A stretch of DNA of 64,000 nt from Pirellulimonas nuda (GTDB lineage Bacteria > Planctomycetota > Planctomycetia > Pirellulales > Lacipirellulaceae), in NCBI RefSeq assembly GCF_007750855.1, contig NZ_CP036291.1:6236905-6300904 (forward strand), given 5' to 3'. The first letter of the stretch is position 1. The number at the start of each line of letters is the position of its first letter. The notes beneath the pieces were generated by a model. The model worked only from the letters and a program-made list of their open reading frames with translations. It made no database searches and was not told the origin of the DNA. Below, piece after piece: positions 1 through 64,000 of this stretch. The position numbers were made by a program, and so were the translations under genes.

Positions 1-2
1 CC

Positions 3-1697
3 GAGATCGGCCGCACCGCCCAGGGGCAGCCCGTGCTGGCGCTCACGGTCGGCGGGCCGCAGGCCGACAGCCGCCCCGGCGTGCTGGTGGTGGCCCCGCA
101 GGGAGACCTGCTTTACCAGAGCGAGCTGGCGCTGCGGCTGGTCAAACGCCTCGACGGCGTGGTCGCCCAAGACGACTCGGTCACGTTCTACGTGATCCCC
201 TACCCCTCGCCGGACGCCACGCAGAGCCGCCTCGGCAAGCTCGACGCGCAGCGCTCGACCAACACCCGTCCGACCGACGACGACCGCGACGGCGCCGTGG
301 ACGAAGACCCCTCGGAAGACCTGAACGCCGACGGCGCCATCACCCAGATGCGCGTCGCCGACCCCGCCGGCGAGTACCTGCCCCTCCCCGCCGAGCCCCG
401 GCTGATGGTCAAGGCCGACCCGGCCCGCGGCGAGCGTGGCGCCTACCGGCTGCTGAGCGAAGGGATCGACAACGACCACGACGAGCTGTGGAACGAAGAC
501 CCCGCCGGCGGGGTCGACCTGAACCGCAACTTTACGTTCGAGTACCCCTACTTCACGGCCGGCGCCGGCCCGAACCAGGTGAGCGAGCCGGAGAGCCGCG
601 CGGTGGCCGACTTCGCCTTTGACCACCCCAACATCTTCTTGGTGGTAACGCTGGGGCCGCAGGACAACCTCACGAGCCCCTGGAAAGCGGGGTCGGGCAA
701 CGAGCGGATCAAGCGGACGCCCCCCAAGCCGGACGCCGACGCCTACGAGGCGCTCTCTAAGAAGTTCTTGGAAGGCTTCGACAAGAAGCACGCGCCGAGC
801 TCGGCCAAGCTGGACGGCTCGTTCACCGGTTGGGCGTACTACCACTACGGACGTTGGACGTTGGCGACGCCGGGGTGGTGGATCGATTGCTTGAAAGCAT
901 CCAAGGACGATCAGGCCTCGAAGGGGCCGGAAGGAGAGGACAAGAGCAACGGCGACAGCGACGCCGACCCCAATCCCGATCCCGACAAAGAAGACGACAA
1001 GGGCGCCGACAAAGGGCCCGACGCCGAGGAAAAGCCCGACGCCAAGGAAAAGACCGGCGCCGAGGAAAAGACCGGAGAGAACACGGACAAGAAGCCACAG
1101 TCCTCCGCAACCGGCTCCAAGAAAGAACCGGAAGACAAGCGGCTAGAGCCCGAGCGCTTCGAGCTTAAGTGGCTCGACGAGCACGACGCCGAGGCGTTCG
1201 CCGCCTGGACCAAGGTGGACCACCCCGATTTCCCCGGCAAGGCAGTCGAGGTGGGGGGGGTAAAGCCCTACGCGGTCGCCCCGGAGTTCGACTCGCTCGA
1301 CGCGCTGGCGGACGCCCACGCCAAGTTTCTTGGCGAAGTGCTCGCCATGCGGCCGCGGCTCAAGCTGGTCGACACGCGGGTCGAAGAACTGGGCGCCGGC
1401 GTCTGCCGTATCACGACCAAGGTGCTGAACGACGGGCTGCTGCCGACCGTTTCGCAGATGGGGGAGACCTCCGGCAAGCTGCAGCGGCTGCAGGTCGAGC
1501 TGACCGGGCCCGAAGGGACGCAGGTGCTGGCCGGTCCGCTGCGGCAGCGTGTGGCGCGGCTCGGCGCGGGCGCCTCGGCCGAACACACCTGGCTGGTGCG
1601 GATCTCCGACGGCGACGCGGCGCGCTTCCACCTGAAGTGCGGCGAGCCCTCGGTCGGGTTTGTCGAGCAGGACTGCGACGCCGCAACGGAGAAGTAG
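3..1697 (+). CDS. M14 carboxypeptidase-like protein, catalytically degenerate, 5' end outside the window
   Basis: The frame is open to the left edge, so the true start lies outside; an internal GTG sits at 33. The fold assignment rests on clear similarity to the next gene: the motif DLNRNF, shared EF-hand-like Asp loops (DDDRDGAVDEDP, DLNADGAI, DNDHDELWNEDP) and a shared closing beta domain. Compared with that neighbour, the HxxE zinc pair, the distal zinc-ligand His (TLGPQDN where the neighbour has SYHNTGG) and the catalytic Glu (ATPGWW where it has FTNELN) are all absent. An Asp/Glu/Lys-rich insert lies at about residues 300-375 counted from position 33. It is probably exported and probably not a peptidase; binding or a structural role is inferred. 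Confidence 0.75.
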   Translation, partial: EIGRTAQGQPVLALTVGGPQADSRPGVLVVAPQGDLLYQSELALRLVKRLDGVVAQDDSVTFYVIPYPSPDATQSRLGKLDAQRSTNTRPTDDDRDGAVDEDPSEDLNADGAITQMRVADPAGEYLPLPAEPRLMVKADPARGERGAYRLLSEGIDNDHDELWNEDPAGGVDLNRNFTFEYPYFTAGAGPNQVSEPESRAVADFAFDHPNIFLVVTLGPQDNLTSPWKAGSGNERIKRTPPKPDADAYEALSKKFLEGFDKKHAPSSAKLDGSFTGWAYYHYGRWTLATPGWWIDCLKASKDDQASKGPEGEDKSNGDSDADPNPDPDKEDDKGADKGPDAEEKPDAKEKTGAEEKTGENTDKKPQSSATGSKKEPEDKRLEPERFELKWLDEHDAEAFAAWTKVDHPDFPGKAVEVGGVKPYAVAPEFDSLDALADAHAKFLGEVLAMRPRLKLVDTRVEELGAGVCRITTKVLNDGLLPTVSQMGETSGKLQRLQVELTGPEGTQVLAGPLRQRVARLGAGASAEHTWLVRISDGDAARFHLKCGEPSVGFVEQDCDAATEK

Positions 1698-1725
1698 CGA
1701 GCACCACCAACGCGAGCGCCCCGTC

Positions 1726-1777
1726 TCAGCAACCGGGCGTCCGAAGTTCGAAACGGCGAAAAACGTCCGGTTGCTGA
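1726..1777. repeat. 15-bp inverted repeat between the two M14 genes
   Basis: The arms 1726-1740 and 1763-1777 pair at 14 of 15 positions, with a small inner hairpin in the loop. It sits between two co-directional genes and has no T-run, so a transcript-processing or attenuation role is only a guess. Confidence 0.5.
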
Positions 1778-1831
1778 CGCTGCCGGCCCCACAACGCAAA
1801 CCGTAGTCGCAACCAGCGACCGCATGACGCC

Positions 1832-3610
1832 ATGATCCTGCAGCTCCGCAACGCGTTCCACCTCGCCGCGCTGGCGTTCTTTCCGCTCGCCTGCGGCGCG
1901 GCCCCCTACCAACCGCTGGGGGCGCCGGTCGACCCGCAAGTCTCTGCTCAGTGGAACTTCTACCGCAGCTACGACGAGGCCACCGGGCTGCTCAAGCAGC
2001 TTGCCGCGGCGCACCCGGAGGTCTGCCGGCTGCAGAGCGTTGGCAAGTCGCACCAGGGGCGCGAGCTGTGGGTGCTGACGATCACCGACCAGGCGGGCGC
2101 GCCAGAGACGGAGGCCGAGCGGCCCGCGTTCTGGATCGACGGCGGCATCCACGCCAACGAGGTCCAGGCGGTCGACGTGGTGCTGTACACCGCTTGGTTT
2201 CTGTGCGAGTCGCGCGGCCGCAACGCGATGGTCGACCGCCTGCTCAGCGAGCGGGTCTTCTACCTGATGCCGATGATGAGCCCCGACTCGCGCGCCGCCC
2301 ACATGGAGAACCCCAACACCACCCACTCCCCCCGCAGCGGGCAGGCGCCGATCGACAACGACCGCGACGGGCTGGTGAACGAAGACCCGGCCGACGACCT
2401 CGACGGCGACGGCCACATCACGCAGATGCGTGTGGCCGACCCCAACGGCCGCTGGAAGCCCGACCCGGACTTCCCCCAGTTGATGGTCCGCGCCAAGCCG
2501 GACGAGGCGGGCTCGTACCGGATGCTCGACGCAGAAGGGATCGACAACGACGGCGACGGGCTGGTCAACGAAGACGGCGACGGGCACTACGACCCCAACC
2601 GCGACTGGGCCTGGCAGTGGCAGCCCGATTACGTGCAACGCGGCGCCCACCGCTACCCGTTCAGCCTGCCGGAGAACCGCGCCGTCGCCGACTTCATCGC
2701 GGCCCACCCCCACATCGGCGGCGCCCAGAGCTACCACAACACGGGCGGCATGATCCTCCGCGGGCCGGGGTCGAAGAGCGACCGCTGGCCCGGCGAAGAC
2801 ATCGCCGTGTACGACCGGCTCGCCGAGAAGGGGACGCAGATGCTCCCCGGGTACCGCTACATCAACACCGCCGAAGAGCTGTACGAGGTATGGGGGGGCG
2901 AGACCGATTGGCTGTACGGCATGCAGGGGATCTTCGCCTTCACCAACGAGCTGAACACCCCGTTCAACATGTTCCGCGAGAAGCCGGCCGCGGGGAACTG
3001 GTTCGGCAGCCCCACGGACCAGCACCGCTTCGACAAGCTGCTGCTCCTGGGCGACGGCTTCGTGCCCTGGCACGAGGTCGATCACCCCCAGTACGGCAAG
3101 ATCGAGGTCGGCGGCCAGAAGAAGACCTGGGGCCGGCAGCCGCCGTCGTTCCTGCTGGAAGAAGAGTGCCACCGCAACATGGCCTTCACCCTGTTCCACG
3201 CAGACGAGATGGCCCTGGTGCAGGTCGACGCGCTGAGCGTCGAGCCCCTGCCCGGGGGGCTGCTTGCCGGGGGTCTGCGGCAGGTGACCGCCACGATCGT
3301 CAACAACAAGCTCACCCCGACCCGCTCGCGGCACGACCTGGCGAACAAGATCACCCCCGACGACCGCGCTGAGTTGCGTGGCCAAGGGTTGACCGTGATC
3401 ACCGCGATGACCAGTGATTCCCCCTACTTCGAAGACGCCGCGTCCGTCCGCCGCGACCCAGCCAACGTACGCATCGATCGCGTCGGCTCGCGCCAACCGG
3501 TTTATGTCCGCTGGCTGGTCGAGGGCGAAGGAGAAATCACCGTCACCGTGCGTTCGACCAAAGGTGGCGTCGCGACCGCGGAGAGCGATGGGGCGACGGA
3601 TGCAAGCTAA
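1832..3610 (+). CDS. Secreted M14 zinc carboxypeptidase with EF-hand-like loops
   Basis: The 592-residue protein starts with a signal peptide-like segment (MILQLRNAFHLAALAFFPLACGAA). The peptidase core is intact: HANE supplies His and Glu zinc ligands (about residue 110), DPNRDW is the substrate-binding Asn-Arg region, SYHNTGG supplies the second His, and FTNELN the catalytic Glu. Inserted in the core are Asp-rich loops resembling EF-hands (DNDRDGLVNEDP, DLDGDGHI, DNDGDGLVNED), likely binding calcium. A beta-rich domain closes the protein. The substrate is unknown; family members remove C-terminal residues from peptides or murein peptides. It lies downstream of a degenerate paralogue and overlaps the region where the next gene starts. 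Confidence 0.85.
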   Translation: MILQLRNAFHLAALAFFPLACGAAPYQPLGAPVDPQVSAQWNFYRSYDEATGLLKQLAAAHPEVCRLQSVGKSHQGRELWVLTITDQAGAPETEAERPAFWIDGGIHANEVQAVDVVLYTAWFLCESRGRNAMVDRLLSERVFYLMPMMSPDSRAAHMENPNTTHSPRSGQAPIDNDRDGLVNEDPADDLDGDGHITQMRVADPNGRWKPDPDFPQLMVRAKPDEAGSYRMLDAEGIDNDGDGLVNEDGDGHYDPNRDWAWQWQPDYVQRGAHRYPFSLPENRAVADFIAAHPHIGGAQSYHNTGGMILRGPGSKSDRWPGEDIAVYDRLAEKGTQMLPGYRYINTAEELYEVWGGETDWLYGMQGIFAFTNELNTPFNMFREKPAAGNWFGSPTDQHRFDKLLLLGDGFVPWHEVDHPQYGKIEVGGQKKTWGRQPPSFLLEEECHRNMAFTLFHADEMALVQVDALSVEPLPGGLLAGGLRQVTATIVNNKLTPTRSRHDLANKITPDDRAELRGQGLTVITAMTSDSPYFEDAASVRRDPANVRIDRVGSRQPVYVRWLVEGEGEITVTVRSTKGGVATAESDGATDAS

Positions 3611-3617
3611 CCGAAGC

Positions 3618-6257
3618 ATGACGCAAACAGCGCTCGGGATCGCGCTGGCGGTGGCGGTAGCGATCGCCGGCCCCGCGCGGGGGGACGATCCGCCCCCCGA
3701 GGCTGGCCCGCCGAAGGTCGCAATGTCCGACGCGATCCCGGCCGAGAATGCCGCGTCAGACCCGCCCCATGCCGACGCGTCAGAAGCCGACGCGCCCAAA
3801 ACAGCAGTGGACCCGCCCGCAGCGGCCGTCCCGCCGCCAGGGCCCGTCGTCATCGAAGACGTGCTGCTGCTCCCCAAGGTGGGAGACTACGCGCGGGCGG
3901 CGCTCCACCGTGACCCGGTTGAGGCCGCGATCGCCACGGGCGCCTGGCAGACCCCCAAGGCGGGCGACAAGGTGACCGACACGTTCGGCGCTGAGCGTCA
4001 GTGGCGCCCCGTGCGCATCAGCGGCAAGACCGGGCTGGTCGACCCCGCGGCGCCGGGGGGCTACGCGCTGGCGTCGGTCGAGTCGCCCCAGCGCCGCTTG
4101 GTGATCCTCGAAGCAACCGGCCACGCCGCTGTTTGTGTCAACGGCGAGTGGCGTACGGGCGATCCCTACGCGCTGGGCTGGTTGCGGCTGCCGATCGAGC
4201 TCGAGCAGGGCCAGAACGAGCTGCTGTTCCACGTCGCGGCGCCGGGGTTCCGAGCGAAGCTGGTCGCGCCCCCCAGCGACTGCTTCTTGATCCCCGAAGA
4301 CGCGACGCTACCCGACCTAGTAGAGGGCGAGGCGCAACCGCTGCTGGCCGCCGTGCCGGTAGTGAACGCCACCACCGCGCCACTGGTGGGGGCCGAGATT
4401 GTTTGCGAAACACCCGGCGGTGGGGTCAGCGTGGCGACGCTGCCGCGGATCGAGCCCCTGTCGGTATTCAAGGCGCCCGTCGAGCTGACCCCCGACCCGT
4501 GGAAGTACGAGCCCACCCGCATCCGCGTGCTGGTGCGTACGAAGGCCCGGGAGGACGAACCCTCGAAATCGCTGGCCGAGTCGTGGGTGAGCGTCGAGCA
4601 CGCCGCGGCGGGGGGCCCGCAGGTCCGCACCTTCCGCAGCGAGATCGACAACAGCGTGCAGCGCTACGCCGTGAGCCCCGCCACCTCCGCGCCCAACCAG
4701 GCCGGCGAGGCGGGCGCTATCGTCGCCCTGCACGGGCTGGGCGTCCCCTGCGATGAGTTCCTAGAAAACTACCAGGCCAAGCCCTGGGCCAGCGTCGTCT
4801 GCCCAGAGAACCGCCGCCCCTACGGCTTCGACTGGGAAGACTGGGGCGCGCGTTCGGCGGTCGAAGCCCTGGCCGACGCCCAGCAGCGTTTTGAGTTCGA
4901 CCCGCGGCGCGTCTACCTCACCGGCCATGGGGTCGGCGGGCACGGCGCCTGGCACCTGGCGGCGAGCCAGCCCGGCCGGTTCGCCGCGGTCGGACCCAGC
5001 GGCGGTTGGATCAGCTTCAAGAGCTACGGCGGCGCCCTCGACCTCGAGACCCCTACCCCCGTTCAGGCGATGCTGGCCCGCGCCGCGGCGCCAAGCGACA
5101 CGCTGCGGCTGGTGCGCAACCTCGCCCCGCTGGGCGTGTACGTGCTGCACGGCGAGCAGGACGACCGCACCCCCGTGGCCCAGAGCCGGTACATGCGCGG
5201 CAGGCTCGGCGAGTTCCACACCGACTTCGCCTACCGCGAGCAAGCGGGCGCCGGCGCGTGGTGGGGCCCCTCCTGCTGCGACTGGCCCGCGATGATGCGG
5301 TTCTTCGAAGACCGCTCCCGCCGCGAGCCGGGCAGCGCCGCGACGGTCGACTTCACCACCATCAACCCCGGCGCGTCCGCCACGATGGATTGGGTCACCA
5401 TCGCGATGCAGCAGCAGCAGTTCGAGCCGAGCCGTGTGGTGCTGGAGCGCGTCGTCGACCAACGCCTCATCAAGGGCCGCACAGAGAACGTGGCGTCGCT
5501 GGGGATCGACCTGGCGGGCCTCCCCCCCGGCGCGCCGGTCGGCATCGCAATCGACGGCGGCCAGCGGGTCGTGGTCCCTTGGCCCGGCGACCAAACCAAG
5601 GTGTGGCTCGTCCGCCAGAGCGACGGCGCCTGGCGACACGAAGACGCCCCCAGCGCCTCCGAGAAGAACCCCGAGCGCTACGGCGGCCTCAAGGCCGTGT
5701 TCGACCGCAACCCGCTGCTAGTGTACGGGACCGCGGGCACGCCCCAAGAGAACGCTTGGGCGCAGAACAAAGCGCGGCTCGACAGCGAGACGTTTTGGTA
5801 CCGCGGCAACGGCTCGCTAGAAGTCGTGCCTGACACCCAGCTCGCCGGGCTCGAAGACCGCAACCGCAACGTGGTGCTGTACGGCAACCGCGACACCAAC
5901 AAGGCGTGGCCCCGGCTGGTGCCGAGCCGCGACTTCGACCTCCGCGCGGGCTACATGCGGCTCGGGCTGAGCCCCCGGCGCCAAGAGTCGGTGGCCGGCC
6001 TCAGCGTGCTGGCCGTTCAGCCCCGCGTCGGCAGCGCCAAGGCGTTGGTGGGCATGATCGGCGGGACCGACCTGGAGGGCATGCGGGGCACGAGCCGGCT
6101 GCGCTACTTCTTCGCCGGCGCCGGCTTCCCCGACCTGCTGGCGTTCGGCCCCAAGACGCTGGTGGAAGGAGAAAAGGACGTCCGCGCCACGGGCTTCTTC
6201 GGCCCCCGCTGGTCCGCCGAGCCGAGCGAGATCGTCTGGCGTGACTTGGCTCTGTAG
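3618..6257 (+). CDS. Secreted alpha/beta hydrolase-fold protein lacking the catalytic Ser and His
   Basis: The ATG at 3618 is chosen because a signal peptide follows directly (MTQTALGIALAVAVAIAG); an ATG at 3600 overlapping the stop of the previous gene is the alternative. The product is 879 residues. The central third is a prolyl-oligopeptidase/PHB-depolymerase-type alpha/beta hydrolase domain: ALHGLG oxyanion region, DPRRVYLTG strand, and LHGEQDDRTP with the acid. The nucleophile elbow reads GHGVGG instead of GHSxGG, with Gly at about residue 438, and the region that normally gives the catalytic His reads GAGAWWG. Both residues being absent predicts no hydrolase activity. It likely belongs to the same transcription unit as the M14 genes. 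Confidence 0.8.
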   Translation: MTQTALGIALAVAVAIAGPARGDDPPPEAGPPKVAMSDAIPAENAASDPPHADASEADAPKTAVDPPAAAVPPPGPVVIEDVLLLPKVGDYARAALHRDPVEAAIATGAWQTPKAGDKVTDTFGAERQWRPVRISGKTGLVDPAAPGGYALASVESPQRRLVILEATGHAAVCVNGEWRTGDPYALGWLRLPIELEQGQNELLFHVAAPGFRAKLVAPPSDCFLIPEDATLPDLVEGEAQPLLAAVPVVNATTAPLVGAEIVCETPGGGVSVATLPRIEPLSVFKAPVELTPDPWKYEPTRIRVLVRTKAREDEPSKSLAESWVSVEHAAAGGPQVRTFRSEIDNSVQRYAVSPATSAPNQAGEAGAIVALHGLGVPCDEFLENYQAKPWASVVCPENRRPYGFDWEDWGARSAVEALADAQQRFEFDPRRVYLTGHGVGGHGAWHLAASQPGRFAAVGPSGGWISFKSYGGALDLETPTPVQAMLARAAAPSDTLRLVRNLAPLGVYVLHGEQDDRTPVAQSRYMRGRLGEFHTDFAYREQAGAGAWWGPSCCDWPAMMRFFEDRSRREPGSAATVDFTTINPGASATMDWVTIAMQQQQFEPSRVVLERVVDQRLIKGRTENVASLGIDLAGLPPGAPVGIAIDGGQRVVVPWPGDQTKVWLVRQSDGAWRHEDAPSASEKNPERYGGLKAVFDRNPLLVYGTAGTPQENAWAQNKARLDSETFWYRGNGSLEVVPDTQLAGLEDRNRNVVLYGNRDTNKAWPRLVPSRDFDLRAGYMRLGLSPRRQESVAGLSVLAVQPRVGSAKALVGMIGGTDLEGMRGTSRLRYFFAGAGFPDLLAFGPKTLVEGEKDVRATGFFGPRWSAEPSEIVWRDLAL

Positions 6258-6589
6258 GTTGGCCGCGCTCTTCAAGCCGACGGAAAGAGGGGAACCGCCA
6301 AGACGCCAAGACGGACGAGAGACTGTTGACCGGATTACAGGATTGGGCCGGATCGACAGGATGAAGTTCTAGAATACATCCGTTCGACGGGCCGGCTGGG
6401 GATTCACTACCGCTCGTTGAAGAATTGAGTCCCGTGAATCTTGATGTTCTCGTCATGCAGCCCACTTTCCGTCCGTCTTGGCGCGTCCTTGGCGCTCTTG
6501 GCGTCGTGGCGGTTTAATCTTCGTTCGTCCGTCGCCGCGTCTGGGCGGTTTTCTTCCTTTCGCGCTGCCGAGCGGTTAGACTGCCCCGC
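6258..6589. other. 332-base intergenic region made largely of dispersed repeats
   Basis: No coding potential. It contains the inverted repeat at 6293-6514 and, inside it near 6340-6365, a quasi-periodic stretch built on the words ggattacaggatt and ggatcgacaggatg. Any tmk promoter would lie in the last 60 bases, but none is recognisable. Confidence 0.6.
6293..6514. repeat. Dispersed inverted repeat with CCGCCAAGACGCCAAG-type arms
   Basis: The left arm, 6293-6321, carries the words accgccaagacgccaag and acggac. The right arm, 6471-6514, is its complement with one extra internal unit (gtccgtcttgg, ccttggcgctcttggcg, gtggcggtt). The arms enclose about 150 bases. The quasi-repeated 'cgccaag' unit and the paired-arm layout recall the repeats at 14347-14473 and 43961-44092. 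Confidence 0.7.
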
Positions 6590-7210
6590 ATGTTTTTCTC
6601 CTTTGACGGCGTTGACGGCGCCGGGAAATCGACGCAGCTCCGGCTGTTCTGCCAGTGGCTCCGCGACCAGGGGCGCGACGTGGTCGAGTGCCGCGACCCG
6701 GGCAGCACCCCGCTGGGCGAACGGCTGCGCGAGGTGCTGCTGCACTCCGGCGAGGAGACGCCCATCGACCGCCGGGCCGAGATGTTCTTGTACATGGCCG
6801 CCCGGGCGCAGCTGGTTGAGCAGGTGATCCGCCCGGCGCTCGAAGCCGGCAGCGTCGTGGTGAGCGACCGCTACGTGCTGGCCAACATCGTCTACCAGGC
6901 GTACGCCGGCGGGCTCGGCGTCGAGACGGTCCGCGCGGTGGGCGAGGCGGCCATCGCGGGGGTCCGGCCCGACTGTGTGTTCGTGCTCGACCTCGACCCG
7001 GAGCTGGCCGACGCGCGCATCGACCGCCAACGCGACCGCATGGAACAAGCGGGCGCCGAGTTCCGCGAGAAGCTCAGGGTGGGGTTCCTCGCCGAAGCGG
7101 CCCTCGACCCCGCCCGGCTGCACGTGGTGAGCGCCGCCGGCGCTATCGAAGAAGTCCACGCCCAGATCCGCCAGATCGCCAGCGATTCCATGGCGAGCCG
7201 TCGGCGTTAG
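6590..7210 (+). CDS. tmk: Thymidylate kinase
   Basis: This 206-residue cytosolic enzyme phosphorylates dTMP to dTDP with ATP. The P-loop is GVDGAGKST at residues 7-15, the DR motif is in SDRYVLANIVYQ, and the lid region is Arg-rich (RQRDRME). Length and motif order are typical of bacterial Tmk. The ATG at 6590 immediately precedes the first beta strand, so the start is secure. The last codons (M-A-S-R-R-R) and the TAG stop lie inside a dispersed repeat copy at 7192-7220, so the native C-terminus may have been altered by the insertion. Confidence 0.95.
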   Translation: MFFSFDGVDGAGKSTQLRLFCQWLRDQGRDVVECRDPGSTPLGERLREVLLHSGEETPIDRRAEMFLYMAARAQLVEQVIRPALEAGSVVVSDRYVLANIVYQAYAGGLGVETVRAVGEAAIAGVRPDCVFVLDLDPELADARIDRQRDRMEQAGAEFREKLRVGFLAEAALDPARLHVVSAAGAIEEVHAQIRQIASDSMASRRR

Positions 7211-7328
7211 CCGTCGGAGTTTTGGCCGGGGTGGAGTGATGACGCGCAGCGCGTGCAGCCCGACGCGTGCAGCCCGGCGGGGCAATCCTAGCGGCGGACG
7301 CTCCGGCGGCTTACGCCGACGGCTCGCC
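7192..7328. repeat. Paired repeat copies that supply the stop codons of tmk and popT
   Basis: Copy one is 7192-7220 (word ggcgagccgtcggcgttagc). Copy two is 7301-7328 in inverted orientation (ggcttacgccgacggctcgc). Copy one encodes the end of tmk with its TAG; copy two, read on the other strand, encodes the end of popT with its TAA. Together they can form a long stem between two converging genes and may act as a bidirectional terminator. The same sequence recurs at 50507-50534 and 50572-50599. Confidence 0.85.
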
Positions 7329-8279
7329 TTCGTGGGGGGCCGGCGCGGGTCCCACGGCGCCCAGCCACTGCAGGCCGAGCACCAGCAGCAGCCCCGCGGC
7401 CGCCAGCGCGATGTACAGCAGCGACTCGCCGTCGAGCGTGGTCGGCCAGTACGGCTCGAACGTCTTCTGTTTGAGCTCCTCGACGGCGGGCGTCAGGTCG
7501 CGTTGCCAGGGCCAGACCATCCGCAGCGAGCCGACCATAAACCCGCACAGCGCCGCCATCGTTACGCTCCAGCAGTTGGCGAGCAGCCAGCGGATCACCC
7601 GGCTAAAAAGCGCCAGCCCAATGGCGCAGCCCGCGGCGAAGACGGCGAGCGTTGCGAGGTCGCCCGTAGTGGCCTCGCCGTGCGGCAGCCCCTTGAGGAT
7701 GCCGGTGATCTGTTCGTACTTGCCCAGCAGCAGCAAGATGTAGGCGCCGCTGATGCCGGGAAGGATCATGGCGCAGATCGCGATCGCGCCGCAGAAGAAG
7801 GTGTAGGGGAGCCCGGCCGCCGGCTCGACGCGTTCCAGGCCCACCAGCCAGTAGGCGAAGCCGGCCGCGGCAAGGCCAACCACCACCGCCCCCGCGGCGC
7901 CGCCGTGGGTCGCGGGCCGCACCATCGCCAGCACCAGCAGGCTCGATCCGAGGATGAGCCCAAAGAACGCGGCCGAGGTAGCGTTGTGGTGGTGCTCTAA
8001 GAGGTAGTGCATCAACCGCGCGAGGCCCACGACGCCGATGCCGATCCCCGCCCCCAGCGTCGCCAAGAACCGCAGGTCGACGTGCGTTGCCGCATCGGCG
8101 AGCCGACCCTTCAACACCAGGCGGACCGCCTCGCGGTCGAACCGGCTGATTGCGGTGACCAGCCGCTGGTAGATCCCCAGCACCAGCGCGACGGTTCCGC
8201 CGGAGACGCCCGGCACGATGTCGGCGGCGCCCATCAGCAGGCCGCGCAAAATGTTGAGAAAATCGGCGGCGCGTGGCAT
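7311..8279 (-). CDS. popT: DUF368 membrane protein, polyprenyl-phosphate transporter (PopT family)
   Basis: The 322-residue polytopic membrane protein has the DUF368 signature near its N-terminus ([19 protein letters not shown]) and a second copy-like motif later ([15 protein letters not shown]), separated by hydrophobic segments. Members of this family have been shown to recycle undecaprenyl phosphate across the cytoplasmic membrane for cell wall and surface polymer synthesis. Substrate assignment here is by family. The gene converges on tmk; its final codons lie in the 7301-7328 repeat. It is divergent from ispE, which makes the isoprenoid precursors of the same lipid carrier. Confidence 0.88.
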
Positions 8280-8390
8280 GGAGGGCTGGGTGCTGTAGCG
8301 ACGGAGGGAGGGTGGGCGCTAACTATAGCTCATCGCTGGGGGCGGGGCCGAGTCGAGCGGGGGGCAGCGGAAAGTGGGGCGTTTTCCCAC

Positions 8391-8459
8391 GCGCCGGGGG
8401 CGGGGACGCCCCGGATCGCAAGAGCCGCGTGTGAGCCGGGGCGTCCCCGCCCCCGGCGC
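8391..8459. repeat. Perfect 24-bp GC-rich inverted repeat between popT and ispE
   Basis: The arms 8391-8414 and 8436-8459 are exactly complementary and consist of G/C runs (gcgccgggggcgggg with cccccggcgc at the far end). The 21-base loop includes ccgcgtgtg. It lies in the divergent intergenic region, 111 bases from the popT start and 143 bases from the ispE start. It may be a transcript hairpin, a protein-binding palindrome or a mobile repeat copy. Confidence 0.85.
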
Positions 8460-8602
8460 AGCTCGTTCAACCTCAACCCTCGCGCCCCGCCAACCGTGCT
8501 TGCAAAAACATTGACCCACGGCGCCGCAGGCAATAAGATTTTGCTCTGTCAGGAGTTACGGCGCGCAATCGCCCGGCCTGACAACGCCGACCGATTTCCG
8601 TA

Positions 8603-9514
8603 ATGGCGAACAGCATGATCTTGCGACGCACGGCAACAGGGTGGTTGGCGCTAGCGCCCGCGAAGGTGAACCTTCACCTCCGAGTGCTGAGTAAACGCCC
8701 CGACGGCTACCACGAGGTCGAGACGCTGATCGCGCCGATCGGCCTGTACGACGAACTGACCATCGCGGCCGACCCGACCAGCGACCGCGTCTCGCTGTCG
8801 GTGGTCGACCCGTTGGGCCGCCCCGTCCCGGGGGTCCCCAGCGACAGCCAGAACCTAGTGGTGCGCGCGCTTGAGCTGCTCAGGGCCAAGTTCAACCAAA
8901 CCGGCGGGGCTACGGCGCGGCTGGTGAAACGCATCCCGAGCCAAGCAGGGCTGGGGGGCGGGTCGAGCGACGCCGCCGCGGCGCTGGCGGCGGGCGCCCG
9001 CGCGTGGGGGATCGATTGCCCCGACGACCGGCTCGCCCGGCTCGGCGCCGAGCTCGGCAGCGACGTGCCGGTGTTCTTCGCCGGCGGCGCGGCGCTCTGC
9101 ACCGGACGCGGCGAAGCCGTGGCCCCCGTGGCGACCCCCGCGGCGCGGTGCGTGCTGGTCCAACCCCGGGCGGGGCTTTCGACCGCAGAGGTGTACCGCG
9201 CCTGCCGCCCCGACAGCGACGGGCCCTCGGCCCGAGAGTTGCTGCAAGCGTTGTGGCGGGGCGACCTCCGACGCGTCGGCGCCACGCTGCACAACGCGCT
9301 GCAAGACGCCGCGGAGCGGCTTTCGCCGTCGATCGGCCGCACGCTGGAGGCTATGCGCCGCGTTGGGCTGACGACGGCCATGATGACCGGCAGCGGCTCG
9401 GCCTGCTTCGCGATCGTCCCCAACGCACGCTCGGCGCACGCCGCGGCCGCGTTGCTGCGCGCCCAGGGGATTGGTTGGACACACAGCACTCACCTCCTCG
9501 CACGACGGACGTAG
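8603..9514 (+). CDS. ispE: 4-diphosphocytidyl-2-C-methyl-D-erythritol kinase
   Basis: The 303-residue GHMP kinase catalyses the ATP-dependent 2-phosphorylation step of the MEP isoprenoid pathway. It has the family N-terminus (APAKVNLHLRVLSKRPDGYHEV), the glycine-rich ATP motif SQAGLGGGSSDAAAA, and the C-terminal MTGSGSACF motif. The ATG at 8603 is used; a second ATG at 8615 is also possible. It is followed 59 bases later by spoVG, a gene order also known from Firmicutes. Confidence 0.95.
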   Translation: MANSMILRRTATGWLALAPAKVNLHLRVLSKRPDGYHEVETLIAPIGLYDELTIAADPTSDRVSLSVVDPLGRPVPGVPSDSQNLVVRALELLRAKFNQTGGATARLVKRIPSQAGLGGGSSDAAAALAAGARAWGIDCPDDRLARLGAELGSDVPVFFAGGAALCTGRGEAVAPVATPAARCVLVQPRAGLSTAEVYRACRPDSDGPSARELLQALWRGDLRRVGATLHNALQDAAERLSPSIGRTLEAMRRVGLTTAMMTGSGSACFAIVPNARSAHAAAALLRAQGIGWTHSTHLLARRT

Positions 9515-9573
9515 CACACTCCGGCGAAGCGCGATCCAAGGACGACAAGCCCACAGGCTAAGGGAGTAGAACC

Positions 9574-10140
9574 GTGCGAATCACCGAGGTCCGCATCAAA
9601 CTCATGGACGAGCCGGGCGAACGCCTCAAGGCGTTCTGCTCGATCACCTTCGACGACGGCTTCGTGGTCCGCGACCTGAAGATCATCGACGGGTCGAGCG
9701 GGCCGTTCGTGGCGATGCCTAGCCGCAAGCTCACCTCGCACTGCGGCAAGTGCGGCATGAAGAACCACCTGCGCGCCAACTACTGCAACCAGTGCGGGGT
9801 GCGGCTGGCCGAGGGTCGCGCCACGCGCGACGCCGACGGCCGCGCCAAGCTGTACGCAGACATCGCCCACCCGATCAACGCGGCCTGCCGAGAGCAGATC
9901 CAGCAGGCCGTGGTGGACGAGTACTATCAAGAGATCGAACGCGCCAAGGAGCCGGGCTACGTGTCGCGGTACGAAGACTACGACGGCGGAGACTCCGGCG
10001 AGCACCACATCGAGCACCGCCGATTCGACACGCCGCACGCCGGCGAGCCCGCCAAGGGCCCCCATCAGCCGCCGCAGGGCGCCCCACACGACACGGCCGG
10101 CCCCGACGAGGGGTTCGGCGCGGGGCTCTACAACAACTAG
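9574..10140 (+). CDS. spoVG: SpoVG-family protein with an inserted zinc ribbon
   Basis: The GTG start at 9574 follows the Shine-Dalgarno-like aagggag. The 188-residue product begins with the canonical SpoVG sheet ([42 protein letters not shown]) and resumes with [21 protein letters not shown]. Between these halves lies an insertion with four cysteines, C57-x2-C60-x10-C71-x2-C74, a treble-clef or zinc-ribbon-like pattern. A polar tail rich in His, Pro and Gly follows. SpoVG proteins in other phyla bind DNA or RNA and modulate gene expression. Here the ribbon may alter that binding; the target is unknown. Confidence 0.88.
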
Positions 10141-10323
10141 CGGCCCAGGCCTGCTGGCGGCGCTGACGACGCGCGGCGCGGCGCTGCGCGCTCCCCCGGC
10201 ACAACCGTCTCAATACCGTGCCGTTCTGGTTCCTGCGGCGGGCCGATCGCGGTTAAGATGGGTCGCGGCGGCCCGGCCTGGGCCCGCAGCCCTGCTACTC
10301 TGACCTGCTCAGGAAGAAGAACG

Positions 10324-11301
10324 ATGCAGACCGATCGTCGCCCCCGGACCCCGCGCCTGTGTTTGTTGCTGCTGACCGCGTGCCTGAGCGGGCCGGCCAT
10401 TGCCGCGGCCCCGCGGATCGAGCCCTCCGACGACGGGCCCCGCGTCACCGTCGACGGCGAGCTGTTCACCCAGTACCGCACCGACCTGGGCAGCAAGCCG
10501 ATCCTCTGGCCGATCCTCGGGCCGACCGGCAAGGAGATGACCCGCGGCTTTCCGATGCGCAAGGCGGCGCCCGGCGAGACAGCGGACCACGTGCACCACA
10601 AGAGCCTGTGGTTCGGGCACCAGCTAATGAACGGCGTCGACTACTGGCTAGAGCCCGCCTCGAAGCAGCAAGGCTCTGACCAGCCGGCGGTGGTGGACGT
10701 CGGCCGGCCGGAGATCGCCAACGAAGACGACGGCGCTGTGCTGCGCAGCAGGCGGCGGTGGCTCGCCCCTGGCGGCGAGACTGTGTGCACCGACGAAACC
10801 ACCTACCGCTTCGGCGCAGACGACGACAGCCGCTGGATCGACTACCAGACCACGATCTCGCCCGTCGGCAAGCCGCTGGTGATCGGCGACACCAAGGAGG
10901 GCTTGTTCGCGGTGCGGGTGGCCGACTCCATGCGGCAAGACGCGGGGCTCGGGGGGACCATCGTGAACGACTCGGGCCAACGCGACGCGGATTGCTGGGG
11001 CCAACGCGCCTGTTGGGTGGACTACTCCGGCCCGGTCGACGGCCAACTCGCGGGCATTGCTATCATGAGCCACCCCACGAACGACCGGCCGAGGCCCCGC
11101 TGGCACGTGCGCACGTACGGTTTGTTCGCGGCGAACCCGATCGGCGAGAAAGACTTCCCGCCGATCGAAGGGTACCGTCAGGGGACGGTCACGGCGGCGG
11201 TGGGAGAGCCGCTGACGTTCCGTTACCGGGTGTTACTGCACCGGGGCGGCGCGGCCGAGGCCGACCTCGCCAGCCAATTCGAGGCGTACTGTGCCGAATA
11301 G
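10324..11301 (+). CDS. Exported PmoA-like (DUF6807) family protein
   Basis: The ATG at 10324 follows a purine-rich aggaagaagaacg and starts a signal peptide (TPRLCLLLLTACLSGPAIAA). The 325-residue product has the family hallmarks TDHVHH-like (TADHVHHKSLWFGH) and WPILGPTGKEMTRGFP, with CWVDYSGP and IMSHPTN further on. The family is annotated from the name 'methane oxygenase PmoA' but is unrelated to membrane particulate methane monooxygenase. It is frequent in planctomycetes near carbohydrate catabolism genes. Its biochemical role is not established, and no local partner suggests one. Confidence 0.8.
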   Translation: MQTDRRPRTPRLCLLLLTACLSGPAIAAAPRIEPSDDGPRVTVDGELFTQYRTDLGSKPILWPILGPTGKEMTRGFPMRKAAPGETADHVHHKSLWFGHQLMNGVDYWLEPASKQQGSDQPAVVDVGRPEIANEDDGAVLRSRRRWLAPGGETVCTDETTYRFGADDDSRWIDYQTTISPVGKPLVIGDTKEGLFAVRVADSMRQDAGLGGTIVNDSGQRDADCWGQRACWVDYSGPVDGQLAGIAIMSHPTNDRPRPRWHVRTYGLFAANPIGEKDFPPIEGYRQGTVTAAVGEPLTFRYRVLLHRGGAAEADLASQFEAYCAE

Positions 11302-11540
11302 CGCGCCGCCGCAACGGTTCGTTCAACGTGCGCAGCGCAGCGAAGCTGGGCGCTCCTTTCGGGGCGCGTCGGCCGGTAAGCGCGCGCCGCTCGGCGCCGG
11401 CCGATACCCGATGGGCGTTCCAATCGCACCCCCGGCGTACGAATCGCGAACAGGATTGTGAAGATTTGCGAAGCCCCGCAGTCCCCCCAACCGATCAACT
11501 TGGTGATAGCACCCAGCGGGACGCTACGGAGGCGTCCGCG

Positions 11541-11858
11541 ATGAGACCAGACCCCCAACAAGCAAACGCACTGGAGCAGGTGAGACGGTTGGTGAACCGG
11601 ACGCTGTGCGACCGGGAGAACCTAGAGCCCGACTGCTTCGGGCTCGGCCAGCAGCCCCTCACGCAACAGGGCCGCCTGTGCGGTTACTACTTTTGGCTTG
11701 AAGGACCGAGGAACGTTCGACTCTCCGCTGTTTGGGAGATCGAGGCGGACGCCGTGCTCTGCTACGGAGCAGATGGCGCCCGTTTCGCCAAACTCCCCGT
11801 CGATTCGCACGACCCGGGGCGGGCAAAACCCGCCGCCGAACGCCGTCGTGCGGCTTGA
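11541..11858 (+). CDS. Small unknown protein upstream of csrA
   Basis: The ATG at 11541 is preceded by the Shine-Dalgarno-like acggaggcg, which favours a real gene over the longer frame that runs in from the preceding gene. The product is 105 residues, soluble, with a conserved-looking core (NRTLCDRENLEPDCFGLGQQ, LCGYYFWLEGPR, AVWEIEADAVLCYGADG) and a basic tail. I do not recognise the family. It lies 69 bases upstream of csrA on the same strand, so a link with CsrA regulation is possible but unproven. Confidence 0.6.
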   Translation: MRPDPQQANALEQVRRLVNRTLCDRENLEPDCFGLGQQPLTQQGRLCGYYFWLEGPRNVRLSAVWEIEADAVLCYGADGARFAKLPVDSHDPGRAKPAAERRRAA

Positions 11859-11927
11859 CGTCCGCTGGGGCTACTAGTATACATGTGCATAGCAGTCCCA
11901 AGGCGGCCCCACGGAGGTAGGCGTCCC

Positions 11928-12116
11928 ATGTTGGTTCTCTCACGCAAAGAATCGGAACGGATCCGAGTCGGAGACTCGATCGTTATTACCGTCGTCAAAC
12001 TCGGCGGAGACAAGGTGCGGATCGGCATCGAAGCCCCCAGCGACGTGCTGGTGCTGCGCGACGAGCTCAAGCCGTTTGACCGGCCTCAGCAGATCGCGCT
12101 GGCCCGCCCCGCTTGA
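11928..12116 (+). CDS. csrA: Carbon storage regulator CsrA
   Basis: The ATG at 11928 has a strong ribosome-binding site (cggaggtag). The 62-residue protein matches CsrA over its full length: MLVLSRKESERIRVGD, IVITVVKLGGDKVRIGIEAP and a variable tail. CsrA dimers bind GGA motifs in mRNA leaders and control translation and stability. Its own ribosome-binding site contains a GGA, as expected for autoregulation (inference). A GC hairpin at 12119-12133 just after the stop may terminate transcription. Confidence 0.93.
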   Translation: MLVLSRKESERIRVGDSIVITVVKLGGDKVRIGIEAPSDVLVLRDELKPFDRPQQIALARPA

Positions 12117-12118
12117 GC

Positions 12119-12133
12119 GGCCCCTAAGGGGCC
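12119..12133. terminator. Short GC hairpin after csrA
   Basis: The sequence ggcccctaaggggcc is a perfect 6-bp stem with a 3-base loop between converging csrA and the WD40 gene. It has no T-run, so terminator function is tentative. Confidence 0.4.
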
Positions 12134-12177
12134 AGAAGCCGCGCGAGCGTCGCGTCCCCCCCCTCATCGAGCATGCC

Positions 12178-14286
12178 TTACGGCGCCGAGCGGTCCTCTT
12201 GGAACTGCTCGGCGCCGAGGCGCAGTAGCTCGGCGCGTCGTGTCGCCTCGGCCGCTTCGGCCTCGGCTTTTTCCTGGGCGGAACGGGCCTCGTTGAGCAG
12301 GGCCTCCATCCTGGCCTGGGCGTCGCCCGCTGCCTTGGCCGCCGCCGCTAGCTTGCCGGCCAGGTCCGCGGCCGCGGCCGCCTCCTTCGAACGCAGCTCG
12401 GCTTGCGCCGCGGCCTCGGCCGTCGCGGCGGCCGCGGTCTGGGCGTCCAGCTCGGCCTGCTGGGCGTCGGCGGCAAGCCGCTGTGCGGCGAGCTGGAACG
12501 TCGCCAGCTCCTTTTCGGCTTTGCGCGCGGCTGCCTCGAGCTCGCCGAGCGCTCCGCTCTGTTCCTGGGCGCCCGTGGCGGCCCGCTTCACCTCGCTTTG
12601 CAGCTTCGCCAGATCGGGGAGCCCGCGGCGTTTGTTCTCGGCCGTTGCGAGGCGCGTCTCGGCCTTAGTGAGCGCCGTTGCCAACCGCTTGGCGAATTCT
12701 TCGTCGTTACCCGCCGCTTCGGCCTCTTGCTTGGCGTCTGCGACCGTTAGCTCCGCGGCCGCCAGGCGGTCGGAGTACGCGGCGTGGGCCGCCTCGCCCC
12801 GGGCCAGGCCCGCCTCGGCCTCGTCGAGCCGGCGCGACGCCTCGTCGGAGAGCCGCTGCGACTCGCGTAGCCGCTCCAGCGCCTCGCGCACCCGCTCATC
12901 TAGCGTGGGGGGCGCGGTGTCGAGCTGGTGGATCGTGACGCCGTCGCTCGTCGCCAGCAGCCGTGTGACGCCGGCCCAGTCGCTGACCGCTACCCGCGCG
13001 CCGTCGTGCGTGAAGCAGGCGGCCAGCGCGATGTCGCTCAGCTTGGCCAGCTCGCGGGTCGGCTTGCCGTCCGCGGCCCAGGTTTTGACTTTGGCGTCAC
13101 GGCCGGCGGTCACCAGGGCGCCGTCCCGCGCGAGCGCTACGGACAGCACCCCACCGCCGTGTGCGGCGAAGTTCTTGATCGGTTTGCCTTCGCGCGACCA
13201 CATCCGCACCTCGCCGTCTTCGCTCGCCGAGGCGAGCACCGCGGAGTCGCTCCGCCAGCAGAGCGACGTGATCGGGCCCTTGTGGCCGGCCAGCGTGCCG
13301 CGGCCGTAGCCCTCGGAGGCATGCCACAACTCGACCGCGCCGCCGCGGTCGGCGGTCGCCAGCAGGGCGCCGTCGGGGCTGAACTCGAGCGCGGTCACCC
13401 AGTCGGTGTGCTTGCCGATTTCGTAGGCCAGCTCGCCGTCGGCCACGCGGTAGACGCGGACCTTCTTCTTCGGCCCCCCCAGGGCCACCAGCGAGCGGTC
13501 GGGGCTGAGGTCGGCGGCCAGCACCGTGTCGAGCTCGTCGCCGTACACCCCCAGGCGGACGCCCGTCTCGACATCGATCAGCGCCACCGCACCCGAGGCG
13601 GCGCTGCGGCCGCCGCCGACAACCAGCACCGATCCGTCACGGCTGAAGCGTACGGTCTGCGGGTCGCCCAGCGGGAAGGGCGCCACGCCCAGCAGTTGGC
13701 CCGTCTCGGAGTGGAACAGCAGCACCTGCTTGGGCGCCGCGGCGGCGATCAGCGGCGCCCACGGGCTCGCGGCCAGCGAGCCGATCGCCGGCGCGTGCTG
13801 GTAGTCGGCCGCCGGCTCGCGGAACCACCCGCGCGGCATCGCCGGCTCGCCCACGGGGCGGTTGTCTGTGGTCGCCTGCACGGCGCCCAGCCCGGGCCCC
13901 TGCGACTTCTTTGGCTTCGAGCCGTTGTTCTCCAGCAATCCGCCGTCGATCCAAGCGCGTACGACCGCGAGTTGGTCGTCCGGCAGCTTGTCACCGGGCG
14001 GCATCTTGGGCGACTCTTCGTGATTCACCAGCTTCCACAGCCGCGACGAACCCGCGTCGCCCCCCACCAGCACCTCGCCCCCGGCGCCGCCGGCCGACGC
14101 CGCGGCGTAGGTGTCGAGCGCCAAGTCGCTGGAGGCCCCGTCCTGGCTGTGGCAGGCGAAGCAGTGCTCGCGGAAGATCGGCGCCACGTGCTCGTCGAAG
14201 GTCACCTTCTCCGGAAGCTCCGCGGCCTGGGAGGCGATGCAGAGAGCGAGCGACGCCGAACAGGCAGTGATAGATGTCTTCAACAT
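12178..14286 (-). CDS. Planctomycete cytochrome c (PSCyt1)/WD40 protein with long coiled coil
   Basis: The 702-residue protein has a signal peptide (SITACSASLALCIASQAAEL), then a haem-binding domain with REHCFACHSQDG (CxxCH at about residues 42-46) and the distal PKMPPGDKLPDDQ. WD40-type repeats follow at about residues 150-440 (repeated LSPDRSLVALGG, FSPDGALLATAD, WRSDSAVLASAS blades). The last 250 residues are an Ala/Glu-rich coiled coil. It is probably periplasmic and membrane- or complex-associated. It closes the cluster with the DUF1549/DUF1553 gene but is separated from it by 248 bases holding an inverted repeat, so it may be transcribed separately. No enzymatic substrate is assigned. 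Confidence 0.88.
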   Translation of the reverse strand: MLKTSITACSASLALCIASQAAELPEKVTFDEHVAPIFREHCFACHSQDGASSDLALDTYAAASAGGAGGEVLVGGDAGSSRLWKLVNHEESPKMPPGDKLPDDQLAVVRAWIDGGLLENNGSKPKKSQGPGLGAVQATTDNRPVGEPAMPRGWFREPAADYQHAPAIGSLAASPWAPLIAAAAPKQVLLFHSETGQLLGVAPFPLGDPQTVRFSRDGSVLVVGGGRSAASGAVALIDVETGVRLGVYGDELDTVLAADLSPDRSLVALGGPKKKVRVYRVADGELAYEIGKHTDWVTALEFSPDGALLATADRGGAVELWHASEGYGRGTLAGHKGPITSLCWRSDSAVLASASEDGEVRMWSREGKPIKNFAAHGGGVLSVALARDGALVTAGRDAKVKTWAADGKPTRELAKLSDIALAACFTHDGARVAVSDWAGVTRLLATSDGVTIHQLDTAPPTLDERVREALERLRESQRLSDEASRRLDEAEAGLARGEAAHAAYSDRLAAAELTVADAKQEAEAAGNDEEFAKRLATALTKAETRLATAENKRRGLPDLAKLQSEVKRAATGAQEQSGALGELEAAARKAEKELATFQLAAQRLAADAQQAELDAQTAAAATAEAAAQAELRSKEAAAAADLAGKLAAAAKAAGDAQARMEALLNEARSAQEKAEAEAAEATRRAELLRLGAEQFQEDRSAP

Positions 14287-14346
14287 GGGCTTACGGTATG
14301 GAGGTTAACCACGCATGCACTGAGTCAACAGAGGAGTCACTAGAAT

Positions 14347-14473
14347 CTCTCGCAGAGGCGTAGAGACGCGGAGAATACCCAGGATTGAACTGGACTGACC
14401 CACGCATCCATCGGCGCCAAGGGTTGTTGCCAGCTCACCGTGCTTGCTCTGCGTCTCCGCGCCTCTGCGAGGG
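14347..14473. repeat. Dispersed inverted repeat, CGCAGAGGCG family
   Basis: The left arm 14347-14374 (ctctcgcagaggcgtagaga...) and right arm 14447-14473 (...ccgcgcctctgcgaggg) are complementary with few mismatches and enclose about 72 bases. A similar element with the same arm words is at 43961-44092. A separate quasi-repeat (cctctgtctctgtgtcctggg) follows at about 14490. Confidence 0.8.
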
Positions 14474-14534
14474 CTTTTTCGCGTTCCCCACCTCTGTCTC
14501 TGTGTCCTGGGTGGCTCCGTAGTCAAATCGTTGT

Positions 14535-16994
14535 TTAGTGGTTGAACAAGAACTCGCGCGAGTTCAGCAGCGCCCACAGCACGTCGCGGAGCGCCCCAAC
14601 CTTGTCGTTCGAGTCCGCCACGAGCGCGGTCAGCTTCGCCCGCTCGGCCTCGGTCGGCAGCCGCGTGAGGCAGCGTACGTAGAACGCGTCGATCACCTTG
14701 GCGGGGTCGTTGCCCTGGGCGGCCCACAGGTCGGGGGCGAGCTTCGATCCGTAGGCCTTGCCGTGCACCGACCCGCCGTTGAGCAGGTGCAGCGCCTGCG
14801 ACAGCGTGGGGTCGGAGCGCGACTCGCAGGCGCACACGGTTTCTCGCTTCGACCGGCCGAAGGTGGTGAGGAAGTAGTTGCCCGCACGCCCGTCGGCCAC
14901 CTGCACCGCGTGGGCGCCCAGCGGCAGGCCGGGGAGTTTCTCGGGCGACTCGGTCACTTGGCAGACGCAGTCCAGCAGCACCTCGGCGCCCATCCGCCGA
15001 GGGACGGCGTGCGAAAAATTGCGCAGGTCTTCTGCGTTGGACGCGTTGGTCTCGCCGGAGCGTTGGTAGGTGTGCGAGTTGCAGATGTCTCGCACCAGTT
15101 GCCGGGTGTCGAAATCATACTCCACCAGCTTGGCGCCGAGGGCTTCGAACAACTCCGGGTTGCTGGGCGGGTTGCTGACGCGGACGTCGTCGACCGGCTC
15201 GACGATGCCGACGCCGAACAGCGACGCCCACACCCGGTTGGCGACGCTCGTGGCGAAGTACGGGTTCTCCGGCGAGGTGACCCAGTCCGCCACCACGCTG
15301 CGGCGGTCGCGCTTGCCGACCTCGGCCGCATCTCCCCCAAGAGGCTTGGGGTCAAGCTTCTTGCCGGTCACCGGGTTCGTGGCGTCCCCCGAGCCGCGGT
15401 TGTACACCACCCACTCGCGGTAGTCGTCCGTCGTCTTGCGGCCGATCTGGCTGAAGTAGGCCGTGAAGCCGTAGTAGTCGTCCATCGTCCAGCGGTCGAA
15501 CGGGTGGTTGTGGCACTGCGCGCACTGCACCCGGATGCCGAGCAGGCTCTGCGCCACGTTCTCTGCGATCTTCTTGGGGTCGGGGTCGACCTGGTAGAAG
15601 TTCACCGCGGGGTTCTCGAACGAACTCCCGGAGGCGGCCAGCAGGTCGTGGATCATCTCGTCCAGCGGCCGGCCGGAGTCGATCTGCTCCTTGAGCCACT
15701 GGTGGTAGAGGAACATCGGCTTGTAGTCGACGCGGTTGTTCTCGGTCCGCACCAGCAGCAGCTCCGCCCAGCGGTGGGCCCACAGGTCGGCAAACGCCGG
15801 CGCCTCGACGAGGGCGTCGATCTTGTCCGACCGCTTCTGGGGGCTCTCGTCCGCCAGGAACGCCTCACGCTCCTCGGGGGTCGGCAGCCGGCCGACCAGG
15901 TCGACCGTCACCCGGCGGAGGAAAGTCTCGTCGTCCGCGACGCCGCTGGGCCTCACGCGGAGCGTGTCGAGCTTGTCCGTCACCAGGCGGTCGATGTAGT
16001 TCGCCGGCGGGTCCGCGCTCGGCTCAAAGGGGTCGCCGGCCGGCAGCACCAGCGTTTGGCTCCCCACCGTGTGCGTGTCGAACCGCGCCATCACGAAGGC
16101 CTCGCCGCGGCGGACGCTGGTCACGACGCCCGAGGGGGCGATGGCGGCCGACCCTTCATTGTTCGACTGAAAAACGGCCAACGGCGTTACGTCGCGCGAC
16201 GTGCCGTCGGAGTAGTGGGCCACGGCGACCAGCCGCTGCTCGGCGCCGGCGCCTTCCAACACGATCCGTGGCGGGAACAGCTCGACCGACTCAACGGCCA
16301 GCGCGTCGGCGACGTCGTTGGCGGCGCCCCCCGCGATCCAGTCACGCAGCGCCTGGTAGTACTGGCTGTCTTGATCGAACAGCTTGCCCCCGGTGTGCGG
16401 CACGGCGCCCGTCGCCTTCTTCAGCACCAGGCTCTCCTCGGGCAGCGCCAGGTTGACGCGGCGGGTGGCTTCTTCTCGCGTTAGCCGGAAGTGGTCGCCC
16501 GCCGGGTCGAACCCGAACAGAGACATGCGGAAGCCGTCCTTGCCGCGGGACGAGCCGTGGCACCCCCCCGAGTTGCAGCCCGCGCGGGTCAGCACCGGCA
16601 TCACGTCGCAGCAGAAGCTGGTCGGGGGCGCGGCGTTGTCGCTGGCGGCCTGCAGGTCGAGCTCGGCCGACAGCCCACCGAGTTCGGCCCGCACGCGTGC
16701 GGCCCCTGCCCCTGCTGCGCGCACCAAGCCCCCTTCCACCTGAACCCCTTCGGCGTCGGACCCCCACGCCACCTCGTCGGTCACGTCCTGCGTAACGCCG
16801 TCGGCGCGGGTGGCGACCGCCACGAGCCGCTGCGTCTGACCACGCCAGTGCAGCGTTACCTGCGGCGGGTAGACGTCCAGCCGCACGTACGCGGCCGCGT
16901 CCTCTTGGGCCCCCGCGCACGGCGCCAAGCAGGCCGCGAGCAGCGCAGCGATCCCGTAGCGCAGCTTCTTTCCTCGGGTTACTTTTGGCCTCAT
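14535..16994 (-). CDS. DUF1549/DUF1553 protein with Ig-like (BIG2) domains and haem motifs
   Basis: The 819-residue exported protein starts with a basic segment and signal peptide (LRYGIAALLAACLAPCAGAQ). In order it has a BIG2-like domain (residues 35-120), a PSCyt1-type region with GCNSGGCHGSSRGKDGFRMS, a second Ig-like domain (to about 325), DUF1549 (LVTDKLDTLRVRPSG to AHRWAELLLVRTENN) with CAQCHNHPF, and DUF1553 to the C-terminus (CNSHTYQRSG, PLGAHAVQVADG, LLNSREFLFNH). The start codon overlaps the stop of the upstream gene by four bases, indicating translational coupling. This domain set is characteristic of planctomycetes; its biochemical function remains undefined. Confidence 0.9.
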   Translation of the reverse strand: MRPKVTRGKKLRYGIAALLAACLAPCAGAQEDAAAYVRLDVYPPQVTLHWRGQTQRLVAVATRADGVTQDVTDEVAWGSDAEGVQVEGGLVRAAGAGAARVRAELGGLSAELDLQAASDNAAPPTSFCCDVMPVLTRAGCNSGGCHGSSRGKDGFRMSLFGFDPAGDHFRLTREEATRRVNLALPEESLVLKKATGAVPHTGGKLFDQDSQYYQALRDWIAGGAANDVADALAVESVELFPPRIVLEGAGAEQRLVAVAHYSDGTSRDVTPLAVFQSNNEGSAAIAPSGVVTSVRRGEAFVMARFDTHTVGSQTLVLPAGDPFEPSADPPANYIDRLVTDKLDTLRVRPSGVADDETFLRRVTVDLVGRLPTPEEREAFLADESPQKRSDKIDALVEAPAFADLWAHRWAELLLVRTENNRVDYKPMFLYHQWLKEQIDSGRPLDEMIHDLLAASGSSFENPAVNFYQVDPDPKKIAENVAQSLLGIRVQCAQCHNHPFDRWTMDDYYGFTAYFSQIGRKTTDDYREWVVYNRGSGDATNPVTGKKLDPKPLGGDAAEVGKRDRRSVVADWVTSPENPYFATSVANRVWASLFGVGIVEPVDDVRVSNPPSNPELFEALGAKLVEYDFDTRQLVRDICNSHTYQRSGETNASNAEDLRNFSHAVPRRMGAEVLLDCVCQVTESPEKLPGLPLGAHAVQVADGRAGNYFLTTFGRSKRETVCACESRSDPTLSQALHLLNGGSVHGKAYGSKLAPDLWAAQGNDPAKVIDAFYVRCLTRLPTEAERAKLTALVADSNDKVGALRDVLWALLNSREFLFNH

Positions 16995-19345
16995 CCCTTT
17001 GCTCCTTGATTGCCGCTCAACTGAGCGTTCTGGGTCGGCTTCTTGCGCGGCGCAGGGTCGATCCGCACGTCCGACCAGCCGATGTTGTAGGCGATCGTCT
17101 CCCCCTGCTCGGGGAGGTTGATCTCGACAAAGCAGTTGCCGTGCGGCCCCGGCTTGGCGTCCTCGGCGACCTCGACCGTGAACTCGATCCGTTCGGCGCC
17201 CGGCTTGAACTCGACAGGCTGGGCCTTGCAGCCCGGCGGAAGGCCTTGAAGCTTCGCCGTGCCAACCCCCTCGAACGGGGCGTCGTGGCTAAGATCGACC
17301 CCAACGACGGCCGTCTGCCCCTGGGCAAGCTGCACCGGCCCCTTGCTGGCGACCACGGGCGGCGCGGCGACCGCGAGCTCGACGAAATCGGTGGCTACCA
17401 TCACGCGTCCGCCGACATTGGCTTCCCCTTCCACGGCGACGCGCCACGTCTTGGTGGGGGCGTTGCCGTTGGCGGTGACGGGGACCCCCGCAGAGGTTTC
17501 TTTCTGGCGGATCGACCGCGAGCGGTTCGAGGAGAGCCCCGGTGGGTTGTAGAGCAACCGCACGGCGATCGCGGCGTCGAAGCCCTCGTCGCGCTCGGCC
17601 ACGACCTGCAGGTCCTTCCACCCGTTCCGCACCAGCGGCGCCTTCGGGGGCTCGAGCCGGATGCGGAACGGCAGCCGCTTGGTGACCGCCACCGCGGCCC
17701 GGTCCGACCAGTGGCTCCACATCGGGCGGTTGTTCTGGCCCCGCACGAACCAGGTCTGCTGCTTGAAGTTGCTCTTAATCGGACGCGAGCCGTCGGCCAG
17801 CTCTGCGCGGACCTCGGCGTACGAGCCCCCCAGCGGCGCGTCTTTCGCAGCGCGGAACAGCACCGGCACGCGGTTGTAGTCCGCGGCCAGCGGGAAGACC
17901 TCGGCCTCGACTCCTTCCGGCAGGCCTTCGAGCAGCAGCCGCAGCTCGCCGCCGAAGTCGCGACGGCTCACGGTGAGCATGGCCGGCGTGCAGCCTTCTT
18001 GCGGCACCTCAATCATGGTGGCGACGTAGCGGCGCTGCTCCTCGATCACGATCTCCGCCACCGGCGACGGGGGCGCTGCTTCGATGGAGTAGACATACGC
18101 CTCGCCCCCGGCGCCAAGTTGGTCGTCGATCTGCGCCAGGTACACGCCGTCGGCCGGCGCCTTAAATCGCAGGTAGCTGTCCGGGTTTCGGGCGTCGTCG
18201 TCGTTGCCCGCCAGGCGTTTGCCCTTGGCGTCGTACACCCGCAGCACCGAGTCGAGCGGCGAACGCACGTCGCGGGCGTGGACACGCAGGTCGTAGGTCT
18301 GGTCCTTCTTCATCTCAAACGAGAAGAAGTCGGAGTCCCCCGGCTCGCCGATCACGCCGCACAGCGCCGACGGCCCCCCTGCCGGGGTGGGGGTCTTGGA
18401 GTTGTTGTTGGGCTCGATCTCGACCACGGTCGGCAGGTCGCAGACGCGCATCGCGACGCCCGTTGGCGCCCCGCCGGCTTCGCTTGGGAGCGGGGCGTTG
18501 CCGACCCCTTCCGCACGCGCCTGCGGGGCCTCGACCTCTGCCTTCTGCGGGCCCTGCACGCCGCCGACCAGTTTCACCTCAACCGGCTTGCCGGCGGGGC
18601 CCGTGGGGGGGAGCGCAACCAGTGGCCGAGCGAAGTCGCCGACGTGGAGCCGGTAGACACAGTTGTCGTCGCCACGGTAAGCCGTCTCGCGGAGCACCAG
18701 CGTGTACTCGCCCGCCGCGGGGGCGACACAAGAGAGCAGCGGGTCCTGGTAGGTGGCCATGCCGTCGTCGCAGCGGGCGACCTCCTCGCCGCCGGGGCCG
18801 AGCAGCGTGAGCGTGGGGTCGAAGAAGGTGCGGCCCAGCCGCAGCCCCTCGACCTCGACGCCGAGCCGCTGGCCCTCGGCCAGCTTGAACTTGAAGCAGT
18901 CTGCGTCTTCGCGCTTCACAACACCGTTGATCACGGCCCCCAGCTCAATCTGTTGCGCGGCGTCTGGCGTGTCGTTCGGTTCTACTTCGGCCGCTTCCGG
19001 GAAGGCGCCGACATGAAAGGTCACCAAGTTGCTCAGTCCCGACTCGGTCCGCAGCCGCAGCGGGTGGGGGCCGAGCCGGGCGCCCGCGTCGATCGCCAGC
19101 CGCACCAGGACGGTGTTGTCGTCCTTCCGCTCCATCGATTCAACCGCGACGCCGGGGGTCTCGAACATCAGCTCCGCCGGCCCGAGCCCGGTGCGCGGGC
19201 CGCGCAGGGTTACTTCCACGGAGCCCCCGCGCTGCCCCCCCTGCGGCTCAACGCGTTGCACCTGCGGGTCCGCGGCCAAGCAGCAGCACCCGACCAGGCA
19301 GAACGCCGACGCCATCGACCGCTTCAACAGACTTGCTTGCTTCAT
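16991..19345 (-). CDS. Exported pre-peptidase C-terminal (PPC) domain protein
   Basis: The ATG at 19345 is chosen because a signal peptide follows (SLLKRSMASAFCLVGCCCLA). The 784-residue protein is built of beta-sandwich modules. It opens with an IPT/TIG-like domain (VQRVEPQGGQRGGSVEVTLRG), then two PPC domains (EVEPNDTPDAAQQIELG..DCFKFKLAEGQRL and EIEPNNNSKTPTPAGG..DSDFFSFEMKKDQTYDL). The C-terminal part is also beta-rich with no recognised catalytic motif. It lies in the DUF1501/DUF1549 operon and overlaps the next gene. It probably mediates binding of proteins or polysaccharide at the cell surface or in the periplasm. Confidence 0.85.
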   Translation of the reverse strand: MKQASLLKRSMASAFCLVGCCCLAADPQVQRVEPQGGQRGGSVEVTLRGPRTGLGPAELMFETPGVAVESMERKDDNTVLVRLAIDAGARLGPHPLRLRTESGLSNLVTFHVGAFPEAAEVEPNDTPDAAQQIELGAVINGVVKREDADCFKFKLAEGQRLGVEVEGLRLGRTFFDPTLTLLGPGGEEVARCDDGMATYQDPLLSCVAPAAGEYTLVLRETAYRGDDNCVYRLHVGDFARPLVALPPTGPAGKPVEVKLVGGVQGPQKAEVEAPQARAEGVGNAPLPSEAGGAPTGVAMRVCDLPTVVEIEPNNNSKTPTPAGGPSALCGVIGEPGDSDFFSFEMKKDQTYDLRVHARDVRSPLDSVLRVYDAKGKRLAGNDDDARNPDSYLRFKAPADGVYLAQIDDQLGAGGEAYVYSIEAAPPSPVAEIVIEEQRRYVATMIEVPQEGCTPAMLTVSRRDFGGELRLLLEGLPEGVEAEVFPLAADYNRVPVLFRAAKDAPLGGSYAEVRAELADGSRPIKSNFKQQTWFVRGQNNRPMWSHWSDRAAVAVTKRLPFRIRLEPPKAPLVRNGWKDLQVVAERDEGFDAAIAVRLLYNPPGLSSNRSRSIRQKETSAGVPVTANGNAPTKTWRVAVEGEANVGGRVMVATDFVELAVAAPPVVASKGPVQLAQGQTAVVGVDLSHDAPFEGVGTAKLQGLPPGCKAQPVEFKPGAERIEFTVEVAEDAKPGPHGNCFVEINLPEQGETIAYNIGWSDVRIDPAPRKKPTQNAQLSGNQGAKG

Positions 19346-19539
19346 AGGAGGGCTCCGCCGGCAGATGGGCCGGCCCGGGGGCGGCAAAGAAAAAGAGCAC
19401 GACGCAGGTTGCGGCATGAACAATGTGGCTCCATCGGGCGTCGTGCGCCGCGGTGGCGGAGGTTCACAATAGCCGGCGTGCGTCGTGCTCTAGGCTCGGA
19501 AGTAGGGGAGTGGAAACTCGTTGAAGGGCGTGACGGGGT

Positions 19540-20862
19540 CTACGCGAGCAGCTCGTCCCGCACCCGGCCGTCTTTCACGATCTCGATCGGACGACCCCCC
19601 GGGGCCATCAATTCTTTCGAGGCCGGGATGCCGAGCTGATGGAAGACGGTGGTCGCCAGGTCTTCGGGGGTCACGGGGGTGTCTTCCGGCTCGGTGGCGG
19701 TGGAACCGGAGGAGCCGATCACCGCGCCCCGCTTCATCCCGCCGCCGGCGAGCGCCACGCTGAACACCTTGGCCCAGTGGTCGCGCCCGCCGTCGCCGTT
19801 GAGCTTCGGGGTGCGGCCAAACTCGCTGGTTACCAGCACCAGCGTGGTGTCTAGCAGGCCGCGCGCATCGAGGTCGTTGATCAACGCGGCGTAGGCGCGG
19901 TCGAAGTCGGGCATCAGCCGCTGCATGTTGGCGGTGACGCTGGTGTGGTGGTCCCAGCCGCCGTAGGTGAGGGTGACGAACCGCACCCCGGCCTCAACCA
20001 ACCGGCGGGCGAGCAGCATCCGCTGCCCGGCTTGGTTGCGGCCGTAGCGGTCGCGGAGCTTGCCATCTTCCGCGTCGATGTTGAACGCCTCGCGGGCCGC
20101 GGGGGACGACATCAGGTCGAACGCGCGTTGGTAGAACGTGCCCATCGCCTGGACGTTGTCGGCCGGGGTCGAGGTGACAAACGATTCGTTCACCGCCTCG
20201 AGCGCCGCCAAGCGCCGCTCGTGCCGCGCCTGATCGACGCCGCCCGGCAGGTTGAGGTCGCGCACCTGAAAGCCGGCGCGTGCCGGGTCGTCGCCCACGC
20301 TGAACGCCGCGAAGGCAGAGCTCAGGTAGCCGGCGCCGGCGTACGGGTTCGGCTCGTTCGGAACGCACACGTACGGGGGCAGGTTCTTGCGCGGGCCAAA
20401 CTCGTGGCTGACCACGCTCCCCAGGCTGGGGTATTGCAGCGCCGGGCTGGGCCGGTAGCCGGTCATCATGTTGTGCTGCCCGCGTTCGTGGGCCGCCTCG
20501 CCGTGCGTGAGCGACCGCACGACGGTGATCTTGTCGCTCACCTGCGCGGTGTTGCGCATCAGCTCACTGAACTGCACGCCGGGGGTCTTGGTGGCGATCG
20601 CCTTGAGCTCGCCTCGGTACTCGATCGGCGCGTCGGGCTTGGGGTCCCACGACTCTTGCACCGACACGCCGCCGGGCAGGTCGATCTGGATCACGCTCTG
20701 CGCCACCGCTTTGAGCGCGTCGAACTGATTGGTCGCGCCTCGCGCCTCGCGCGCCGCCAAGAAGCTGGCGAGGTTGAGCCCGCCCAACTGCAAGCCGGCG
20801 CCTCCCAGAGCGCCGGCCGCGAGGAAGTCGCGGCGGCTTGAACGTCGGAATGGATGAGACAT
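19540..20862 (-). CDS. DUF1501 protein with Tat signal
   Basis: The ATG at 20862 puts a twin-arginine motif (SSRRDFLAAGALGG) at the N-terminus; a longer upstream frame lacks support. The 440-residue protein has the sulfatase-like DUF1501 fold, with QHNMMTGYRPS, VSHEFGPRKNLPPYV, GYLSSAFAAF, YGGWDHHT, VLVTSEFGRTPKLN and GGRDHWAKVFSVALAGGG. Tat export suggests folding, possibly with metal, before secretion. It is the first gene of the cluster with the PPC and DUF1549/DUF1553 genes. The substrate is unknown for the family. Confidence 0.9.
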   Translation of the reverse strand: MSHPFRRSSRRDFLAAGALGGAGLQLGGLNLASFLAAREARGATNQFDALKAVAQSVIQIDLPGGVSVQESWDPKPDAPIEYRGELKAIATKTPGVQFSELMRNTAQVSDKITVVRSLTHGEAAHERGQHNMMTGYRPSPALQYPSLGSVVSHEFGPRKNLPPYVCVPNEPNPYAGAGYLSSAFAAFSVGDDPARAGFQVRDLNLPGGVDQARHERRLAALEAVNESFVTSTPADNVQAMGTFYQRAFDLMSSPAAREAFNIDAEDGKLRDRYGRNQAGQRMLLARRLVEAGVRFVTLTYGGWDHHTSVTANMQRLMPDFDRAYAALINDLDARGLLDTTLVLVTSEFGRTPKLNGDGGRDHWAKVFSVALAGGGMKRGAVIGSSGSTATEPEDTPVTPEDLATTVFHQLGIPASKELMAPGGRPIEIVKDGRVRDELLA

Positions 20863-21052
20863 CTGCGTCGCTCCCGATCGGTCGTGCGAGTAGGCTGGTC
20901 CGGTCGAACCGACTATGAGCTTAGGAACAGCGACGGGAGAAGTCAAAGAACTCGGACCCCCTCTCCTGGGGGAATCAATGGGGCAAGAGCAGCCCCTGGG
21001 CAAGCTAGAGAAGCGGGTAGCCGCTAAACCACGCTCCTGCGGGGTGGCTAAA

Positions 21053-21097
21053 TTGCGCAGCGCATTCTAGCTTCACCGCCGGGGCGTCGCCCGGCGG
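21053..21097 (-). terminator. Hairpins just downstream of the GT4 gene
   Basis: An 8-bp stem (21076-21083 with 21090-21097, loop gcgtcg) lies nine bases past the stop of the glycosyltransferase gene. A smaller palindrome, tgcgcagcgca, lies near 21054. There is no T-run. The surrounding words (ccacgctcctgcggggtgg) look like a dispersed repeat, so terminator function is tentative. Confidence 0.4.
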
Positions 21098-21105
21098 CTA
21101 CTTGG

Positions 21106-22335
21106 CTAACTCCCTTCAACCGCGTCGCAGAAGGCGCCGCAGAGGCGCTGCTGGCTGAAGTGCTCTGTCACTAACCGCTTGGCGCGGGCGCCCATCCCCT
21201 CGAGTTCTTCTGAGGGCATGGAGGAGATCTTGTTGAGCACCCGCATCGTTTGCTCGACATCGCCGTAGGGGATGCGCCAACCGATCGGGGCCAGCTCTAA
21301 GATTTCTGAGATGTGGCTCGGCGCGGGCCCGATGAACAAGATCGGTTTGCCGACCGACATCGCGCCGTAGATCTTGCAGGGGTGGACGACGCCCACCAGC
21401 TCCTCCGCCATCAATACCACGTGGACGTCGGCCGCCGGCAGGGAGTAGCGGATCTGGTCGAGCGGTTGGTAGGGGAGCGAGACCAGGTTGCTCGGCTTGT
21501 GGGACTCGATCGCGGCGTCGACCGGGCGCTTGCCGGGGCCGCCGCCGATGAACATGAAGTGCAGCCGGTCGTCGGCGCCCAACGCGAGCGCTGCTTCTAC
21601 CAGGGCGTCCACCGGCGTCGTGAGGCCGTGGTTGCCGCTGTACATAATGACCCGCTTGTGCTGCAGGCCGTGCTGGGCCACGAACGGGTTCTCGCTGCGG
21701 GGAGGAACGTCTTGCAGCTCGCCGTCCATCGGCCACGGCGGGATCACACGACACTTCTGGGCGACCCCTGCGCGTTTGGCGCACAGCCGGTCTTGCATGA
21801 ACCGGTCGAGCGGCACCACTACCCGCGCGGCGCCGAGGATCCGCCGGTTGAGCCAGTCCATCGCCCGCACGGCTAGCGCCGTGGGCTTCATGCGGCCGGT
21901 GGCGACGACTTGGTCGGGGTTGAGGTCCATCACCCAGAAGGTGATGGGCGCCCGGCGGAAGAAGCGGATGATAATCGCCGCGATGGACGCCATCGGGGGC
22001 GACGTGCTGACCACGATGCCGCCGAGCCCCGGCGTGAACAGCCCCCGGAGGGTCGCCTGCAACAAGAACGAGAGCTGCGCGACGATGCGCACCAGGATCG
22101 ACCGCTTCCCGAGCGACGACAGCGGCAGCCGCACCACCTCAACGCCGCGTCGATTTTCCCGAGCAGCATAGCGCTGCGACGGATCGTCGTAACCGCGGCG
22201 TGACGTGAGCACACGCACGCGGTTGCCCCGCTTGACCAGCGTTTCTGCGGCGTCGGCCATATGCTGACCGACCGACGCGGGGTCTGGCACGTACACCTGG
22301 CTGATGACCAGGATTCGGGAAGGCTTCGGCATCAC
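21106..22335 (-). CDS. Glycosyltransferase family 4 (WbuB-like)
   Basis: The 409-residue enzyme has the GT-B fold. An N-terminal acceptor domain starts with ILVISQVYVPDPASVGQHM, and the C-terminal donor domain contains MYSGNHGLTTPVDAL, FIGGGPGKRP and the ELVGVVHPCKIYGAMSVGKPIL region that carries the family EX7E-type motif. It most resembles WbuB-type enzymes that add an amino sugar or fucosamine in O-antigen or exopolysaccharide assembly. The exact sugar is not predictable. It is the last gene of the GDP-sugar cluster on this strand. An alternative start is the next Met, three bases in. Confidence 0.87.
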   Translation of the reverse strand: MMPKPSRILVISQVYVPDPASVGQHMADAAETLVKRGNRVRVLTSRRGYDDPSQRYAARENRRGVEVVRLPLSSLGKRSILVRIVAQLSFLLQATLRGLFTPGLGGIVVSTSPPMASIAAIIIRFFRRAPITFWVMDLNPDQVVATGRMKPTALAVRAMDWLNRRILGAARVVVPLDRFMQDRLCAKRAGVAQKCRVIPPWPMDGELQDVPPRSENPFVAQHGLQHKRVIMYSGNHGLTTPVDALVEAALALGADDRLHFMFIGGGPGKRPVDAAIESHKPSNLVSLPYQPLDQIRYSLPAADVHVVLMAEELVGVVHPCKIYGAMSVGKPILFIGPAPSHISEILELAPIGWRIPYGDVEQTMRVLNKISSMPSEELEGMGARAKRLVTEHFSQQRLCGAFCDAVEGS

Positions 22336-22388
22336 TCATCGGGTCTATAGTTGCGATCTTGCGTTCAAAGAATGCCGATGAAAGGCCT

Positions 22389-23384
22389 CTAGCCTCGTGT
22401 TGATGCACCGTACTTCTTCACGTATTCATCGTGGATCCAACGGTAGGTCTTCTCCATTCCGTCTTGCAGCGAGATTCCGGGCGCCCAGCCTAGAAGCTTC
22501 TGAATTAGCGTGTTGTCGCTATTGCGGCCGTTGACACCCTTAGGGGCGCTAAGGTTGTACTCCCGCTCCAACTTCACGTCCGCGAACTTCTCAACGATAT
22601 CGACCAGACCGTTGATCGTCACCACCTCGTCGGACCCGAGATTAATAGGTTCGACGATATCACTGTTTGTGATCTTGAGTATGCCGTCGACGCAGTCGTC
22701 AATGTACATAAAGCTGCGGGTCTGCTTGCCATCGCCCCAAATTTCGATCGAATTCCTCCCAGACTCACAGGCGTCGATGACCTTCCTACAGACCGCGGCG
22801 GGGGCCTTTTCTCGACCTCCGTCCCACGTCCCCTCGGGACCGTAGACATTGTGAAACCGCGCGACGCGCGTCCGCAGGCCGTAGTCCTCACGGAAGTGTC
22901 GGCACATCCGTTCGCTAAACAGCTTCTCCCAACCGTAACCGTCTTCCGGCATAGCGGGGTATGCGTCCTCCTCTTTCAGCGCTACTACATCTTCGCACTT
23001 CTGTTTGTCTGCGTTGTAGACACAGGCGCTTGATGCATAGAAGAGTGTATCGACGCCTGAAGCCAACGCGGCTTCAAGAAGATGGGTGTTTATCAGCACC
23101 GAAAGCATGCACAACGCTTTGTTGTTCTCGATAAACCCCATTCCACCCATGTCAGCGGCCAGGTTGAAAACACGGTCAACGCCGTGGCACGCATCAACGC
23201 AGGCGTCTTTGAGCTTCAGGTCGCCTTGGCGATTGTCGACGTCATCGAAGACCTGATACCACTCGCTTGTCGGCTTGATATCGACTGAGCGGATGTTGGT
23301 GCAGCCCATCTGACGCAGCCGCGCCACGAGGTGTCCGCCGATGAAGCCGCCGCCGCCTGCTACCAGTATTGTCTTATTGCTCAT
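22389..23384 (-). CDS. GDP-mannose 3,5-epimerase-like NAD-dependent epimerase
   Basis: This 331-residue short-chain dehydrogenase has the nucleotide-binding motif VAGGGGFIGGHLV, the active-site region SSACVYN with YGWEK (Tyr/Lys pair), and the segment NLAADMGGMGFIENN, which is characteristic of GDP-mannose 3,5-epimerases that make GDP-L-galactose or GDP-L-gulose. Family assignment is good; substrate is likely but not proven. Base composition is visibly less GC-rich than both neighbours, with more A/T-ending codons, which suggests recent acquisition. It lies between the GT4 gene and gmd in a GDP-sugar locus. Confidence 0.82.
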   Translation of the reverse strand: MSNKTILVAGGGGFIGGHLVARLRQMGCTNIRSVDIKPTSEWYQVFDDVDNRQGDLKLKDACVDACHGVDRVFNLAADMGGMGFIENNKALCMLSVLINTHLLEAALASGVDTLFYASSACVYNADKQKCEDVVALKEEDAYPAMPEDGYGWEKLFSERMCRHFREDYGLRTRVARFHNVYGPEGTWDGGREKAPAAVCRKVIDACESGRNSIEIWGDGKQTRSFMYIDDCVDGILKITNSDIVEPINLGSDEVVTINGLVDIVEKFADVKLEREYNLSAPKGVNGRNSDNTLIQKLLGWAPGISLQDGMEKTYRWIHDEYVKKYGASTRG

Positions 23385-23586
23385 TGATCTGGTGGTTAGA
23401 AGTTTAGGACCACGAGTGAATTGATGTGGGATCGCTTTCGGGATCTATCCCTGACGACGAGACGCCAAGACACCCTTCCCAAGCATGATTATTCGCGACT
23501 CCCACACCAAGGCGCCGCTTGGATAAAAACGGATGCTGCGAGCTCGGCCCCTCGCACCAAGCGGCAAATCCAGCCCAAACCGACCC

Positions 23587-24681
23587 CTAGCACAATTCCT
23601 GCTGGAAGGTCCCCGCCTTCTGCGCCGCTTCGCTCTCCGCCAGCGCCATGTCGGACCTCACCATCATCTTCGCCAGCTCTTCGGCCGAAACCTTCGGGCG
23701 CCAGCCGAGCGCCTTTTGGGCCCGCGAGGAGTCTCCCAGAAGCAGGTCGACCTCCGCCGGACGGAAGTACTGGGGGTCCACCTCGATCGCCACCCGCCCG
23801 TCGGACAGCAGGCCGCGTTCGTTGACCCCTTCGCCCTCCCAGTGCACCGGCATGCCCAGCTCTTCGAAGCACCAGTCGCAGAACTGGCGGACGGTGGTGG
23901 TTTGGCCGGTGGCGATCACGAAGTCGTTCGGCTCTTCGACCTGCAGCATCTTCCACATCGCCTCGACGTAGTCGCCCGCGAAGCCCCAGTCACGCTTGGC
24001 GTCGAGGTTGCCGAGGTACAGCTTCTGCTGCTGCCCGAGCTTGATCCGGGCCGCGGCGCGGCTGATCTTGCGGGTCACAAACGTCTCGCCGCGACGAGGC
24101 GATTCGTGGTTGAAGAGGATGCCGTTGACCGCGAACATCCCGTACGACTCGCGGTAATTGCGCGTGACGTGGAACGAGTAGGCCTTGGCCGCGGCGTAGG
24201 GGCTGCGGGGGTAGAACGGGGTGGTTTCGCTCTGAGGCGTCTCCATCACCTTTCCGTAGAGCTCCGACGACGACGCCTGGTAGAAGCGGGCGTCGTCGAG
24301 GTCGAGCTCGCGCATCGCCTCCAGCAGGCGGACGGTTCCCAGGCCGGTGACGTCGCCCGTGTACTCGGGGACGTCGAACGACACCTTCACGTGCGATTGG
24401 GCGCCGAGGTTGTAGACCTCGTTCGGCCGGACCGTCTTGAGGATGCGGTTGAGCGACGAGGCGTCGCCCAGATCGCCGTATACCAGCCGGAGGCGGACGT
24501 CGTTCTCGTGCGGGTCCTGGTAGAGGTGGTCGATGCGACCTGTGTTGAACGACGAGCTGCGGCGGATCACCCCCCACACCAGGTAGCCTTTGGAGAGCAG
24601 CAGCTCAGTCAAATACGAGCCGTCTTGACCGGTAATGCCGGTAATCAGCGCTCGTTTGGGGGGGGCGTTTTCGACGGCCAT
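23587..24681 (-). CDS. gmd: GDP-mannose 4,6-dehydratase
   Basis: The 364-residue protein converts GDP-mannose to GDP-4-keto-6-deoxymannose using bound NADP. It has [39 protein letters not shown], the catalytic Ser/Thr region SSSELYGK, and Tyr-x3-Lys in PYAAAKAYS, followed by [15 protein letters not shown]. All residues expected for activity are present. It lies 46 bases upstream of the position where the GDP-fucose synthase gene ends on the same map, and together they make GDP-L-fucose. Confidence 0.95.
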
Positions 24682-24730
24682 GACATTCTCGACAAGGTGG
24701 GAGGGTGTGCTTAAATGCGGTGGGAGGGGA

Positions 24731-25684
24731 TCAGACTTGGGCGCCGACTCCGCGTGGGGCGTTCTCGAGGAACCAGCGGTACGACGACTCGATGCCTTCT
24801 CGCAGTCCGATGCGGGCCTTCCAGCCTAGGCTGTGGAGGCGGCTCACGTCCAGCAGCTTCCGCGGCGTTCCGTCGGGCATGCTGGCGTCAAACGTCAGCT
24901 CCGCCTCGGGATAGACGACCTCCCGCACCAGCTCGGCCAGCTCGCGGATCGCCAGGTCTTCTCCGGTGCCGACGTTGATTATCGCCGGATTGTCGTAATT
25001 TTCGAGCAGGTACAGGCAAGCGTCGGCCAGGTCGTCCACGTGCAAGAACTCCCGCATGGGCGACCCGGAGCCCCACACGGTGACCGTGCCCCCGCCCGCC
25101 TCGCGGCAGTCGTGAAACTTGCGGATCAGGGCCGGCAGCACGTGCGAGCCCTCCAGGTCGAAGTTGTCGTTGGGCCCGTACAGGTTGGTCGGCATCGCGG
25201 CGATGAAGTGGCAGTCGTACTGCCGGCGGTAGGCGTCGCAGCTCATCAGGCCCGAGATCTTGGCGATGGCGTAGGCGTCGTTCGTCTTTTCAAGCGGGCC
25301 GGTCAGCAGGTACTCTTCGCGGATAGGCTGCGGGCAATCGCGGGGGTAGATGCAGGAACTGCCGAGGTACAGCAGCTTTTGGACCTGGGTCCGCCACGCG
25401 GCCCGCAGCACCGTGGCGTGGATCATCAGGTTGTCGTAGAGGAAGTCGGCGGGCCGCGACCTGTTGGCGTGGATCCCGCCGACCGTGCCCGCGGCGTGCA
25501 TGACGTAGGCGGGCCGGTGCTCGTCGAACCATTGATCCACCGCCGCCTGGTCGCGGAGGTCGAGCTGCTTGCGGCCGGCGGTCAGGACGCGCTCGAACCC
25601 GGCCCCCTCGAGCCGACGGACCAACGCAGAGCCGACCATGCCGCGGTGGCCGGTTACAAAAATAGAAGCGTTGCGGTCGATCAT
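24731..25684 (-). CDS. fcl: GDP-L-fucose synthase
   Basis: The 317-residue enzyme is the 3,5-epimerase/4-reductase that turns the Gmd product into GDP-L-fucose. It has the Rossmann motif [25 protein letters not shown], the active-site region SSCIYPRD, the Tyr-x3-Lys motif in NDAYAIAK, and [11 protein letters not shown]. Length is typical. It is followed by gmd on the same strand, and both are downstream of the WecA-type gene. Confidence 0.95.
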
Positions 25685-25720
25685 CGCGGTGTCTGCGGAA
25701 GCGGGTGTCGGACTAGCGGT

Positions 25721-27328
25721 TTAAGCAACTGGGCTTGCGCCGGCCTGCGTGCCCGCCACAACCTGCGTGACTGCGCCATCGCGTTCGACGGCGCCGCGTT
25801 GGCTATCGACCGTCGTATCATCCGTGTCGGGAGCTTGGGCGCCGGGGAGCGGCCCCCGGATCTCGCGGATGCGGTCCTCGATGGGCTCCAAGAAATCGAG
25901 CACCTGGGCGATGTGCACCGCCGTAGAAAGCCCGTCGTTGGGAGAAACGCCCGACAGCTCGATCGAACCCACGGTCGCCCCGTCAACAAGCAGGGGGTAG
26001 TTGAGCCGCCATACTTCCGAGGCTTCGGCGGGCTTCTGCTGCGACTCCCAGTTCGCGAAGTAGGCCTCGTGCAGCCTGGGGACGCTGATCGAGAACTTGA
26101 GCCGCGTCAGGTGGTACCGGTCGGTCGATTCGACCATCGCGTCCCACAGTTCATCCCAAGGCAGCGACCCCTGCAGCCGCACCGAACGCGCCTTGCCTTG
26201 CACTTGCTTGCTTTGGGTCAGGCTGCGGGCGGAGCGGTGGAAGCGCTCCTTGAGCAGCGCGAACTCGATGTGCCCGAACGTCTCGGTGAAGACGAGGAAG
26301 GTCATCACGAACAGCACGGTCGCCAGCGCGATCCACTCTCTTTGGTACACAAAGCTCATCACCGCCCCGAGGCAGGTCATGGCGCAGACCAACGCGATGA
26401 ACATCGACGCCTGCCGCACGGACCAGCCACGCACCAGCAGCGAGTGGTGGAAGTGGCCGCGGTCGGCGGCAAAGATGCTGCGTCCGGTGAGCTTGCGTCG
26501 CAGGATCGCCGCGAAGGAATCGAGGATCGGCACGGACCAAACGGTCAGCGGCACCGCTAGGGCGACGGCGGCCGAGCCCTTGGTGGAAGAGCGGATCGCA
26601 ACCGCCCCGATAATCAGGCCGATCAGCATGCTCCCGGCGTCGCCCAGGTAGATCGACGCGGGGTTGAAGTTGTACCGCAGGAAGCCCAGCAGCGCGCCGG
26701 CCAGGGCGAGCATGATGATCGCTTCCGACTTGTTCCCAAGCCAGATGTTGATCGCGGCCAACGACGCGCACAGCACAAAGCCGATGCTAGACGCCAGCCC
26801 GTCGATGCCGTCCATCAGGTTGATCGCGTTGGTCGAACCAACCAACCAGAAGAACGTGAAAGGAATCGCGGCCCAACCCAGGTTCACGCGCCAGCCGAAG
26901 ACGACAAAGTCGTCGATCCGCAATCCGGCAAACACCAGCAGGGCGACGATGCCGATCTGGCCGATCAGCTTGTAGCGCCCGCGCAGCTCGGTCTTATCAT
27001 CCAACACGCCGAGCGCGACGACGCCGACCGCCGCCGCGAGCAGGCTCACCAAGAAAGCGACCGCCGCGTGACTGCCGAAGCGCAGGATGTCCTGCGAGTA
27101 GGCGAACGCTCCGACCGACGTGATGGCCAGCACCATCGCCAACACCACCGCGACTCCGCCCCCGAGGGCGACCGCGGACTTCTGGATCTTCCGGTGCGCG
27201 TCGGGCGCGTCGACCAAGCCATACCGGCGGCAGACCGACCGAACCAACGGCGTCAACGCAAGCGCCCCGCCGAACGAGACGATCGCGGCAAGGGCGTAAC
27301 AGATGTAAAGCGGCTCTAGGTTCAACAA
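25721..27328 (-). CDS. Undecaprenyl-phosphate sugar-1-phosphate transferase (WecA/MraY family) with C-terminal extension
   Basis: The 535-residue integral membrane protein transfers a sugar-1-phosphate, usually GlcNAc, to undecaprenyl phosphate to start a surface polymer. The signature motifs are all present: GVLDDKTELRGRYKLIGQ, NAINLMDGIDGLAS, YLGDAGSML and DRGHFHHSLL. WecA homologues are usually about 350 residues; here a soluble extension of about 170 residues follows the last membrane segment, of unknown function. It probably primes the fucose-containing polymer of this locus. Confidence 0.9.
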   Translation of the reverse strand: MLNLEPLYICYALAAIVSFGGALALTPLVRSVCRRYGLVDAPDAHRKIQKSAVALGGGVAVVLAMVLAITSVGAFAYSQDILRFGSHAAVAFLVSLLAAAVGVVALGVLDDKTELRGRYKLIGQIGIVALLVFAGLRIDDFVVFGWRVNLGWAAIPFTFFWLVGSTNAINLMDGIDGLASSIGFVLCASLAAINIWLGNKSEAIIMLALAGALLGFLRYNFNPASIYLGDAGSMLIGLIIGAVAIRSSTKGSAAVALAVPLTVWSVPILDSFAAILRRKLTGRSIFAADRGHFHHSLLVRGWSVRQASMFIALVCAMTCLGAVMSFVYQREWIALATVLFVMTFLVFTETFGHIEFALLKERFHRSARSLTQSKQVQGKARSVRLQGSLPWDELWDAMVESTDRYHLTRLKFSISVPRLHEAYFANWESQQKPAEASEVWRLNYPLLVDGATVGSIELSGVSPNDGLSTAVHIAQVLDFLEPIEDRIREIRGPLPGAQAPDTDDTTVDSQRGAVERDGAVTQVVAGTQAGASPVA

Positions 27329-27679
27329 TCGGACCGCGGGTAGGCGTCGGAAGTGGCCACTCCAATGCGGCCGCGAGACTCTACAGCAACCGCGGCGCCA
27401 CCGGCGTCCAGTCGCTATGACATCCGTCCAGCGAAGAGTAGAATCGCAACTCTTCTACTTTCAGCCTAAGCCCTTGCAAAGCAACAACTTAAGGCTCCCC
27501 TCGTTACTTAAATCGTAACTGAGCACGCGCTTTTGGTCAACGATCGGATGGGGCAGCTTACGCCTTCTCTTCGGCCCCAGGGCTACAACTGGTGTTGCAA
27601 TCCTTACGATCGGAGTTGCCAGCGTCGGACAGTGTTGCCCATGGGCATCATGGCGAAGGCGCCGTGATGCGCGCCGGCA
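27329..27679. other. 351-base intergenic region between wecA-like and acetyltransferase genes
   Basis: The segment 27470-27550 is clearly more A/T-rich than the surroundings (cttgcaaagcaacaacttaa, acttaaatcgtaactgag) and is a plausible promoter zone for the wecA-like gene on the minus strand. A 7-bp hairpin, gtgatgcgcgccggcatcac, begins at 27664 just past the acetyltransferase stop. No open frame looks coding. Confidence 0.45.
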
Positions 27680-28297
27680 TCACGTGGCCGGCTGCTCGCG
27701 GTCTCGCACCTTCCGCGCAGGGTTGCCGGCCACGATCACCCCCGGGGGCACGTCGCTCGTCACCACACTGCAGGCCGCAACCAGGGCGTTGCGTCCGATC
27801 GAGACCCCCGGCAGCAGCGTTGCCCGGGCCGCTACCCAGGCGCCCGACCCAACGCGGATCGCTTGCGGCGTAAGATCGAACGAAGGACGGCGATGGTCGT
27901 GGCTGCCGGTACAGAAGTACACGCCCTGCGAAACGCAGACGTGGCTGCCGATCTCTACCTCGACGATGTTGTCGATCCACACCCCCTGCCCGACCCATAC
28001 GTGGTCGCCCACCGAGAGCCGCCAGGGGTGCTTGATCCGCACGTTCGGCTTGATGACGACGCCGCGGCCGATCTTGGCGCCGAACCTGCGCAGCACCCAG
28101 GGTTTAACCCTACCAAGGACGAACCACCCCCCCTCGAACGCCACACAGCTAACCAAGATCCAGATCAGTCGGACCAACGCCCCGCGGCCCGGGTGGTAGT
28201 CCCCCACGGTGTAGGGCGCTAAGTCGACCCAGGCGCCGTCGCGTACTTCTGCTGGCGCCTCTGCGGCGGACGACGGGTTGGCTTCTGCGCTTGGCAC
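27680..28297 (-). CDS. WcaF-like O-acetyltransferase of the LbH (hexapeptide) family
   Basis: The 205-residue form starting at GTG 28297 is preferred because it brings VDLAPYTVGDYHPGRGALVR close to the N-terminus, as in WcaF proteins. A GTG at 28429 would overlap the upstream gene by about 60 bases. The C-terminal half is a left-handed beta helix (KIGRGVVIKPNVRIKHPW, IGSHVCVSQGVYFC, TGSHDHR, VPPGVIVAGNPARKV) with the conserved His in GSHDH. It transfers acetyl from acetyl-CoA to a surface sugar and fits the polysaccharide locus. It may share a transcript with the SRPBCC gene upstream. Confidence 0.8.
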   Translation of the reverse strand: MPSAEANPSSAAEAPAEVRDGAWVDLAPYTVGDYHPGRGALVRLIWILVSCVAFEGGWFVLGRVKPWVLRRFGAKIGRGVVIKPNVRIKHPWRLSVGDHVWVGQGVWIDNIVEVEIGSHVCVSQGVYFCTGSHDHRRPSFDLTPQAIRVGSGAWVAARATLLPGVSIGRNALVAACSVVTSDVPPGVIVAGNPARKVRDREQPAT

Positions 28298-28367
28298 GGG
28301 ATCCCGCGGGGTTGGGGCTACTTCCCAGCGTAGACGCTGCCCGATCGCGGCGCGAAGTAGCGGCGGG

Positions 28368-28970
28368 TCAAACCTCGCCGCCGGTGGCTGATCGCGGTCC
28401 GCCTGTGACAGATGGGCCGGTTGCGCCACCCTGAAACACGCGAGTGAGCGCCTTGTGCCGATAGGCGAAGATCTTCCGCAGGTCCGGCAGCACCAGCGGT
28501 TGGTGCACGAGCCACCCCAGCGGGACGCCGTAACGCACGCGGTCGACCACCCGCGTCGCGTCTCCGACCGACTCGAACGTGTGCAGGTGGATCCAGTACC
28601 GGTAGGGCCCGCGGCGTTGCTCGTCAACGAACATGCGCTCCGGCTCCCACTGGGTGATCTCAGACCGCCAACGGAACGGGAGTCCGTGCAGCCGTAGGCG
28701 GTAGTCGATCAACAACCCGCGACGCATCGAGATCGGCCCAGGGGTGAGCACCTTGAATCGCAGCAGCGGGGGGGTGAGCGTCTCGAGGTTCAGGGCGTCC
28801 GCGAAATAGGCGAACACCTCGCCAATAGGACGGCTCACCAAGCACTCGGCCTCGAGCAGATATCCGCCCGCTCGTTCGGGGTCGTTCGAGAATCTCAGCA
28901 CGCCGGCGTTCCTCCACGGGATGGTAGGAATCCCCTGCGGTTTGGATAGTCCGACGCCCCCGCGCGGCAC
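28368..28970 (-). CDS. SRPBCC (START-like) ligand-binding protein
   Basis: The GTG at 28970 gives 200 residues; a GTG at 28901 (before LRFSNDPE) is equally plausible. The core matches the SRPBCC/cyclase-dehydrase type: LEAECLVSRPIGEVFAYFAD, LNLETLTPPLLRF, MRRGLLIDYRLRLHGLPFRW, WIHLHTFESVGDATRVVDRV. Such proteins form a helix-grip cavity for hydrophobic ligands. No catalytic motif is evident. The C-terminal 20 residues are low-complexity. It lies upstream of the WcaF-like gene on the same strand. Confidence 0.72.
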   Translation of the reverse strand: MPRGGVGLSKPQGIPTIPWRNAGVLRFSNDPERAGGYLLEAECLVSRPIGEVFAYFADALNLETLTPPLLRFKVLTPGPISMRRGLLIDYRLRLHGLPFRWRSEITQWEPERMFVDEQRRGPYRYWIHLHTFESVGDATRVVDRVRYGVPLGWLVHQPLVLPDLRKIFAYRHKALTRVFQGGATGPSVTGGPRSATGGEV

Positions 28971-28994
28971 GGCCCCGTTGTGAGCCCCCGCGCC

Positions 28995-29035
28995 AAAAAA
29001 AATACCGGCCGGCGGATTGCTCCGCCGGCCGGTAT
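28995..29035 (-). terminator. Rho-independent terminator of the thioredoxin-fold gene
   Basis: On the minus strand, a perfect 15-bp stem (29021-29035 with 29002-29016, loop of four bases) is followed by eight T residues (28995-29002 read as A on the plus strand). It lies 28 bases past the stop codon at 29063. This is the clearest intrinsic terminator in the window. Confidence 0.9.
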
Positions 29036-29062
29036 CTGGGTCACAAAATCACGACGCGGCTA

Positions 29063-29620
29063 CTAGTAGCCGCGGTTCTGGCAGCTCGGGCAATAGCCGG
29101 GGGTCTGGTAGACCGGCGTCCCGTAGTTCGGAGTCGCGTTGAACGACGCCGGAGTGGCGGTCTGCTCGCTCACGACCGGCTTAGCGACGGTGTGGGCTAC
29201 CGCACGCTCGCCCGCCTGGTGGCTGGCCAGCATCGCGTCCCACGACTCACCGGCCATCGTCCCCGATTGGCGGTGCAAGACCACCTTTCCCGACTTGTCG
29301 ATCACGGCGACAAACGGGAACGCATCGGCGCCGAAGGCCTTGGCGACTTCCTGGCCGTACTCGGTCGTCACGTCGATGTGGCACAGCTCATACTTCATCA
29401 ACAGGCTGAGCCGATTCGCTGAGGCGGCGGCGCCGTCCAGCAACTTCGGGTCAAGCCGACCGGCGTCTGCCGAGGGCTTGTCCAGCACAACCAGCAGAGG
29501 ACGGGCCTCTTCGGTCCGCGTTTGCTTCAGGGCCTTGCCGTAGTCGGCTTCCCACTTCACAGAGGGGCTCGAAGCGGCCAACAGAGCGGACAGGGCAACT
29601 AGCGCGAAACTCGACGGCAT
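29063..29620 (-). CDS. Exported thioredoxin-fold protein with a C-terminal CPSC motif
   Basis: The ATG at 29620 follows aaggagattgcg, a strong ribosome-binding site. The 185-residue protein has a signal peptide (MPSSFALVALSALLAASS), then a thioredoxin-like domain (ARPLLVVLDKP, YELCHIDVTTEYGQEVAKAFG, AFPFVAVIDKSGKVV). The usual CxxC is missing at its normal position. Instead the last residues carry YCPSCQNRGY, a possible redox or metal pair on a flexible tail. A well-formed terminator follows, so it appears to be transcribed alone. Confidence 0.78.
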   Translation of the reverse strand: MPSSFALVALSALLAASSPSVKWEADYGKALKQTRTEEARPLLVVLDKPSADAGRLDPKLLDGAAASANRLSLLMKYELCHIDVTTEYGQEVAKAFGADAFPFVAVIDKSGKVVLHRQSGTMAGESWDAMLASHQAGERAVAHTVAKPVVSEQTATPASFNATPNYGTPVYQTPGYCPSCQNRGY

Positions 29621-30178
29621 CGCAATCTCCTTGTTTCGTTCTCTCCGTGCCCAGCATCGCTACGCAAACGCGTATTCCACGTCGCCGGCAAGCGGCGCAG
29701 CACTGCGATGGGTAAAGAGAGAACTCTCGTTGATTGGGCGGCACGCCAAAGGTTTTGTTGACCACTCGCATGAGCGGCCGCGTGCTTAGCCCGGGATGGA
29801 GGTGGGTCGCTTACCGGCAGGACCAACAGTCCGAGGAGTCAACGTCAGTGGAGTCAAGATCAAAATCTGCAACTGATTGGCGATGGCAAAGGCTACCGGA
29901 TGAGAAGACCCTAACAAGGGGGTAAGTGCCGCAAACCTGGCGAACGGTGCCGGCGCCACGGCGCGTCGCGGCGGCAATCGGTGCAAGCGGTCGGGCTCCG
30001 GCGCGGGGCTAAGCCCTTTCGGAATAAGCCCTTAGTTCGGCCGCGGGAAGGCCGTGGAAGAAGCGCTAGCGGATCGAAACGCAGAGAACTTTTTTTTCGT
30101 TCTGTGGCCCGGGTAGCGGCCCAAGGAGTAAAGATGGGTCGAATGGGAAGACATTGCCGCGCAGGTCTGTGGCCCGAA
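29621..30178. other. 558-base intergenic region
   Basis: It lies between two minus-strand genes. Short frames in it have no ribosome-binding site or conserved look. Visible structure is limited to a T-run flanked by gagaac and gttctg near 30081-30105, and small palindromes (gcggccgcgg-like words near 30040). The promoter of the thioredoxin-fold gene should lie in its first 150 bases, but none is recognisable. Confidence 0.4.
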
Positions 30179-31315
30179 CTAAGCAGACCCCAAGGTGAGC
30201 ACCACGCTCTCGCGCACCCCCTGCCGGAGGATCGTTAGCTCCACTTGATCGCCGGGCTGATGGGCGTCCATGGCCGCGACGAAATCCGAGACGCTGGGCG
30301 TGGGTCGGTTGTCGACAGCCAAGATGTAGTCCGCGTAAGCGCGGTCTTCCGTGACGTCCTTGTACAGCAGGTTCCCTTCTCGACGCAGCTTCTCCACCAC
30401 GCGGAATCCGCGTAGCCCGGCCCGTTCGGCGGGGCCCCCTTTGCTCACACGCGCCACCTTGAGCCCCTCCTGGGTTTCCATCAGCGTGACGATGCCGTGG
30501 TAGGGGCGGACCACGTGGCCCTGGCTAATGAGTTCCGGCACGTAGCGGCGTAGGCGGTCGACCGGGATCGCGAACCCGACGCCCGTGTTCTGCCCGGTCT
30601 TGGTGGCGATGGCCACATTCATGCCGATCATCCGGGCGCCGGAATCGAGCAGCGGGCCGCCGGAGTTGCCGGGGTTCATCGCCGCGTCGGTCTGGATCAT
30701 CGCGGTCATCGCACGCCCCCCCACGCGGCTGGGGAGGGAGCGGTTGAGGCTCGAGACGATGCCCACGGTGAGGGTGCCCTCTAGCCCGAACGGGTTGCCG
30801 ACCGCGTACGCCTTCTGCCCTACCCGCAACGTGTCTGAACGCCCCATGGTGATCGGCGTGAGCGAGTCGGCGGGCGCCTCGACCTTCAGCACCGCAAGAT
30901 CGTACTCGGCGTCGGCCCCGATCAGCTTGGCCGGCAGCGTCTGCCCGGTGGCCAGCGTTACCTGGATCGCCTGCGCCCCGTCTACCACGTGGTAGTTGGT
31001 GAGGATGTGCCCCTTGCGGTCGATCACCGACCCTGACCCGCTCCCCTGACCTTCCACCGGGAGGCCGAAGACGCGGTCGTACTCTACCGTGCTGGTGTTG
31101 ATGTTCACCACGCTCTTGTTGGCGACCTCGTAGACGCGGGTGTTGGCCTGCTCTTCGGGGGTCAGCGTCACCGGCGCCGGGTCGACCGGCGCAGGCGCCA
31201 GGGCGGGGGCGGGCGTGCGTTGGCCGACGCTCATCGACACTCCTGCCAGCAGCGTCAGCGCGCACGCGCCGGCGATCGCCGACCCGCGGAATGTGAAAAT
31301 GGGGTGTCCGTTCAT
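30179..31315 (-). CDS. HtrA/Deg-family trypsin-like serine protease with PDZ domain
   Basis: The 378-residue protein has an N-terminal membrane anchor or signal peptide (AIAGACALTLLAGVSMSVG). The protease domain shows the complete triad: His in LTNYHVVDG, Asp in AEYDLAVLK, and Ser in NPGNSGGPLL, with AVGNPFG as the substrate-binding region. A PDZ domain follows (VSKGGPAERAGLRGF, ADYILAVDNRPTPSVSDF). It is predicted to degrade or refold damaged proteins in the periplasm. It has one PDZ domain, like DegS or plant Deg1 types, not two as in DegP. It appears monocistronic. Confidence 0.9.
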   Translation of the reverse strand: MNGHPIFTFRGSAIAGACALTLLAGVSMSVGQRTPAPALAPAPVDPAPVTLTPEEQANTRVYEVANKSVVNINTSTVEYDRVFGLPVEGQGSGSGSVIDRKGHILTNYHVVDGAQAIQVTLATGQTLPAKLIGADAEYDLAVLKVEAPADSLTPITMGRSDTLRVGQKAYAVGNPFGLEGTLTVGIVSSLNRSLPSRVGGRAMTAMIQTDAAMNPGNSGGPLLDSGARMIGMNVAIATKTGQNTGVGFAIPVDRLRRYVPELISQGHVVRPYHGIVTLMETQEGLKVARVSKGGPAERAGLRGFRVVEKLRREGNLLYKDVTEDRAYADYILAVDNRPTPSVSDFVAAMDAHQPGDQVELTILRQGVRESVVLTLGSA

Positions 31316-31477
31316 GGCTCTCCTCGTTCTGGCGGCGCGTGGTGGGCCGCCCTTGAGAAACAGGTCCTCGCAACAGCCATCCTACGGCGCGGGCCGCGGC
31401 CTTCCCGGACGCGACCCGGCGGCTGTTTCGGCCGTCGTGGGGCCTCGCCTATTGGTACGCGGCGGACTTTTCAGAGT

Positions 31478-33394
31478 TCACCGCACCAGCGGAAAAACCG
31501 CAGGAATCAGCAGCGTCGCCGCCGCGGCGATCACCAGCGCCAGCGGCAGGCCGACACGCAAGTAATCGCGCGGCTGGTAGCCGCCGGGGCCCATCACCAT
31601 CAGGTTGGTTTGATAACCGATCGGGGTGGCGAAGCTCAAGCTCGAAGCGATCGCCACGGCAATAATGAACGGCCGCGGGTCGATCCCCGCCGCCACCGCC
31701 ACGCCGATCGCCAGCGGCATCATGATGGTCGCCACCGCAATGTTGGTGATCACCTCGGTCAGCAGCATCGAGGTGACGTAAACCGAGGCCAGCAGCAACC
31801 GCTGCACCAGCCACTCGGGGGCGTCGAGCTGGGCGACCCCGCTCACCAGCGACCCGGCGATCCAATCGGCAGCGCCGCTGGCGCTTAGCGCGTTGCCCAC
31901 CCCCACCGCGGCGGCGATGGTGATCAGCACCTGCAGGTCGATCGCCTGGCGCGCCTGCGACGTGGTCAGGCAGCGCGAAGCAATCATCGCCAGCACGATG
32001 AGGATCGCGATCACCGGCTGGGGCTTGCCGGACAGCACGTGCCCCCAGGCGGCGCCGTCGCCCCCGAACAGCGTCGCGGCGATCAGCCAAGCGATCAGCA
32101 GCACGAACAGGCCCAACGCAGCGAGCGCCCGGTCGTGCCGACGGGCCGACGAGCCGTCCAGCCCGCTCACCAGGTAGAAGTCGCGGTTGTTCCGGTGCGT
32201 CTCGACGAAGCCGGGCCCCGCCTGCAGCAGCAGCGTGTCGCCGGGCTCGAGGCGGATGTCGCCGATCTTGTTGGTGAGCCGCTCGCCATTGCGATGGATC
32301 GCCACAATCGCCGCGTTGTAGCGCTGGCGGAAACTCGCCTCGCGCACCAACTGGCCAAGGATCGGCGACGTGCGTGAGAGCACCGCCTCGGCCAGCCGCC
32401 GCTTTGAGCGCTGCGCGGGGGCGACCTCGTACGTATGATCCGCCGCTGGCACGAGCCCCTGGATGCGTTCTAGGTCGGCGATGGTCTCAACGACGCCCGT
32501 GAACACCATCCGGTCGCGGGCCGCGATGCGGTCGGTCGGGGCGACGGGGGTGAGGATGTCTTGATCGCGGTCGATCTCGATGAGGAACAGCCCGGGGAGC
32601 TGCCGGAGCCCCGCTTCTTCGACCGTCTTGCCCACCAACGGGCAGCCGTCCAACACGATCATCTCTACCAGATACTCTCGGCGGCGGGCGCGTAGCCCGG
32701 CGACCGGTTCGCCTCGGTTGGGGAGCAGCTTCGGGGCGATCAGCAGCACGTAGCAGACGCCGAGCACGGCCAAGGGGGCCCCGACCCAGGTGATCTCGCC
32801 GAAACCGATCTCGCCGATCCGCGCCACGACCTCTTGGTCGTATCTGCCGGAGGCGACCTCGCGGGAGAGCTGGGCGTTGCAGACCAGGGTGGTGCTGGTG
32901 CCGATGACCGTGCAGACCCCCCCCAAGATGGTGAGGTAGCTCAGCGGGATCAGCATCCGCGAGGGGGAGACGTTCCGCCGCTGGCACCACTCCATCACCA
33001 CGGGGGCCAGCATGGCCACCAGCGGCGTGTTGAGCACCACCGAAGAAACCAGCGGGGTCACCAGGGCGAGCCGCCGCAGCGCAGAGCGTTCGTTGTCGGC
33101 CCCCCCCAGCAGCAGGGCCCCGATCCAGTCGAGAGCGCCCGTGGTGCGGAGTGCCGCCGAGGCGGCGAACAGGGCGCCGATCAAGATCACCGCGCCGGAC
33201 GAAAAACCGGCCAGGGCCTCGGTCGGGGTCACCACACCGGCGAGCGTGACCACCACCAGCCCGGCCAAGAAGAGCAAGTCGACCGGCACCGCGGCCCGGC
33301 GTTGCAGCCCGACAAAGATGCCCACGGTGACCGCGATCGCGAACCAAGCGTGCCAGCCGGGCGTGGCGGCGCCGATGAGGGCGAGAGGCGACAT
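31478..33394 (-). CDS. SLC13-family anion transporter with RCK-C domains
   Basis: The 638-residue polytopic membrane protein contains the divalent anion/sodium symporter repeats with the conserved short motifs LNTPLVAMLAPVVMEW, IGTSTTLVCN and, in the second half, TPIGYQTNLMVMGPGGY. Two TrkA-C-like (RCK-C) domains sit in the central cytoplasmic loop (LVEMIVLDGCPLVGKTVEEAG and YNAAIVAIHRNGERLTNKIG). It likely transports sulfate, phosphate or a dicarboxylate; sequence alone does not decide which. It is divergent from the giant VWA gene. Confidence 0.88.
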   Translation of the reverse strand: MSPLALIGAATPGWHAWFAIAVTVGIFVGLQRRAAVPVDLLFLAGLVVVTLAGVVTPTEALAGFSSGAVILIGALFAASAALRTTGALDWIGALLLGGADNERSALRRLALVTPLVSSVVLNTPLVAMLAPVVMEWCQRRNVSPSRMLIPLSYLTILGGVCTVIGTSTTLVCNAQLSREVASGRYDQEVVARIGEIGFGEITWVGAPLAVLGVCYVLLIAPKLLPNRGEPVAGLRARRREYLVEMIVLDGCPLVGKTVEEAGLRQLPGLFLIEIDRDQDILTPVAPTDRIAARDRMVFTGVVETIADLERIQGLVPAADHTYEVAPAQRSKRRLAEAVLSRTSPILGQLVREASFRQRYNAAIVAIHRNGERLTNKIGDIRLEPGDTLLLQAGPGFVETHRNNRDFYLVSGLDGSSARRHDRALAALGLFVLLIAWLIAATLFGGDGAAWGHVLSGKPQPVIAILIVLAMIASRCLTTSQARQAIDLQVLITIAAAVGVGNALSASGAADWIAGSLVSGVAQLDAPEWLVQRLLLASVYVTSMLLTEVITNIAVATIMMPLAIGVAVAAGIDPRPFIIAVAIASSLSFATPIGYQTNLMVMGPGGYQPRDYLRVGLPLALVIAAAATLLIPAVFPLVR

Positions 33395-33718
33395 AGCAGC
33401 GGCAAAGCCTGGATTACGGTTCTATCGCGTCCCGCCCCGCTCGGTGGGGCGGAATACCCCCGCCCAGCGGGGACGAATCTCTGCCCAGCAGAAACGGCCC
33501 GACCGGCAGATTCGGGTGCTCCAAATTAGCGGAATCCGCTGGCGACGCCCCGCGGGCCCGAATAAACTGAGAGGGAATGGGCTAAATGCACAAGCCCTAA
33601 ACACTTCCGCCGATTCACGTCCGACGTTCTTCCACCGACATCTCCGTCGGGCCCCGGTGGCCCGCCGGGTCCCCGTTCCGCATCGTTCGCTTGCGTTTCA
33701 CGCACGGAGCTTTCCCCG
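33395..33718. other. 324-base divergent intergenic region
   Basis: It separates the SLC13 gene (minus) from the VWA gene (plus), so promoters for both should lie here. A relatively A/T-rich stretch (aataaactgagagggaatgg) sits near 33560. The ribosome-binding site acggag precedes the VWA gene start. No other feature is seen. Confidence 0.4.
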
Positions 33719-36700
33719 ATGAAGTCGAGCTCACACCTCGGTCTAGTTTTTGCAACCGCCGCCGGCCTGCTGGCGGCTTCGACGGCGCTGCCCGTTCCGA
33801 CGGCCCGCGCCGCTGAACCGGGCGCCGGCGCACCCACCGCGGCGCCGGTCGGCCCGATGGGGGTCTACCAAGCCCCTCAGGGAGAACGCTATTTCTCCCT
33901 GAGTCTGACCCCCACTGTCCAGACCAATCCCCAGGCGCCGCGCGACATCGTGGTGTTGTTCGACACCTCGGCCAGCCAGACCGGCCCCTACCGAGACACC
34001 GCCCTGGCGGCCCTGGAAGGCTGCCTCGCCGGGCTGACGCCCGGCGACCGCGTGCAGCTTGCCGCGGTGGATGTCGAGACCCGCCCGATGAGCAACGGCC
34101 TAGAGCCCGCCGGCGGCGCGTCGGTAAAGGCCGCGGTCGCCAAGCTGCGCGCCACCGCGCCGCTCGGTTCCACCGACCTCGACTCCGCGTTGTTCTCTGC
34201 CGCCCAGATGTTCCAGGCCGATTCCAAGTCGGAACGCGTGCTGCTGTACATCGGCGACGGCATGAGCAACGCCAATCTGTTGGATGCGCCGCGGATGAAG
34301 CGGCTGGCCACGGCCCTGCGTGACGCGCGGGTCTCCGTGTCGAGCTACGCCATCGGCCCGCGTCGCGACGCCCAAACCCTGGCCGCGATCGCCAACCAGA
34401 CCGGGGGCAACCTGTTCCTGGCCTACCCGCCGGTCTGGGCCGACGACCAAGTGACGATCGACCGCGCCGAAGAAGAGAACCGCCGCGTCGGCGCCGAGGT
34501 AGGCCGCACGTTGGCCGACTGGGTCCGCGGCAGCGTGGTGTGGCCCGAGACCGTGAAGCTTAGCCCGAGCATCGCCTCGATCGTCCCCCAGCAGCTCCCG
34601 CCGCTCCGCTCCGACCGCGACACCGTGGTGGTAGGTCGGCTCAGCGATCAACCGGGCCCGATCGAGATCTCTGGCAAGATGATCGTAGACGGCCGCCGCA
34701 CCCAGGCGGACTGGCGCCGGCCCGCGGCCGCCCCCAACGACTCCGACGCCTACCTGGCAGACCTGGTGAAGACGGCCGAACGCGACGGCGGCGTTATGCT
34801 CTCGACGCTGGGTTCGGCAGGGTTGATGGAGACCGCCCGCGCCGTGCAGTCGCAGGTCGACGCGATCGCGGACGTCGCCCAGCGCGCCGCCGCCACCGGC
34901 GACCTAGACGGCGCCGGCAAGATCGCCCAGGCGGTTCTCCGCCGCGACCCCGGCAACCCTCAGGCCCGCACGGTGCAGGCTTTCGTCCAGCGGGGCGAAG
35001 CCCAGGCCGCGGCCCCGCAAGAAGCCGCTCCCGCCGAGCCGGTACGCACCGCGCAGGGAGTCCTTCCATCGCCGCAGGGCGACCTGATCCTCGAGGGCCG
35101 CCCTTCGGCGCCGTTCGAGGGCCAAGTGATGGAATCGGGCCCCACCGTTTTCCCCGGCGAGTACGAGATCGACGGCGCCTACCCGCCCCCCGGTGTGGTG
35201 AGCGACGGACGCAACCTCGACGCGGTCGATCGCAAGGCGCGCCTGTTCACGCAGATGCTGCAGACCGAGGTGCGGGCCGAGATCAACAACGCCCGCGACC
35301 TGATGGCGACCGACCCCGACTCGGCGATCCAGAGCCTCAAGCAGGTGCTGTCGACCGTCGAGTCGGCGCCCGAACTCGACGCCGCGGCCCGGGTCAGCAT
35401 GATCGATCAACTGCAAGCCGCCCTGCTGCAAGGCTCGCGCCGCGCGGCGATCAAGGAAGAACTGGACCGTGAGCGCGAAGAAGCGGCCGCCGCGGCCCGC
35501 GAACGCCGCTTGATGCTCGACCGCACGGCGCTGCGGATCGAGCGCGAATCGCAGCTAATGGACCGCTTCAACGCTTTGATGGACGAACGGCGGTTCGAGG
35601 AAGCCGAAGAGGTAGCAGACATCGTGGCCGAGGTCGATCCGTATGGATCCACCCCGGTTCAGGCGAAGCTGTGGTCGCGTTTCGTGCACTACGAGTACGT
35701 CAACCGCATGCAGCGGATCGCCCGCGGCGACGCGGTGATGGACACCCTCTGGGAAGTCGAGAAGTCGTTCATGCCGTTCCCCGGCGACCCGCCGATCGTC
35801 TACCCGGACCCGGCCTTCTGGGAAGAGCTGACCCGCCGCCGCAAGAAGTTCGCGGCGGTTGACCTCAAGGGCCAGGGGGGCGCCGAGGCGCGCATCCAAG
35901 AAGCGCTCACCTCGCCCCTGACGAACGTCGGTCTCGACTTCACCGAGACCCCGCTTGAAGAAATCATCGCGTTCTTGCGGGACGAGTACGACCTGGAGAT
36001 CCAGATCGACACCCGCGCGCTCGACGAGTTCGGCGTGCAGCCCGATGAGCCGATCACCGTCAACCTGCGCAACATCTCGCTCCGCTCGGCGTTGCGGCTG
36101 ATGCTGAAGAACCTTGAGCTGACCTACGTCATCCAAGACGAGGTGCTGCTGATCACCACCGAGGAAGAAGCGCTCAACGTGTTGACCGTGAAGGTCTACC
36201 CGGTGGCCGACCTGGTGCTGCCGATCCCGGCTCCCGGCAGCCTCGGCGGCGGCGGCGGCGGCGGATTCGGCGGCGGCGGCGGCGGTCAGCAGGGCGGCGG
36301 CGGCCTCGGCGGCGGCGGCGGACAGGGTGGCGGTGGGTTCGGCGGCGGCGGCGGCGGTCAGTTCAGCGTCCCCGACAGCCAAGGGGACCTGGTCCTCTCG
36401 AAGTCGCCCGAAGCCGTATCGCCGGCGCCGGTCGCGACGCCCCAAACCCAGGCGAAGCGGTCCGCCAAGCCGCAGGCCAAGGGCGTCCCCGCACCCCACA
36501 CCGACCCCGAACACGCCTGGGGCGCCTACTTCGCGCAGGGCGACCGCGACCCGGCGCAGGTCCGCGCCACGGTCCGCGACCTGATGACCCAGGGTCAGTA
36601 CCCGCACGTCATCGCGTTGGTCGAGGCGGCGCTACGCAACGGACAGACCCAGCCCTGGATGTACGAGGCGCTCGGGATCGCGATGCAGCTCGAAGGCCGG

Positions 36701-37918
36701 CCCAAGGCAGACCTCGAGCGGGCGATCCTCTCCGCCGTCGACTTCAGCACCACGCCCGACGAGGTGCAGTTCATCGCACAATACCTAGAGAAGTTGGGGC
36801 TCGACGCCCGCGCCATCCAGCTCTACCGCCAAGTGGTCAAGAGCAACCCTCTGCAGAACCAGGCCTACCTGCTGGCGATGCGGGCGGCAGAACGCGCCGA
36901 CGACCTTGAGGGGCTGCAGTGGTCTACCCTGGGCGTGCTGAGCCAGGCATGGCCGCTGGACCAGGCCGCCGTAGAGACCAAGGCGCGGCGGCTCGCCGAG
37001 AGCGTGCTAGAACGGCTCGGCCGTGACGGACGCAGCGACGACCGGCAGGCGTTCCAGCAGGCGCTGCAAGAGACGCTGGTCCGCGACTGTGTGGTGAGCG
37101 TCAGTTGGTCCGGCGACGCCGACGTCGACCTGTCGGTCGAGGAACCCACCGGCAGCGTGTGCGGGCAAGCGACCGCCGTGCGCACCACCGGCGGCGGCGT
37201 GAGCCTGGGCGACTGCTACAGCGCCGACCAGAACCTCACGATCCAGGGCTTCTCGGAGGCCTACGTTTGCCCCCAAGGCTTCGACGGCGTCTATCGCATC
37301 CACATCAAGAAGGTGTGGGGCGATGTCGCCGCGGGCAAGGTGACGGTCGACGTCACCAAGCACGCCGGCAGCAAGAACGCCAAGCACCAGCGTCAGCAAG
37401 TAAACCTCGGCCCCGACGGGGCAGTGGTGGAGTTCGAGCTCGACGGCGGGCGCCGCAACGAGCCCCTGCACGAGCAGCAACTGGCGCAGGCCATTGAACG
37501 CCAACAGGCGGTCAGCAAGGCCGTGCTGGCGCAGCAGCTTGGGTCTTTGTCCGACCCCCGGGTGGCGGCCGCCGTCGGCCGTCGCGATCCCGACGACCCG
37601 CTGGGCCGGTTCGGCCGCGGCTTGCTGCGTCGTGGTCAGGGCGCGGTTGGTTTCCAGCCGGTGATCCAGATCCTCCCCGAGGGAACCAACATGGGCGCCA
37701 CCGCGGTGATCTCGGCCGACCGACGGTACGTCCGCATCACCGCGGAGCCCATCTTCTCGACCATCGGCGAAGTCACCACCTTCACGTTTGCCGGCGCGTC
37801 TGCGAACGCAGATGACGGTGGCGCTGACGGCGGCGCCGATGGTGGAGCGGACGGTGGCGCCGATGGCGGAGCTGACGGTGGCGACGACGGAGCCGACGGC
37901 GGCGGCGCGGGGGGCTGA
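33719..37918 (+). CDS. Giant exported VWA protein with secretin-like and DUF2135-like domains
   Basis: The 1399-residue protein has a signal peptide ending near AARAAE. A von Willebrand A domain with a complete MIDAS (DTSAS at 82-86, STDLDSA, IGDGMS) covers about residues 75-240. A long helical region with TPR-like character follows, then an STN/secretin-N-like domain (FTETPLEEIIAFLRDEYDL..NLRNISLRSALRLML) at about 740-830, a glycine-rich linker at about 842-880, more TPR-like helices, a DUF2135-like beta domain near 1125-1245 (DADVDLSVEEPTGSVC), and a tail of (DGGA)n repeats. Probably an extracytoplasmic scaffold. The mosaic is unusual; similar large proteins are known only from planctomycetes to my knowledge. 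Confidence 0.82.
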   Translation: MKSSSHLGLVFATAAGLLAASTALPVPTARAAEPGAGAPTAAPVGPMGVYQAPQGERYFSLSLTPTVQTNPQAPRDIVVLFDTSASQTGPYRDTALAALEGCLAGLTPGDRVQLAAVDVETRPMSNGLEPAGGASVKAAVAKLRATAPLGSTDLDSALFSAAQMFQADSKSERVLLYIGDGMSNANLLDAPRMKRLATALRDARVSVSSYAIGPRRDAQTLAAIANQTGGNLFLAYPPVWADDQVTIDRAEEENRRVGAEVGRTLADWVRGSVVWPETVKLSPSIASIVPQQLPPLRSDRDTVVVGRLSDQPGPIEISGKMIVDGRRTQADWRRPAAAPNDSDAYLADLVKTAERDGGVMLSTLGSAGLMETARAVQSQVDAIADVAQRAAATGDLDGAGKIAQAVLRRDPGNPQARTVQAFVQRGEAQAAAPQEAAPAEPVRTAQGVLPSPQGDLILEGRPSAPFEGQVMESGPTVFPGEYEIDGAYPPPGVVSDGRNLDAVDRKARLFTQMLQTEVRAEINNARDLMATDPDSAIQSLKQVLSTVESAPELDAAARVSMIDQLQAALLQGSRRAAIKEELDREREEAAAAARERRLMLDRTALRIERESQLMDRFNALMDERRFEEAEEVADIVAEVDPYGSTPVQAKLWSRFVHYEYVNRMQRIARGDAVMDTLWEVEKSFMPFPGDPPIVYPDPAFWEELTRRRKKFAAVDLKGQGGAEARIQEALTSPLTNVGLDFTETPLEEIIAFLRDEYDLEIQIDTRALDEFGVQPDEPITVNLRNISLRSALRLMLKNLELTYVIQDEVLLITTEEEALNVLTVKVYPVADLVLPIPAPGSLGGGGGGGFGGGGGGQQGGGGLGGGGGQGGGGFGGGGGGQFSVPDSQGDLVLSKSPEAVSPAPVATPQTQAKRSAKPQAKGVPAPHTDPEHAWGAYFAQGDRDPAQVRATVRDLMTQGQYPHVIALVEAALRNGQTQPWMYEALGIAMQLEGRPKADLERAILSAVDFSTTPDEVQFIAQYLEKLGLDARAIQLYRQVVKSNPLQNQAYLLAMRAAERADDLEGLQWSTLGVLSQAWPLDQAAVETKARRLAESVLERLGRDGRSDDRQAFQQALQETLVRDCVVSVSWSGDADVDLSVEEPTGSVCGQATAVRTTGGGVSLGDCYSADQNLTIQGFSEAYVCPQGFDGVYRIHIKKVWGDVAAGKVTVDVTKHAGSKNAKHQRQQVNLGPDGAVVEFELDGGRRNEPLHEQQLAQAIERQQAVSKAVLAQQLGSLSDPRVAAAVGRRDPDDPLGRFGRGLLRRGQGAVGFQPVIQILPEGTNMGATAVISADRRYVRITAEPIFSTIGEVTTFTFAGASANADDGGADGGADGGADGGADGGADGGDDGADGGGAGG
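37808..37915 (+). repeat. Tandem DGGA-coding repeat at the 3' end of the VWA gene
   Basis: About nine imperfect 12-base units of the form gacggtggcgct encode the (D-G-G-A)n tail. Synonymous variation among units argues against very recent slippage. The tail is acidic and might bind calcium, as do RTX-type GGxGxD repeats, though the spacing differs. Confidence 0.75.
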
Positions 37919-37930
37919 GCCCCTTGCGGC

Positions 37931-39124
37931 CTAGCCGCTCTGCTCCCCGTTGCGTATCGCCGTAGAAGATACGTCATTACAAAACCGCTCCGGCGGAACC
38001 CCGTCGCACAAGGCTCGTAGCGGGGGCGGCAGGTCGACGTCTTCCAGCGACGCCAGTTGCCCCTCGAGCACCCGGCTGAAGACCAAGAACCGGCAACCGC
38101 GCGCCCGCAGCTCGGCGATCGCTGCATCCCGCTTGTCGGAGTCACCGTCGTAGTATCGGGCGTCGCCGATCCGGGCGATCGTGTCGACCCCCACGACAAA
38201 CGTGGCGCCCGGCGCCACGCCGGCCTTGCCTACAAACGTTGGCGCAGCGGTCACCAGCACCGCCCCCCCCTGCATGCCTGCCAGCCGCCGATCGACGTCC
38301 AGCAGATCGAGCGGCGGCTTGTCGACGTTCGTGAGAGATAGCTCGCAAACCACCGGGGCGCCGGTGATCTCCCCCGCGATGGCCATCATCTCTCGATGCC
38401 CGTTGTGCATCGGGTCGAACGACCCGGGGAACACCACGCGCGCCTCCGGCACGCGTGCGGCGCCGTTCTGGATGAGGCAACGATCGGCGGCGCCCCGAAA
38501 CACCGCGGCCAGCGGCGGCGACGCGATCGCCTCCCGCCAAACGGCCCCGTCCCCTGCCGCGGCGTCGAGCCCGCCGTCCGCGTAGACGAACTCGGTCAGC
38601 CCCAACGCGTGTGCGAGCAGCGCGAGCAGGCGGTCCGCGGCAAGGTCTTCTTCTTCACTTCGCGAACGCGGCTTGGCGCCAAGCTCCAGCCCGTACACGG
38701 CGGTCCGGGTCCCGGTTTGCGCAGCGATCCAGAACCGCCTGGCGCCTCGCCTTTGCCGATCGGTCGACAGACCGGCGGTGCAGCCGATGCCGACGAGCTG
38801 CTCGGCATGTTCCGGGGCGAGCCGGCACGCACGCCGCCAGGCCGCCATCGCCAAGCGGCGCGCTGTCCGCTCGCTGCAAGCAGACTCGGGCGTCTCGCCA
38901 AGAAACTCGCCCAGCGCGCTGGCCGCGTACGGGACCACCGCCTCGAGCACGGTCCGCGACGCCCCGGGGACGCTCAAGAGCCGGGAAACGGCCCGGCTCC
39001 CCCCGCCCGTGACCGCCAGCACACAACGCCCGGGATCGGCGTGGATGCGGGCGACCAGGTCGTCTGCGTCGTTCTCGCTCGAAGAGCCCATCTGCCTGTG
39101 GCCTGCGTTGTGGGGTAGCCGCAC
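37931..39124 (-). CDS. CinA-C-like/nucleotidyltransferase fusion protein
   Basis: The 397-residue cytosolic protein (alternative ATG at 39091) joins two domains. Residues 20-200 resemble the CinA C-terminal/PncC NMN deamidase fold (TGGGSRAVSRLLSVPGAS, YAASALGEFLG, GIGCTAGLSTDR). The second domain is a NadD/coaD-type nucleotidyltransferase with FPGSFDPMHNGH and the closing motif DVSSTAIR. In PncC the catalytic Ser is in ESCTGG; here the position reads LAVTGG, and the Lys in the later helix is also not retained, so deamidase activity is doubtful. NMN deamidation followed by NaMN adenylation are consecutive steps in NAD recycling, which makes the fusion logical even if the first domain only binds. 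The adenylyl or cytidylyl substrate is not determined. Confidence 0.8.
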   Translation of the reverse strand: MRLPHNAGHRQMGSSSENDADDLVARIHADPGRCVLAVTGGGSRAVSRLLSVPGASRTVLEAVVPYAASALGEFLGETPESACSERTARRLAMAAWRRACRLAPEHAEQLVGIGCTAGLSTDRQRRGARRFWIAAQTGTRTAVYGLELGAKPRSRSEEEDLAADRLLALLAHALGLTEFVYADGGLDAAAGDGAVWREAIASPPLAAVFRGAADRCLIQNGAARVPEARVVFPGSFDPMHNGHREMMAIAGEITGAPVVCELSLTNVDKPPLDLLDVDRRLAGMQGGAVLVTAAPTFVGKAGVAPGATFVVGVDTIARIGDARYYDGDSDKRDAAIAELRARGCRFLVFSRVLEGQLASLEDVDLPPPLRALCDGVPPERFCNDVSSTAIRNGEQSG

Positions 39125-39315
39125 GCACCGCCGGGTGCGTCCGCGAAACGCCCGCGTCTCGGCAACACAACGCCGGCGGGGCCGATGCTAACGATCGTAA
39201 CAGCAGAGGCGGGCCCCGGGCGACCTGTGAGCGTGGTCTGCCCGATCGGCGCGCCGCTTGCATCTACGTCCATTGCAAATCAAAACCAATGCAGCAAGCC
39301 AACCCGAGGTCGCCC

Positions 39316-40404
39316 ATGGCGGACGTGATCGAGCTCAACGACCCCAGCCGCCTCGCCGAGGTGCGGATGGCCTGGAACGCCCTATTGCCGCAGACGCTCG
39401 GGGCGTCGTTCTTTGGCTCGATCGACTGGCTCGAAACCTACTGGCGGAGCTTCGGCGCCGGCCGCCGGCTCCGCGTGCTCGTGGTGCGGGCCCTCGGCAG
39501 GCCGATCGGCATCGTGCCGCTGTGCGTCGAGTCGCGCGGCGGCAGGCTGCGGCGGACACGCGTGCTCACCTACCCGTCGGACGGCGATGGGGCGCGGCTC
39601 GGACCCATTGGTCAGAACCAAACCGCCGCCCTGCTGCTGGCCGTGCGGCACATCGAACAGACCGAGCAGGACTGGGACGTCTTCGAGCCCGCCGGTGTGG
39701 CCGAAGACACCACCGACCGGGGCCGCACGCGGCGGGCGATGCGGCTCGCGGGGATGGCGCCGACGCGCCGGCCGCACCAGACCCGGTCGTCCGTTGACCT
39801 CACCCCGTTCTCTGGTTGGGGCGAGTACTTGGCGTCTCGGCCCTCAGAACAGCGCGACCGCCTAAGCCGTCAACCGGCGCGGCTCGCAGAGTGGGGCCGC
39901 GTCGAGCTGGTCCGCCACCGCCCCGGCCCCGCGAACGAAGGAGACGGCGATCCGCGGTGGGACCTGTACGACGAGACCACCGCGATTGACGCGGCCGGAG
40001 AACGCGGTGCGAGCCGCGATCGGGCCCGCAGCGACTACCACGCAGCGCTGCACGGGGCAGCGGCCCGGCTTGGGATGCTCGACCTGGTGGTGCTGCGCAT
40101 CGATGGTCGGCCCGCGGGATACCTCTACAACGTCCGCTACGACGGGCGCGTCGAGGGGGTCCGCTGGGGCCTGGCCGCCGGACTGGGGGGCGCCAACACC
40201 GCCGAGGCGCTCACCGCGGTGGCGCTGCGCGACAGCCTGCGGCGCGGCGACCAACGCTTCGGCCTGGCGCCGGACGATGCGATGGGGGCGCGCAGCTTCG
40301 CGACCCACCACGAGACCACCTACCGATTGCGCTACGACAAACGCGGCGCGTGGCTCGGCCTTGGCGGCCGCTACGGGCAGCAGGGCTGCCGGCTGCTCTC
40401 GTAG
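39316..40404 (+). CDS. GNAT/FemAB-like N-acyltransferase (BcsL/CelD type)
   Basis: The ATG at 39316 (MADVIELND) is preferred; an upstream ATG at 39289 adds nine residues. The 362-residue protein resembles the acetyltransferase family found beside cellulose and exopolysaccharide genes: NALLPQTLGASFFGSIDWLETYWRSFG, GRPIGIVPLCVESR, then a second GNAT-like fold with LVVLRIDGRPAGYLYNVRYDG and GLAPDD. Acyl acceptor is unknown. Its end overlaps the 3' end of the converging lipoprotein gene by 34 bases. Confidence 0.75.
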   Translation: MADVIELNDPSRLAEVRMAWNALLPQTLGASFFGSIDWLETYWRSFGAGRRLRVLVVRALGRPIGIVPLCVESRGGRLRRTRVLTYPSDGDGARLGPIGQNQTAALLLAVRHIEQTEQDWDVFEPAGVAEDTTDRGRTRRAMRLAGMAPTRRPHQTRSSVDLTPFSGWGEYLASRPSEQRDRLSRQPARLAEWGRVELVRHRPGPANEGDGDPRWDLYDETTAIDAAGERGASRDRARSDYHAALHGAAARLGMLDLVVLRIDGRPAGYLYNVRYDGRVEGVRWGLAAGLGGANTAEALTAVALRDSLRRGDQRFGLAPDDAMGARSFATHHETTYRLRYDKRGAWLGLGGRYGQQGCRLLS

Positions 40405-40622
40405 GCCTCTTTCTGTTCCTTCATCGCGGCCGCTTCACGCGACAGCTTGAACTCGCTGGGCGCCGGCGCGAAGTACTGCACGTCGTCGGTCAGGTAGTAG
40501 GGGCTCGGGAGCGTCTGGCCCGAGTAGTCCGACTGGCAGCCGGAGAGGACGCCCAGGGCGCCCAGTACGAGCGGGGCGGCCACGCCTACCAATCGATTCT
40601 TTTTCGTTGTTCGAGCGTTCAT
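40371..40622 (-). CDS. Small planctomycete lipoprotein
   Basis: The ATG at 40622 starts a basic n-region and hydrophobic segment ending in a lipobox (LGALGVLSGC, Cys about residue 28). The 83-residue product continues with the conserved-looking SDYSGQTLPSPYYLTDDVQY and FKLSREAAAMKEQ. It is predicted to be anchored in a membrane by its lipidated Cys. I recognise the pattern from other planctomycete proteins of unknown function. Its final 11 codons overlap the converging GNAT gene. Confidence 0.75.
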   Translation of the reverse strand: MNARTTKKNRLVGVAAPLVLGALGVLSGCQSDYSGQTLPSPYYLTDDVQYFAPAPSEFKLSREAAAMKEQKEAYESSRQPCCP

Positions 40623-40913
40623 CGCCGATTCTCCGTCTCGCGTGGGACCCGTCGACCCGGCCCGGGGCGTAGCGTCTGCGGACGCCAAGCCGCTGGGCCG
40701 TTGCAATCGTTATCGGCGCTACAACCGTCAAACTTTCGCTCCGGTCGATGAAACGGGCAAAGTGTCGAAGGGCCCGCCGCAAAAAAGTTGGCGGCTGCTG
40801 GCGCCTAGGGCCCCTTGGATCGCGGCCTAGCCGGTAGAATAGGGAGTGACCGCCAAGGCCCCCGGTCTGAGCGGCCCCACCTTCCAGAGGCGCCCGTCCC
40901 CAGAAGCCCCCCA

Positions 40914-43900
40914 ATGCACTCAGCCGCCCGACTGCTATCATTCGCCGCCTGCCTGCTAGCGGCCCAGGCCGCGCCGGGGCAGGGGGCCAGCAGCAGCATC
41001 CCCGACCGCAGCTACTACTCAGCCATCGAGTTGATCTACCGTGGCGACTACCGCCGGGCCCAGCGGGCGTTTGCGGATGAGCTGCGCGGGTCGGTGAAGA
41101 CCGTCGACTCGCGCTGGGTCGATTCTATCTGCTACCACGCCCTGCAGGGCGAGGCGCTCTACCAGCAGGGGCTGTACGGCCCGGCGCTCGACGAGATGAA
41201 CCGCGCCTGCTCGCTACTGATGGTCTACCCCAAGTGGCTGCTGAGCGCGCAGTTCCGGCAGCAGCCCCGCCCCGACAACAACCCGGGGCGCCGCGCGGCG
41301 CCCTGGGGACCCTCACAGCGGCAGCCGGTTTACGCTTCACTGCCAGACACGGTGCTGATCGCGCAAGGCGACTTGAACTCGGCGCAGCGGGCCGCGCAGC
41401 AAGGGGGCGTCGTTCAGTCGGCCCAGTTCTGGCGGGTCGACGCCGTCGAGGTGCTACGCGCCGCGGCCCTGGCGATCCGACGCCGCAACGAGATGCTCGG
41501 CCCGCTCGGGCCGCACGACCGGCTCAGCAAAGAGCTGGCCGACGTGCTGGGCCGCGGGGGGCTGGCGCCCCCCAACCACTGGTCGGGCGCCTGGACCGAG
41601 CTGCTGACCGGCCTCGCCCAGGAAGGGGTCGGCGACGCCCAGCTTGCGCTGCCCCACCTCACACGCGCCACGCTGCTCGACGGCCGCTACGACCACCGCC
41701 TCACCGGCGCCGCCCTGCTCGAGCAGGGCCGGATCGCAATGAACTCCGGCGCGGGCCGCGCCGCCGCCGGCCTGCTGCTCGAGGCCCTCACCGCGGCGTA
41801 CGCGTTCGAGGACGTCGACGTGATGTGCGAGGCGGTCTCCCTCGGGCGGCTTAACCACATCGCGATGGGCGCCGAGGGGCCCTACCCCCCGCTCGCCCCG
41901 GTGATCGCCCTGGCGGAGTCCGAACGGCTGGAGCACCTCGAAGTCGTCGCGCGGCTTGCGCTGGCCGAGGACCTGCTCGCCGCGGGCGCGCCCCAACGCG
42001 CGGCGCCGGCCCTTGGAAGGATCGCGTCGTCCCGGAGCGATTGGGTGCAGGGACGACTCGGACCGCGGCTGCCGGCGGTGCGGTCGATGCTCGAGCTCAC
42101 CGCGGGCAAGCCCCGCGAGGCGAACGATTCACTGGCGCGGGCCGTGGCGGGTCAGGCCGCCGTGTCGCTGCGCACGTTCCAGATCGGTCAGGCGGTCGCG
42201 CGGTACCGCGCCGGCGAGATCTCTCCCCGCCTGGCGGCGGACGTGTTTGCCGACCTGCTCCGCGACCCCACGGCCGCCGACTGGTCGAGCGACCCGTTGG
42301 ACGCCGTGGCGCTGCTCAAGAGCGCCGAGGCCGACGCCTTCGATAGCTGGTTCGACGCCGCGTTGCAGCGCGACGACGAGCTGCTGGCCATCACCGTCAG
42401 CGACCTCACGAAGCGCCGCCGGTTCTTCGCGGCGCAGCCCTACGGCGGCCGCCTGCTGGCGCTCCGCCGGCTGCTCGGCCCTTCCGACCGGCTGCTCACG
42501 GCCGCTCAGCAGACGCAGCGTCAGGCCCTGCTGACCAAGCTCCCCGAGCTGGTAGAGATGAACAAGAACGCGGCCGCGATCCACCGCGACCTGCGCAACG
42601 ACCCCGGCGTGTTCGCCGCCGGCGGCCCCACCTCGGACGCCGACCGCATGCTGCGCGACTTTGCGCGGCTGGCCGACGGCCGCGAGGCGGCGCTCCGCCG
42701 CGCCGTGCTCGCGCGGCAAGCCACCGACCTGGCGTTCCCCCCGGCCCGCTCGGCGAATGAGGCGCAGGACCTGCTGACCCCGGGGCAAGCGCTGATGGTC
42801 ATCCACGAAACCCGCACGGGGCTTTTCGGGTTCCTGCTGGCCAGCGAGGGGTACCACACCTGGCGGCTGCCCCCGCGGCGCGACCTCGAGAACCGCATCG
42901 GCGCGGCGCTGCAGGCGATGGGGAACTTCGGCGCCTCGCGTGAGATGAAGCAAGAAGAAGCAGAGTCGTCCGAATGGCGCCGGCAGTGCGACGCCCTGGC
43001 GAAGCTGCTGGTGCAAGACGCGCGGCTCGACCTGAACAAGACCACCGAACTGGTGATCGTCCCCGACGGGCCGCTGTGGCACGCGCCGTGGGAGGCGCTG
43101 CCGGTGGGCGATGTCGGCGGCGAACAGACGCTCATCGACCTCACCCCCGTACGCTACGCCCCGACCATCGGACTGGCCCTGGGGGACACGACCCCGCTGC
43201 GGCCGGTCCGCAAGACCGCCGTGGTGCTTCCCCCCGACGGCGGCGCGCGGGCAGACGCGGAACAAATCGCGCGGCAGTGGGACCGCCTGGGGGGCGCGGT
43301 GCGCGAGCCGGTCCGTCTGTCGGCGCCCGCTCCGGCGCCGACGCCGCTGTTGGCCTCCCTGATCGATCAGGCGGTGATCCGGGTGCCGAGCGAGATCGAC
43401 CCGTCGCAACCCTACGCGTGGCCGCCGATGGCCATCGACCGAACGCCCGCCATCGGCCGACTCGAAGCCTGGATGGCGCTCCCGGCCAACGGTCCCCAGC
43501 GGCTGGTGATCAGCGGTCTCCACACCGCCGCCGGCGATGGGCTCAAGAGTTCTGGATCGCGGCGGGGCGATCCCCCCCCCACCGGGCGCGAGCTGTTCCA
43601 CGCCTCGTGCGGGATGCTGGCCTCCGGCGCCCGGACCATGCTGGTCTCGCGTTGGAACACCGGCGGGCCGACCCAACTCGACCTCGAACGCGAGTTCTTG
43701 CTCACGCTGCCCGACTCCCCGGCCGACCAGGCGTGGCGACGTGCCGTGACCCTGGCCCGCGGCGCCACGCTCGACCCCTACGCCGAGCCCCGCCTCAAGC
43801 CCGACGCCAAGCGGCTAGACGCCCCCACCGCCTCACACCCATTCTTCTGGGGCGGTTTCCTGCTGATCGACACGGGGCTCGACCCGCGCCCGCAGCCCGA

Positions 43901-43949
43901 ACAAGCGCCCGAACAAGATCCCGAAGCCGAGGCCGCTGCGAAGCCTTGA
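40914..43949 (+). CDS. Exported TPR/CHAT-fold protein with altered active site
   Basis: The ATG at 40914 begins a signal peptide (RLLSFAACLLAAQAAPGQG). The 1011-residue protein has a helical TPR-like N-terminal two-thirds and a C-terminal CHAT (caspase-like) domain starting near LTPGQALMVIHETRTGLFGFLL, with LVIVPDGPLWHAPWEALPVG and GARTMLVSRWNTGG as conserved structural strands. CHAT peptidases use His in an HxAxHG motif and Cys in LSACxT. Here these regions read AVIRVPSEID and LVISGLHTA, so neither catalytic residue is at its expected place. A non-proteolytic scaffold role is inferred. Confidence 0.8.
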   Translation: MHSAARLLSFAACLLAAQAAPGQGASSSIPDRSYYSAIELIYRGDYRRAQRAFADELRGSVKTVDSRWVDSICYHALQGEALYQQGLYGPALDEMNRACSLLMVYPKWLLSAQFRQQPRPDNNPGRRAAPWGPSQRQPVYASLPDTVLIAQGDLNSAQRAAQQGGVVQSAQFWRVDAVEVLRAAALAIRRRNEMLGPLGPHDRLSKELADVLGRGGLAPPNHWSGAWTELLTGLAQEGVGDAQLALPHLTRATLLDGRYDHRLTGAALLEQGRIAMNSGAGRAAAGLLLEALTAAYAFEDVDVMCEAVSLGRLNHIAMGAEGPYPPLAPVIALAESERLEHLEVVARLALAEDLLAAGAPQRAAPALGRIASSRSDWVQGRLGPRLPAVRSMLELTAGKPREANDSLARAVAGQAAVSLRTFQIGQAVARYRAGEISPRLAADVFADLLRDPTAADWSSDPLDAVALLKSAEADAFDSWFDAALQRDDELLAITVSDLTKRRRFFAAQPYGGRLLALRRLLGPSDRLLTAAQQTQRQALLTKLPELVEMNKNAAAIHRDLRNDPGVFAAGGPTSDADRMLRDFARLADGREAALRRAVLARQATDLAFPPARSANEAQDLLTPGQALMVIHETRTGLFGFLLASEGYHTWRLPPRRDLENRIGAALQAMGNFGASREMKQEEAESSEWRRQCDALAKLLVQDARLDLNKTTELVIVPDGPLWHAPWEALPVGDVGGEQTLIDLTPVRYAPTIGLALGDTTPLRPVRKTAVVLPPDGGARADAEQIARQWDRLGGAVREPVRLSAPAPAPTPLLASLIDQAVIRVPSEIDPSQPYAWPPMAIDRTPAIGRLEAWMALPANGPQRLVISGLHTAAGDGLKSSGSRRGDPPPTGRELFHASCGMLASGARTMLVSRWNTGGPTQLDLEREFLLTLPDSPADQAWRRAVTLARGATLDPYAEPRLKPDAKRLDAPTASHPFFWGGFLLIDTGLDPRPQPEQAPEQDPEAEAAAKP

Positions 43950-43960
43950 TCTACGAATAC

Positions 43961-44092
43961 CTCTCGCAGAGGCGCCCAGACGCAGAGGGACAGGGTTTGA
44001 CGCAGAATTGCACGATAGGTCACGGATCGAAGCAAGCATCGACGGAGTGCTTCCATTGATCCATCTCCGCGTCTCTGCGCCTCCGCGAGAGG
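43961..44092. repeat. Dispersed inverted repeat, CGCAGAGGCG family, second copy
   Basis: The left arm 43961-43989 (ctctcgcagaggcgcccaga) and right arm 44065-44092 (ctccgcgtctctgcgcctcc) are complementary and enclose about 75 bases of unrelated sequence. The arm words match the copy at 14347-14473. Confidence 0.82.
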
Positions 44093-44138
44093 CGTCCGTC
44101 GCCTTGCCGAGCCCCCAGCGACACGCGAAACTACCCTC

Positions 44139-45026
44139 ATGAATGCAGAACAAGTCGAGTCGCTCAAGCAGCAACTGACCGACCAGTTCGTCACCGTCGA
44201 TCCCGATCGGCCGGAGCTGGCGCGGTTCCGCGGCCTTACCGGCCGGGTGAAGACGGTCAACATGAACGGTCGGGCGCTGGTAGAGTTCGACGGCTACGTC
44301 AAGAACATCGGCTGGTTCGACATCGCGCCGCAGTGCCTGACGGTTGTTTCTGCGCCGGCGGGCGCACGGGCTGCCCAGCGCAAAGCCCCCCAGCCCAAAC
44401 TTGCTCAGCCCAAACCCGCCGGCGACAAGCCCAAGCCGCCGACCGCAAAGACTCCGGCGCCGGCGAGTGGTGAGAAGAAGCTTTCGCCGCTGGAGCTCGC
44501 CAGACGCCAGGGGGGGGCGGGGACCGGCGGGTCGGCCGCCGAGAAGCCCGCTGCCAAACCGCCGGCGGCCCGCCCCGCGGAGGCCAAGACCGGGCGGCCC
44601 GAGGCAGCGGCAAAGTACGTCACTCCCCCCCCGCCCGCGACGATGATCAATCAGCCGCCGCGCGTGCTGAACCGTCGGTCGCTCACGGCCGCGGACATCC
44701 TCGAGATGTCGCAAGGGAAGATGCCGTCACTCCACCAACCGGCGCCGACTCCGGCCCGAAGCGGGTCGGCCGCTACGGCGCCCAAGGGAGCAACAGCGAA
44801 AGCAGCCCCGGACCGAAGCACGCCCAGCGTGGCGGTAGCCAACGCCGCCGCGACCGCAAACGATCCGGCCGCACCCCGCGGACCCGAACCAGCGGCGCCG
44901 ACCGCCGGCGCTACCCAACCCGAGGGGCACGCCGCAGCGACCTCCAGCGATCCGCCACCAGCGGCTGCCGGCAAGCCGTCTACCGCCGACATCCTCGCGG
45001 CGTGCCGCTCGAAGGCGCAAGAGTAG
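44139..45026 (+). CDS. Pro/Ala-rich protein with N-terminal beta domain and ADIL motifs
   Basis: The 295-residue protein starts with a compact domain (QLTDQFVTVDPDRPELARFRG, VKTVNMNGRALVEFDGY, IGWFDIAP) that looks like a KOW/SH3-type barrel, since it pairs a basic strand with GRVKTV. A long Ala/Pro/Lys linker follows. Two short similar motifs appear: LTAADILEMSQGKM at about residue 185 and STADILAACRSKAQE at the C-terminus. The repeated (T/S)ADIL segments could be peptide ligands for a partner. Function unknown. Confidence 0.72.
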   Translation: MNAEQVESLKQQLTDQFVTVDPDRPELARFRGLTGRVKTVNMNGRALVEFDGYVKNIGWFDIAPQCLTVVSAPAGARAAQRKAPQPKLAQPKPAGDKPKPPTAKTPAPASGEKKLSPLELARRQGGAGTGGSAAEKPAAKPPAARPAEAKTGRPEAAAKYVTPPPPATMINQPPRVLNRRSLTAADILEMSQGKMPSLHQPAPTPARSGSAATAPKGATAKAAPDRSTPSVAVANAAATANDPAAPRGPEPAAPTAGATQPEGHAAATSSDPPPAAAGKPSTADILAACRSKAQE

Positions 45027-45065
45027 CCGCGGCTCAAGCGTGGCTGTGTGCAACGGCCATGGCCG

Positions 45066-45338
45066 CTACGCCTCGGGCGTGCCGGTATCGACCTGCGACC
45101 AATCGATCTCGGCGTCGGACGCTTTGAGTTCTTCGAGCGTGTTGCGGGCGACCTGCAGGTCGTACTCGTTGACCAGCACCTTCACCACGCCCGGCGCGCC
45201 CGCCTTGAAGCCCGCAGTGGCCCCGCCGGTGGCGACAACGTGCATCCCCGCCTCGCGCAGCGCCGCGACGATGATCGACGCTTCAATGTCCGAAGGAACG
45301 GTGGTGAGCGCCACGAGGTGTTCGGCGGGGTTGTCCAT
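45066..45338 (-). CDS. DUF2007-family putative signal-transducing protein
   Basis: The 90-residue protein has the DUF2007 pattern: VALTTVPSDIEASIIVAALREAGM, then VVKVLVNEYDLQVARNTLEEL, a GlnB-like ferredoxin fold. Its role is not established. It sits 18 bases downstream of the second DUF1501 gene on the same strand and is probably co-transcribed. Confidence 0.82.
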   Translation of the reverse strand: MDNPAEHLVALTTVPSDIEASIIVAALREAGMHVVATGGATAGFKAGAPGVVKVLVNEYDLQVARNTLEELKASDAEIDWSQVDTGTPEA

Positions 45339-45356
45339 CGCAGGGGGTCCGTGCTG

Positions 45357-46649
45357 TTAGGCGAATAATTCGGGGATGACTTTGCCGCCGCCGGCGATCT
45401 TCATCGGCCGGCCGTTGTTGCTAGTAAACGTGGTCTGAAGCGAAATGCCAAGCGCCTGACACACCGACGCCATCAGGTCCTCGGAGGCGAACGGTTCGCT
45501 CTCAACACGCGACCCGTCCGCGCTGGTCTGGCCGATGGCTTGACCGCCGCGTACGCCGCCGCCGCCAACCACGGCGCTCCAGGCGCGGGCGAAGTGGTCG
45601 CGCCCCGCGTCGCCGTTGATGTTCGGCGTGCGGCCGAACTCGCCCATCCAGATGATAACCGTGTCCTGCAACAGCCCGCGCGATTCCAGGTCCGCCGTGA
45701 GAGCCGCCATCGCCTTGTCCATCTCGGGCAGCTTCTGATCGAGCCGATCGAAGCAGTTCTGGTGGAGGTCCCAGCCGCCGAAATCGACCTCCACAAACGG
45801 CACGCCCGCCTCGACCAAGCGCCTGGCCAGCAGGCAGCCGCGGCCGAAGCCGGAGTCGCCGTAGCGGTCCCGCATCTCTTGGGGCTCGCCCATGACGTTG
45901 AACGCCTTCATCTGGTCGCTGGTGAGCAGCGAACGCGTCTTGGCGAGCACCTGAGCGTGGTCGGCAGCGGCGCTGCCGCGGTTCTGACGGATGAAGCGGT
46001 CCTCAACGGTGTCGAGCACCGCCAGGCGTCCCGCCATGCGGTCCTCTTTCACCGGCATCTGCAGGTTGCGGACCCGGCCGTTCGAGTCGACCTGGAACGG
46101 CGCGTAGGCCATCCCCAGGAAGCCGGGCCCCTCGCTGGCGCCCCCGACCGACACAAACGGCGGGATCTCCAGGTCGCGGGTGAACGGCTCTAGCTCGTGC
46201 GCCACCACCGCCCCGTAGCTGGGGTGGACGATGTTGGGGTTGGGGACGTAGCCGGTGTGCAGGTAGTAACGCCCGCGGCTGTGATCCGCCTCGCGGGTGC
46301 TCATCGAGCGGACGACCGAGTAGTGCCCCATCTGCTTGGCCATCTCTGGCATCAGGCTCGAGATCTGCAGGTCGCCCGCGGTTGCGATCTGCCGCGACGG
46401 GCCGCCGGTGGGGGCGCCCGGCTTGAGGTCCCAGATGTCGATCGTGGGGGGGCCGCCGCTCATCCACAGCAGAATCGCCGACTTGTGGTTGCGATTCAGC
46501 GTGGGGGCCGCGGCCTGCAGCGAGCGCGTGAATGCGATCGCCGGCAGCGTCCACGCGCTGGCGCCGGCCAGGTGCCCCATGAAGTGCCGACGGCTCATGC
46601 CGCGGGGAGTCTGGAAGCGTTGCATCTGAGGAGCTCCGTTGATTGACAT
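45357..46649 (-). CDS. DUF1501 protein with Tat signal, second copy
   Basis: The 430-residue protein (ATG 46649; 46625 is an alternative) has a Tat-type motif (MSRRHFMGHLAGASAWT). The DUF1501 hallmarks are present: ILLWMSGGPPTIDIWDLKPG, RYYLHTGYVPNPN, YGAVVAHELEPFT, FGGWDLHQNC, IIWMGEFGRTPNING, GRDHFARAWSAVVGGGG. It is paired with the DUF1549 gene immediately upstream, a common planctomycete couple. Function is unknown, but export together is likely. Confidence 0.9.
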   Translation of the reverse strand: MSINGAPQMQRFQTPRGMSRRHFMGHLAGASAWTLPAIAFTRSLQAAAPTLNRNHKSAILLWMSGGPPTIDIWDLKPGAPTGGPSRQIATAGDLQISSLMPEMAKQMGHYSVVRSMSTREADHSRGRYYLHTGYVPNPNIVHPSYGAVVAHELEPFTRDLEIPPFVSVGGASEGPGFLGMAYAPFQVDSNGRVRNLQMPVKEDRMAGRLAVLDTVEDRFIRQNRGSAAADHAQVLAKTRSLLTSDQMKAFNVMGEPQEMRDRYGDSGFGRGCLLARRLVEAGVPFVEVDFGGWDLHQNCFDRLDQKLPEMDKAMAALTADLESRGLLQDTVIIWMGEFGRTPNINGDAGRDHFARAWSAVVGGGGVRGGQAIGQTSADGSRVESEPFASEDLMASVCQALGISLQTTFTSNNGRPMKIAGGGKVIPELFA

Positions 46650-46735
46650 CGACTACGGCAAGTGAACCACAGGGCCGCCGAGCACTCCGATACGGGAGGA
46701 GGAAACTCAACGATCTGAGTGGTTCGTCCTTCAGC

Positions 46736-48427
46736 TTAGTGGTTCAATATAAACTCGTTCGAATTCAAAAGCGCCCACCAAATATCCTGGAGCGCCTCGT
46801 TCATGTCGCCCCCGCGCGAGGCGAGCACCTGGTTGCAGACCTGCAGCTCGGCGCGCTCCGGCCTGCGCGCCAGCGCCGCTAGGTAGAGCCGCTTGATCTT
46901 CTCAGATCCGGACGAATTGTCACGCGCCACCTGATCGATCAAACCGCCCCGTTCCGAGCCGGTGGCCCGCTTCACCAGCTCGCCATTCATCAGCGTGAGG
47001 GCCTGCGGGATCGACCCGTTGAAGGTGGTCGCCTCGCCGTTCTCGTCGTTGCCGAACGCGGTGTTGAACTGCGCCAGCCAACGCTGCTTCATTTCTTCGC
47101 GCTCGGCGTAGCCCACGCTCTTGTCGGCCTCGGTCGCCACCAGCAGCGACTCGTAAAGCTGCTCCGCCTCCATCTGGCGGAGGTAGAACCGGCTGAACAT
47201 CGGCCGCGATCCAAGGGACGGATCGTCCTGCTCGTTCGATCGGTTCGCGCGGCTGTCGAGCGCGTAGGGCTCCGACAACGCGATCCATCGCAGCAGCGCC
47301 TTCATGTCGAAGCTCGACTCACGGAAGCTGTCGGCCAGCCCGTCCAACAGTTCCGGGTGCGACGGCACGTTGTGCGGCCCCATGTCGTCTACCGGCTTAG
47401 TGAGCCCGTAGCCCAGCAATTGACCCCAGACGCGGTTGACAATGGCCTTGGGAAACTCCGGTGATTGGCTGATGAGGCGGGCGAGTTCTTCTCGGCGGTT
47501 GATCTCCGCCAGGTACCCGCTGTCGCCGTAGTCTTCTCCGCGGTCCGCGTACATCGAAACGAGCGACGTGCCGTCGATGAACACCGGGTACGCCACCTTG
47601 AGCTTGCCGTTACGGAGTTCGTAGTAGAGCTCGGCCTTCGAGGGGTCGCCCCCCTCGCCGGCGAAGTCGCGATCGAGGATGCGGGCGACGCGGGTGTTCT
47701 GCTGGTCGGTCGGAAGCCGCTCTAGGCGCGTCTGCCGGAAGAAGGCGTTTAGTTCCCAGAACTGATTCTGCTTGTACTCATTGAACGGATGGTTGTGGCA
47801 CTGGGTGCACTGCACCGCCGTGCCGAGGAAGATCTGTGCGGTCTTGGCCGTGGCCTGCACGCCGTCCTCGGCCATCTTGTCGGCGAGGAAATTGGCGGCG
47901 CCGTTGAAGTCGGCGTCCCCCGGCCGGCAGCTGCCGGTTGCGGTGACCAGCTCCTGCATCATCACGTCCATCGGCTTGTTCTTCTGGAACGCACGCCGCA
48001 GGTACTGCTTCATTCCGGCGCGGCTGACGAGCGAGTCGTTGTTCGTTCCGCCGGTGCGCCCCACGAGCAGGTTGGTCCACACGGTGGTCCAACGCTGGGC
48101 GTACTCTTGCAGGTACTCGTCGCCCAACAGGCGATCGACTAAGAGCGCACGTTTGTCGTTCGAGCGATCGGCGACGTAGGCTTCCAGCTCGTCGACCTTG
48201 GGGACCCGCCCCAGCAGGTCGAGGTAGACCCGTCGGCACCAAGCGCCGTCGTCCGCGGGTTGCGAAGGGGTGATCCCCTGATCGCGCCAGCCCGTCTCGA
48301 TCTGCTGATTGATGAGCTGCACCGGGCCTGAGTGGGCCGCTTCGGTTGCGCTGCCCGTCGCCCCGTAGGCCGCCGCGACTACCGATGCCGCTACGATCGC
48401 CAGACAAGAGAATCGAAAAGAGACCAA
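46736..48427 (-). CDS. DUF1549/DUF1553 protein, second copy
   Basis: A TTG start at 48427 is chosen because aaggag lies seven bases upstream and a signal peptide begins at once (VSFRFSCLAIVAASVVAAAYG). The 563-residue product has DUF1549 (INQQIETGWRDQGITPSQ, RRVYLDLLGRVPKVDEL, YAQRWTTVWTNLLVGR), a haem-type CTQCHNHPF and DUF1553 ending in LLNSNEFILNH. Unlike the copy at 14535-16994 it lacks BIG2-like domains and the N-terminal cytochrome region. It precedes its DUF1501 partner by 86 bases. Confidence 0.88.
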   Translation of the reverse strand: MVSFRFSCLAIVAASVVAAAYGATGSATEAAHSGPVQLINQQIETGWRDQGITPSQPADDGAWCRRVYLDLLGRVPKVDELEAYVADRSNDKRALLVDRLLGDEYLQEYAQRWTTVWTNLLVGRTGGTNNDSLVSRAGMKQYLRRAFQKNKPMDVMMQELVTATGSCRPGDADFNGAANFLADKMAEDGVQATAKTAQIFLGTAVQCTQCHNHPFNEYKQNQFWELNAFFRQTRLERLPTDQQNTRVARILDRDFAGEGGDPSKAELYYELRNGKLKVAYPVFIDGTSLVSMYADRGEDYGDSGYLAEINRREELARLISQSPEFPKAIVNRVWGQLLGYGLTKPVDDMGPHNVPSHPELLDGLADSFRESSFDMKALLRWIALSEPYALDSRANRSNEQDDPSLGSRPMFSRFYLRQMEAEQLYESLLVATEADKSVGYAEREEMKQRWLAQFNTAFGNDENGEATTFNGSIPQALTLMNGELVKRATGSERGGLIDQVARDNSSGSEKIKRLYLAALARRPERAELQVCNQVLASRGGDMNEALQDIWWALLNSNEFILNH

Positions 48428-49269
48428 AGGCCCGCTCCTTAGGTTCGTGACGCGAGGCAAGGCGCCCCGCCGAGACGTCAGCAACAAAGTCGATTTGAGA
48501 AGTGCAGCGGTCTGCACTTGCATCATAACGGGCAAGTGGCAGCGTATCTACGAAACCTACGCGGACAAGCGAGCAGGAGACGAACTAGATCGGCACGATC
48601 GGCCCACAATCAACCTCCCCAACAGTCCGCCGTCGCGATCATCTTAGGCGACTACCCGCAGGCCAGTGACGCGGCTGGGGGGATGAGAAGACGGATTGGC
48701 CCTCGTTAGCCAAAGCCCCACGAGTGCAGCGTTCTAATACATGTGTAGCATTTTAACACACTCAAAATGCGACAGGCGAGCAGGAGCGGCTTGTTCCGAA
48801 GCCGCCCCTGGCTCGCCTGAAACAATCGAAGACGCTGGTGGACGCGGCACGGTGGGAGGGGTCCGAAGCCGCTAACTCTCTTACCAACAACGCCTTACAA
48901 GATTGCTACGCACATTGCCTCTTCGCCGCCCGACCCCGCATTTCTCTGTTCCAGCCCCGTCGGTTGCCTCTTCAGGAGTTGGTCGAGGTCGACTCGACAA
49001 CACTACTGCATGCAGAATCCATGCCAATCGTTGGCAGGAGGAAAACCACCGGTGTCGCCATTACGACCAAGATGACGTCGTAGTGACAACAACACAGAAG
49101 TTCGCGCCAAACGATGGCGATCGTCTATCTGCCTTATCCTCTTTGCCAGAATCGCCTTACGACTTGCCGGGTGGGATCGGCACGAGACGTGCCTAGGTAA
49201 TCCTGAAGCAAGTCCGACGGCCGGACTTGACGCTCTCGCTACCCCTCGCCACGAGGGAAGGAGTTTCTC
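48428..49269. other. 842-base divergent intergenic region
   Basis: It separates a DUF1549 gene (minus) from the Gly/Tyr-rich peptide gene (plus). Two short open frames (near 48840-49190) show no ribosome-binding site or conserved pattern and are not annotated. A relatively A/T-rich stretch (gttctaatacatgtgtagca) occurs at 48731-48765. It is followed by a long hairpin at 48773-48819. Confidence 0.5.
48773..48819. other. Long imperfect hairpin in the divergent gap
   Basis: The arms caggcgagcaggagcggctt (48773-48792) and its approximate complement (48798-48819) form a stem of about 20 bp with one bulge and a loop of about five bases. It is preceded by an A/T-rich stretch. It might end a small transcript starting upstream, but no promoter can be proven. 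Confidence 0.5.
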
Positions 49270-49551
49270 ATGTTCCGAAAACTGATGTTCGCCACGACCG
49301 CGCTTGCCGCGTTCTCGATGCTTGGATTGGCTACTCCCAATACGGCCGAGGCAGGCTGGCGCTACGGGCCGGGCCGGTACTATTCCGGCTACCGCGGTGG
49401 GTATGGAGCCCGCGGCGGATACTACGGCGGCTATCGCGGCGGTTACTACGCACCGTATCGCGTAGCACGGCCCTACTACGGTGGCTACTACGGCGGCGGC
49501 TACTATGCTCGCCCGTATTCCCCCGGCGTGGGGCTCTATATCGGCTTCTAG
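49270..49551 (+). CDS. Gly/Tyr-rich secreted small protein
   Basis: The ATG at 49270 follows gaaggagtttctc, a good ribosome-binding site. The 93-residue product has a clear signal peptide ending after TAEA, then a mature part made almost entirely of Gly, Tyr and Arg (repeats such as YRGGYGARGGYYGGYRGG and YYGGYYGGGYYA). Such composition suggests a structural or adhesive surface peptide. Similar short Gly/Tyr-rich secreted peptides are common in planctomycetes. It is transcribed toward sdhB with a hairpin between them. Confidence 0.8.
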   Translation: MFRKLMFATTALAAFSMLGLATPNTAEAGWRYGPGRYYSGYRGGYGARGGYYGGYRGGYYAPYRVARPYYGGYYGGGYYARPYSPGVGLYIGF

Positions 49552-49575
49552 CCCTCGCTACGACAGCGGACAAAC

Positions 49576-49605
49576 AGCCGGTCGGGGCTCACGCGCCGAC
49601 CGGCT
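49576..49605. terminator. Bidirectional hairpin between the Gly/Tyr peptide gene and sdhB
   Basis: A perfect 10-bp stem (agccggtcgg with ccgaccggct, loop of ten bases) lies between two converging genes. It has no clear T-run, so it is a candidate terminator only. Confidence 0.5.
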
Positions 49606-49621
49606 ACCGCTTTGCAATCAA

Positions 49622-50476
49622 TCAGCGGCCGAACAGCTTGCGGATGGAGTAGAGGGTGATCTGCCTCCCTGCACGCGCGATCGACGTGGTGAGCGGGATC
49701 GACTTGGGGCAGACCGCAACACAGTTCTGGGCGTTGCCGCACACCTGCAGCCCGCCCGGCTCTTTGAGGGCCTCGAGCCGTTCATCGGCGATCATCTTGC
49801 CGGTGCCGTGCTCGTTGAACAACATCGCTTGGCTGATCGCCGCGGCGCCGACGAACGCCCCTTCGAGCGACTGCCGCTGCCTAGCTTCGAAGGCCTCCGG
49901 GCTTTCCCCCTCGTGGGGGCGCACCTCTACCTTGGCGTACTGCGGGCACGCATCCAGACAGCAGCCGCAGCTCATGCACTCCGACAGCGGGTAACGCACC
50001 TCTTGCTGCTTCTGCGACTCCTTGGGCCCGGCGCCCCGATCGAAGTAGTCGTCTACGGGCACCCACGCTTTGACGCGTTCCAGGGAGCGGAAGATCCGGC
50101 TGCGATCGACCACTAGGTCGCGCAGGACCGGGAACTTGGTCATCGGCCGCAGCTCGATCTCGCCCGGCTTGTCTTCCAACAGCCGATCGACCAACGCCGT
50201 ACAGGCCTGCCGCACCTTGCCGTTGATGACCATGGTGCACGCGCCGCAGACCTCTTCGAGGCAGTTCGCTTCCCAGGCCACTGGCGCCGTCGGCTTCGCG
50301 TCGGCGGTCGCGCTCATCGCGGCGATCTGCTGCAAGACGCTGATGACGTTAGAGTTCGGCTCGTAGGCCAGTCGGAACCGTTCCCACCGCTGCGGCTCGC
50401 CCGGCGCCTGCTGGCGCAGCACGCGGACGTCGAACGTGGCGGGCTTGGTCTTTGCGGTTGATGCGGGCGCGCTCAT
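49622..50476 (-). CDS. sdhB: Succinate dehydrogenase iron-sulfur subunit
   Basis: The 284-residue protein carries the three clusters of SdhB/FrdB. The [2Fe-2S] ligands start with CLEEVCGACTMVINGKVRQAC, the [4Fe-4S] motif is CMSCGCCLDACP, and the [3Fe-4S] part is CGNAQNCVAVCPKSIPL. It carries electrons from the flavoprotein to the membrane anchor. It is the last gene of a C-A-B ordered operon. An inverted repeat occupies most of the sdhA-sdhB gap. Confidence 0.95.
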   Translation of the reverse strand: MSAPASTAKTKPATFDVRVLRQQAPGEPQRWERFRLAYEPNSNVISVLQQIAAMSATADAKPTAPVAWEANCLEEVCGACTMVINGKVRQACTALVDRLLEDKPGEIELRPMTKFPVLRDLVVDRSRIFRSLERVKAWVPVDDYFDRGAGPKESQKQQEVRYPLSECMSCGCCLDACPQYAKVEVRPHEGESPEAFEARQRQSLEGAFVGAAAISQAMLFNEHGTGKMIADERLEALKEPGGLQVCGNAQNCVAVCPKSIPLTTSIARAGRQITLYSIRKLFGR

Positions 50477-50506
50477 AGGTTTCCCAAGTAGGTAGCAATC
50501 GCTTTA

Positions 50507-50599
50507 GCGAGCCGTCGGCGTCAGCCGCCGGAGTTGTCTGTGTACCAATGCAACGAAGCCCGTGCGCCATTCTCCGGCGGCTGACGCCGACGGCTCGCC
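50507..50599. repeat. Dispersed inverted repeat between sdhA and sdhB
   Basis: The arms 50507-50534 (gcgagccgtcggcgtcagcc) and 50572-50599 (its complement) pair almost perfectly over 27 bases, with a 37-base loop. The same sequence ends tmk and popT (7192-7220 and 7301-7328). It starts ten bases past the sdhA stop and ends about 30 bases before the sdhB start, so it could set transcript stability within the operon. Confidence 0.85.
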
Positions 50600-50608
50600 T
50601 GGTTGGTG

Positions 50609-52612
50609 CTAGTGCGCGTGGGCGGGCTCTCTCGTCCCCGCCACGCCTGCGTTGTTTTGCGCGGCCTCGGCGCGTTCCTTCCACACACGTTCGATCACCT
50701 CGGCGCCCACCAGCCCGTACAGGCGGGGGCGGGGGGGGATCAGCGTCGTGTCTACGTCCTCGTAGGAAAGCGTCGGCTCGCCCCGGCTGTCGAACGAGGC
50801 GATCGTGCTCTTAAGCCACTTCTTGTTCTTCGCTTCGAACTTGTCGCACCACGCCTCCGCCTCGCGGTGGCGCTCGGCCGGGTCCTGGCTGTCGATCCCG
50901 GGCATGTCGAACGCCGGCTTGTAGTGGGCGCCGCGGCACTCGTCGCGGGCCAAGGCGCCGTGCAAGATCGCCTTGGCGACCGGGAACATGTCTTGCAAGG
51001 CCTTGGTGAACATCACGTTCTGGTTGGTCCACCCGCCGGTGTCGGACAAGGCGCAGTTCTGGGCGCGGTCGCACAGCTCGTTCACCTTCTCGATCCCCGC
51101 GGTGAGCTGGTCGTTCTTGCGGACCACCAGCGCGGCCTTGGTCATCTCGTCTCCCAACTGCTGGTGCAGCAGGTAGGGGTTCTCGCCCCCAGACCCGGCC
51201 CGCTTGAGCAGGGCCTCGTGCTCCAGCTCCTTCGCGCTACGCGCCCCGCGCACCAGGGAGTCGAACTTCTCTTCGGCGACGCTGTCCTTCTGCGAGTCGA
51301 GCCGCGTCTTGATGCCCGGCGCCACGAACAGGCCGGTGAAGATGCAGGAGAGCAGTGAGTTGGCGCCCAAGCGGTTTCCGCCGTGGTACTGGTAGTCGCA
51401 CTCGCCGATCGCGTAGAGGCCGGGGACGTGGGTCTGGTGGTTGCGTGGGTTCTCTGGCTCGAGCCCACCGTCCGCGGTGCGGACGTAGTCGGCCCACAGG
51501 CCCCCCATCGTGTAGTGAACCGCGGGGAAGATCTTCATCGGGACGTCCCGCGGGTCGACCCCCTGAAACTTCTCGTAGATGTGCAGGATGCCGCCCAGCT
51601 TGCGGTCGAGTTCCGATCGCTCGATGTGCGTCAGGTCGAGGTAGACGCACTGCCGGCCCGCCTCGACGCTGAGCCCTTCATTGACGCACACGTTGAAGAT
51701 CTCGCGCGTAGCGATGTCGCGCGGCACCAGGTTGCCGTACGCCGGGTAGCGTTCTTCGAGGAAGTAGTAACGCTCTGCTTCCGGGATCTGCTTGGGGTCG
51801 CGCGGGTCGTGCGGCGTGCGGGGAACCCACACGCGGCCCCCTTCGCCGCGGGCGCTCTCGCTCATCAAGCGGCACTTGTCGGCGCCGGGGATGGCGGTCG
51901 GGTGGACCTGGATAAACTCGCCGTTGCCGTACTTGGCGCCCGCCTGCAGGCTGCGGCTCACGGCGCTGCCGTTGCACGCCATGCTCATGGTGCTGCGGCC
52001 GTAGATCAGCCCGCAGCCACCCGAGGCGATCACCACCGCGTCGGCGGGGAACGAGCGGATCTCCATCGTGATCAGGTTCTGCCCCGTGGCGCCGCGGCAG
52101 ACGCCGTCGTCGTCGACCACCGGGCCCAGGTAGTCCCAGCCCTCGAACACGCGCACCTGCCCGTCGGCGCGCCAGCGGCGTACCTGCTCATCCAGCGCGT
52201 ACAGCAGCTGCTGGCCCGTGGTGGCGCCGGCAAAGGCCGTGCGCTTGTACAGCGTGCCGCCGAACCGGCGTTGGTCGCGGAAGCCCTCTTGCGTGCGGTT
52301 GAACGGAACCCCGAGGCGGTCCATCAGGTCGATGATCCGCGGCGCCCACCGCGTCATTTCATTGACGGGGGGCTGGTGCTGCAGGAAGTCGCCGCCGTAC
52401 ACGGTGTCGTCGAAGTGCTTCCACTCGTCGTCCCCCTGCTGGCGGGTGAGGTCGTTGACGCTGTTGATGCCCCCCTGGGCGCAGGCGCTGTGCGACCGCT
52501 TCACCGGCACCAGGCTCATCAGGTCGACCGCGACGCCGAGCTCGGCGAGCTTCATCGTGCAGGCCAGGCCCGCTAGACCGCCGCCGACCACAAGTACGCG
52601 TTGCTTCGCCAT
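50609..52612 (-). CDS. sdhA: Succinate dehydrogenase flavoprotein subunit
   Basis: The 667-residue catalytic subunit oxidises succinate to fumarate. It has the FAD-binding VVGGGLAGLACTMKLAELG, the covalent flavin region SHSACAQGGINS (His about 41), IASGGCGLIYGRSTMSMACNG, the substrate region FIQVHPTAIPG and the family segment AVHYTMGGLWADY. The extra length and C-terminal Lys-rich region fit the type found with cytochrome b558-type SdhC. Confidence 0.95.
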   Translation of the reverse strand: MAKQRVLVVGGGLAGLACTMKLAELGVAVDLMSLVPVKRSHSACAQGGINSVNDLTRQQGDDEWKHFDDTVYGGDFLQHQPPVNEMTRWAPRIIDLMDRLGVPFNRTQEGFRDQRRFGGTLYKRTAFAGATTGQQLLYALDEQVRRWRADGQVRVFEGWDYLGPVVDDDGVCRGATGQNLITMEIRSFPADAVVIASGGCGLIYGRSTMSMACNGSAVSRSLQAGAKYGNGEFIQVHPTAIPGADKCRLMSESARGEGGRVWVPRTPHDPRDPKQIPEAERYYFLEERYPAYGNLVPRDIATREIFNVCVNEGLSVEAGRQCVYLDLTHIERSELDRKLGGILHIYEKFQGVDPRDVPMKIFPAVHYTMGGLWADYVRTADGGLEPENPRNHQTHVPGLYAIGECDYQYHGGNRLGANSLLSCIFTGLFVAPGIKTRLDSQKDSVAEEKFDSLVRGARSAKELEHEALLKRAGSGGENPYLLHQQLGDEMTKAALVVRKNDQLTAGIEKVNELCDRAQNCALSDTGGWTNQNVMFTKALQDMFPVAKAILHGALARDECRGAHYKPAFDMPGIDSQDPAERHREAEAWCDKFEAKNKKWLKSTIASFDSRGEPTLSYEDVDTTLIPPRPRLYGLVGAEVIERVWKERAEAAQNNAGVAGTREPAHAH

Positions 52613-52668
52613 AGGTTTGACTTCTCCGGGTGGATCGACGGACGGGCTATTCGGGCAGGCCAGCAGGA

Positions 52669-53529
52669 CTACTCAGGAACGATCGACGCGCTGCGATCGG
52701 TGGACTCCTCCGGCTCTTCTCCCTCTTCGATCCGCTTGTGGGGCTCCGGCGTTAGCTGGCCGGAGTCGACCTTGAACTCATACATCCGATCCTCTTCGCG
52801 GCGGGCCTCGGTGTAGGCCTCGCCCGATCCGTCCCGCCACATGCCGTACAGGGCGCCGAGGCCGACACAGCCCAGGGCCAGGCCGAACACGGCGCACACC
52901 CGCAGGGCCCAGCGCTGGGCGCTGGGGCTGGTCCACACGCCCCAGGTGATCCCCATTGACCAGATGCCGTTGGCCAGGTGGAACACGCAGGAGACGATGC
53001 CCAGCACGTAGAACCCAAGGATCCAGGGGCTCTGGAGCGCCGCGCCGGCGCTGCTGGCGGCATTATAGGGGCGGAACTTGGCCCCGCCCAACGGCTCGGC
53101 GACGTTCGTCAGCCACCACGCGTTGTGGAACCAGCCGTGCATGTGCAGCACGTGGTACATGATGAACACAAACGCGATCATCCCCGTGAGCCGCTGCAGC
53201 GAGTAGCGGATGTTCGCGCCGTACGGGTACTGCTTCTGATTCGGCAGACCGCCGGCGACGATCCACACCCCGATCACGGCGTGGAAGATGATCGGCAGAA
53301 AAATGAACGTCCACTCGACCGGCACCAGCGCCTTGCCCAGCGAATGGATCCCATACACGTTGGTCTGGAACTTCGCCGCACTGTCCAGCACGCTCGCGTT
53401 GGTGAGCAGGTGGACGCACATAAAGGCGCCCACCGGGATCAGCCCCGACAGCGAATGGAGCCGGCGGATCAGGAACTCGTGCCGGTGCAGAAACGGCTGC
53501 GCTGGCAACGACTGCGCGGGATCGGACAC
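52669..53529 (-). CDS. sdhC: Succinate dehydrogenase cytochrome b558 subunit
   Basis: The 286-residue membrane anchor has several hydrophobic helices with His residues suited to haem b binding (RRLHSLSGLIPVGAFMCVHLL, FLPIIFHAVIGVWIV, IMYHVLHMHGWFH, SCVFHLANGIWSMGITWG). It fits the one-subunit, two-haem b558 type typical of Gram-positives and planctomycetes. A charged C-terminal tail follows. It is the first gene of the sdhCAB operon and precedes sdhA by 56 bases. Confidence 0.92.
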   Translation of the reverse strand: MSDPAQSLPAQPFLHRHEFLIRRLHSLSGLIPVGAFMCVHLLTNASVLDSAAKFQTNVYGIHSLGKALVPVEWTFIFLPIIFHAVIGVWIVAGGLPNQKQYPYGANIRYSLQRLTGMIAFVFIMYHVLHMHGWFHNAWWLTNVAEPLGGAKFRPYNAASSAGAALQSPWILGFYVLGIVSCVFHLANGIWSMGITWGVWTSPSAQRWALRVCAVFGLALGCVGLGALYGMWRDGSGEAYTEARREEDRMYEFKVDSGQLTPEPHKRIEEGEEPEESTDRSASIVPE

Positions 53530-53741
53530 CGCCTACCTCGGGTTCGTCGGGACTACGCCGCTCGGGCCGACCGTTGTCGGACAGCGCAGGGGCTTGGCTA
53601 GCAAGAGACAAACCGTCGACGGCCGGAGTTGTTCACTCTCGACTTGTCGGGGTCTGTCGGGCACCAGTATAGGGCCTGGCGCCACCCCAGCAATACGGCG
53701 TCCCCGCTCGGCAACCCGCTGCGACCAATGGTCGCGGCGGG

Positions 53742-55316
53742 CTACTTGTCCGCGCCCAACCGGGCCGCCTTCTGGCGGTACTCGCGGGCCAGCGTCGGAC
53801 GGCCGGCCGATTCCAGGATGTCCGCCAGCGGGGCGTACGCCTCGATCAGCTTCTCGTCGAACTCGATCGCCGTCATCAGCGACCGGGCCGCCTTGTCCAC
53901 CTCTCCCAACGCCTCGTACGCCAGCGCCCGGTAGTAGTAGTGCCGGGCCTGCGTCGGGCGGATGCGGATCGCTTGATTGAAGTCTTCTACCGCGTTGTCG
54001 TACTCACCGAGCCGCATGTTCGCCAGCCCGCGGCCGACGTACGCGTCGACATACCGGTCGGAAACCGCCACCGCGGCGCCGTAGGCACGCACGGCCCGGC
54101 GGTAGTCGCCCAGCTTGGCCCAGGTGCGGCCCAGCCACAGGTTCGAGCGGGGGTTGTCGAAGTTGATCGCGGCGGCCTGCTCGAAATCGCCGGCCGCTAG
54201 CTGGTACTCCTGCATGTAGAAGAAGCACACGCCGCGGCGGAAGTAGGCCTCGCCCATCGCCGGGTTCAGCTCGAGCGCCTCGCTGAAGCTCTTGACCGCG
54301 TCGGCAAGCTTGCCCTGCAGCCGCTGGGCCACGCCCAGCCGGAACAGCGAAGCCGCCTTGGCCGGGGCCATGTCCTGACGGTCCGGCAGCAGCCCCAGCA
54401 GCGCCTCTACCGCGGCCTCTTCCTCGGCGTAGAACGCCTTGCTGGCCGCGGGGTCGCTGGTCTCTTTGCCGCTCTCTTCCAGCGCGGACGCCCGCGCCAA
54501 GTAGGCCTCGATGAACGGGATGTTCTCGTCCTGACCCTCTTTCGGCTTGTACGCGGCGATCGCCTTCTTGAGGCTCTCGGCGGCCTCGGCGTACTTCTTC
54601 TGCTGAAGCAGCACTACCGCCTGGGTGAAGTGCGACTGGTGACCCGTGTCGTCCAGCTCCAGCGACCGAGAGATGTCGGCCGTGGCCTCCTCAAATTTGC
54701 CCATCCCGGCGTAGGCTTCGGCCCGCAGTTGGTACGCCTCGGCCAAGCGCTCGTCTTCTTCTTTGGCGACGCCGATGAACTTGGTCAGCGCCTTCTCGCC
54801 CTGGGTCGCCCCGCCGAGCTTGGTGTAGACCTTGCCTAGGTTGAACTGGATATCGGGGTTCGAGCGGTCCGCCGCCACCGCCGCTTCAAGGTCGGTCATC
54901 GCCAGGTCGTAGGCGCCCATCTCCATGTACACCTCGCCCCGGACGTTCTGCGCCAACGGGATCAGCCCCGGCACGGTCTGCCCGTACTGGAACGCCTCGC
55001 GCAGGTCCTCCAGCGCCGCGTCAAACTCCTTCAGCCCCAGGTAGGCCTTTGCCCGGCCCACGAACGGCCCCGGGTTGAACCCGCCGCTGGCCTGCAGCGC
55101 TTGCGAGAACGTCTCGACCGCGGCGTCGAACTCCTTGGCGTCTAGCTCCGCCTGGCCCTTCTGCATCACCTCTTGGAACGCCTGCTGCTCCGGAGAGAGC
55201 TCGGCGTCCTGCGCCCGCACCGGCGCCGAAGCGGCGCCCAGCGTCAGGCAAAGCGCCCAAACCAGCGCCCAGCGCCCCGCAGATTCCGATCGAAGAGGCG
55301 CGTTAGAGAGGCTCAT
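53742..55316 (-). CDS. Exported TPR-repeat protein
   Basis: The ATG at 55316 is preferred to one at 55343 because the signal peptide then follows closely (GRWALVWALCLTLGAASAPVRAQ). The 524-residue protein is made of about ten tetratricopeptide units, recognisable from phrases such as AYLGLKEFDAALEDLREAF, NLGKVYTKLGG, AYFRRGVCFFYMQEYQLAAGDFEQA and YYYRALAYEALGEVDKA. TPR solenoids mediate protein-protein contacts; a partner is not apparent from the neighbours. Confidence 0.88.
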   Translation of the reverse strand: MSLSNAPLRSESAGRWALVWALCLTLGAASAPVRAQDAELSPEQQAFQEVMQKGQAELDAKEFDAAVETFSQALQASGGFNPGPFVGRAKAYLGLKEFDAALEDLREAFQYGQTVPGLIPLAQNVRGEVYMEMGAYDLAMTDLEAAVAADRSNPDIQFNLGKVYTKLGGATQGEKALTKFIGVAKEEDERLAEAYQLRAEAYAGMGKFEEATADISRSLELDDTGHQSHFTQAVVLLQQKKYAEAAESLKKAIAAYKPKEGQDENIPFIEAYLARASALEESGKETSDPAASKAFYAEEEAAVEALLGLLPDRQDMAPAKAASLFRLGVAQRLQGKLADAVKSFSEALELNPAMGEAYFRRGVCFFYMQEYQLAAGDFEQAAAINFDNPRSNLWLGRTWAKLGDYRRAVRAYGAAVAVSDRYVDAYVGRGLANMRLGEYDNAVEDFNQAIRIRPTQARHYYYRALAYEALGEVDKAARSLMTAIEFDEKLIEAYAPLADILESAGRPTLAREYRQKAARLGADK

Positions 55317-55500
55317 ACTCGCTACCTGAAGTGCCGATGCCACGAAAATTACACCCTTGCGCGGCCGGTCCGCGTCTCGACCATCGTACCATCGGCGTAC
55401 GGGCGCGCAGCGCGGTTTGTTCGTCCGCAGAGCGGATTGACCCCGCTGATTAGAGGGGTTTTGCCGGTCGAAACGGCGGTTCGGGCTCCGGGCGACCCCG

Positions 55501-56160
55501 CTAGGTCATCTCTTTCTTCGGGGCCGTGCCTTTCTTGCCGGCAACGGCGAATCGGCCGTACACCTTGGCGGTGCGGGTATACTCCGTGGCGAACGCCTCG
55601 GCGTCTTCCGGGGTGAAATCGCGGTCGATGGTCCGCTGGTACCGCTGGGTCTCGTAGACGTGAACCACGTAGTTCGCCACCGGCTTGGGGCGACCGAACT
55701 CGTCCTCGTCCTCGCCCGCAGACGCTTTGGCCGGCTCGTCGCCGTCGCCCCCCGCGTCGGGCTTGTCTTCGTCGCTCTCGGACTCCGGCTGGGCGGCGCG
55801 GCGGCCCCGCGTTTTCCCGCGGGGGGCCCGCTTCGGCGACTTCTCCTGGGTGTCGCCTTCGGCCTGGGGCGATTCTTCCGGCTCCGCGGCGTCCTCTTCG
55901 GTTTCTGGCTCCTGCTCTTCAGGCGCCTCGGTCTCGGCCTTCTTAGCGCGCGCGGGGGCCTTCTTCTTGGTCGGCTTCTTCTTGGCCGGCTTCTTGGGGG
56001 CGGCCTTCTTCTTGGCCGTCTTGCGCTTGGGCGCAGCCTTGGGGGCCTCTTCTTCTAGGTCCGACGAGTCGTCGTCCTCCGAATCGATCCCCGAATCGTC
56101 GTCGTCATCGACGAAGTCGTAGTCGTCGTCGTACAGGTCTTCTGCTTCGTCGCTGGGCAT
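55501..56160 (-). CDS. Histone-H1-like protein with acidic head and Lys/Ala/Pro-rich core
   Basis: The 219-residue protein has three parts. Residues 1-37 are highly acidic (DDDYDFVDDDDDSG). Residues 38-75 are Lys/Ala/Pro repeats like histone H1 tails (KRKTAKKKAAPKKPAKKK). A mixed Glu/Pro/Arg linker follows. The last 65 residues are more conserved-looking (PVANYVVHVYETQRYQRTIDRDF..AFATEYTRTAKVYGRFAVAG). It may bind DNA or nucleoid components through the basic part, with the acidic head modulating it. Function not known. Confidence 0.75.
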   Translation of the reverse strand: MPSDEAEDLYDDDYDFVDDDDDSGIDSEDDDSSDLEEEAPKAAPKRKTAKKKAAPKKPAKKKPTKKKAPARAKKAETEAPEEQEPETEEDAAEPEESPQAEGDTQEKSPKRAPRGKTRGRRAAQPESESDEDKPDAGGDGDEPAKASAGEDEDEFGRPKPVANYVVHVYETQRYQRTIDRDFTPEDAEAFATEYTRTAKVYGRFAVAGKKGTAPKKEMT

Positions 56161-56592
56161 ACGTTGGCGCCATCAGGCCCGTGGGGGCCGCGGAGGAATT
56201 GGTACTAAAAGCCTAAGAAACACTTGCCTAAGCAGCGGGCGCGTCAGAATCGCGTCCCCCCCAGTGGAAGCACCGCGGAGCAAGAACGCAGAGCAAGAGC
56301 GAACCAGCGGGGCGCCCGCGGGGCGCACCAGTATCGACGCCGACGCCCCCGGCCGTCAACCGCGCGGCATGCGCCGCCGAGTTCTGTCCTTTTGTCCCCC
56401 CGTCCGGGCGTTCTGTTTTCGGACAAAACCCCCACCCCACGGCCGAATCCCCTCGTTTCCGCACCCCATCAAGCCCCGACCCGCCCGCCGCCCCCCTCTG
56501 CAGAGGGGTACAAGACTCGTTTTCCGACCCAGCAGCGGACATCAAACCCCCTCTAGCGGACACCTCCGGGACAAAAAGGAGCGCCATCGGTT
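56161..56592. other. 432-base intergenic region
   Basis: It lies between two minus-strand genes. Long frames in it are G/C-biased artefacts without ribosome-binding sites. The only local signal is a pair of similar 'cggacaaaa' words near 56413 and 56570. No promoter or repeat is recognised. Confidence 0.4.
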
Positions 56593-56898
56593 TCACGGCG
56601 CGGACCGCCCCCCGGCAGCGACCCGGCGCAACCAGCGGCCGACCCGGTTGCTGCGTCCCAGCCCGCGGGCGCCGCGCCGGTCTGCCAGGGTCGGCGCCCG
56701 GCCGGGGCCGCCCGACCGCGCCTTGCCCAGCAAGTAGTCGAACAACGGCGAACGACGCCGCTCGCGCTGCACGGTCTTCGCAGAGCAGCCGACCCGCCGC
56801 GCCGCCTGGCCAACACTCATCCCCCGAGCCGCCAGCTCGATCAGCCGCTCCTGCTTCTCGGGGGTCAACGCCCGCGGGCGTCCTTTCTCGCTGTCCAT
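56593..56898 (-). CDS. Short helix-turn-helix protein
   Basis: The ATG at 56898 is preceded by aggatgagcg. The 101-residue product begins with GRPRALTPEKQERLIELAARG and an HTH (MSVGQAARRVGCSAKTVQRE) of homeodomain/resolvase type, then RRSPLFDYLLGKARSG. The C-terminal 40 residues are Gly/Arg-rich and look non-native, as if the frame had run past the original end. Related planctomycete proteins continue with a helical domain. DNA binding is likely; target unknown. Confidence 0.6.
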   Translation of the reverse strand: MDSEKGRPRALTPEKQERLIELAARGMSVGQAARRVGCSAKTVQRERRRSPLFDYLLGKARSGGPGRAPTLADRRGARGLGRSNRVGRWLRRVAAGGRSAP

Positions 56899-57240
56899 CG
56901 CTCATCCTGGGGTTTGGAGCCGTCATCGACCCCGCATTATCGGGCGCCGGGTGGCTATTTTCGACAACCAATCGTGGCCGCGGGCCGGGTTCTTGCGTGC
57001 GGCGACGGGGGTCGGATAACGGGGGACGGAAGGGGAACGATGGGGATGAAGGGAAAGGGTGGGCGCCGCGGGTGGCGGGGGCAAAAGCCCCCGCGGCGGG
57101 GGAGTAGTGGTTGCCCCTGCGGGGCTTTCCTAGTGGGTGCGCCGTCGCTGCCCACCTTGGAAGGCGGCTTGGGGCACGCTACGGACATGCCCCCCTTCCG
57201 ATTCAGAACGGTTATACTTGAAACCAAGGAGACTCTAGCC
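56899..57240. other. 342-base gap upstream of the toxin-antitoxin genes
   Basis: It contains the GC hairpin at 57075-57094, then sequence leading to the antitoxin ribosome-binding site (aaggag at about 57227). An open frame runs in from 56914 but has no start signal, so it is not annotated. A promoter for the antitoxin operon should be at 57150-57220 (the words gaacggttatactt resemble one weakly). Confidence 0.45.
57075..57094. repeat. 8-bp GC hairpin upstream of the toxin-antitoxin pair
   Basis: The sequence gcgggggcaaaagcccccgc is a perfect 8-bp stem with an AAAA loop. A near-identical hairpin with the same left flank (gtg) is at 57868-57887, beyond the toxin gene. Confidence 0.7.
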
Positions 57241-57513
57241 GTGCAGATCAGCATTCCAGAGGAATCGGCGGGCCTGTTTCGCGCCAAGGCGGCCGCCGCC
57301 GGATTTGGCGACGACATCGCGTCGTATCTGTCGCTGCTCGTTGCGGGCGACCAGACAACGTCGCGGCCGACGACGGACCAGCGCGCCGACCCAGAAATCG
57401 ACGTGTTGATCGACGAAGGCTTCGCCAGCGGCCCCGCCGATCGCTCGTGGGCAGCCATGATCGCGGACTGCAAGCGCAAAGCGCTGGCCGAATCGACGAG
57501 CCGCCAGCCTTGA
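57241..57513 (+). CDS. Antitoxin, ParD/RHH-like
   Basis: The GTG at 57241 follows the strong ribosome-binding site ccaaggag. The 90-residue product has an N-terminal part with the look of a ribbon-helix-helix or ParD-like protein (QISIPEESAGLFRAKAAAAG, DDIASYLSLLVAG), a Gln/Thr-rich linker, and a C-terminal toxin-binding segment (EIDVLIDEGFASGPADRSWAAM). Its stop codon overlaps the toxin start by four bases (TTGA), as expected for coupled toxin-antitoxin genes. Confidence 0.72.
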   Translation: MQISIPEESAGLFRAKAAAAGFGDDIASYLSLLVAGDQTTSRPTTDQRADPEIDVLIDEGFASGPADRSWAAMIADCKRKALAESTSRQP

Positions 57514-57821
57514 GCGCGTTGCGGGTCCATCATTCGTCGGCCGCGGACCGCGACGTCGGCAACATCGTGCTCACCATCAGCCGCGACAATCCCGCGGCCG
57601 CGCTGCGGGTCGCGGACGCGATCGACGCGACGGTAAGGCTGATTGCAAAATCTCCGGCGCTCGGCGAGGCCTACCCCCACCCGCGTCACGCCGGATTGCG
57701 ACGTTTCCTGGTAAACCAGTTCCCGAACTACGCGGTCTACTACCAGGCTGACCCAAACGAGCTGTTTGTCGTCCGAGTGCTGCACGCAGCACGTGATGTG
57801 GCGTCTGCATTAAGCGGGTAG
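57510..57821 (+). CDS. parE: ParE/RelE-family toxin
   Basis: The TTG at 57510 overlaps the antitoxin stop and gives 103 residues; another TTG at 57519 is close by. The fold is recognisable from VHHSSAADRDVGNIVLTISRDNPAAALRVADAI, then ALGEAYPHPRHAGLRRFLVNQFPNYAVYYQ and VVRVLHAARDV, which are the strands and basic patch of the ParE/RelE superfamily. Members poison DNA gyrase or cleave ribosome-bound mRNA; the subtype is undecided. The HAARD ending is typical of ParE. Confidence 0.83.
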   Translation: MSALRVHHSSAADRDVGNIVLTISRDNPAAALRVADAIDATVRLIAKSPALGEAYPHPRHAGLRRFLVNQFPNYAVYYQADPNELFVVRVLHAARDVASALSG

Positions 57822-57867
57822 AGGCGCGGCCACTCCCTCGCTCTCGTGTCGGTCCGGGGTGGGCGTG

Positions 57868-57887
57868 GCGGGGGCGGCAGCCCCCGC
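57868..57887. repeat. 8-bp GC hairpin downstream of the toxin-antitoxin pair
   Basis: The stem gcgggggc/gcccccgc with loop ggca repeats the stem at 57075-57094. The two hairpins bracket the toxin-antitoxin genes. Confidence 0.7.
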
Positions 57888-57979
57888 TGGCTGCGGGCCG
57901 CGTCCACCGATGCAGTAGACCGTGACGCCCCTCCGCCACCCGACGTCGGATGGGTGTCCCCCGACTCCGTGTGAAGGAT

Positions 57980-60448
57980 CTAGCTCCCCAGCTCGATCTC
58001 AATTTCCGTTTCAATCGGGACCTGAATGTCGATCTCTGCGCGAACCGCCTGAACGAGGTCGATCTCACTTGAATCGGTGGAGATGCTCACGATTAGAGAG
58101 TACCTCGTCTCTTGCTCAACGACGTTCGGGTCGCGCCGAAAACGCCACCAGCCCGTCACTGGGTAGACGCAAACTTGGGCGGAGTCGGCAAGCTCAGCCG
58201 CCGTCCCGACCCAGTAGTCAGAGTGGACCGAGCCACGAACGGCAACCCTCTCAGGGCCCAATTCCCACCGCCGGTCGTCAATGACCACCCGGTCGTCCCG
58301 GCGTTTGCGTTCTCGCTCGCCTTCGGACCAGGCGTCACGAGTCAGGCGCTTGAGCATCCCGGTTTGTGTTTCTCCGGGCCTTTTCACTGAGAAACGCAGA
58401 CCGTGCGAGGCGTACTGGTGTTTGGCGACTTCTCCGCGACGGGGTGGATTGGGCTCCACGAAGTACGACAGCGTGACACGCATTCTAACCTCCGTATTCC
58501 CCAAATCCTCAAGAACTTGCCGTGGCAACGGCAGGTCGTGCATGTGCATCTCGTGCGACTTGCCTTCGCTCCCGTCCATCCGGAACGGCTGAATCGTCTC
58601 TTGAACGACCATCGTCGCGTACCCACTAGCCGACCTGCGGGCGCGCGTCATGTTGGGGACTCCCATGCCGTAAACTCTGAGCCGCTCCTTGCGGCGGTCG
58701 CGAGGGAACTCTTGTCTCATGCGCCGGGTCCATTCGGCCGAGTGGATAACCAGGCCTCGGATGGTCTCGGGCCAGTAGTCGGGATACTCGCTCATCAGCT
58801 TCGCCGCCATCCGAGCCCCCTGTGCAGTGGCGGCGGAGGTGTCTCGCACGGTCCCAAGCAGTGCGTCTCCGTCCGGTGATGACCGCGTCGTTAGTAGCTC
58901 CAGGTCTTCACTACTGGTCACACAGCCTTGTTCATTGATCGCGTAGTTCCCTCCCTCGAATACGACGTCCGGTTTGTAGGGCCAAGACGAGTCGATCCAG
59001 CAGTAAGAAGTTCTGCTCGCAGGAGATAAAGCGCCGGGTTGGGCGATGGGCTCGTAGCCGTCCAGTCCCTTCTCCTCAATCCAAGTCAGATTGGTGTAGG
59101 CGCCGACCGTGATGGCGTTCCAGGACTGACCGGGGTCTTCGACGCTGCTGAGGTAGTTCTCATCGGGGTAGTTCTGGCCGACCTCCTCGCGGACGTTCCC
59201 CGCAGCCAGCACGACCAATCGCCGCACGTCGTCTTGGGCTCCCGCGCACGCCTGGTCGATCTGAGCGGACCAGAGCGTAGGCCACCACATGTCGTCCCCT
59301 TCCGCTGTGACTGCCATGCAGAAGGCTCTCGACGTTGCAGGCCTCTGGAGTTCGGCCTTCGCCATCGCGCCGACCGTGATGGGGCCGTAGTCCGGCGGCT
59401 CGTTGCCGCCGCTCGGTGGAAGTACCTTCACCGCTTCCAGGCGATGGCTCAGTCGATATCGTCTGTCGCTGGCCAGTTTCACGGCGAGGTCTCCGTAGAG
59501 CGCGACTCCCGCCATTTCGGTTCCGTGTCCGGCGTCATCGTTCGATCGCCAGGAATTGTCGTAGGCCTGGTTCTCCTTGGCGGCTAGCGCTTGCTCCAGC
59601 AACGGGTGGCCGCGGTTGACGCCCGTGTCGAGCAGACACACACGCGGGGCGTCTTCGGCGGCAAAGCGGACGCGCTCTAGGAAGTCTTGGATGAACTCGC
59701 CCTGACTGCTCGGAGAGAGCTGGGTGAACTCACTGGCGATGAGGTTGGCTCGCCGGAACTCCGCCAGGCGCGCTAGCAAGCCGGGGAAGCTACGCCATTG
59801 CGTCAGAGAAGCGAACGCCAGAACAACGGTCCGGTCGGGGAAGTGAACCGTTCGGTTGCTCACCGCGATGTCTTGCTGCGAAGCGATCCGCCGGAACCAC
59901 ACGGCGGCTTCCTCATCGTCGTTCGATTCGGCCGTCTCTGCCAGCTGTTCGCTGAGCCATACTTCCCACCAGAAGGTCTCGTCCTCTTCCGGCAGCTCTT
60001 CCTGCACCTCGGTCCAGTAGTCGGCGATATCGCCCGCATCAATCGATGTGGTCGCTGACGCAAGCGGCTCGTTCTTAGGATTCCCAGCCCGCGTGTCGTT
60101 GGTCTGGTACTCGCGGAACTTCTTGGCGAAGGCCGCGACTTGAGAATCGGGGACGGCGACTAGGTACCTCCGCTGGTCACCGTGCCGACGCATGTTGACC
60201 ACACGAACGCCGTGCCGTTCGTCCTCTAGCCGCTCCAACGGGATGTCGAAAGCTTCGCTCTCTCCGAAGACAAGGGGCAGAAAGTGGAGCCCTTCGCGTA
60301 GCGGCTCCGACGCGAGCCGACGCGAAGCCTCACGTTCGGCGCGCTCTAGGTCGTCGAGCAGCTTGGCGCCATGTGACTGGCGTTCGGGCCTCGGCGGGCT
60401 CTCGACCTCGCCGCGCGGCGTGCCGGGGTGAGTGTACCGCGCACGCAA
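57980..60448 (-). CDS. Subtilase (S8) of an IetAS-like defence module
   Basis: The 822-residue form begins at TTG 60448, but the frame upstream (IATYRHILISRSP) looks conserved and starts, at 60487, with ATC right after the ATPase stop. The subtilisin triad is complete: Asp274 in CLLDTGVNRG, His308 in GHGTEMAGVALYG, and Ser538 in RDTSAATAQGA, plus the oxyanion Asn418 in LAAGNV. A long N-terminal region without motif and a C-terminal beta-rich part flank the domain. Paired with an AAA+ ATPase it matches the IetS partner of the IetAS anti-phage system. G+C is lower than in the rest of the window, consistent with transfer. Confidence 0.85.
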   Translation of the reverse strand: MRARYTHPGTPRGEVESPPRPERQSHGAKLLDDLERAEREASRRLASEPLREGLHFLPLVFGESEAFDIPLERLEDERHGVRVVNMRRHGDQRRYLVAVPDSQVAAFAKKFREYQTNDTRAGNPKNEPLASATTSIDAGDIADYWTEVQEELPEEDETFWWEVWLSEQLAETAESNDDEEAAVWFRRIASQQDIAVSNRTVHFPDRTVVLAFASLTQWRSFPGLLARLAEFRRANLIASEFTQLSPSSQGEFIQDFLERVRFAAEDAPRVCLLDTGVNRGHPLLEQALAAKENQAYDNSWRSNDDAGHGTEMAGVALYGDLAVKLASDRRYRLSHRLEAVKVLPPSGGNEPPDYGPITVGAMAKAELQRPATSRAFCMAVTAEGDDMWWPTLWSAQIDQACAGAQDDVRRLVVLAAGNVREEVGQNYPDENYLSSVEDPGQSWNAITVGAYTNLTWIEEKGLDGYEPIAQPGALSPASRTSYCWIDSSWPYKPDVVFEGGNYAINEQGCVTSSEDLELLTTRSSPDGDALLGTVRDTSAATAQGARMAAKLMSEYPDYWPETIRGLVIHSAEWTRRMRQEFPRDRRKERLRVYGMGVPNMTRARRSASGYATMVVQETIQPFRMDGSEGKSHEMHMHDLPLPRQVLEDLGNTEVRMRVTLSYFVEPNPPRRGEVAKHQYASHGLRFSVKRPGETQTGMLKRLTRDAWSEGERERKRRDDRVVIDDRRWELGPERVAVRGSVHSDYWVGTAAELADSAQVCVYPVTGWWRFRRDPNVVEQETRYSLIVSISTDSSEIDLVQAVRAEIDIQVPIETEIEIELGS

Positions 60449-60488
60449 AGGCGACCGGCTGATCAGGATGTGACGGTAAGTGGCGATT

Positions 60489-61481
60489 TCAGACTCGCTT
60501 GAGTGAACGCTTTCGCTCCAGCCTCACGGCGATGGCGCCCGACAAGGCTGCGATCTCTATCTCCCGCGTGTTCGCAAGCACCGCTGCTTTAGCGGCCTCG
60601 TCCGCTGCTCGTGCGATTTCAGCATGGCTCAGTCCCGCGGCCTGCTCCCCCATCTCGGCCAGTGCGGTGCTGTCCAAAGAATACGCGGCCAGGCGGTTGG
60701 CGAGGAGCTTCGCTATCTCGTAAGGGCCGGGAAGGTGATAGGTGATGACTTCGTCAAAACGCCGGAAGAGGGCATCGTCGAGCATCGCTTCGAGGTTTGT
60801 GGCGGCCACCACGAGACTGTCGGAGTCGTCCTGTTCAAGGAACTGTAGAAAGGAATTTAGCACGCGGCGGATCTCGCCCACGTCATGCTGCCCGCCACGC
60901 ATGGCGCCGATCGCGTCGAACTCGTCGAACAGGTAGACGCCCCGAGTGTGCTTCATGGCCTCGAACACGGCGAACAGCTTAGCCGCCGTCTCGCCCATGT
61001 ACTTGGTGATAAGCGAGTGGAACTGCACCGTGAAGTGGGGCAGCTTCAACTCGCCCGCCAGCGCCCAGGAGGTCATCGTCTTGCCCACGCCCGGAGGCCC
61101 GACGAGCAACAGCTTTCTCTTGGCTTCCAGGTTGTGTTCGCGGAGCTTGGCTTGTTGGCGATACTCAACCAGCACTTGCCGCAGCTGCGTTTCCTGGGCA
61201 TCGTCAAGCACCATCTCGCTGAGACGCGTCATAGGGTAGGTCGCCGCGAGGAGCGTCGCCAGTTCGCCATGTGGCCGGGCGATCGGCACAGATCCCCCTG
61301 CGCGGGTCGCGTGCTGCTTGTCACGGAATTCGTCGACGAGTCGCTTGAGCTCAGTGGCTAGCTTGCCCTTGCCGGTGCGAGCTTCGTGCGCGGCAATCTG
61401 CAACGCCACCGAGACGAAACGCTCGTTGTCGGACTCGCCGTAGCTCTTGAGCAGGGATTTGAGTTGCTGAGCGGTCGCCAT
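60489..61481 (-). CDS. AAA+ ATPase of an IetAS-like defence module
   Basis: The ATG at 61481 is preferred: gaaggga lies just upstream, and it lies 11 bases after the stop of the small upstream gene. A TTG at 61496 would overlap that stop by four bases. The 330-residue product has Walker A GPPGVGKT (about 130), Walker B in VYLFDEFDAI (about 185), a sensor-1-type region VVAATNLEAMLDDALFRRFDEV with arginine finger, and a lid helix domain (ADEAAKAAVLANTRE). It is a classic AAA+ remodeller similar to IetA. It presumably gates the subtilase; the trigger is not known. Confidence 0.86.
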   Translation of the reverse strand: MATAQQLKSLLKSYGESDNERFVSVALQIAAHEARTGKGKLATELKRLVDEFRDKQHATRAGGSVPIARPHGELATLLAATYPMTRLSEMVLDDAQETQLRQVLVEYRQQAKLREHNLEAKRKLLLVGPPGVGKTMTSWALAGELKLPHFTVQFHSLITKYMGETAAKLFAVFEAMKHTRGVYLFDEFDAIGAMRGGQHDVGEIRRVLNSFLQFLEQDDSDSLVVAATNLEAMLDDALFRRFDEVITYHLPGPYEIAKLLANRLAAYSLDSTALAEMGEQAAGLSHAEIARAADEAAKAAVLANTREIEIAALSGAIAVRLERKRSLKRV

Positions 61482-61492
61482 GCTGATTCCCT

Positions 61493-61774
61493 TCAATCTT
61501 GCTGCAGTTGCTCGGCGAGTCCTTTCGCCGCGTCTTCGACCAGCAACGCCGCTATCTGCATCGGGCTCACCCGACGCTCATCGCTGCTCGCTTCCTCTGC
61601 CACCTGTTCCAGAATCTGGAGTGTCGATTCGCTCATCGGGAGCTTGCGTTGCACCCGCCAACTCGGGTCGGTCGGCCTTCCCGGACGTTCGCCACGACTC
61701 GGCTCGAGCCTTTCGCGGAGACGCTGGCCAAATAGCACGAGGTCCGTTCTGCCGGATTTAAGTGCGGATGGCAT
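61493..61774 (-). CDS. Small protein leading the AAA+/subtilase module
   Basis: The ATG at 61774 gives 93 residues (an ATG at 61816 adds 14). The middle part reads GRPTDPSWRVQRKLPMSEST, then LQILEQVAEEASSDERRVSPMQIAALLVEDAAK, reminiscent of a ribbon-helix-helix repressor or adaptor. It is placed tightly before the ATPase gene, so it is probably co-expressed with it. It could regulate the module or act as a substrate, inhibitor or sensor; none of these is established. The usual two-gene IetAS description does not include it. Confidence 0.62.
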   Translation of the reverse strand: MPSALKSGRTDLVLFGQRLRERLEPSRGERPGRPTDPSWRVQRKLPMSESTLQILEQVAEEASSDERRVSPMQIAALLVEDAAKGLAEQLQQD

Positions 61775-61937
61775 GGCAGCTCGCTTGCGTATCCCCCTCA
61801 GAATAGCCCCCAGCATCTACTATCGGACTTTTTGCCCCGAAAGTAAAGCCTTACGTTGCCTAGGTTTCGCTGAAAGCAGAACCCGCCCGGCCCGACGTTC
61901 CGAAGCGCCAGATCTGCATTACCGGCCGCCTCAAGTC

Positions 61938-62064
61938 GGGCGCCATGCTCCACGCTCGCGTGGGCATGCGACCTGCGATAAGCCGGCTTCCAATCCGCCT
62001 CACATGGCCACGCAAGTGTCGGCCATGGCGCCCCGCCACGCAAGCGAGGACCATGGCGCCCGGC
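61938..62064. repeat. Palindromic dispersed repeat, copy one
   Basis: The left part (gggcgccatgctccacgctc, gcgtgggcatgcgac) and the right part (cacatggccacgcaag, ...catggcgcc) form a long imperfect palindrome. The right arm is partly duplicated (gccacgcaagcgaggaccat near 62035). It ends three bases before the stop of the isochorismatase gene. The same element lies at 62667-62775. Confidence 0.82.
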
Positions 62065-62066
62065 TG

Positions 62067-62621
<555 letters not shown>

Positions 62622-62666
62622 CTCACGGCCTCATCCGATGGGAGTTTGTAGGGGTGATGGATTGTA

Positions 62667-62775
62667 GCCGGGCGCCGGGCGCCATGCTCCACGGTCGCGT
62701 GGGCATGCGACTTACGATACGCCGGCGTCCAATCCGCCACACATGGCCACGCAAGCGTGGACCATGGCACCCGGC
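62667..62775. repeat. Palindromic dispersed repeat, copy two
   Basis: It starts with gccgggcgccgggcgccatg and ends with gtggaccatggcacccggc, whose complement matches the start at most positions. The centre holds cttacgatacgccggcgtcc, also found in copy one with a few changes. Both copies are in the same orientation, 600 bases apart. Confidence 0.82.
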
Positions 62776-62866
62776 CGAGGCCGGAAAGCCGCCAGCGGAG
62801 CCCGACGCATTAGCGGGACAGCGGCGCGATCCCAGCCGCTTCCTCGCTGACGCGTCCGGATCGGAT

Positions 62867-64000
62867 CTAAGGAGAGAAGTAGGGAGCACGGCGCCACACC
62901 CCCGCGACCATCCCCAACGCGAGCGCCAGCGGCGCCGCGGCGGGTTCTGGCACGGGGGGGGCAGCCGTGGATGGGGCCGCACCGAAGTTGTTTTGCCAGG
63001 TCGTGTAGTCGTCTGGGTTGAACCGTTCACCCAGGCCGTCGCGCCAGGTGGTGTAGTCGGCCGCGTCGACGTGCAGGTCGGCGTTGAAGTCGCCGGGTTG
63101 GCCGGGGACGACGATCGAGAAGAACTGGTCGCCGGCGAAGTTGTTGAAGTTGACGCCGGACAGGCTCCCGGTCGAGGCGCCGGCGCCGTTGCCCCCCAGG
63201 TTGCCGGCGCCGGCCGGCAGGCCGCCGAGCACTTGGTTGGAGTGGTAGTTGTGGTTGCTGTTGCCGTAGGCCGCGTGCAGCTTGATGAGCTGGCCGGGGC
63301 GCGGCGAGCCGAGGTCGGCCAACGCGATAGAGAACTCGAAGCCGGTGGCGACGGCGGCCGCGTCGGCCTGGTTGGCGGCGCCGCTGCCGCCGGTCACCCC
63401 CGCGGTGTTGGTGTTGTTCAAGCCGAACTCTAGCGGCTGGGTGAGCAGCCCGCCGAGGGTCCGCGCTTCCCCCACGCCCCCCGGCCCCGGGGCCAGGCCG
63501 AGGTCGACGGGCGTGACCACGCCGTGCTGGACCGCGCTGCCTTGGCCGGCGCTTGCCGGGGCGCCGTTGCCGGTGACGGCAGGGCTTGCGCCCCCTGCGC
63601 GGTCGACGATGTCGACCGTAAACACGCTCCCTGTGAGCGAGCCCCACCGCGCGTAGAGGTGCAGGTCTGCCTGGAAGCCGGCGTCGAACGTCAGACCCCC
63701 TAGGTTGCGGGAGACGCCCTCGTAGTCGTAGCTGGGGGCCGCCGAGAGGACGTTCTCTCCCCCGGGGCGCGTGTCGAAGAACATGCTGAGCTTGTTGAAG
63801 TTGTTCTCGATGTTGCCGGCGAGCAACACGTACAGCCGGTCGCCAACGACCGTGGCGTAGGCCGCGTCGAGCTCGCCGCCGGGCCCCAGTCCATTGGCTT
63901 GCGTCGCGTTGCCGAAGCCGGTCTGCACCGTCTGCAGGGCCGCCGGCGGGCCGTAGAGCGCGTCGCGGGCGCCGTCGATCGTCGGCTGGGCGACGGCCGG
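62867..64000 (-). CDS. PEP-CTERM sorted exported protein with dockerin-like repeat, partial at the window edge
   Basis: The frame stays open to the right edge, so the N-terminus and signal peptide lie outside; a GTG at 63928 is not the likely start. The visible part is a beta-rich domain (LYVLLAGNIENNFNKLSMFFDT, FDAGFQADLHLYARWG, VATGFEFSIALADLG, FSIVVPGQPG). It is followed by a dockerin-like segment with paired Asp loops (DFNADLHVDAADYTTWRDG, FNPDDYTTWQNNFG) and a C-terminal PEP-CTERM signal (VPEP, hydrophobic stretch, RRAP). It is predicted to be exported and processed by an exosortase, as is common in planctomycetes. Confidence 0.85.
   Translation of the reverse strand, partial: PAVAQPTIDGARDALYGPPAALQTVQTGFGNATQANGLGPGGELDAAYATVVGDRLYVLLAGNIENNFNKLSMFFDTRPGGENVLSAAPSYDYEGVSRNLGGLTFDAGFQADLHLYARWGSLTGSVFTVDIVDRAGGASPAVTGNGAPASAGQGSAVQHGVVTPVDLGLAPGPGGVGEARTLGGLLTQPLEFGLNNTNTAGVTGGSGAANQADAAAVATGFEFSIALADLGSPRPGQLIKLHAAYGNSNHNYHSNQVLGGLPAGAGNLGGNGAGASTGSLSGVNFNNFAGDQFFSIVVPGQPGDFNADLHVDAADYTTWRDGLGERFNPDDYTTWQNNFGAAPSTAAPPVPEPAAAPLALALGMVAGVWRRAPYFSP

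Follow-up and report, generated by a model that had tools for sequence, protein, structure and literature searches.

Organization of the locus

Within the window, by which we mean the whole 64,000-nucleotide stretch of Pirellulimonas nuda DNA that was analysed, a small leader gene, ietA and ietS form an operon-like array, all on the minus strand, that spans positions 61774 to 57980. The three open reading frames were confirmed where a reading of the sequence alone (the sequence-only reading) had described three packed minus-strand genes, and an intergenic gap of 11 nt separates the leader from ietA. The genes and the elements predicted around them are as follows.

61842 to 61847, minus strand: -35-like box TTTACT (L081 has TGTACT, other relatives TTCACT or TTTACT)
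61827 to 61844, minus strand: predicted operator palindrome ACTTTCGGGGCAAAAAGT, 14 of 16 against the consensus ACTTTCGG-NN-CCGAAAGT
61819 to 61824, minus strand: -10-like box GATAGT (GATACT or GATATT in relatives, lost in L081)
61493 to 61774, minus strand: leader gene for a 93-aa protein, predicted to be an RHH-like autorepressor
60489 to 61481, minus strand: IetA-like AAA+ ATPase, 330 aa, by PADLOC, PF00004 and motifs; predicted antitoxin/regulatory ATPase
60485 to 60487, minus strand: ATC codon where homologous IetS proteins have their Met, a non-standard start by homology
57980 to 60487, minus strand: IetS-like subtilase, 835 aa from the ATC, by PF00082, PADLOC and triad; predicted toxin protease

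The operon has a G+C content of 0.623 against 0.676 for the window, in agreement with the lower value claimed earlier. An adjoining plus-strand toxin-antitoxin pair, also proposed earlier, is borne out on its toxin side (ParE_toxin, E 2.3e-13) but not on the other, as the presumed antitoxin of this pair (57166-57513) matched no Pfam family. In the nearest relative, a phage integrase gene is located downstream.

Identity of the IetA and IetS pair

The proposed IetAS-like identity is upheld by PADLOC, where model PDLC02196 (IetA) covers residues 2-321 at 222.4 bits and PDLC02198 (IetS) scores 107.5 bits; five further IetS models also match, with the best single stretch covering part of the model. 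PF00004 (IetA, 93.5 bits) and PF00082 (IetS, 180.1 bits) are both far above cut-off, and ietA and ietS are adjacent on one strand, the arrangement by which IetAS is recognised. The NCBIfam equivalog cut-offs for IteA and IteS were not reached (188.1 against 510 bits and 43.6 against 900 bits, respectively).

Both catalytic centres are intact, as the earlier reading held. In IetA, at least 97% of 46 aligned rows carry identical residues at Walker A (GPPGxGKT, 128-135), the Walker B motif DEFDA (186-190), sensor N229 and R240/R241. In IetS the Asp/His/Ser triad consists of D287, H321 and S551, identical in at least 97% of 43 rows, some of which are partial and one of which (L081) is empty. IetS numbering starts at the ATC codon, so that S551 is the residue previously called Ser538. 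An AAA+/subtilase pair was reportedly found to be anti-phage in a 2020 screen. In the accessible parts of published reports this family is described as a toxin-antitoxin module, a point absent from the sequence-only reading, with SgiA/SgiT of SGI1 and a mycoplasma pair exhibiting antitoxin and toxin action (PMC5006074, PMC8562856), and antiphage experiments with IetAS are mentioned (PMC13427033). As judged by sequence, the pair is homologous to the IetAS and SgiAT toxin-antitoxin pairs, with IetA the predicted antitoxin and IetS the predicted toxin.

The sequence-only reading started IetS at a TTG (60448), giving 822 aa. Homology moves the start 13 codons upstream, to an ATC (60487-60485) that sits one nt past the IetA stop, and this is probably the true start. 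ATC occupies the IetS Met position in both the window and its nearest relative (G514, locus L081), where the start was read separately. A GTG (G514) or CTG (window) located 7 codons further in, or the window's TTG, are possible alternative starts. A plus-one frameshift that fuses IetA to IetS was considered because IetS has no upstream ATG, GTG or TTG, and seems a less probable explanation than initiation at AUC because the junctions (GTC TGA and GGC TAA) do not look slippery.

Distribution and decay of the leader gene

The leader is under purifying selection (dN 0.19, dS 1.39 between L038 and L039), which together with its conservation across genera rules out a chance open reading frame. Among 397 genomes of the class we located at least 33 IetA places, at which the leader is intact in 5, decayed in 1, undetected in 26 and unassessable in 1; the numbers for both genes are minima, since no more than 13 first-look candidates, or in one scan 5, were scored per genome. 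The leader is thus ruled out as a general IetAS component. The claim that it is part of the system holds for a subset of relatives in whose operon it lies, and does not extend to the remainder. The order leader-ietA-ietS, with an intact leader, is shared by six loci from at least three families (the window, L038, L039, L078, L080 and L081), of which L039 is left out of the 5 of 33 because it was found through the leader alone. L042, which is the same locus as L038, was removed from the leader and operator counts.

Leaderless pairs make up 38 of the 44 assessable fetched loci. The second IetA of G497 (L158) ends at a contig edge, so its upstream region is not assessable, and L150 has 325 nt of upstream sequence, which suffices for a leader but perhaps not for an operator. 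Ahead of leaderless IetAS, the only candidates for another regulator were unsystematic open reading frames. In G321 the leader has decayed next to an IetAS that is still open, and the operator palindrome is retained at L040, the locus with the decayed leader. This loss in close relatives shows that the leader is dispensable. On an IetA tree built without L055 and L158, the leader-bearing loci fall in one supported clade, and none of 500 shuffles gave a value as low.

No match to the leader was present among 72,556 plasmid records and none was confirmed in viral contigs. We also found no description of an IetAS leader gene in the literature searched, a body of text to which most subscription papers do not belong.

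A predicted operator at the leader promoter

The two promoter-like boxes are 17 nt apart, and the predicted operator overlaps the -35-like box and fills the spacer. The palindrome starts 48-72 nt ahead of the leader in the window, L038, L039, L078, L080, L081, L040 and L079, and ACTTTCGG and AAAGT are invariant across seven aligned leader operons; L081 preserves neither promoter-like box well. When 45 fetched IetA loci were scored, one of them not assessable, the operator reached 14-16 of 16 at the six leader-bearing or decayed loci and at most 12 at the 38 leaderless ones.

Several searches delimit this pattern. One site within one mismatch occurs in the organism's own genome, versus three for a reversed-pattern control. 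An extended pattern gave four matches in 367 genomes, each at one of the loci listed above, and these four had themselves served to define the pattern; in its exact form it misses the window, G514 and G565, and it had no match in viral contigs. Neither box was recovered by a generic promoter scan, which returned no sigma-70 site. The predicted operator palindrome at the leader promoter appears to be a new feature of this locus.

Fold of the leader protein

The leader consists of an N-terminal GRPTDPSW region, an RKLPM stretch and two helices (49-62 and 71-92). An earlier model from 3 sequences was poor (pLDDT 60), and we therefore used a model from 21 sequences, in which the helices reach a pLDDT of ~90. 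The monomer model has no beta-strand, and the GRPTDPSW half is of low confidence in it, yet strongly conserved.

Both sequence and fold searches ranked TTHA0139 first, albeit weakly (E 0.42 and Foldseek E 0.25), and it was the sole match of the leader profile against PDB sequences. Pfam gave no name for a 47-residue stretch of TTHA0139, which by our own reading of its sequence appears to be an RHH protein. VIA Z values were 3.9 for TTHA0139 and 2.7 for FitA, which we take to be an RHH antitoxin, with unrelated chains lying between them (3.6 and 2.9); the weak FitA alignment involves the FitA-DNA complex and leader residues 43-93. The hhalign probability is likewise low, at 45%. The leader itself reached no Pfam RHH family, and RHH_5 was matched at E 0.039 by 1 of 14 family members. 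Pfam (E up to 10), NCBIfam (E up to 1), PADLOC and PHROGs gave the leader no name, the best PHROG being a transcriptional repressor at a non-significant E of 0.056, and neither WYL nor STAS/wHTH domains were detected (Pfam E up to 10, NCBIfam E up to 1).

Leader relatives precede other operons

In 21 of 25 regions, some of them on short contigs, the fetched locus has a relative of the leader but no IetAS. They precede unrelated defence-like operons, such as AlbA_2 operons and an N6-methylase with an HNH protein (L086). The leader of one AlbA_2 operon (L079) is preceded by the palindrome, and another (L084) retains a remnant of the leader and has an M78 metallopeptidase domain among its products. 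Of 11 long-form members, 10 have a looser palindrome, [AG]CTTT-N8-AAAG[TC], upstream, and the rest of the sequence at these loci (122,179 nt) contains no copy. This pattern was formulated once sites were known at four of the 11 (L082, L086, L088 and L091); 6 of the 10 sites had played no part in building the consensus and surfaced only after the search was widened. Five short-loop members (L094-L098) lack the palindrome. Because the leader is intact at 5 of 33 places, decays in G321 and has relatives before other genes, we consider it a putative control gene that can move between operons, as opposed to a third functional subunit.

Role of the leader

The best reading is that the leader acts as an RHH-like autorepressor for the IetAS operon, and it is likely that the locus as a whole represents an IetAS-type module on the chromosome, equipped with a repressor dedicated to it. 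The leader would form a dimer of RHH-like fold, composed of the RKLPM strand and two helices, that binds the ACTTTCGG-NN-CCGAAAGT palindrome between the -35 and -10 boxes. Leader, ietA and ietS would be repressed jointly, keeping a dangerous protease low. Relief of this repression, by analogy through phage infection or DNA damage, would allow IetA and IetS to rise; IetA would restrain IetS until infection or loss of the element upsets the balance, and freed IetS may then cleave host or phage proteins. The model adopted for comparison is that of three-gene toxin-antitoxin operons with repressor, antitoxin and toxin as separate proteins. Omega-epsilon-zeta has such a separate RHH repressor, antitoxin and toxin in one operon, with antitoxin and toxin families unrelated to IetA and IetS.

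Of the roles proposed earlier (regulator, sensor or cleavage target), co-occurrence of the palindrome with the leader singles out the regulator; we found no supporting evidence for a sensor, adaptor or cleavage-target role. A leader that acts at the protein level in one of these three roles, with operator binding secondary or absent, would fit the fixed order beside the protease within the leader clade, a partner-binding function for the conserved GRPTDPSW half, and the metallopeptidase domain of L084. We nevertheless regard it as improbable, given the operator's co-occurrence, the family members that lack IetAS (including the one before methylase and HNH) and the 26 of 33 places in the class sample that show no leader.

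Comparably doubtful is that the leader is an activator, or that IetA and IetS are its co-repressors by conditional cooperativity as in relBE. What is accessible of PMC2812701 describes RelB as an RHH repressor with the toxin RelE as its co-repressor, and the available text on SgiAT reports no post-segregational killing when the module was driven by its own putative promoter, from which its authors infer a need for activation (PMC5006074). However, the predicted site fills the spacer between the boxes, the usual position for a repressor, and the same type of site is present in family members without IetA or IetS in the locus. That this is an ordinary two-gene IetAS maintaining a mobile element, with the small gene a roleless passenger, accords with leaderless pairs being the rule, with decay in G321 and with the integrase gene of the nearest relative, but we think it unlikely in light of purifying selection, a gene order kept in six loci, clustering on the IetA tree and a promoter site common to leader operons.

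The autorepressor reading can be extended, as a long shot, to an undescribed planctomycete family of small autorepressors that share one operator code (ACTTT-N8-AAAGT) and serve unrelated defence operons as a switch that can be exchanged among them. In IetAS, either infection or the IetA/IetS machine would remove the repressor, giving a protease toxin control over its own expression, and an AUC start would lower toxin dose further.

Significance and comparison with known systems

How suicidal defence modules are silenced is an open question. To our knowledge, regulators shared among immune operons have been little studied in the planctomycete phylum, and if the leader family holds up it would be a small RHH-like addition to the regulator families shared by unrelated immune operons. 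In the portion of PMC5006074 available to us, the authors state that the regulation and inducers of SgiAT are still to be identified. This locus supplies a candidate repressor, an exact 18-bp predicted operator and natural controls in which the leader is lost, or is decayed with the operator kept. Consequently, regulation in this IetAS lineage is directly testable.

As in this operon, an AAA+ gene is followed immediately by an S8 subtilase gene in IetAS of Agrobacterium pTiC58, SgiAT of SGI1 and mycoplasma TA132-133. SgiA and SgiT are given as 50% and 36% identical to IetA and IetS, respectively, in the accessible text of PMC5006074. The available descriptions present all three systems as two-gene modules; the present pair differs in having a predicted leader repressor and operator ahead of it, in scoring below the NCBIfam equivalog cut-offs and in having ATC as IetS codon 1.

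Among regulators, the leader resembles RptR in being small, in being the first open reading frame of a defence operon and in also preceding other modules. According to the part of PMC12255303 open to us, RptR of restriction-modification defence islands shuts down the promoter from which it is expressed, acting at palindromes that overlap the -10 box; as described there it is all-helical and uses TAGCTA repeats, which sets it apart from a leader with a predicted RHH-like fold and a predicted 18-bp palindrome. CapS/CapK, CapW/BrxR and CapH with CapP, as far as the accessible sections of these papers describe them, are likewise regulators found before diverse immune operons, as is the leader family (PMC13373217, PMC9122588, PMC9122601, PMC9122589). 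CapS recognises palindromic sites in target promoters but is a STAS-wHTH protein with a kinase partner (PMC13373217, in its available part), while the leader is a 93 aa protein with no recognised ligand domain. CapW/BrxR are described in the available text as WYL proteins, unlike the leader (PMC9122588, PMC9122601, PMC9122589).

The leader-IetAS array and its enzymes

Three minus-strand genes form a compact array, and the open reading frames, Pfam matches and conserved motifs all agree with the sequence-only reading that had placed it there. A second gene pair lies beside it.

61774-57980, minus strand: leader gene (93 aa), AAA+ ATPase gene (ietA) and subtilase gene (ietS)
57166-57821, plus strand: ParE toxin gene and its presumed antitoxin partner, the latter without a Pfam family match

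The ATPase and subtilase match Pfam AAA (93.5 bits) and Peptidase_S8 (180.1 bits) as well as the PADLOC profiles for IetA (222.4 bits across residues 2-321) and IetS (107.5 bits). Because the scores with the NCBIfam equivalog models fall short of the cut-offs (188.1 vs 510 bits and 43.6 vs 900 bits), the pair is, by sequence, a distant IetAS member. The Walker A/B, sensor and Arg-finger residues of IetA are kept across 46 rows and the Asp/His/Ser triad of IetS across 43 rows, some of them partial and that of L081 (the G514 locus) empty. There are seven S8 matches in the single 6.62-Mb contig of the P. nuda genome, and G+C content is 0.623 in the operon vs 0.676 in the window.

The PADLOC matches uphold the earlier assignment to IetAS, but that assignment gave phage defense as the sole role, and the family also forms a toxin-antitoxin module. 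SgiA and SgiT, which are 50% and 36% identical to Agrobacterium IetA and IetS, are an antitoxin and toxin in E. coli (PMC5006074), a mycoplasma AAA-ATPase/subtilisin pair is likewise an antitoxin and toxin (PMC8562856), and IetAS antiphage experiments are reported (PMC13427033). These roles fit a single mechanism.

The leader is probably RHH-like, which is the reading we favor. An AlphaFold2 model built with 21 sequences has a mean pLDDT of 73.6, rising to ~90 for helices 49-62 and 71-92, both of which come after a conserved RKLPM stretch, and is uncertain across the N-terminal 40 residues. TTHA0139 tops the results of both the sequence-profile search (E 0.42) and the Foldseek search (E 0.25, probability 0.95), and hhalign against a TTHA0139 stretch gives 45%. 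VIA-align yields Z 3.9 for TTHA0139 and 2.7 for the FitA-DNA complex (leader residues 43-93), with unrelated chains between them at 3.6 and 2.9. All of these matches are weak.

Distribution of the leader beside IetAS

At least 33 IetA places occur in at least 31 of 397 genomes of the class (E ≤1e-60), and loci were examined for all 33. The leader is intact at five (the window, G514, G698, G715 and G194) and decayed at one (G321), where stop codons and a frame break disrupt it although the adjacent ietA and ietS genes are open; the 33rd place (L158, a second IetA of G497) is truncated by a contig end, with its upstream region not assessable. The leader had been proposed to be part of the system, and this is supported for a subset of relatives within one IetAS lineage, but the leader is undetected ahead of IetA at 26 of the 33 places and its relatives precede unrelated genes. 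An additional leader-IetAS locus, L039, came from the leader search. Among the 45 fetched IetA loci (window excluded) the leader is intact at 5, decayed at 1, not found at 38 and not assessable at 1; an extra locus, L159, has neither leader nor operator-like site.

Leader-bearing loci fall within a single clade of ten rows in the IetA tree (support 100/97) that comprises six intact, one decayed and three leaderless members, and the leader label is more clustered than in any of 500 shuffles. This distribution requires at least two changes, for which a single gain with later losses and a pair of gains are both possible accounts. Judged from its codons, the leader is under purifying selection. 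The L038 and L039 leaders differ with dN 0.19 and dS 1.39, and among 21 leader pairs nine gave no dS while the rest gave 1.35-3.12.

Several neighborhoods are worth recording. In genome G705, an IetAS that belongs to the leader clade but lacks the leader (L132) coexists with a leader remnant located elsewhere, before an AlbA_2 operon (L084). Immediately upstream of leaderless ietA in L046, L052, L054, L056 and L138 are ORFs that by eye resemble restriction-modification/nuclease genes. In the closest relative, the leader-IetAS array has a phage integrase gene (PF00589; L081:10700-11935) on its downstream side.

A predicted operator upstream of the leader

The pattern ACTTTCGG-NNNN-(G/A)AAAGT is present upstream of the leader start at 6/6 intact IetAS leaders, at decayed-leader locus L040 and at AlbA_2-linked L079. 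This predicted operator starts 48-72 nt ahead of the leader start codon and mostly continues into CCGATA, within upstream DNA that is barely alignable. Promoter-like boxes 17 nt apart flank it; L081 retains the palindrome but not the boxes, and a generic promoter scan reported no sigma-70-like site in the leader upstream region.

61847-61842, minus strand: promoter-like box, TT(C/T)ACT
61824-61819, minus strand: promoter-like box, GATA(C/G/T)T

Scored on 16 fixed letters, the operator reaches 14-16 at six leader-bearing or decayed loci among 45, which 0/200 shuffles reached, and 14 in the window. The 38 other IetA loci score at most 12, including L150 with only 325 nt searchable. With up to one mismatch the pattern occurs once in the P. 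nuda genome, at the leader locus, a count that is weak by itself because the backwards control gave three. A 20-letter extended pattern, which misses the window, G514 and G565, is found at four places in 367 genomes, all at these leader-type loci; these matches speak to specificity only, as the pattern was derived from those loci. The G321 locus (L040, also fetched as L102) keeps both half-sites alongside a decayed leader and open ietA and ietS, and constitutes a natural leader-loss control.

Leader relatives ahead of other genes

Profile A1 finds matches at no fewer than 39 places in at least 37 of the 397 genomes (E ≤0.01), at least 18 of these at 1.2e-17 or better. Twenty-five leader-family regions were fetched in addition to the window and G194. 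IetA and IetS lie downstream in four of them (L078, L080, L081 and decayed L102) and were not found by tblastn at the other 21, several of which are on short contigs. The leader is thus, on genomic context, not tied to IetAS. An intact leader precedes an SLFN/AlbA_2 protein in L079, and leader remnants precede relatives of that protein in L084, where a UvrD/M78/PD-(D/E)XK protein follows, and L100 (by eye); these SLFN/AlbA_2-HATPase loci look like defense operons. In L086 (6077-9688) the genes behind a leader relative encode an N6 DNA methylase and an HNH protein. Another candidate relative, L101, appears to be a chance match.

Long-form leader relatives in several genomes are preceded by a small conserved gene.

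L087:5860-6282: small conserved gene, also upstream of leader relatives in L088, L089, L090, L092, L093, L095, L096 and L097

Its product has the motif LLVLFIPS...GGATAFPQGRG...EPVVIQCYT, and the L087 copy, which matched nothing in Pfam or PADLOC, hits PHROG 3543 (unknown function; E 8.5e-7). Together the two genes are possibly an undescribed regulatory or toxin-antitoxin unit.

The operator consensus was built without long-form genes, and a looser palindrome, [AG]CTTT-N8-AAAG[TC], is found in the 650 nt preceding 10 of the 11 (two copies in L083; L085 comes close to a match). The remaining 122,179 nt of these loci contain no copy. This pattern was written once sites were already visible at L082, L086, L088 and L091; those at L083, L087, L089, L090, L092 and L093 emerged only upon widening the search past the partner gene. 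Where that partner is recognized (L087, L088, L089, L090, L092, L093), the palindrome is ahead of the two-gene unit. It is absent at L094-L098, the short-loop subgroup, which is five residues shorter (three members aligned). A palindrome that tracks the leader family through unrelated operons would be the behavior expected of the binding site of that protein.

The ietS start codon

IetS was matched in 42 fetched loci, and 40 of these have an in-frame ATG near the expected start, the exceptions being L149, where the aligned part starts late, and L081, the closest relative (IetA 83%, IetS 75%). In the window (60487-60485) and L081 the homologous codon is ATC, 1 nt past the ietA stop, with no in-frame ATG, GTG or TTG upstream. 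Sequencing error is unlikely given that ATC occurs in two separately sequenced genomes, which represent two genera of one family. Two ATT/ATC differences in the short stretch directly downstream are synonymous, which suggests that these codons are translated. AUC may be the conserved start codon of this predicted toxin gene.

A proposed regulatory model and comparison with known systems

Alongside the established gene order, intact motifs, leader conservation, and operator conservation and co-occurrence, we envisage that a leader dimer would occupy the predicted operator and silence the operon until a signal relieves repression. IetA would hold IetS back, and failure of this balance may allow IetS to kill or stop the cell, or to cleave phage proteins. 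IetAS was already known; what is new is a leader and predicted operator ahead of it, seen here within one planctomycete lineage. No published leader gene of this kind was found in the literature searched, most subscription papers being outside its coverage. The nearest functional parallels are RptR (PMC12255303) and CapS/CapK (PMC13373217), which are like the leader located ahead of several kinds of operons, a parallel that is functional only and does not imply kinship.
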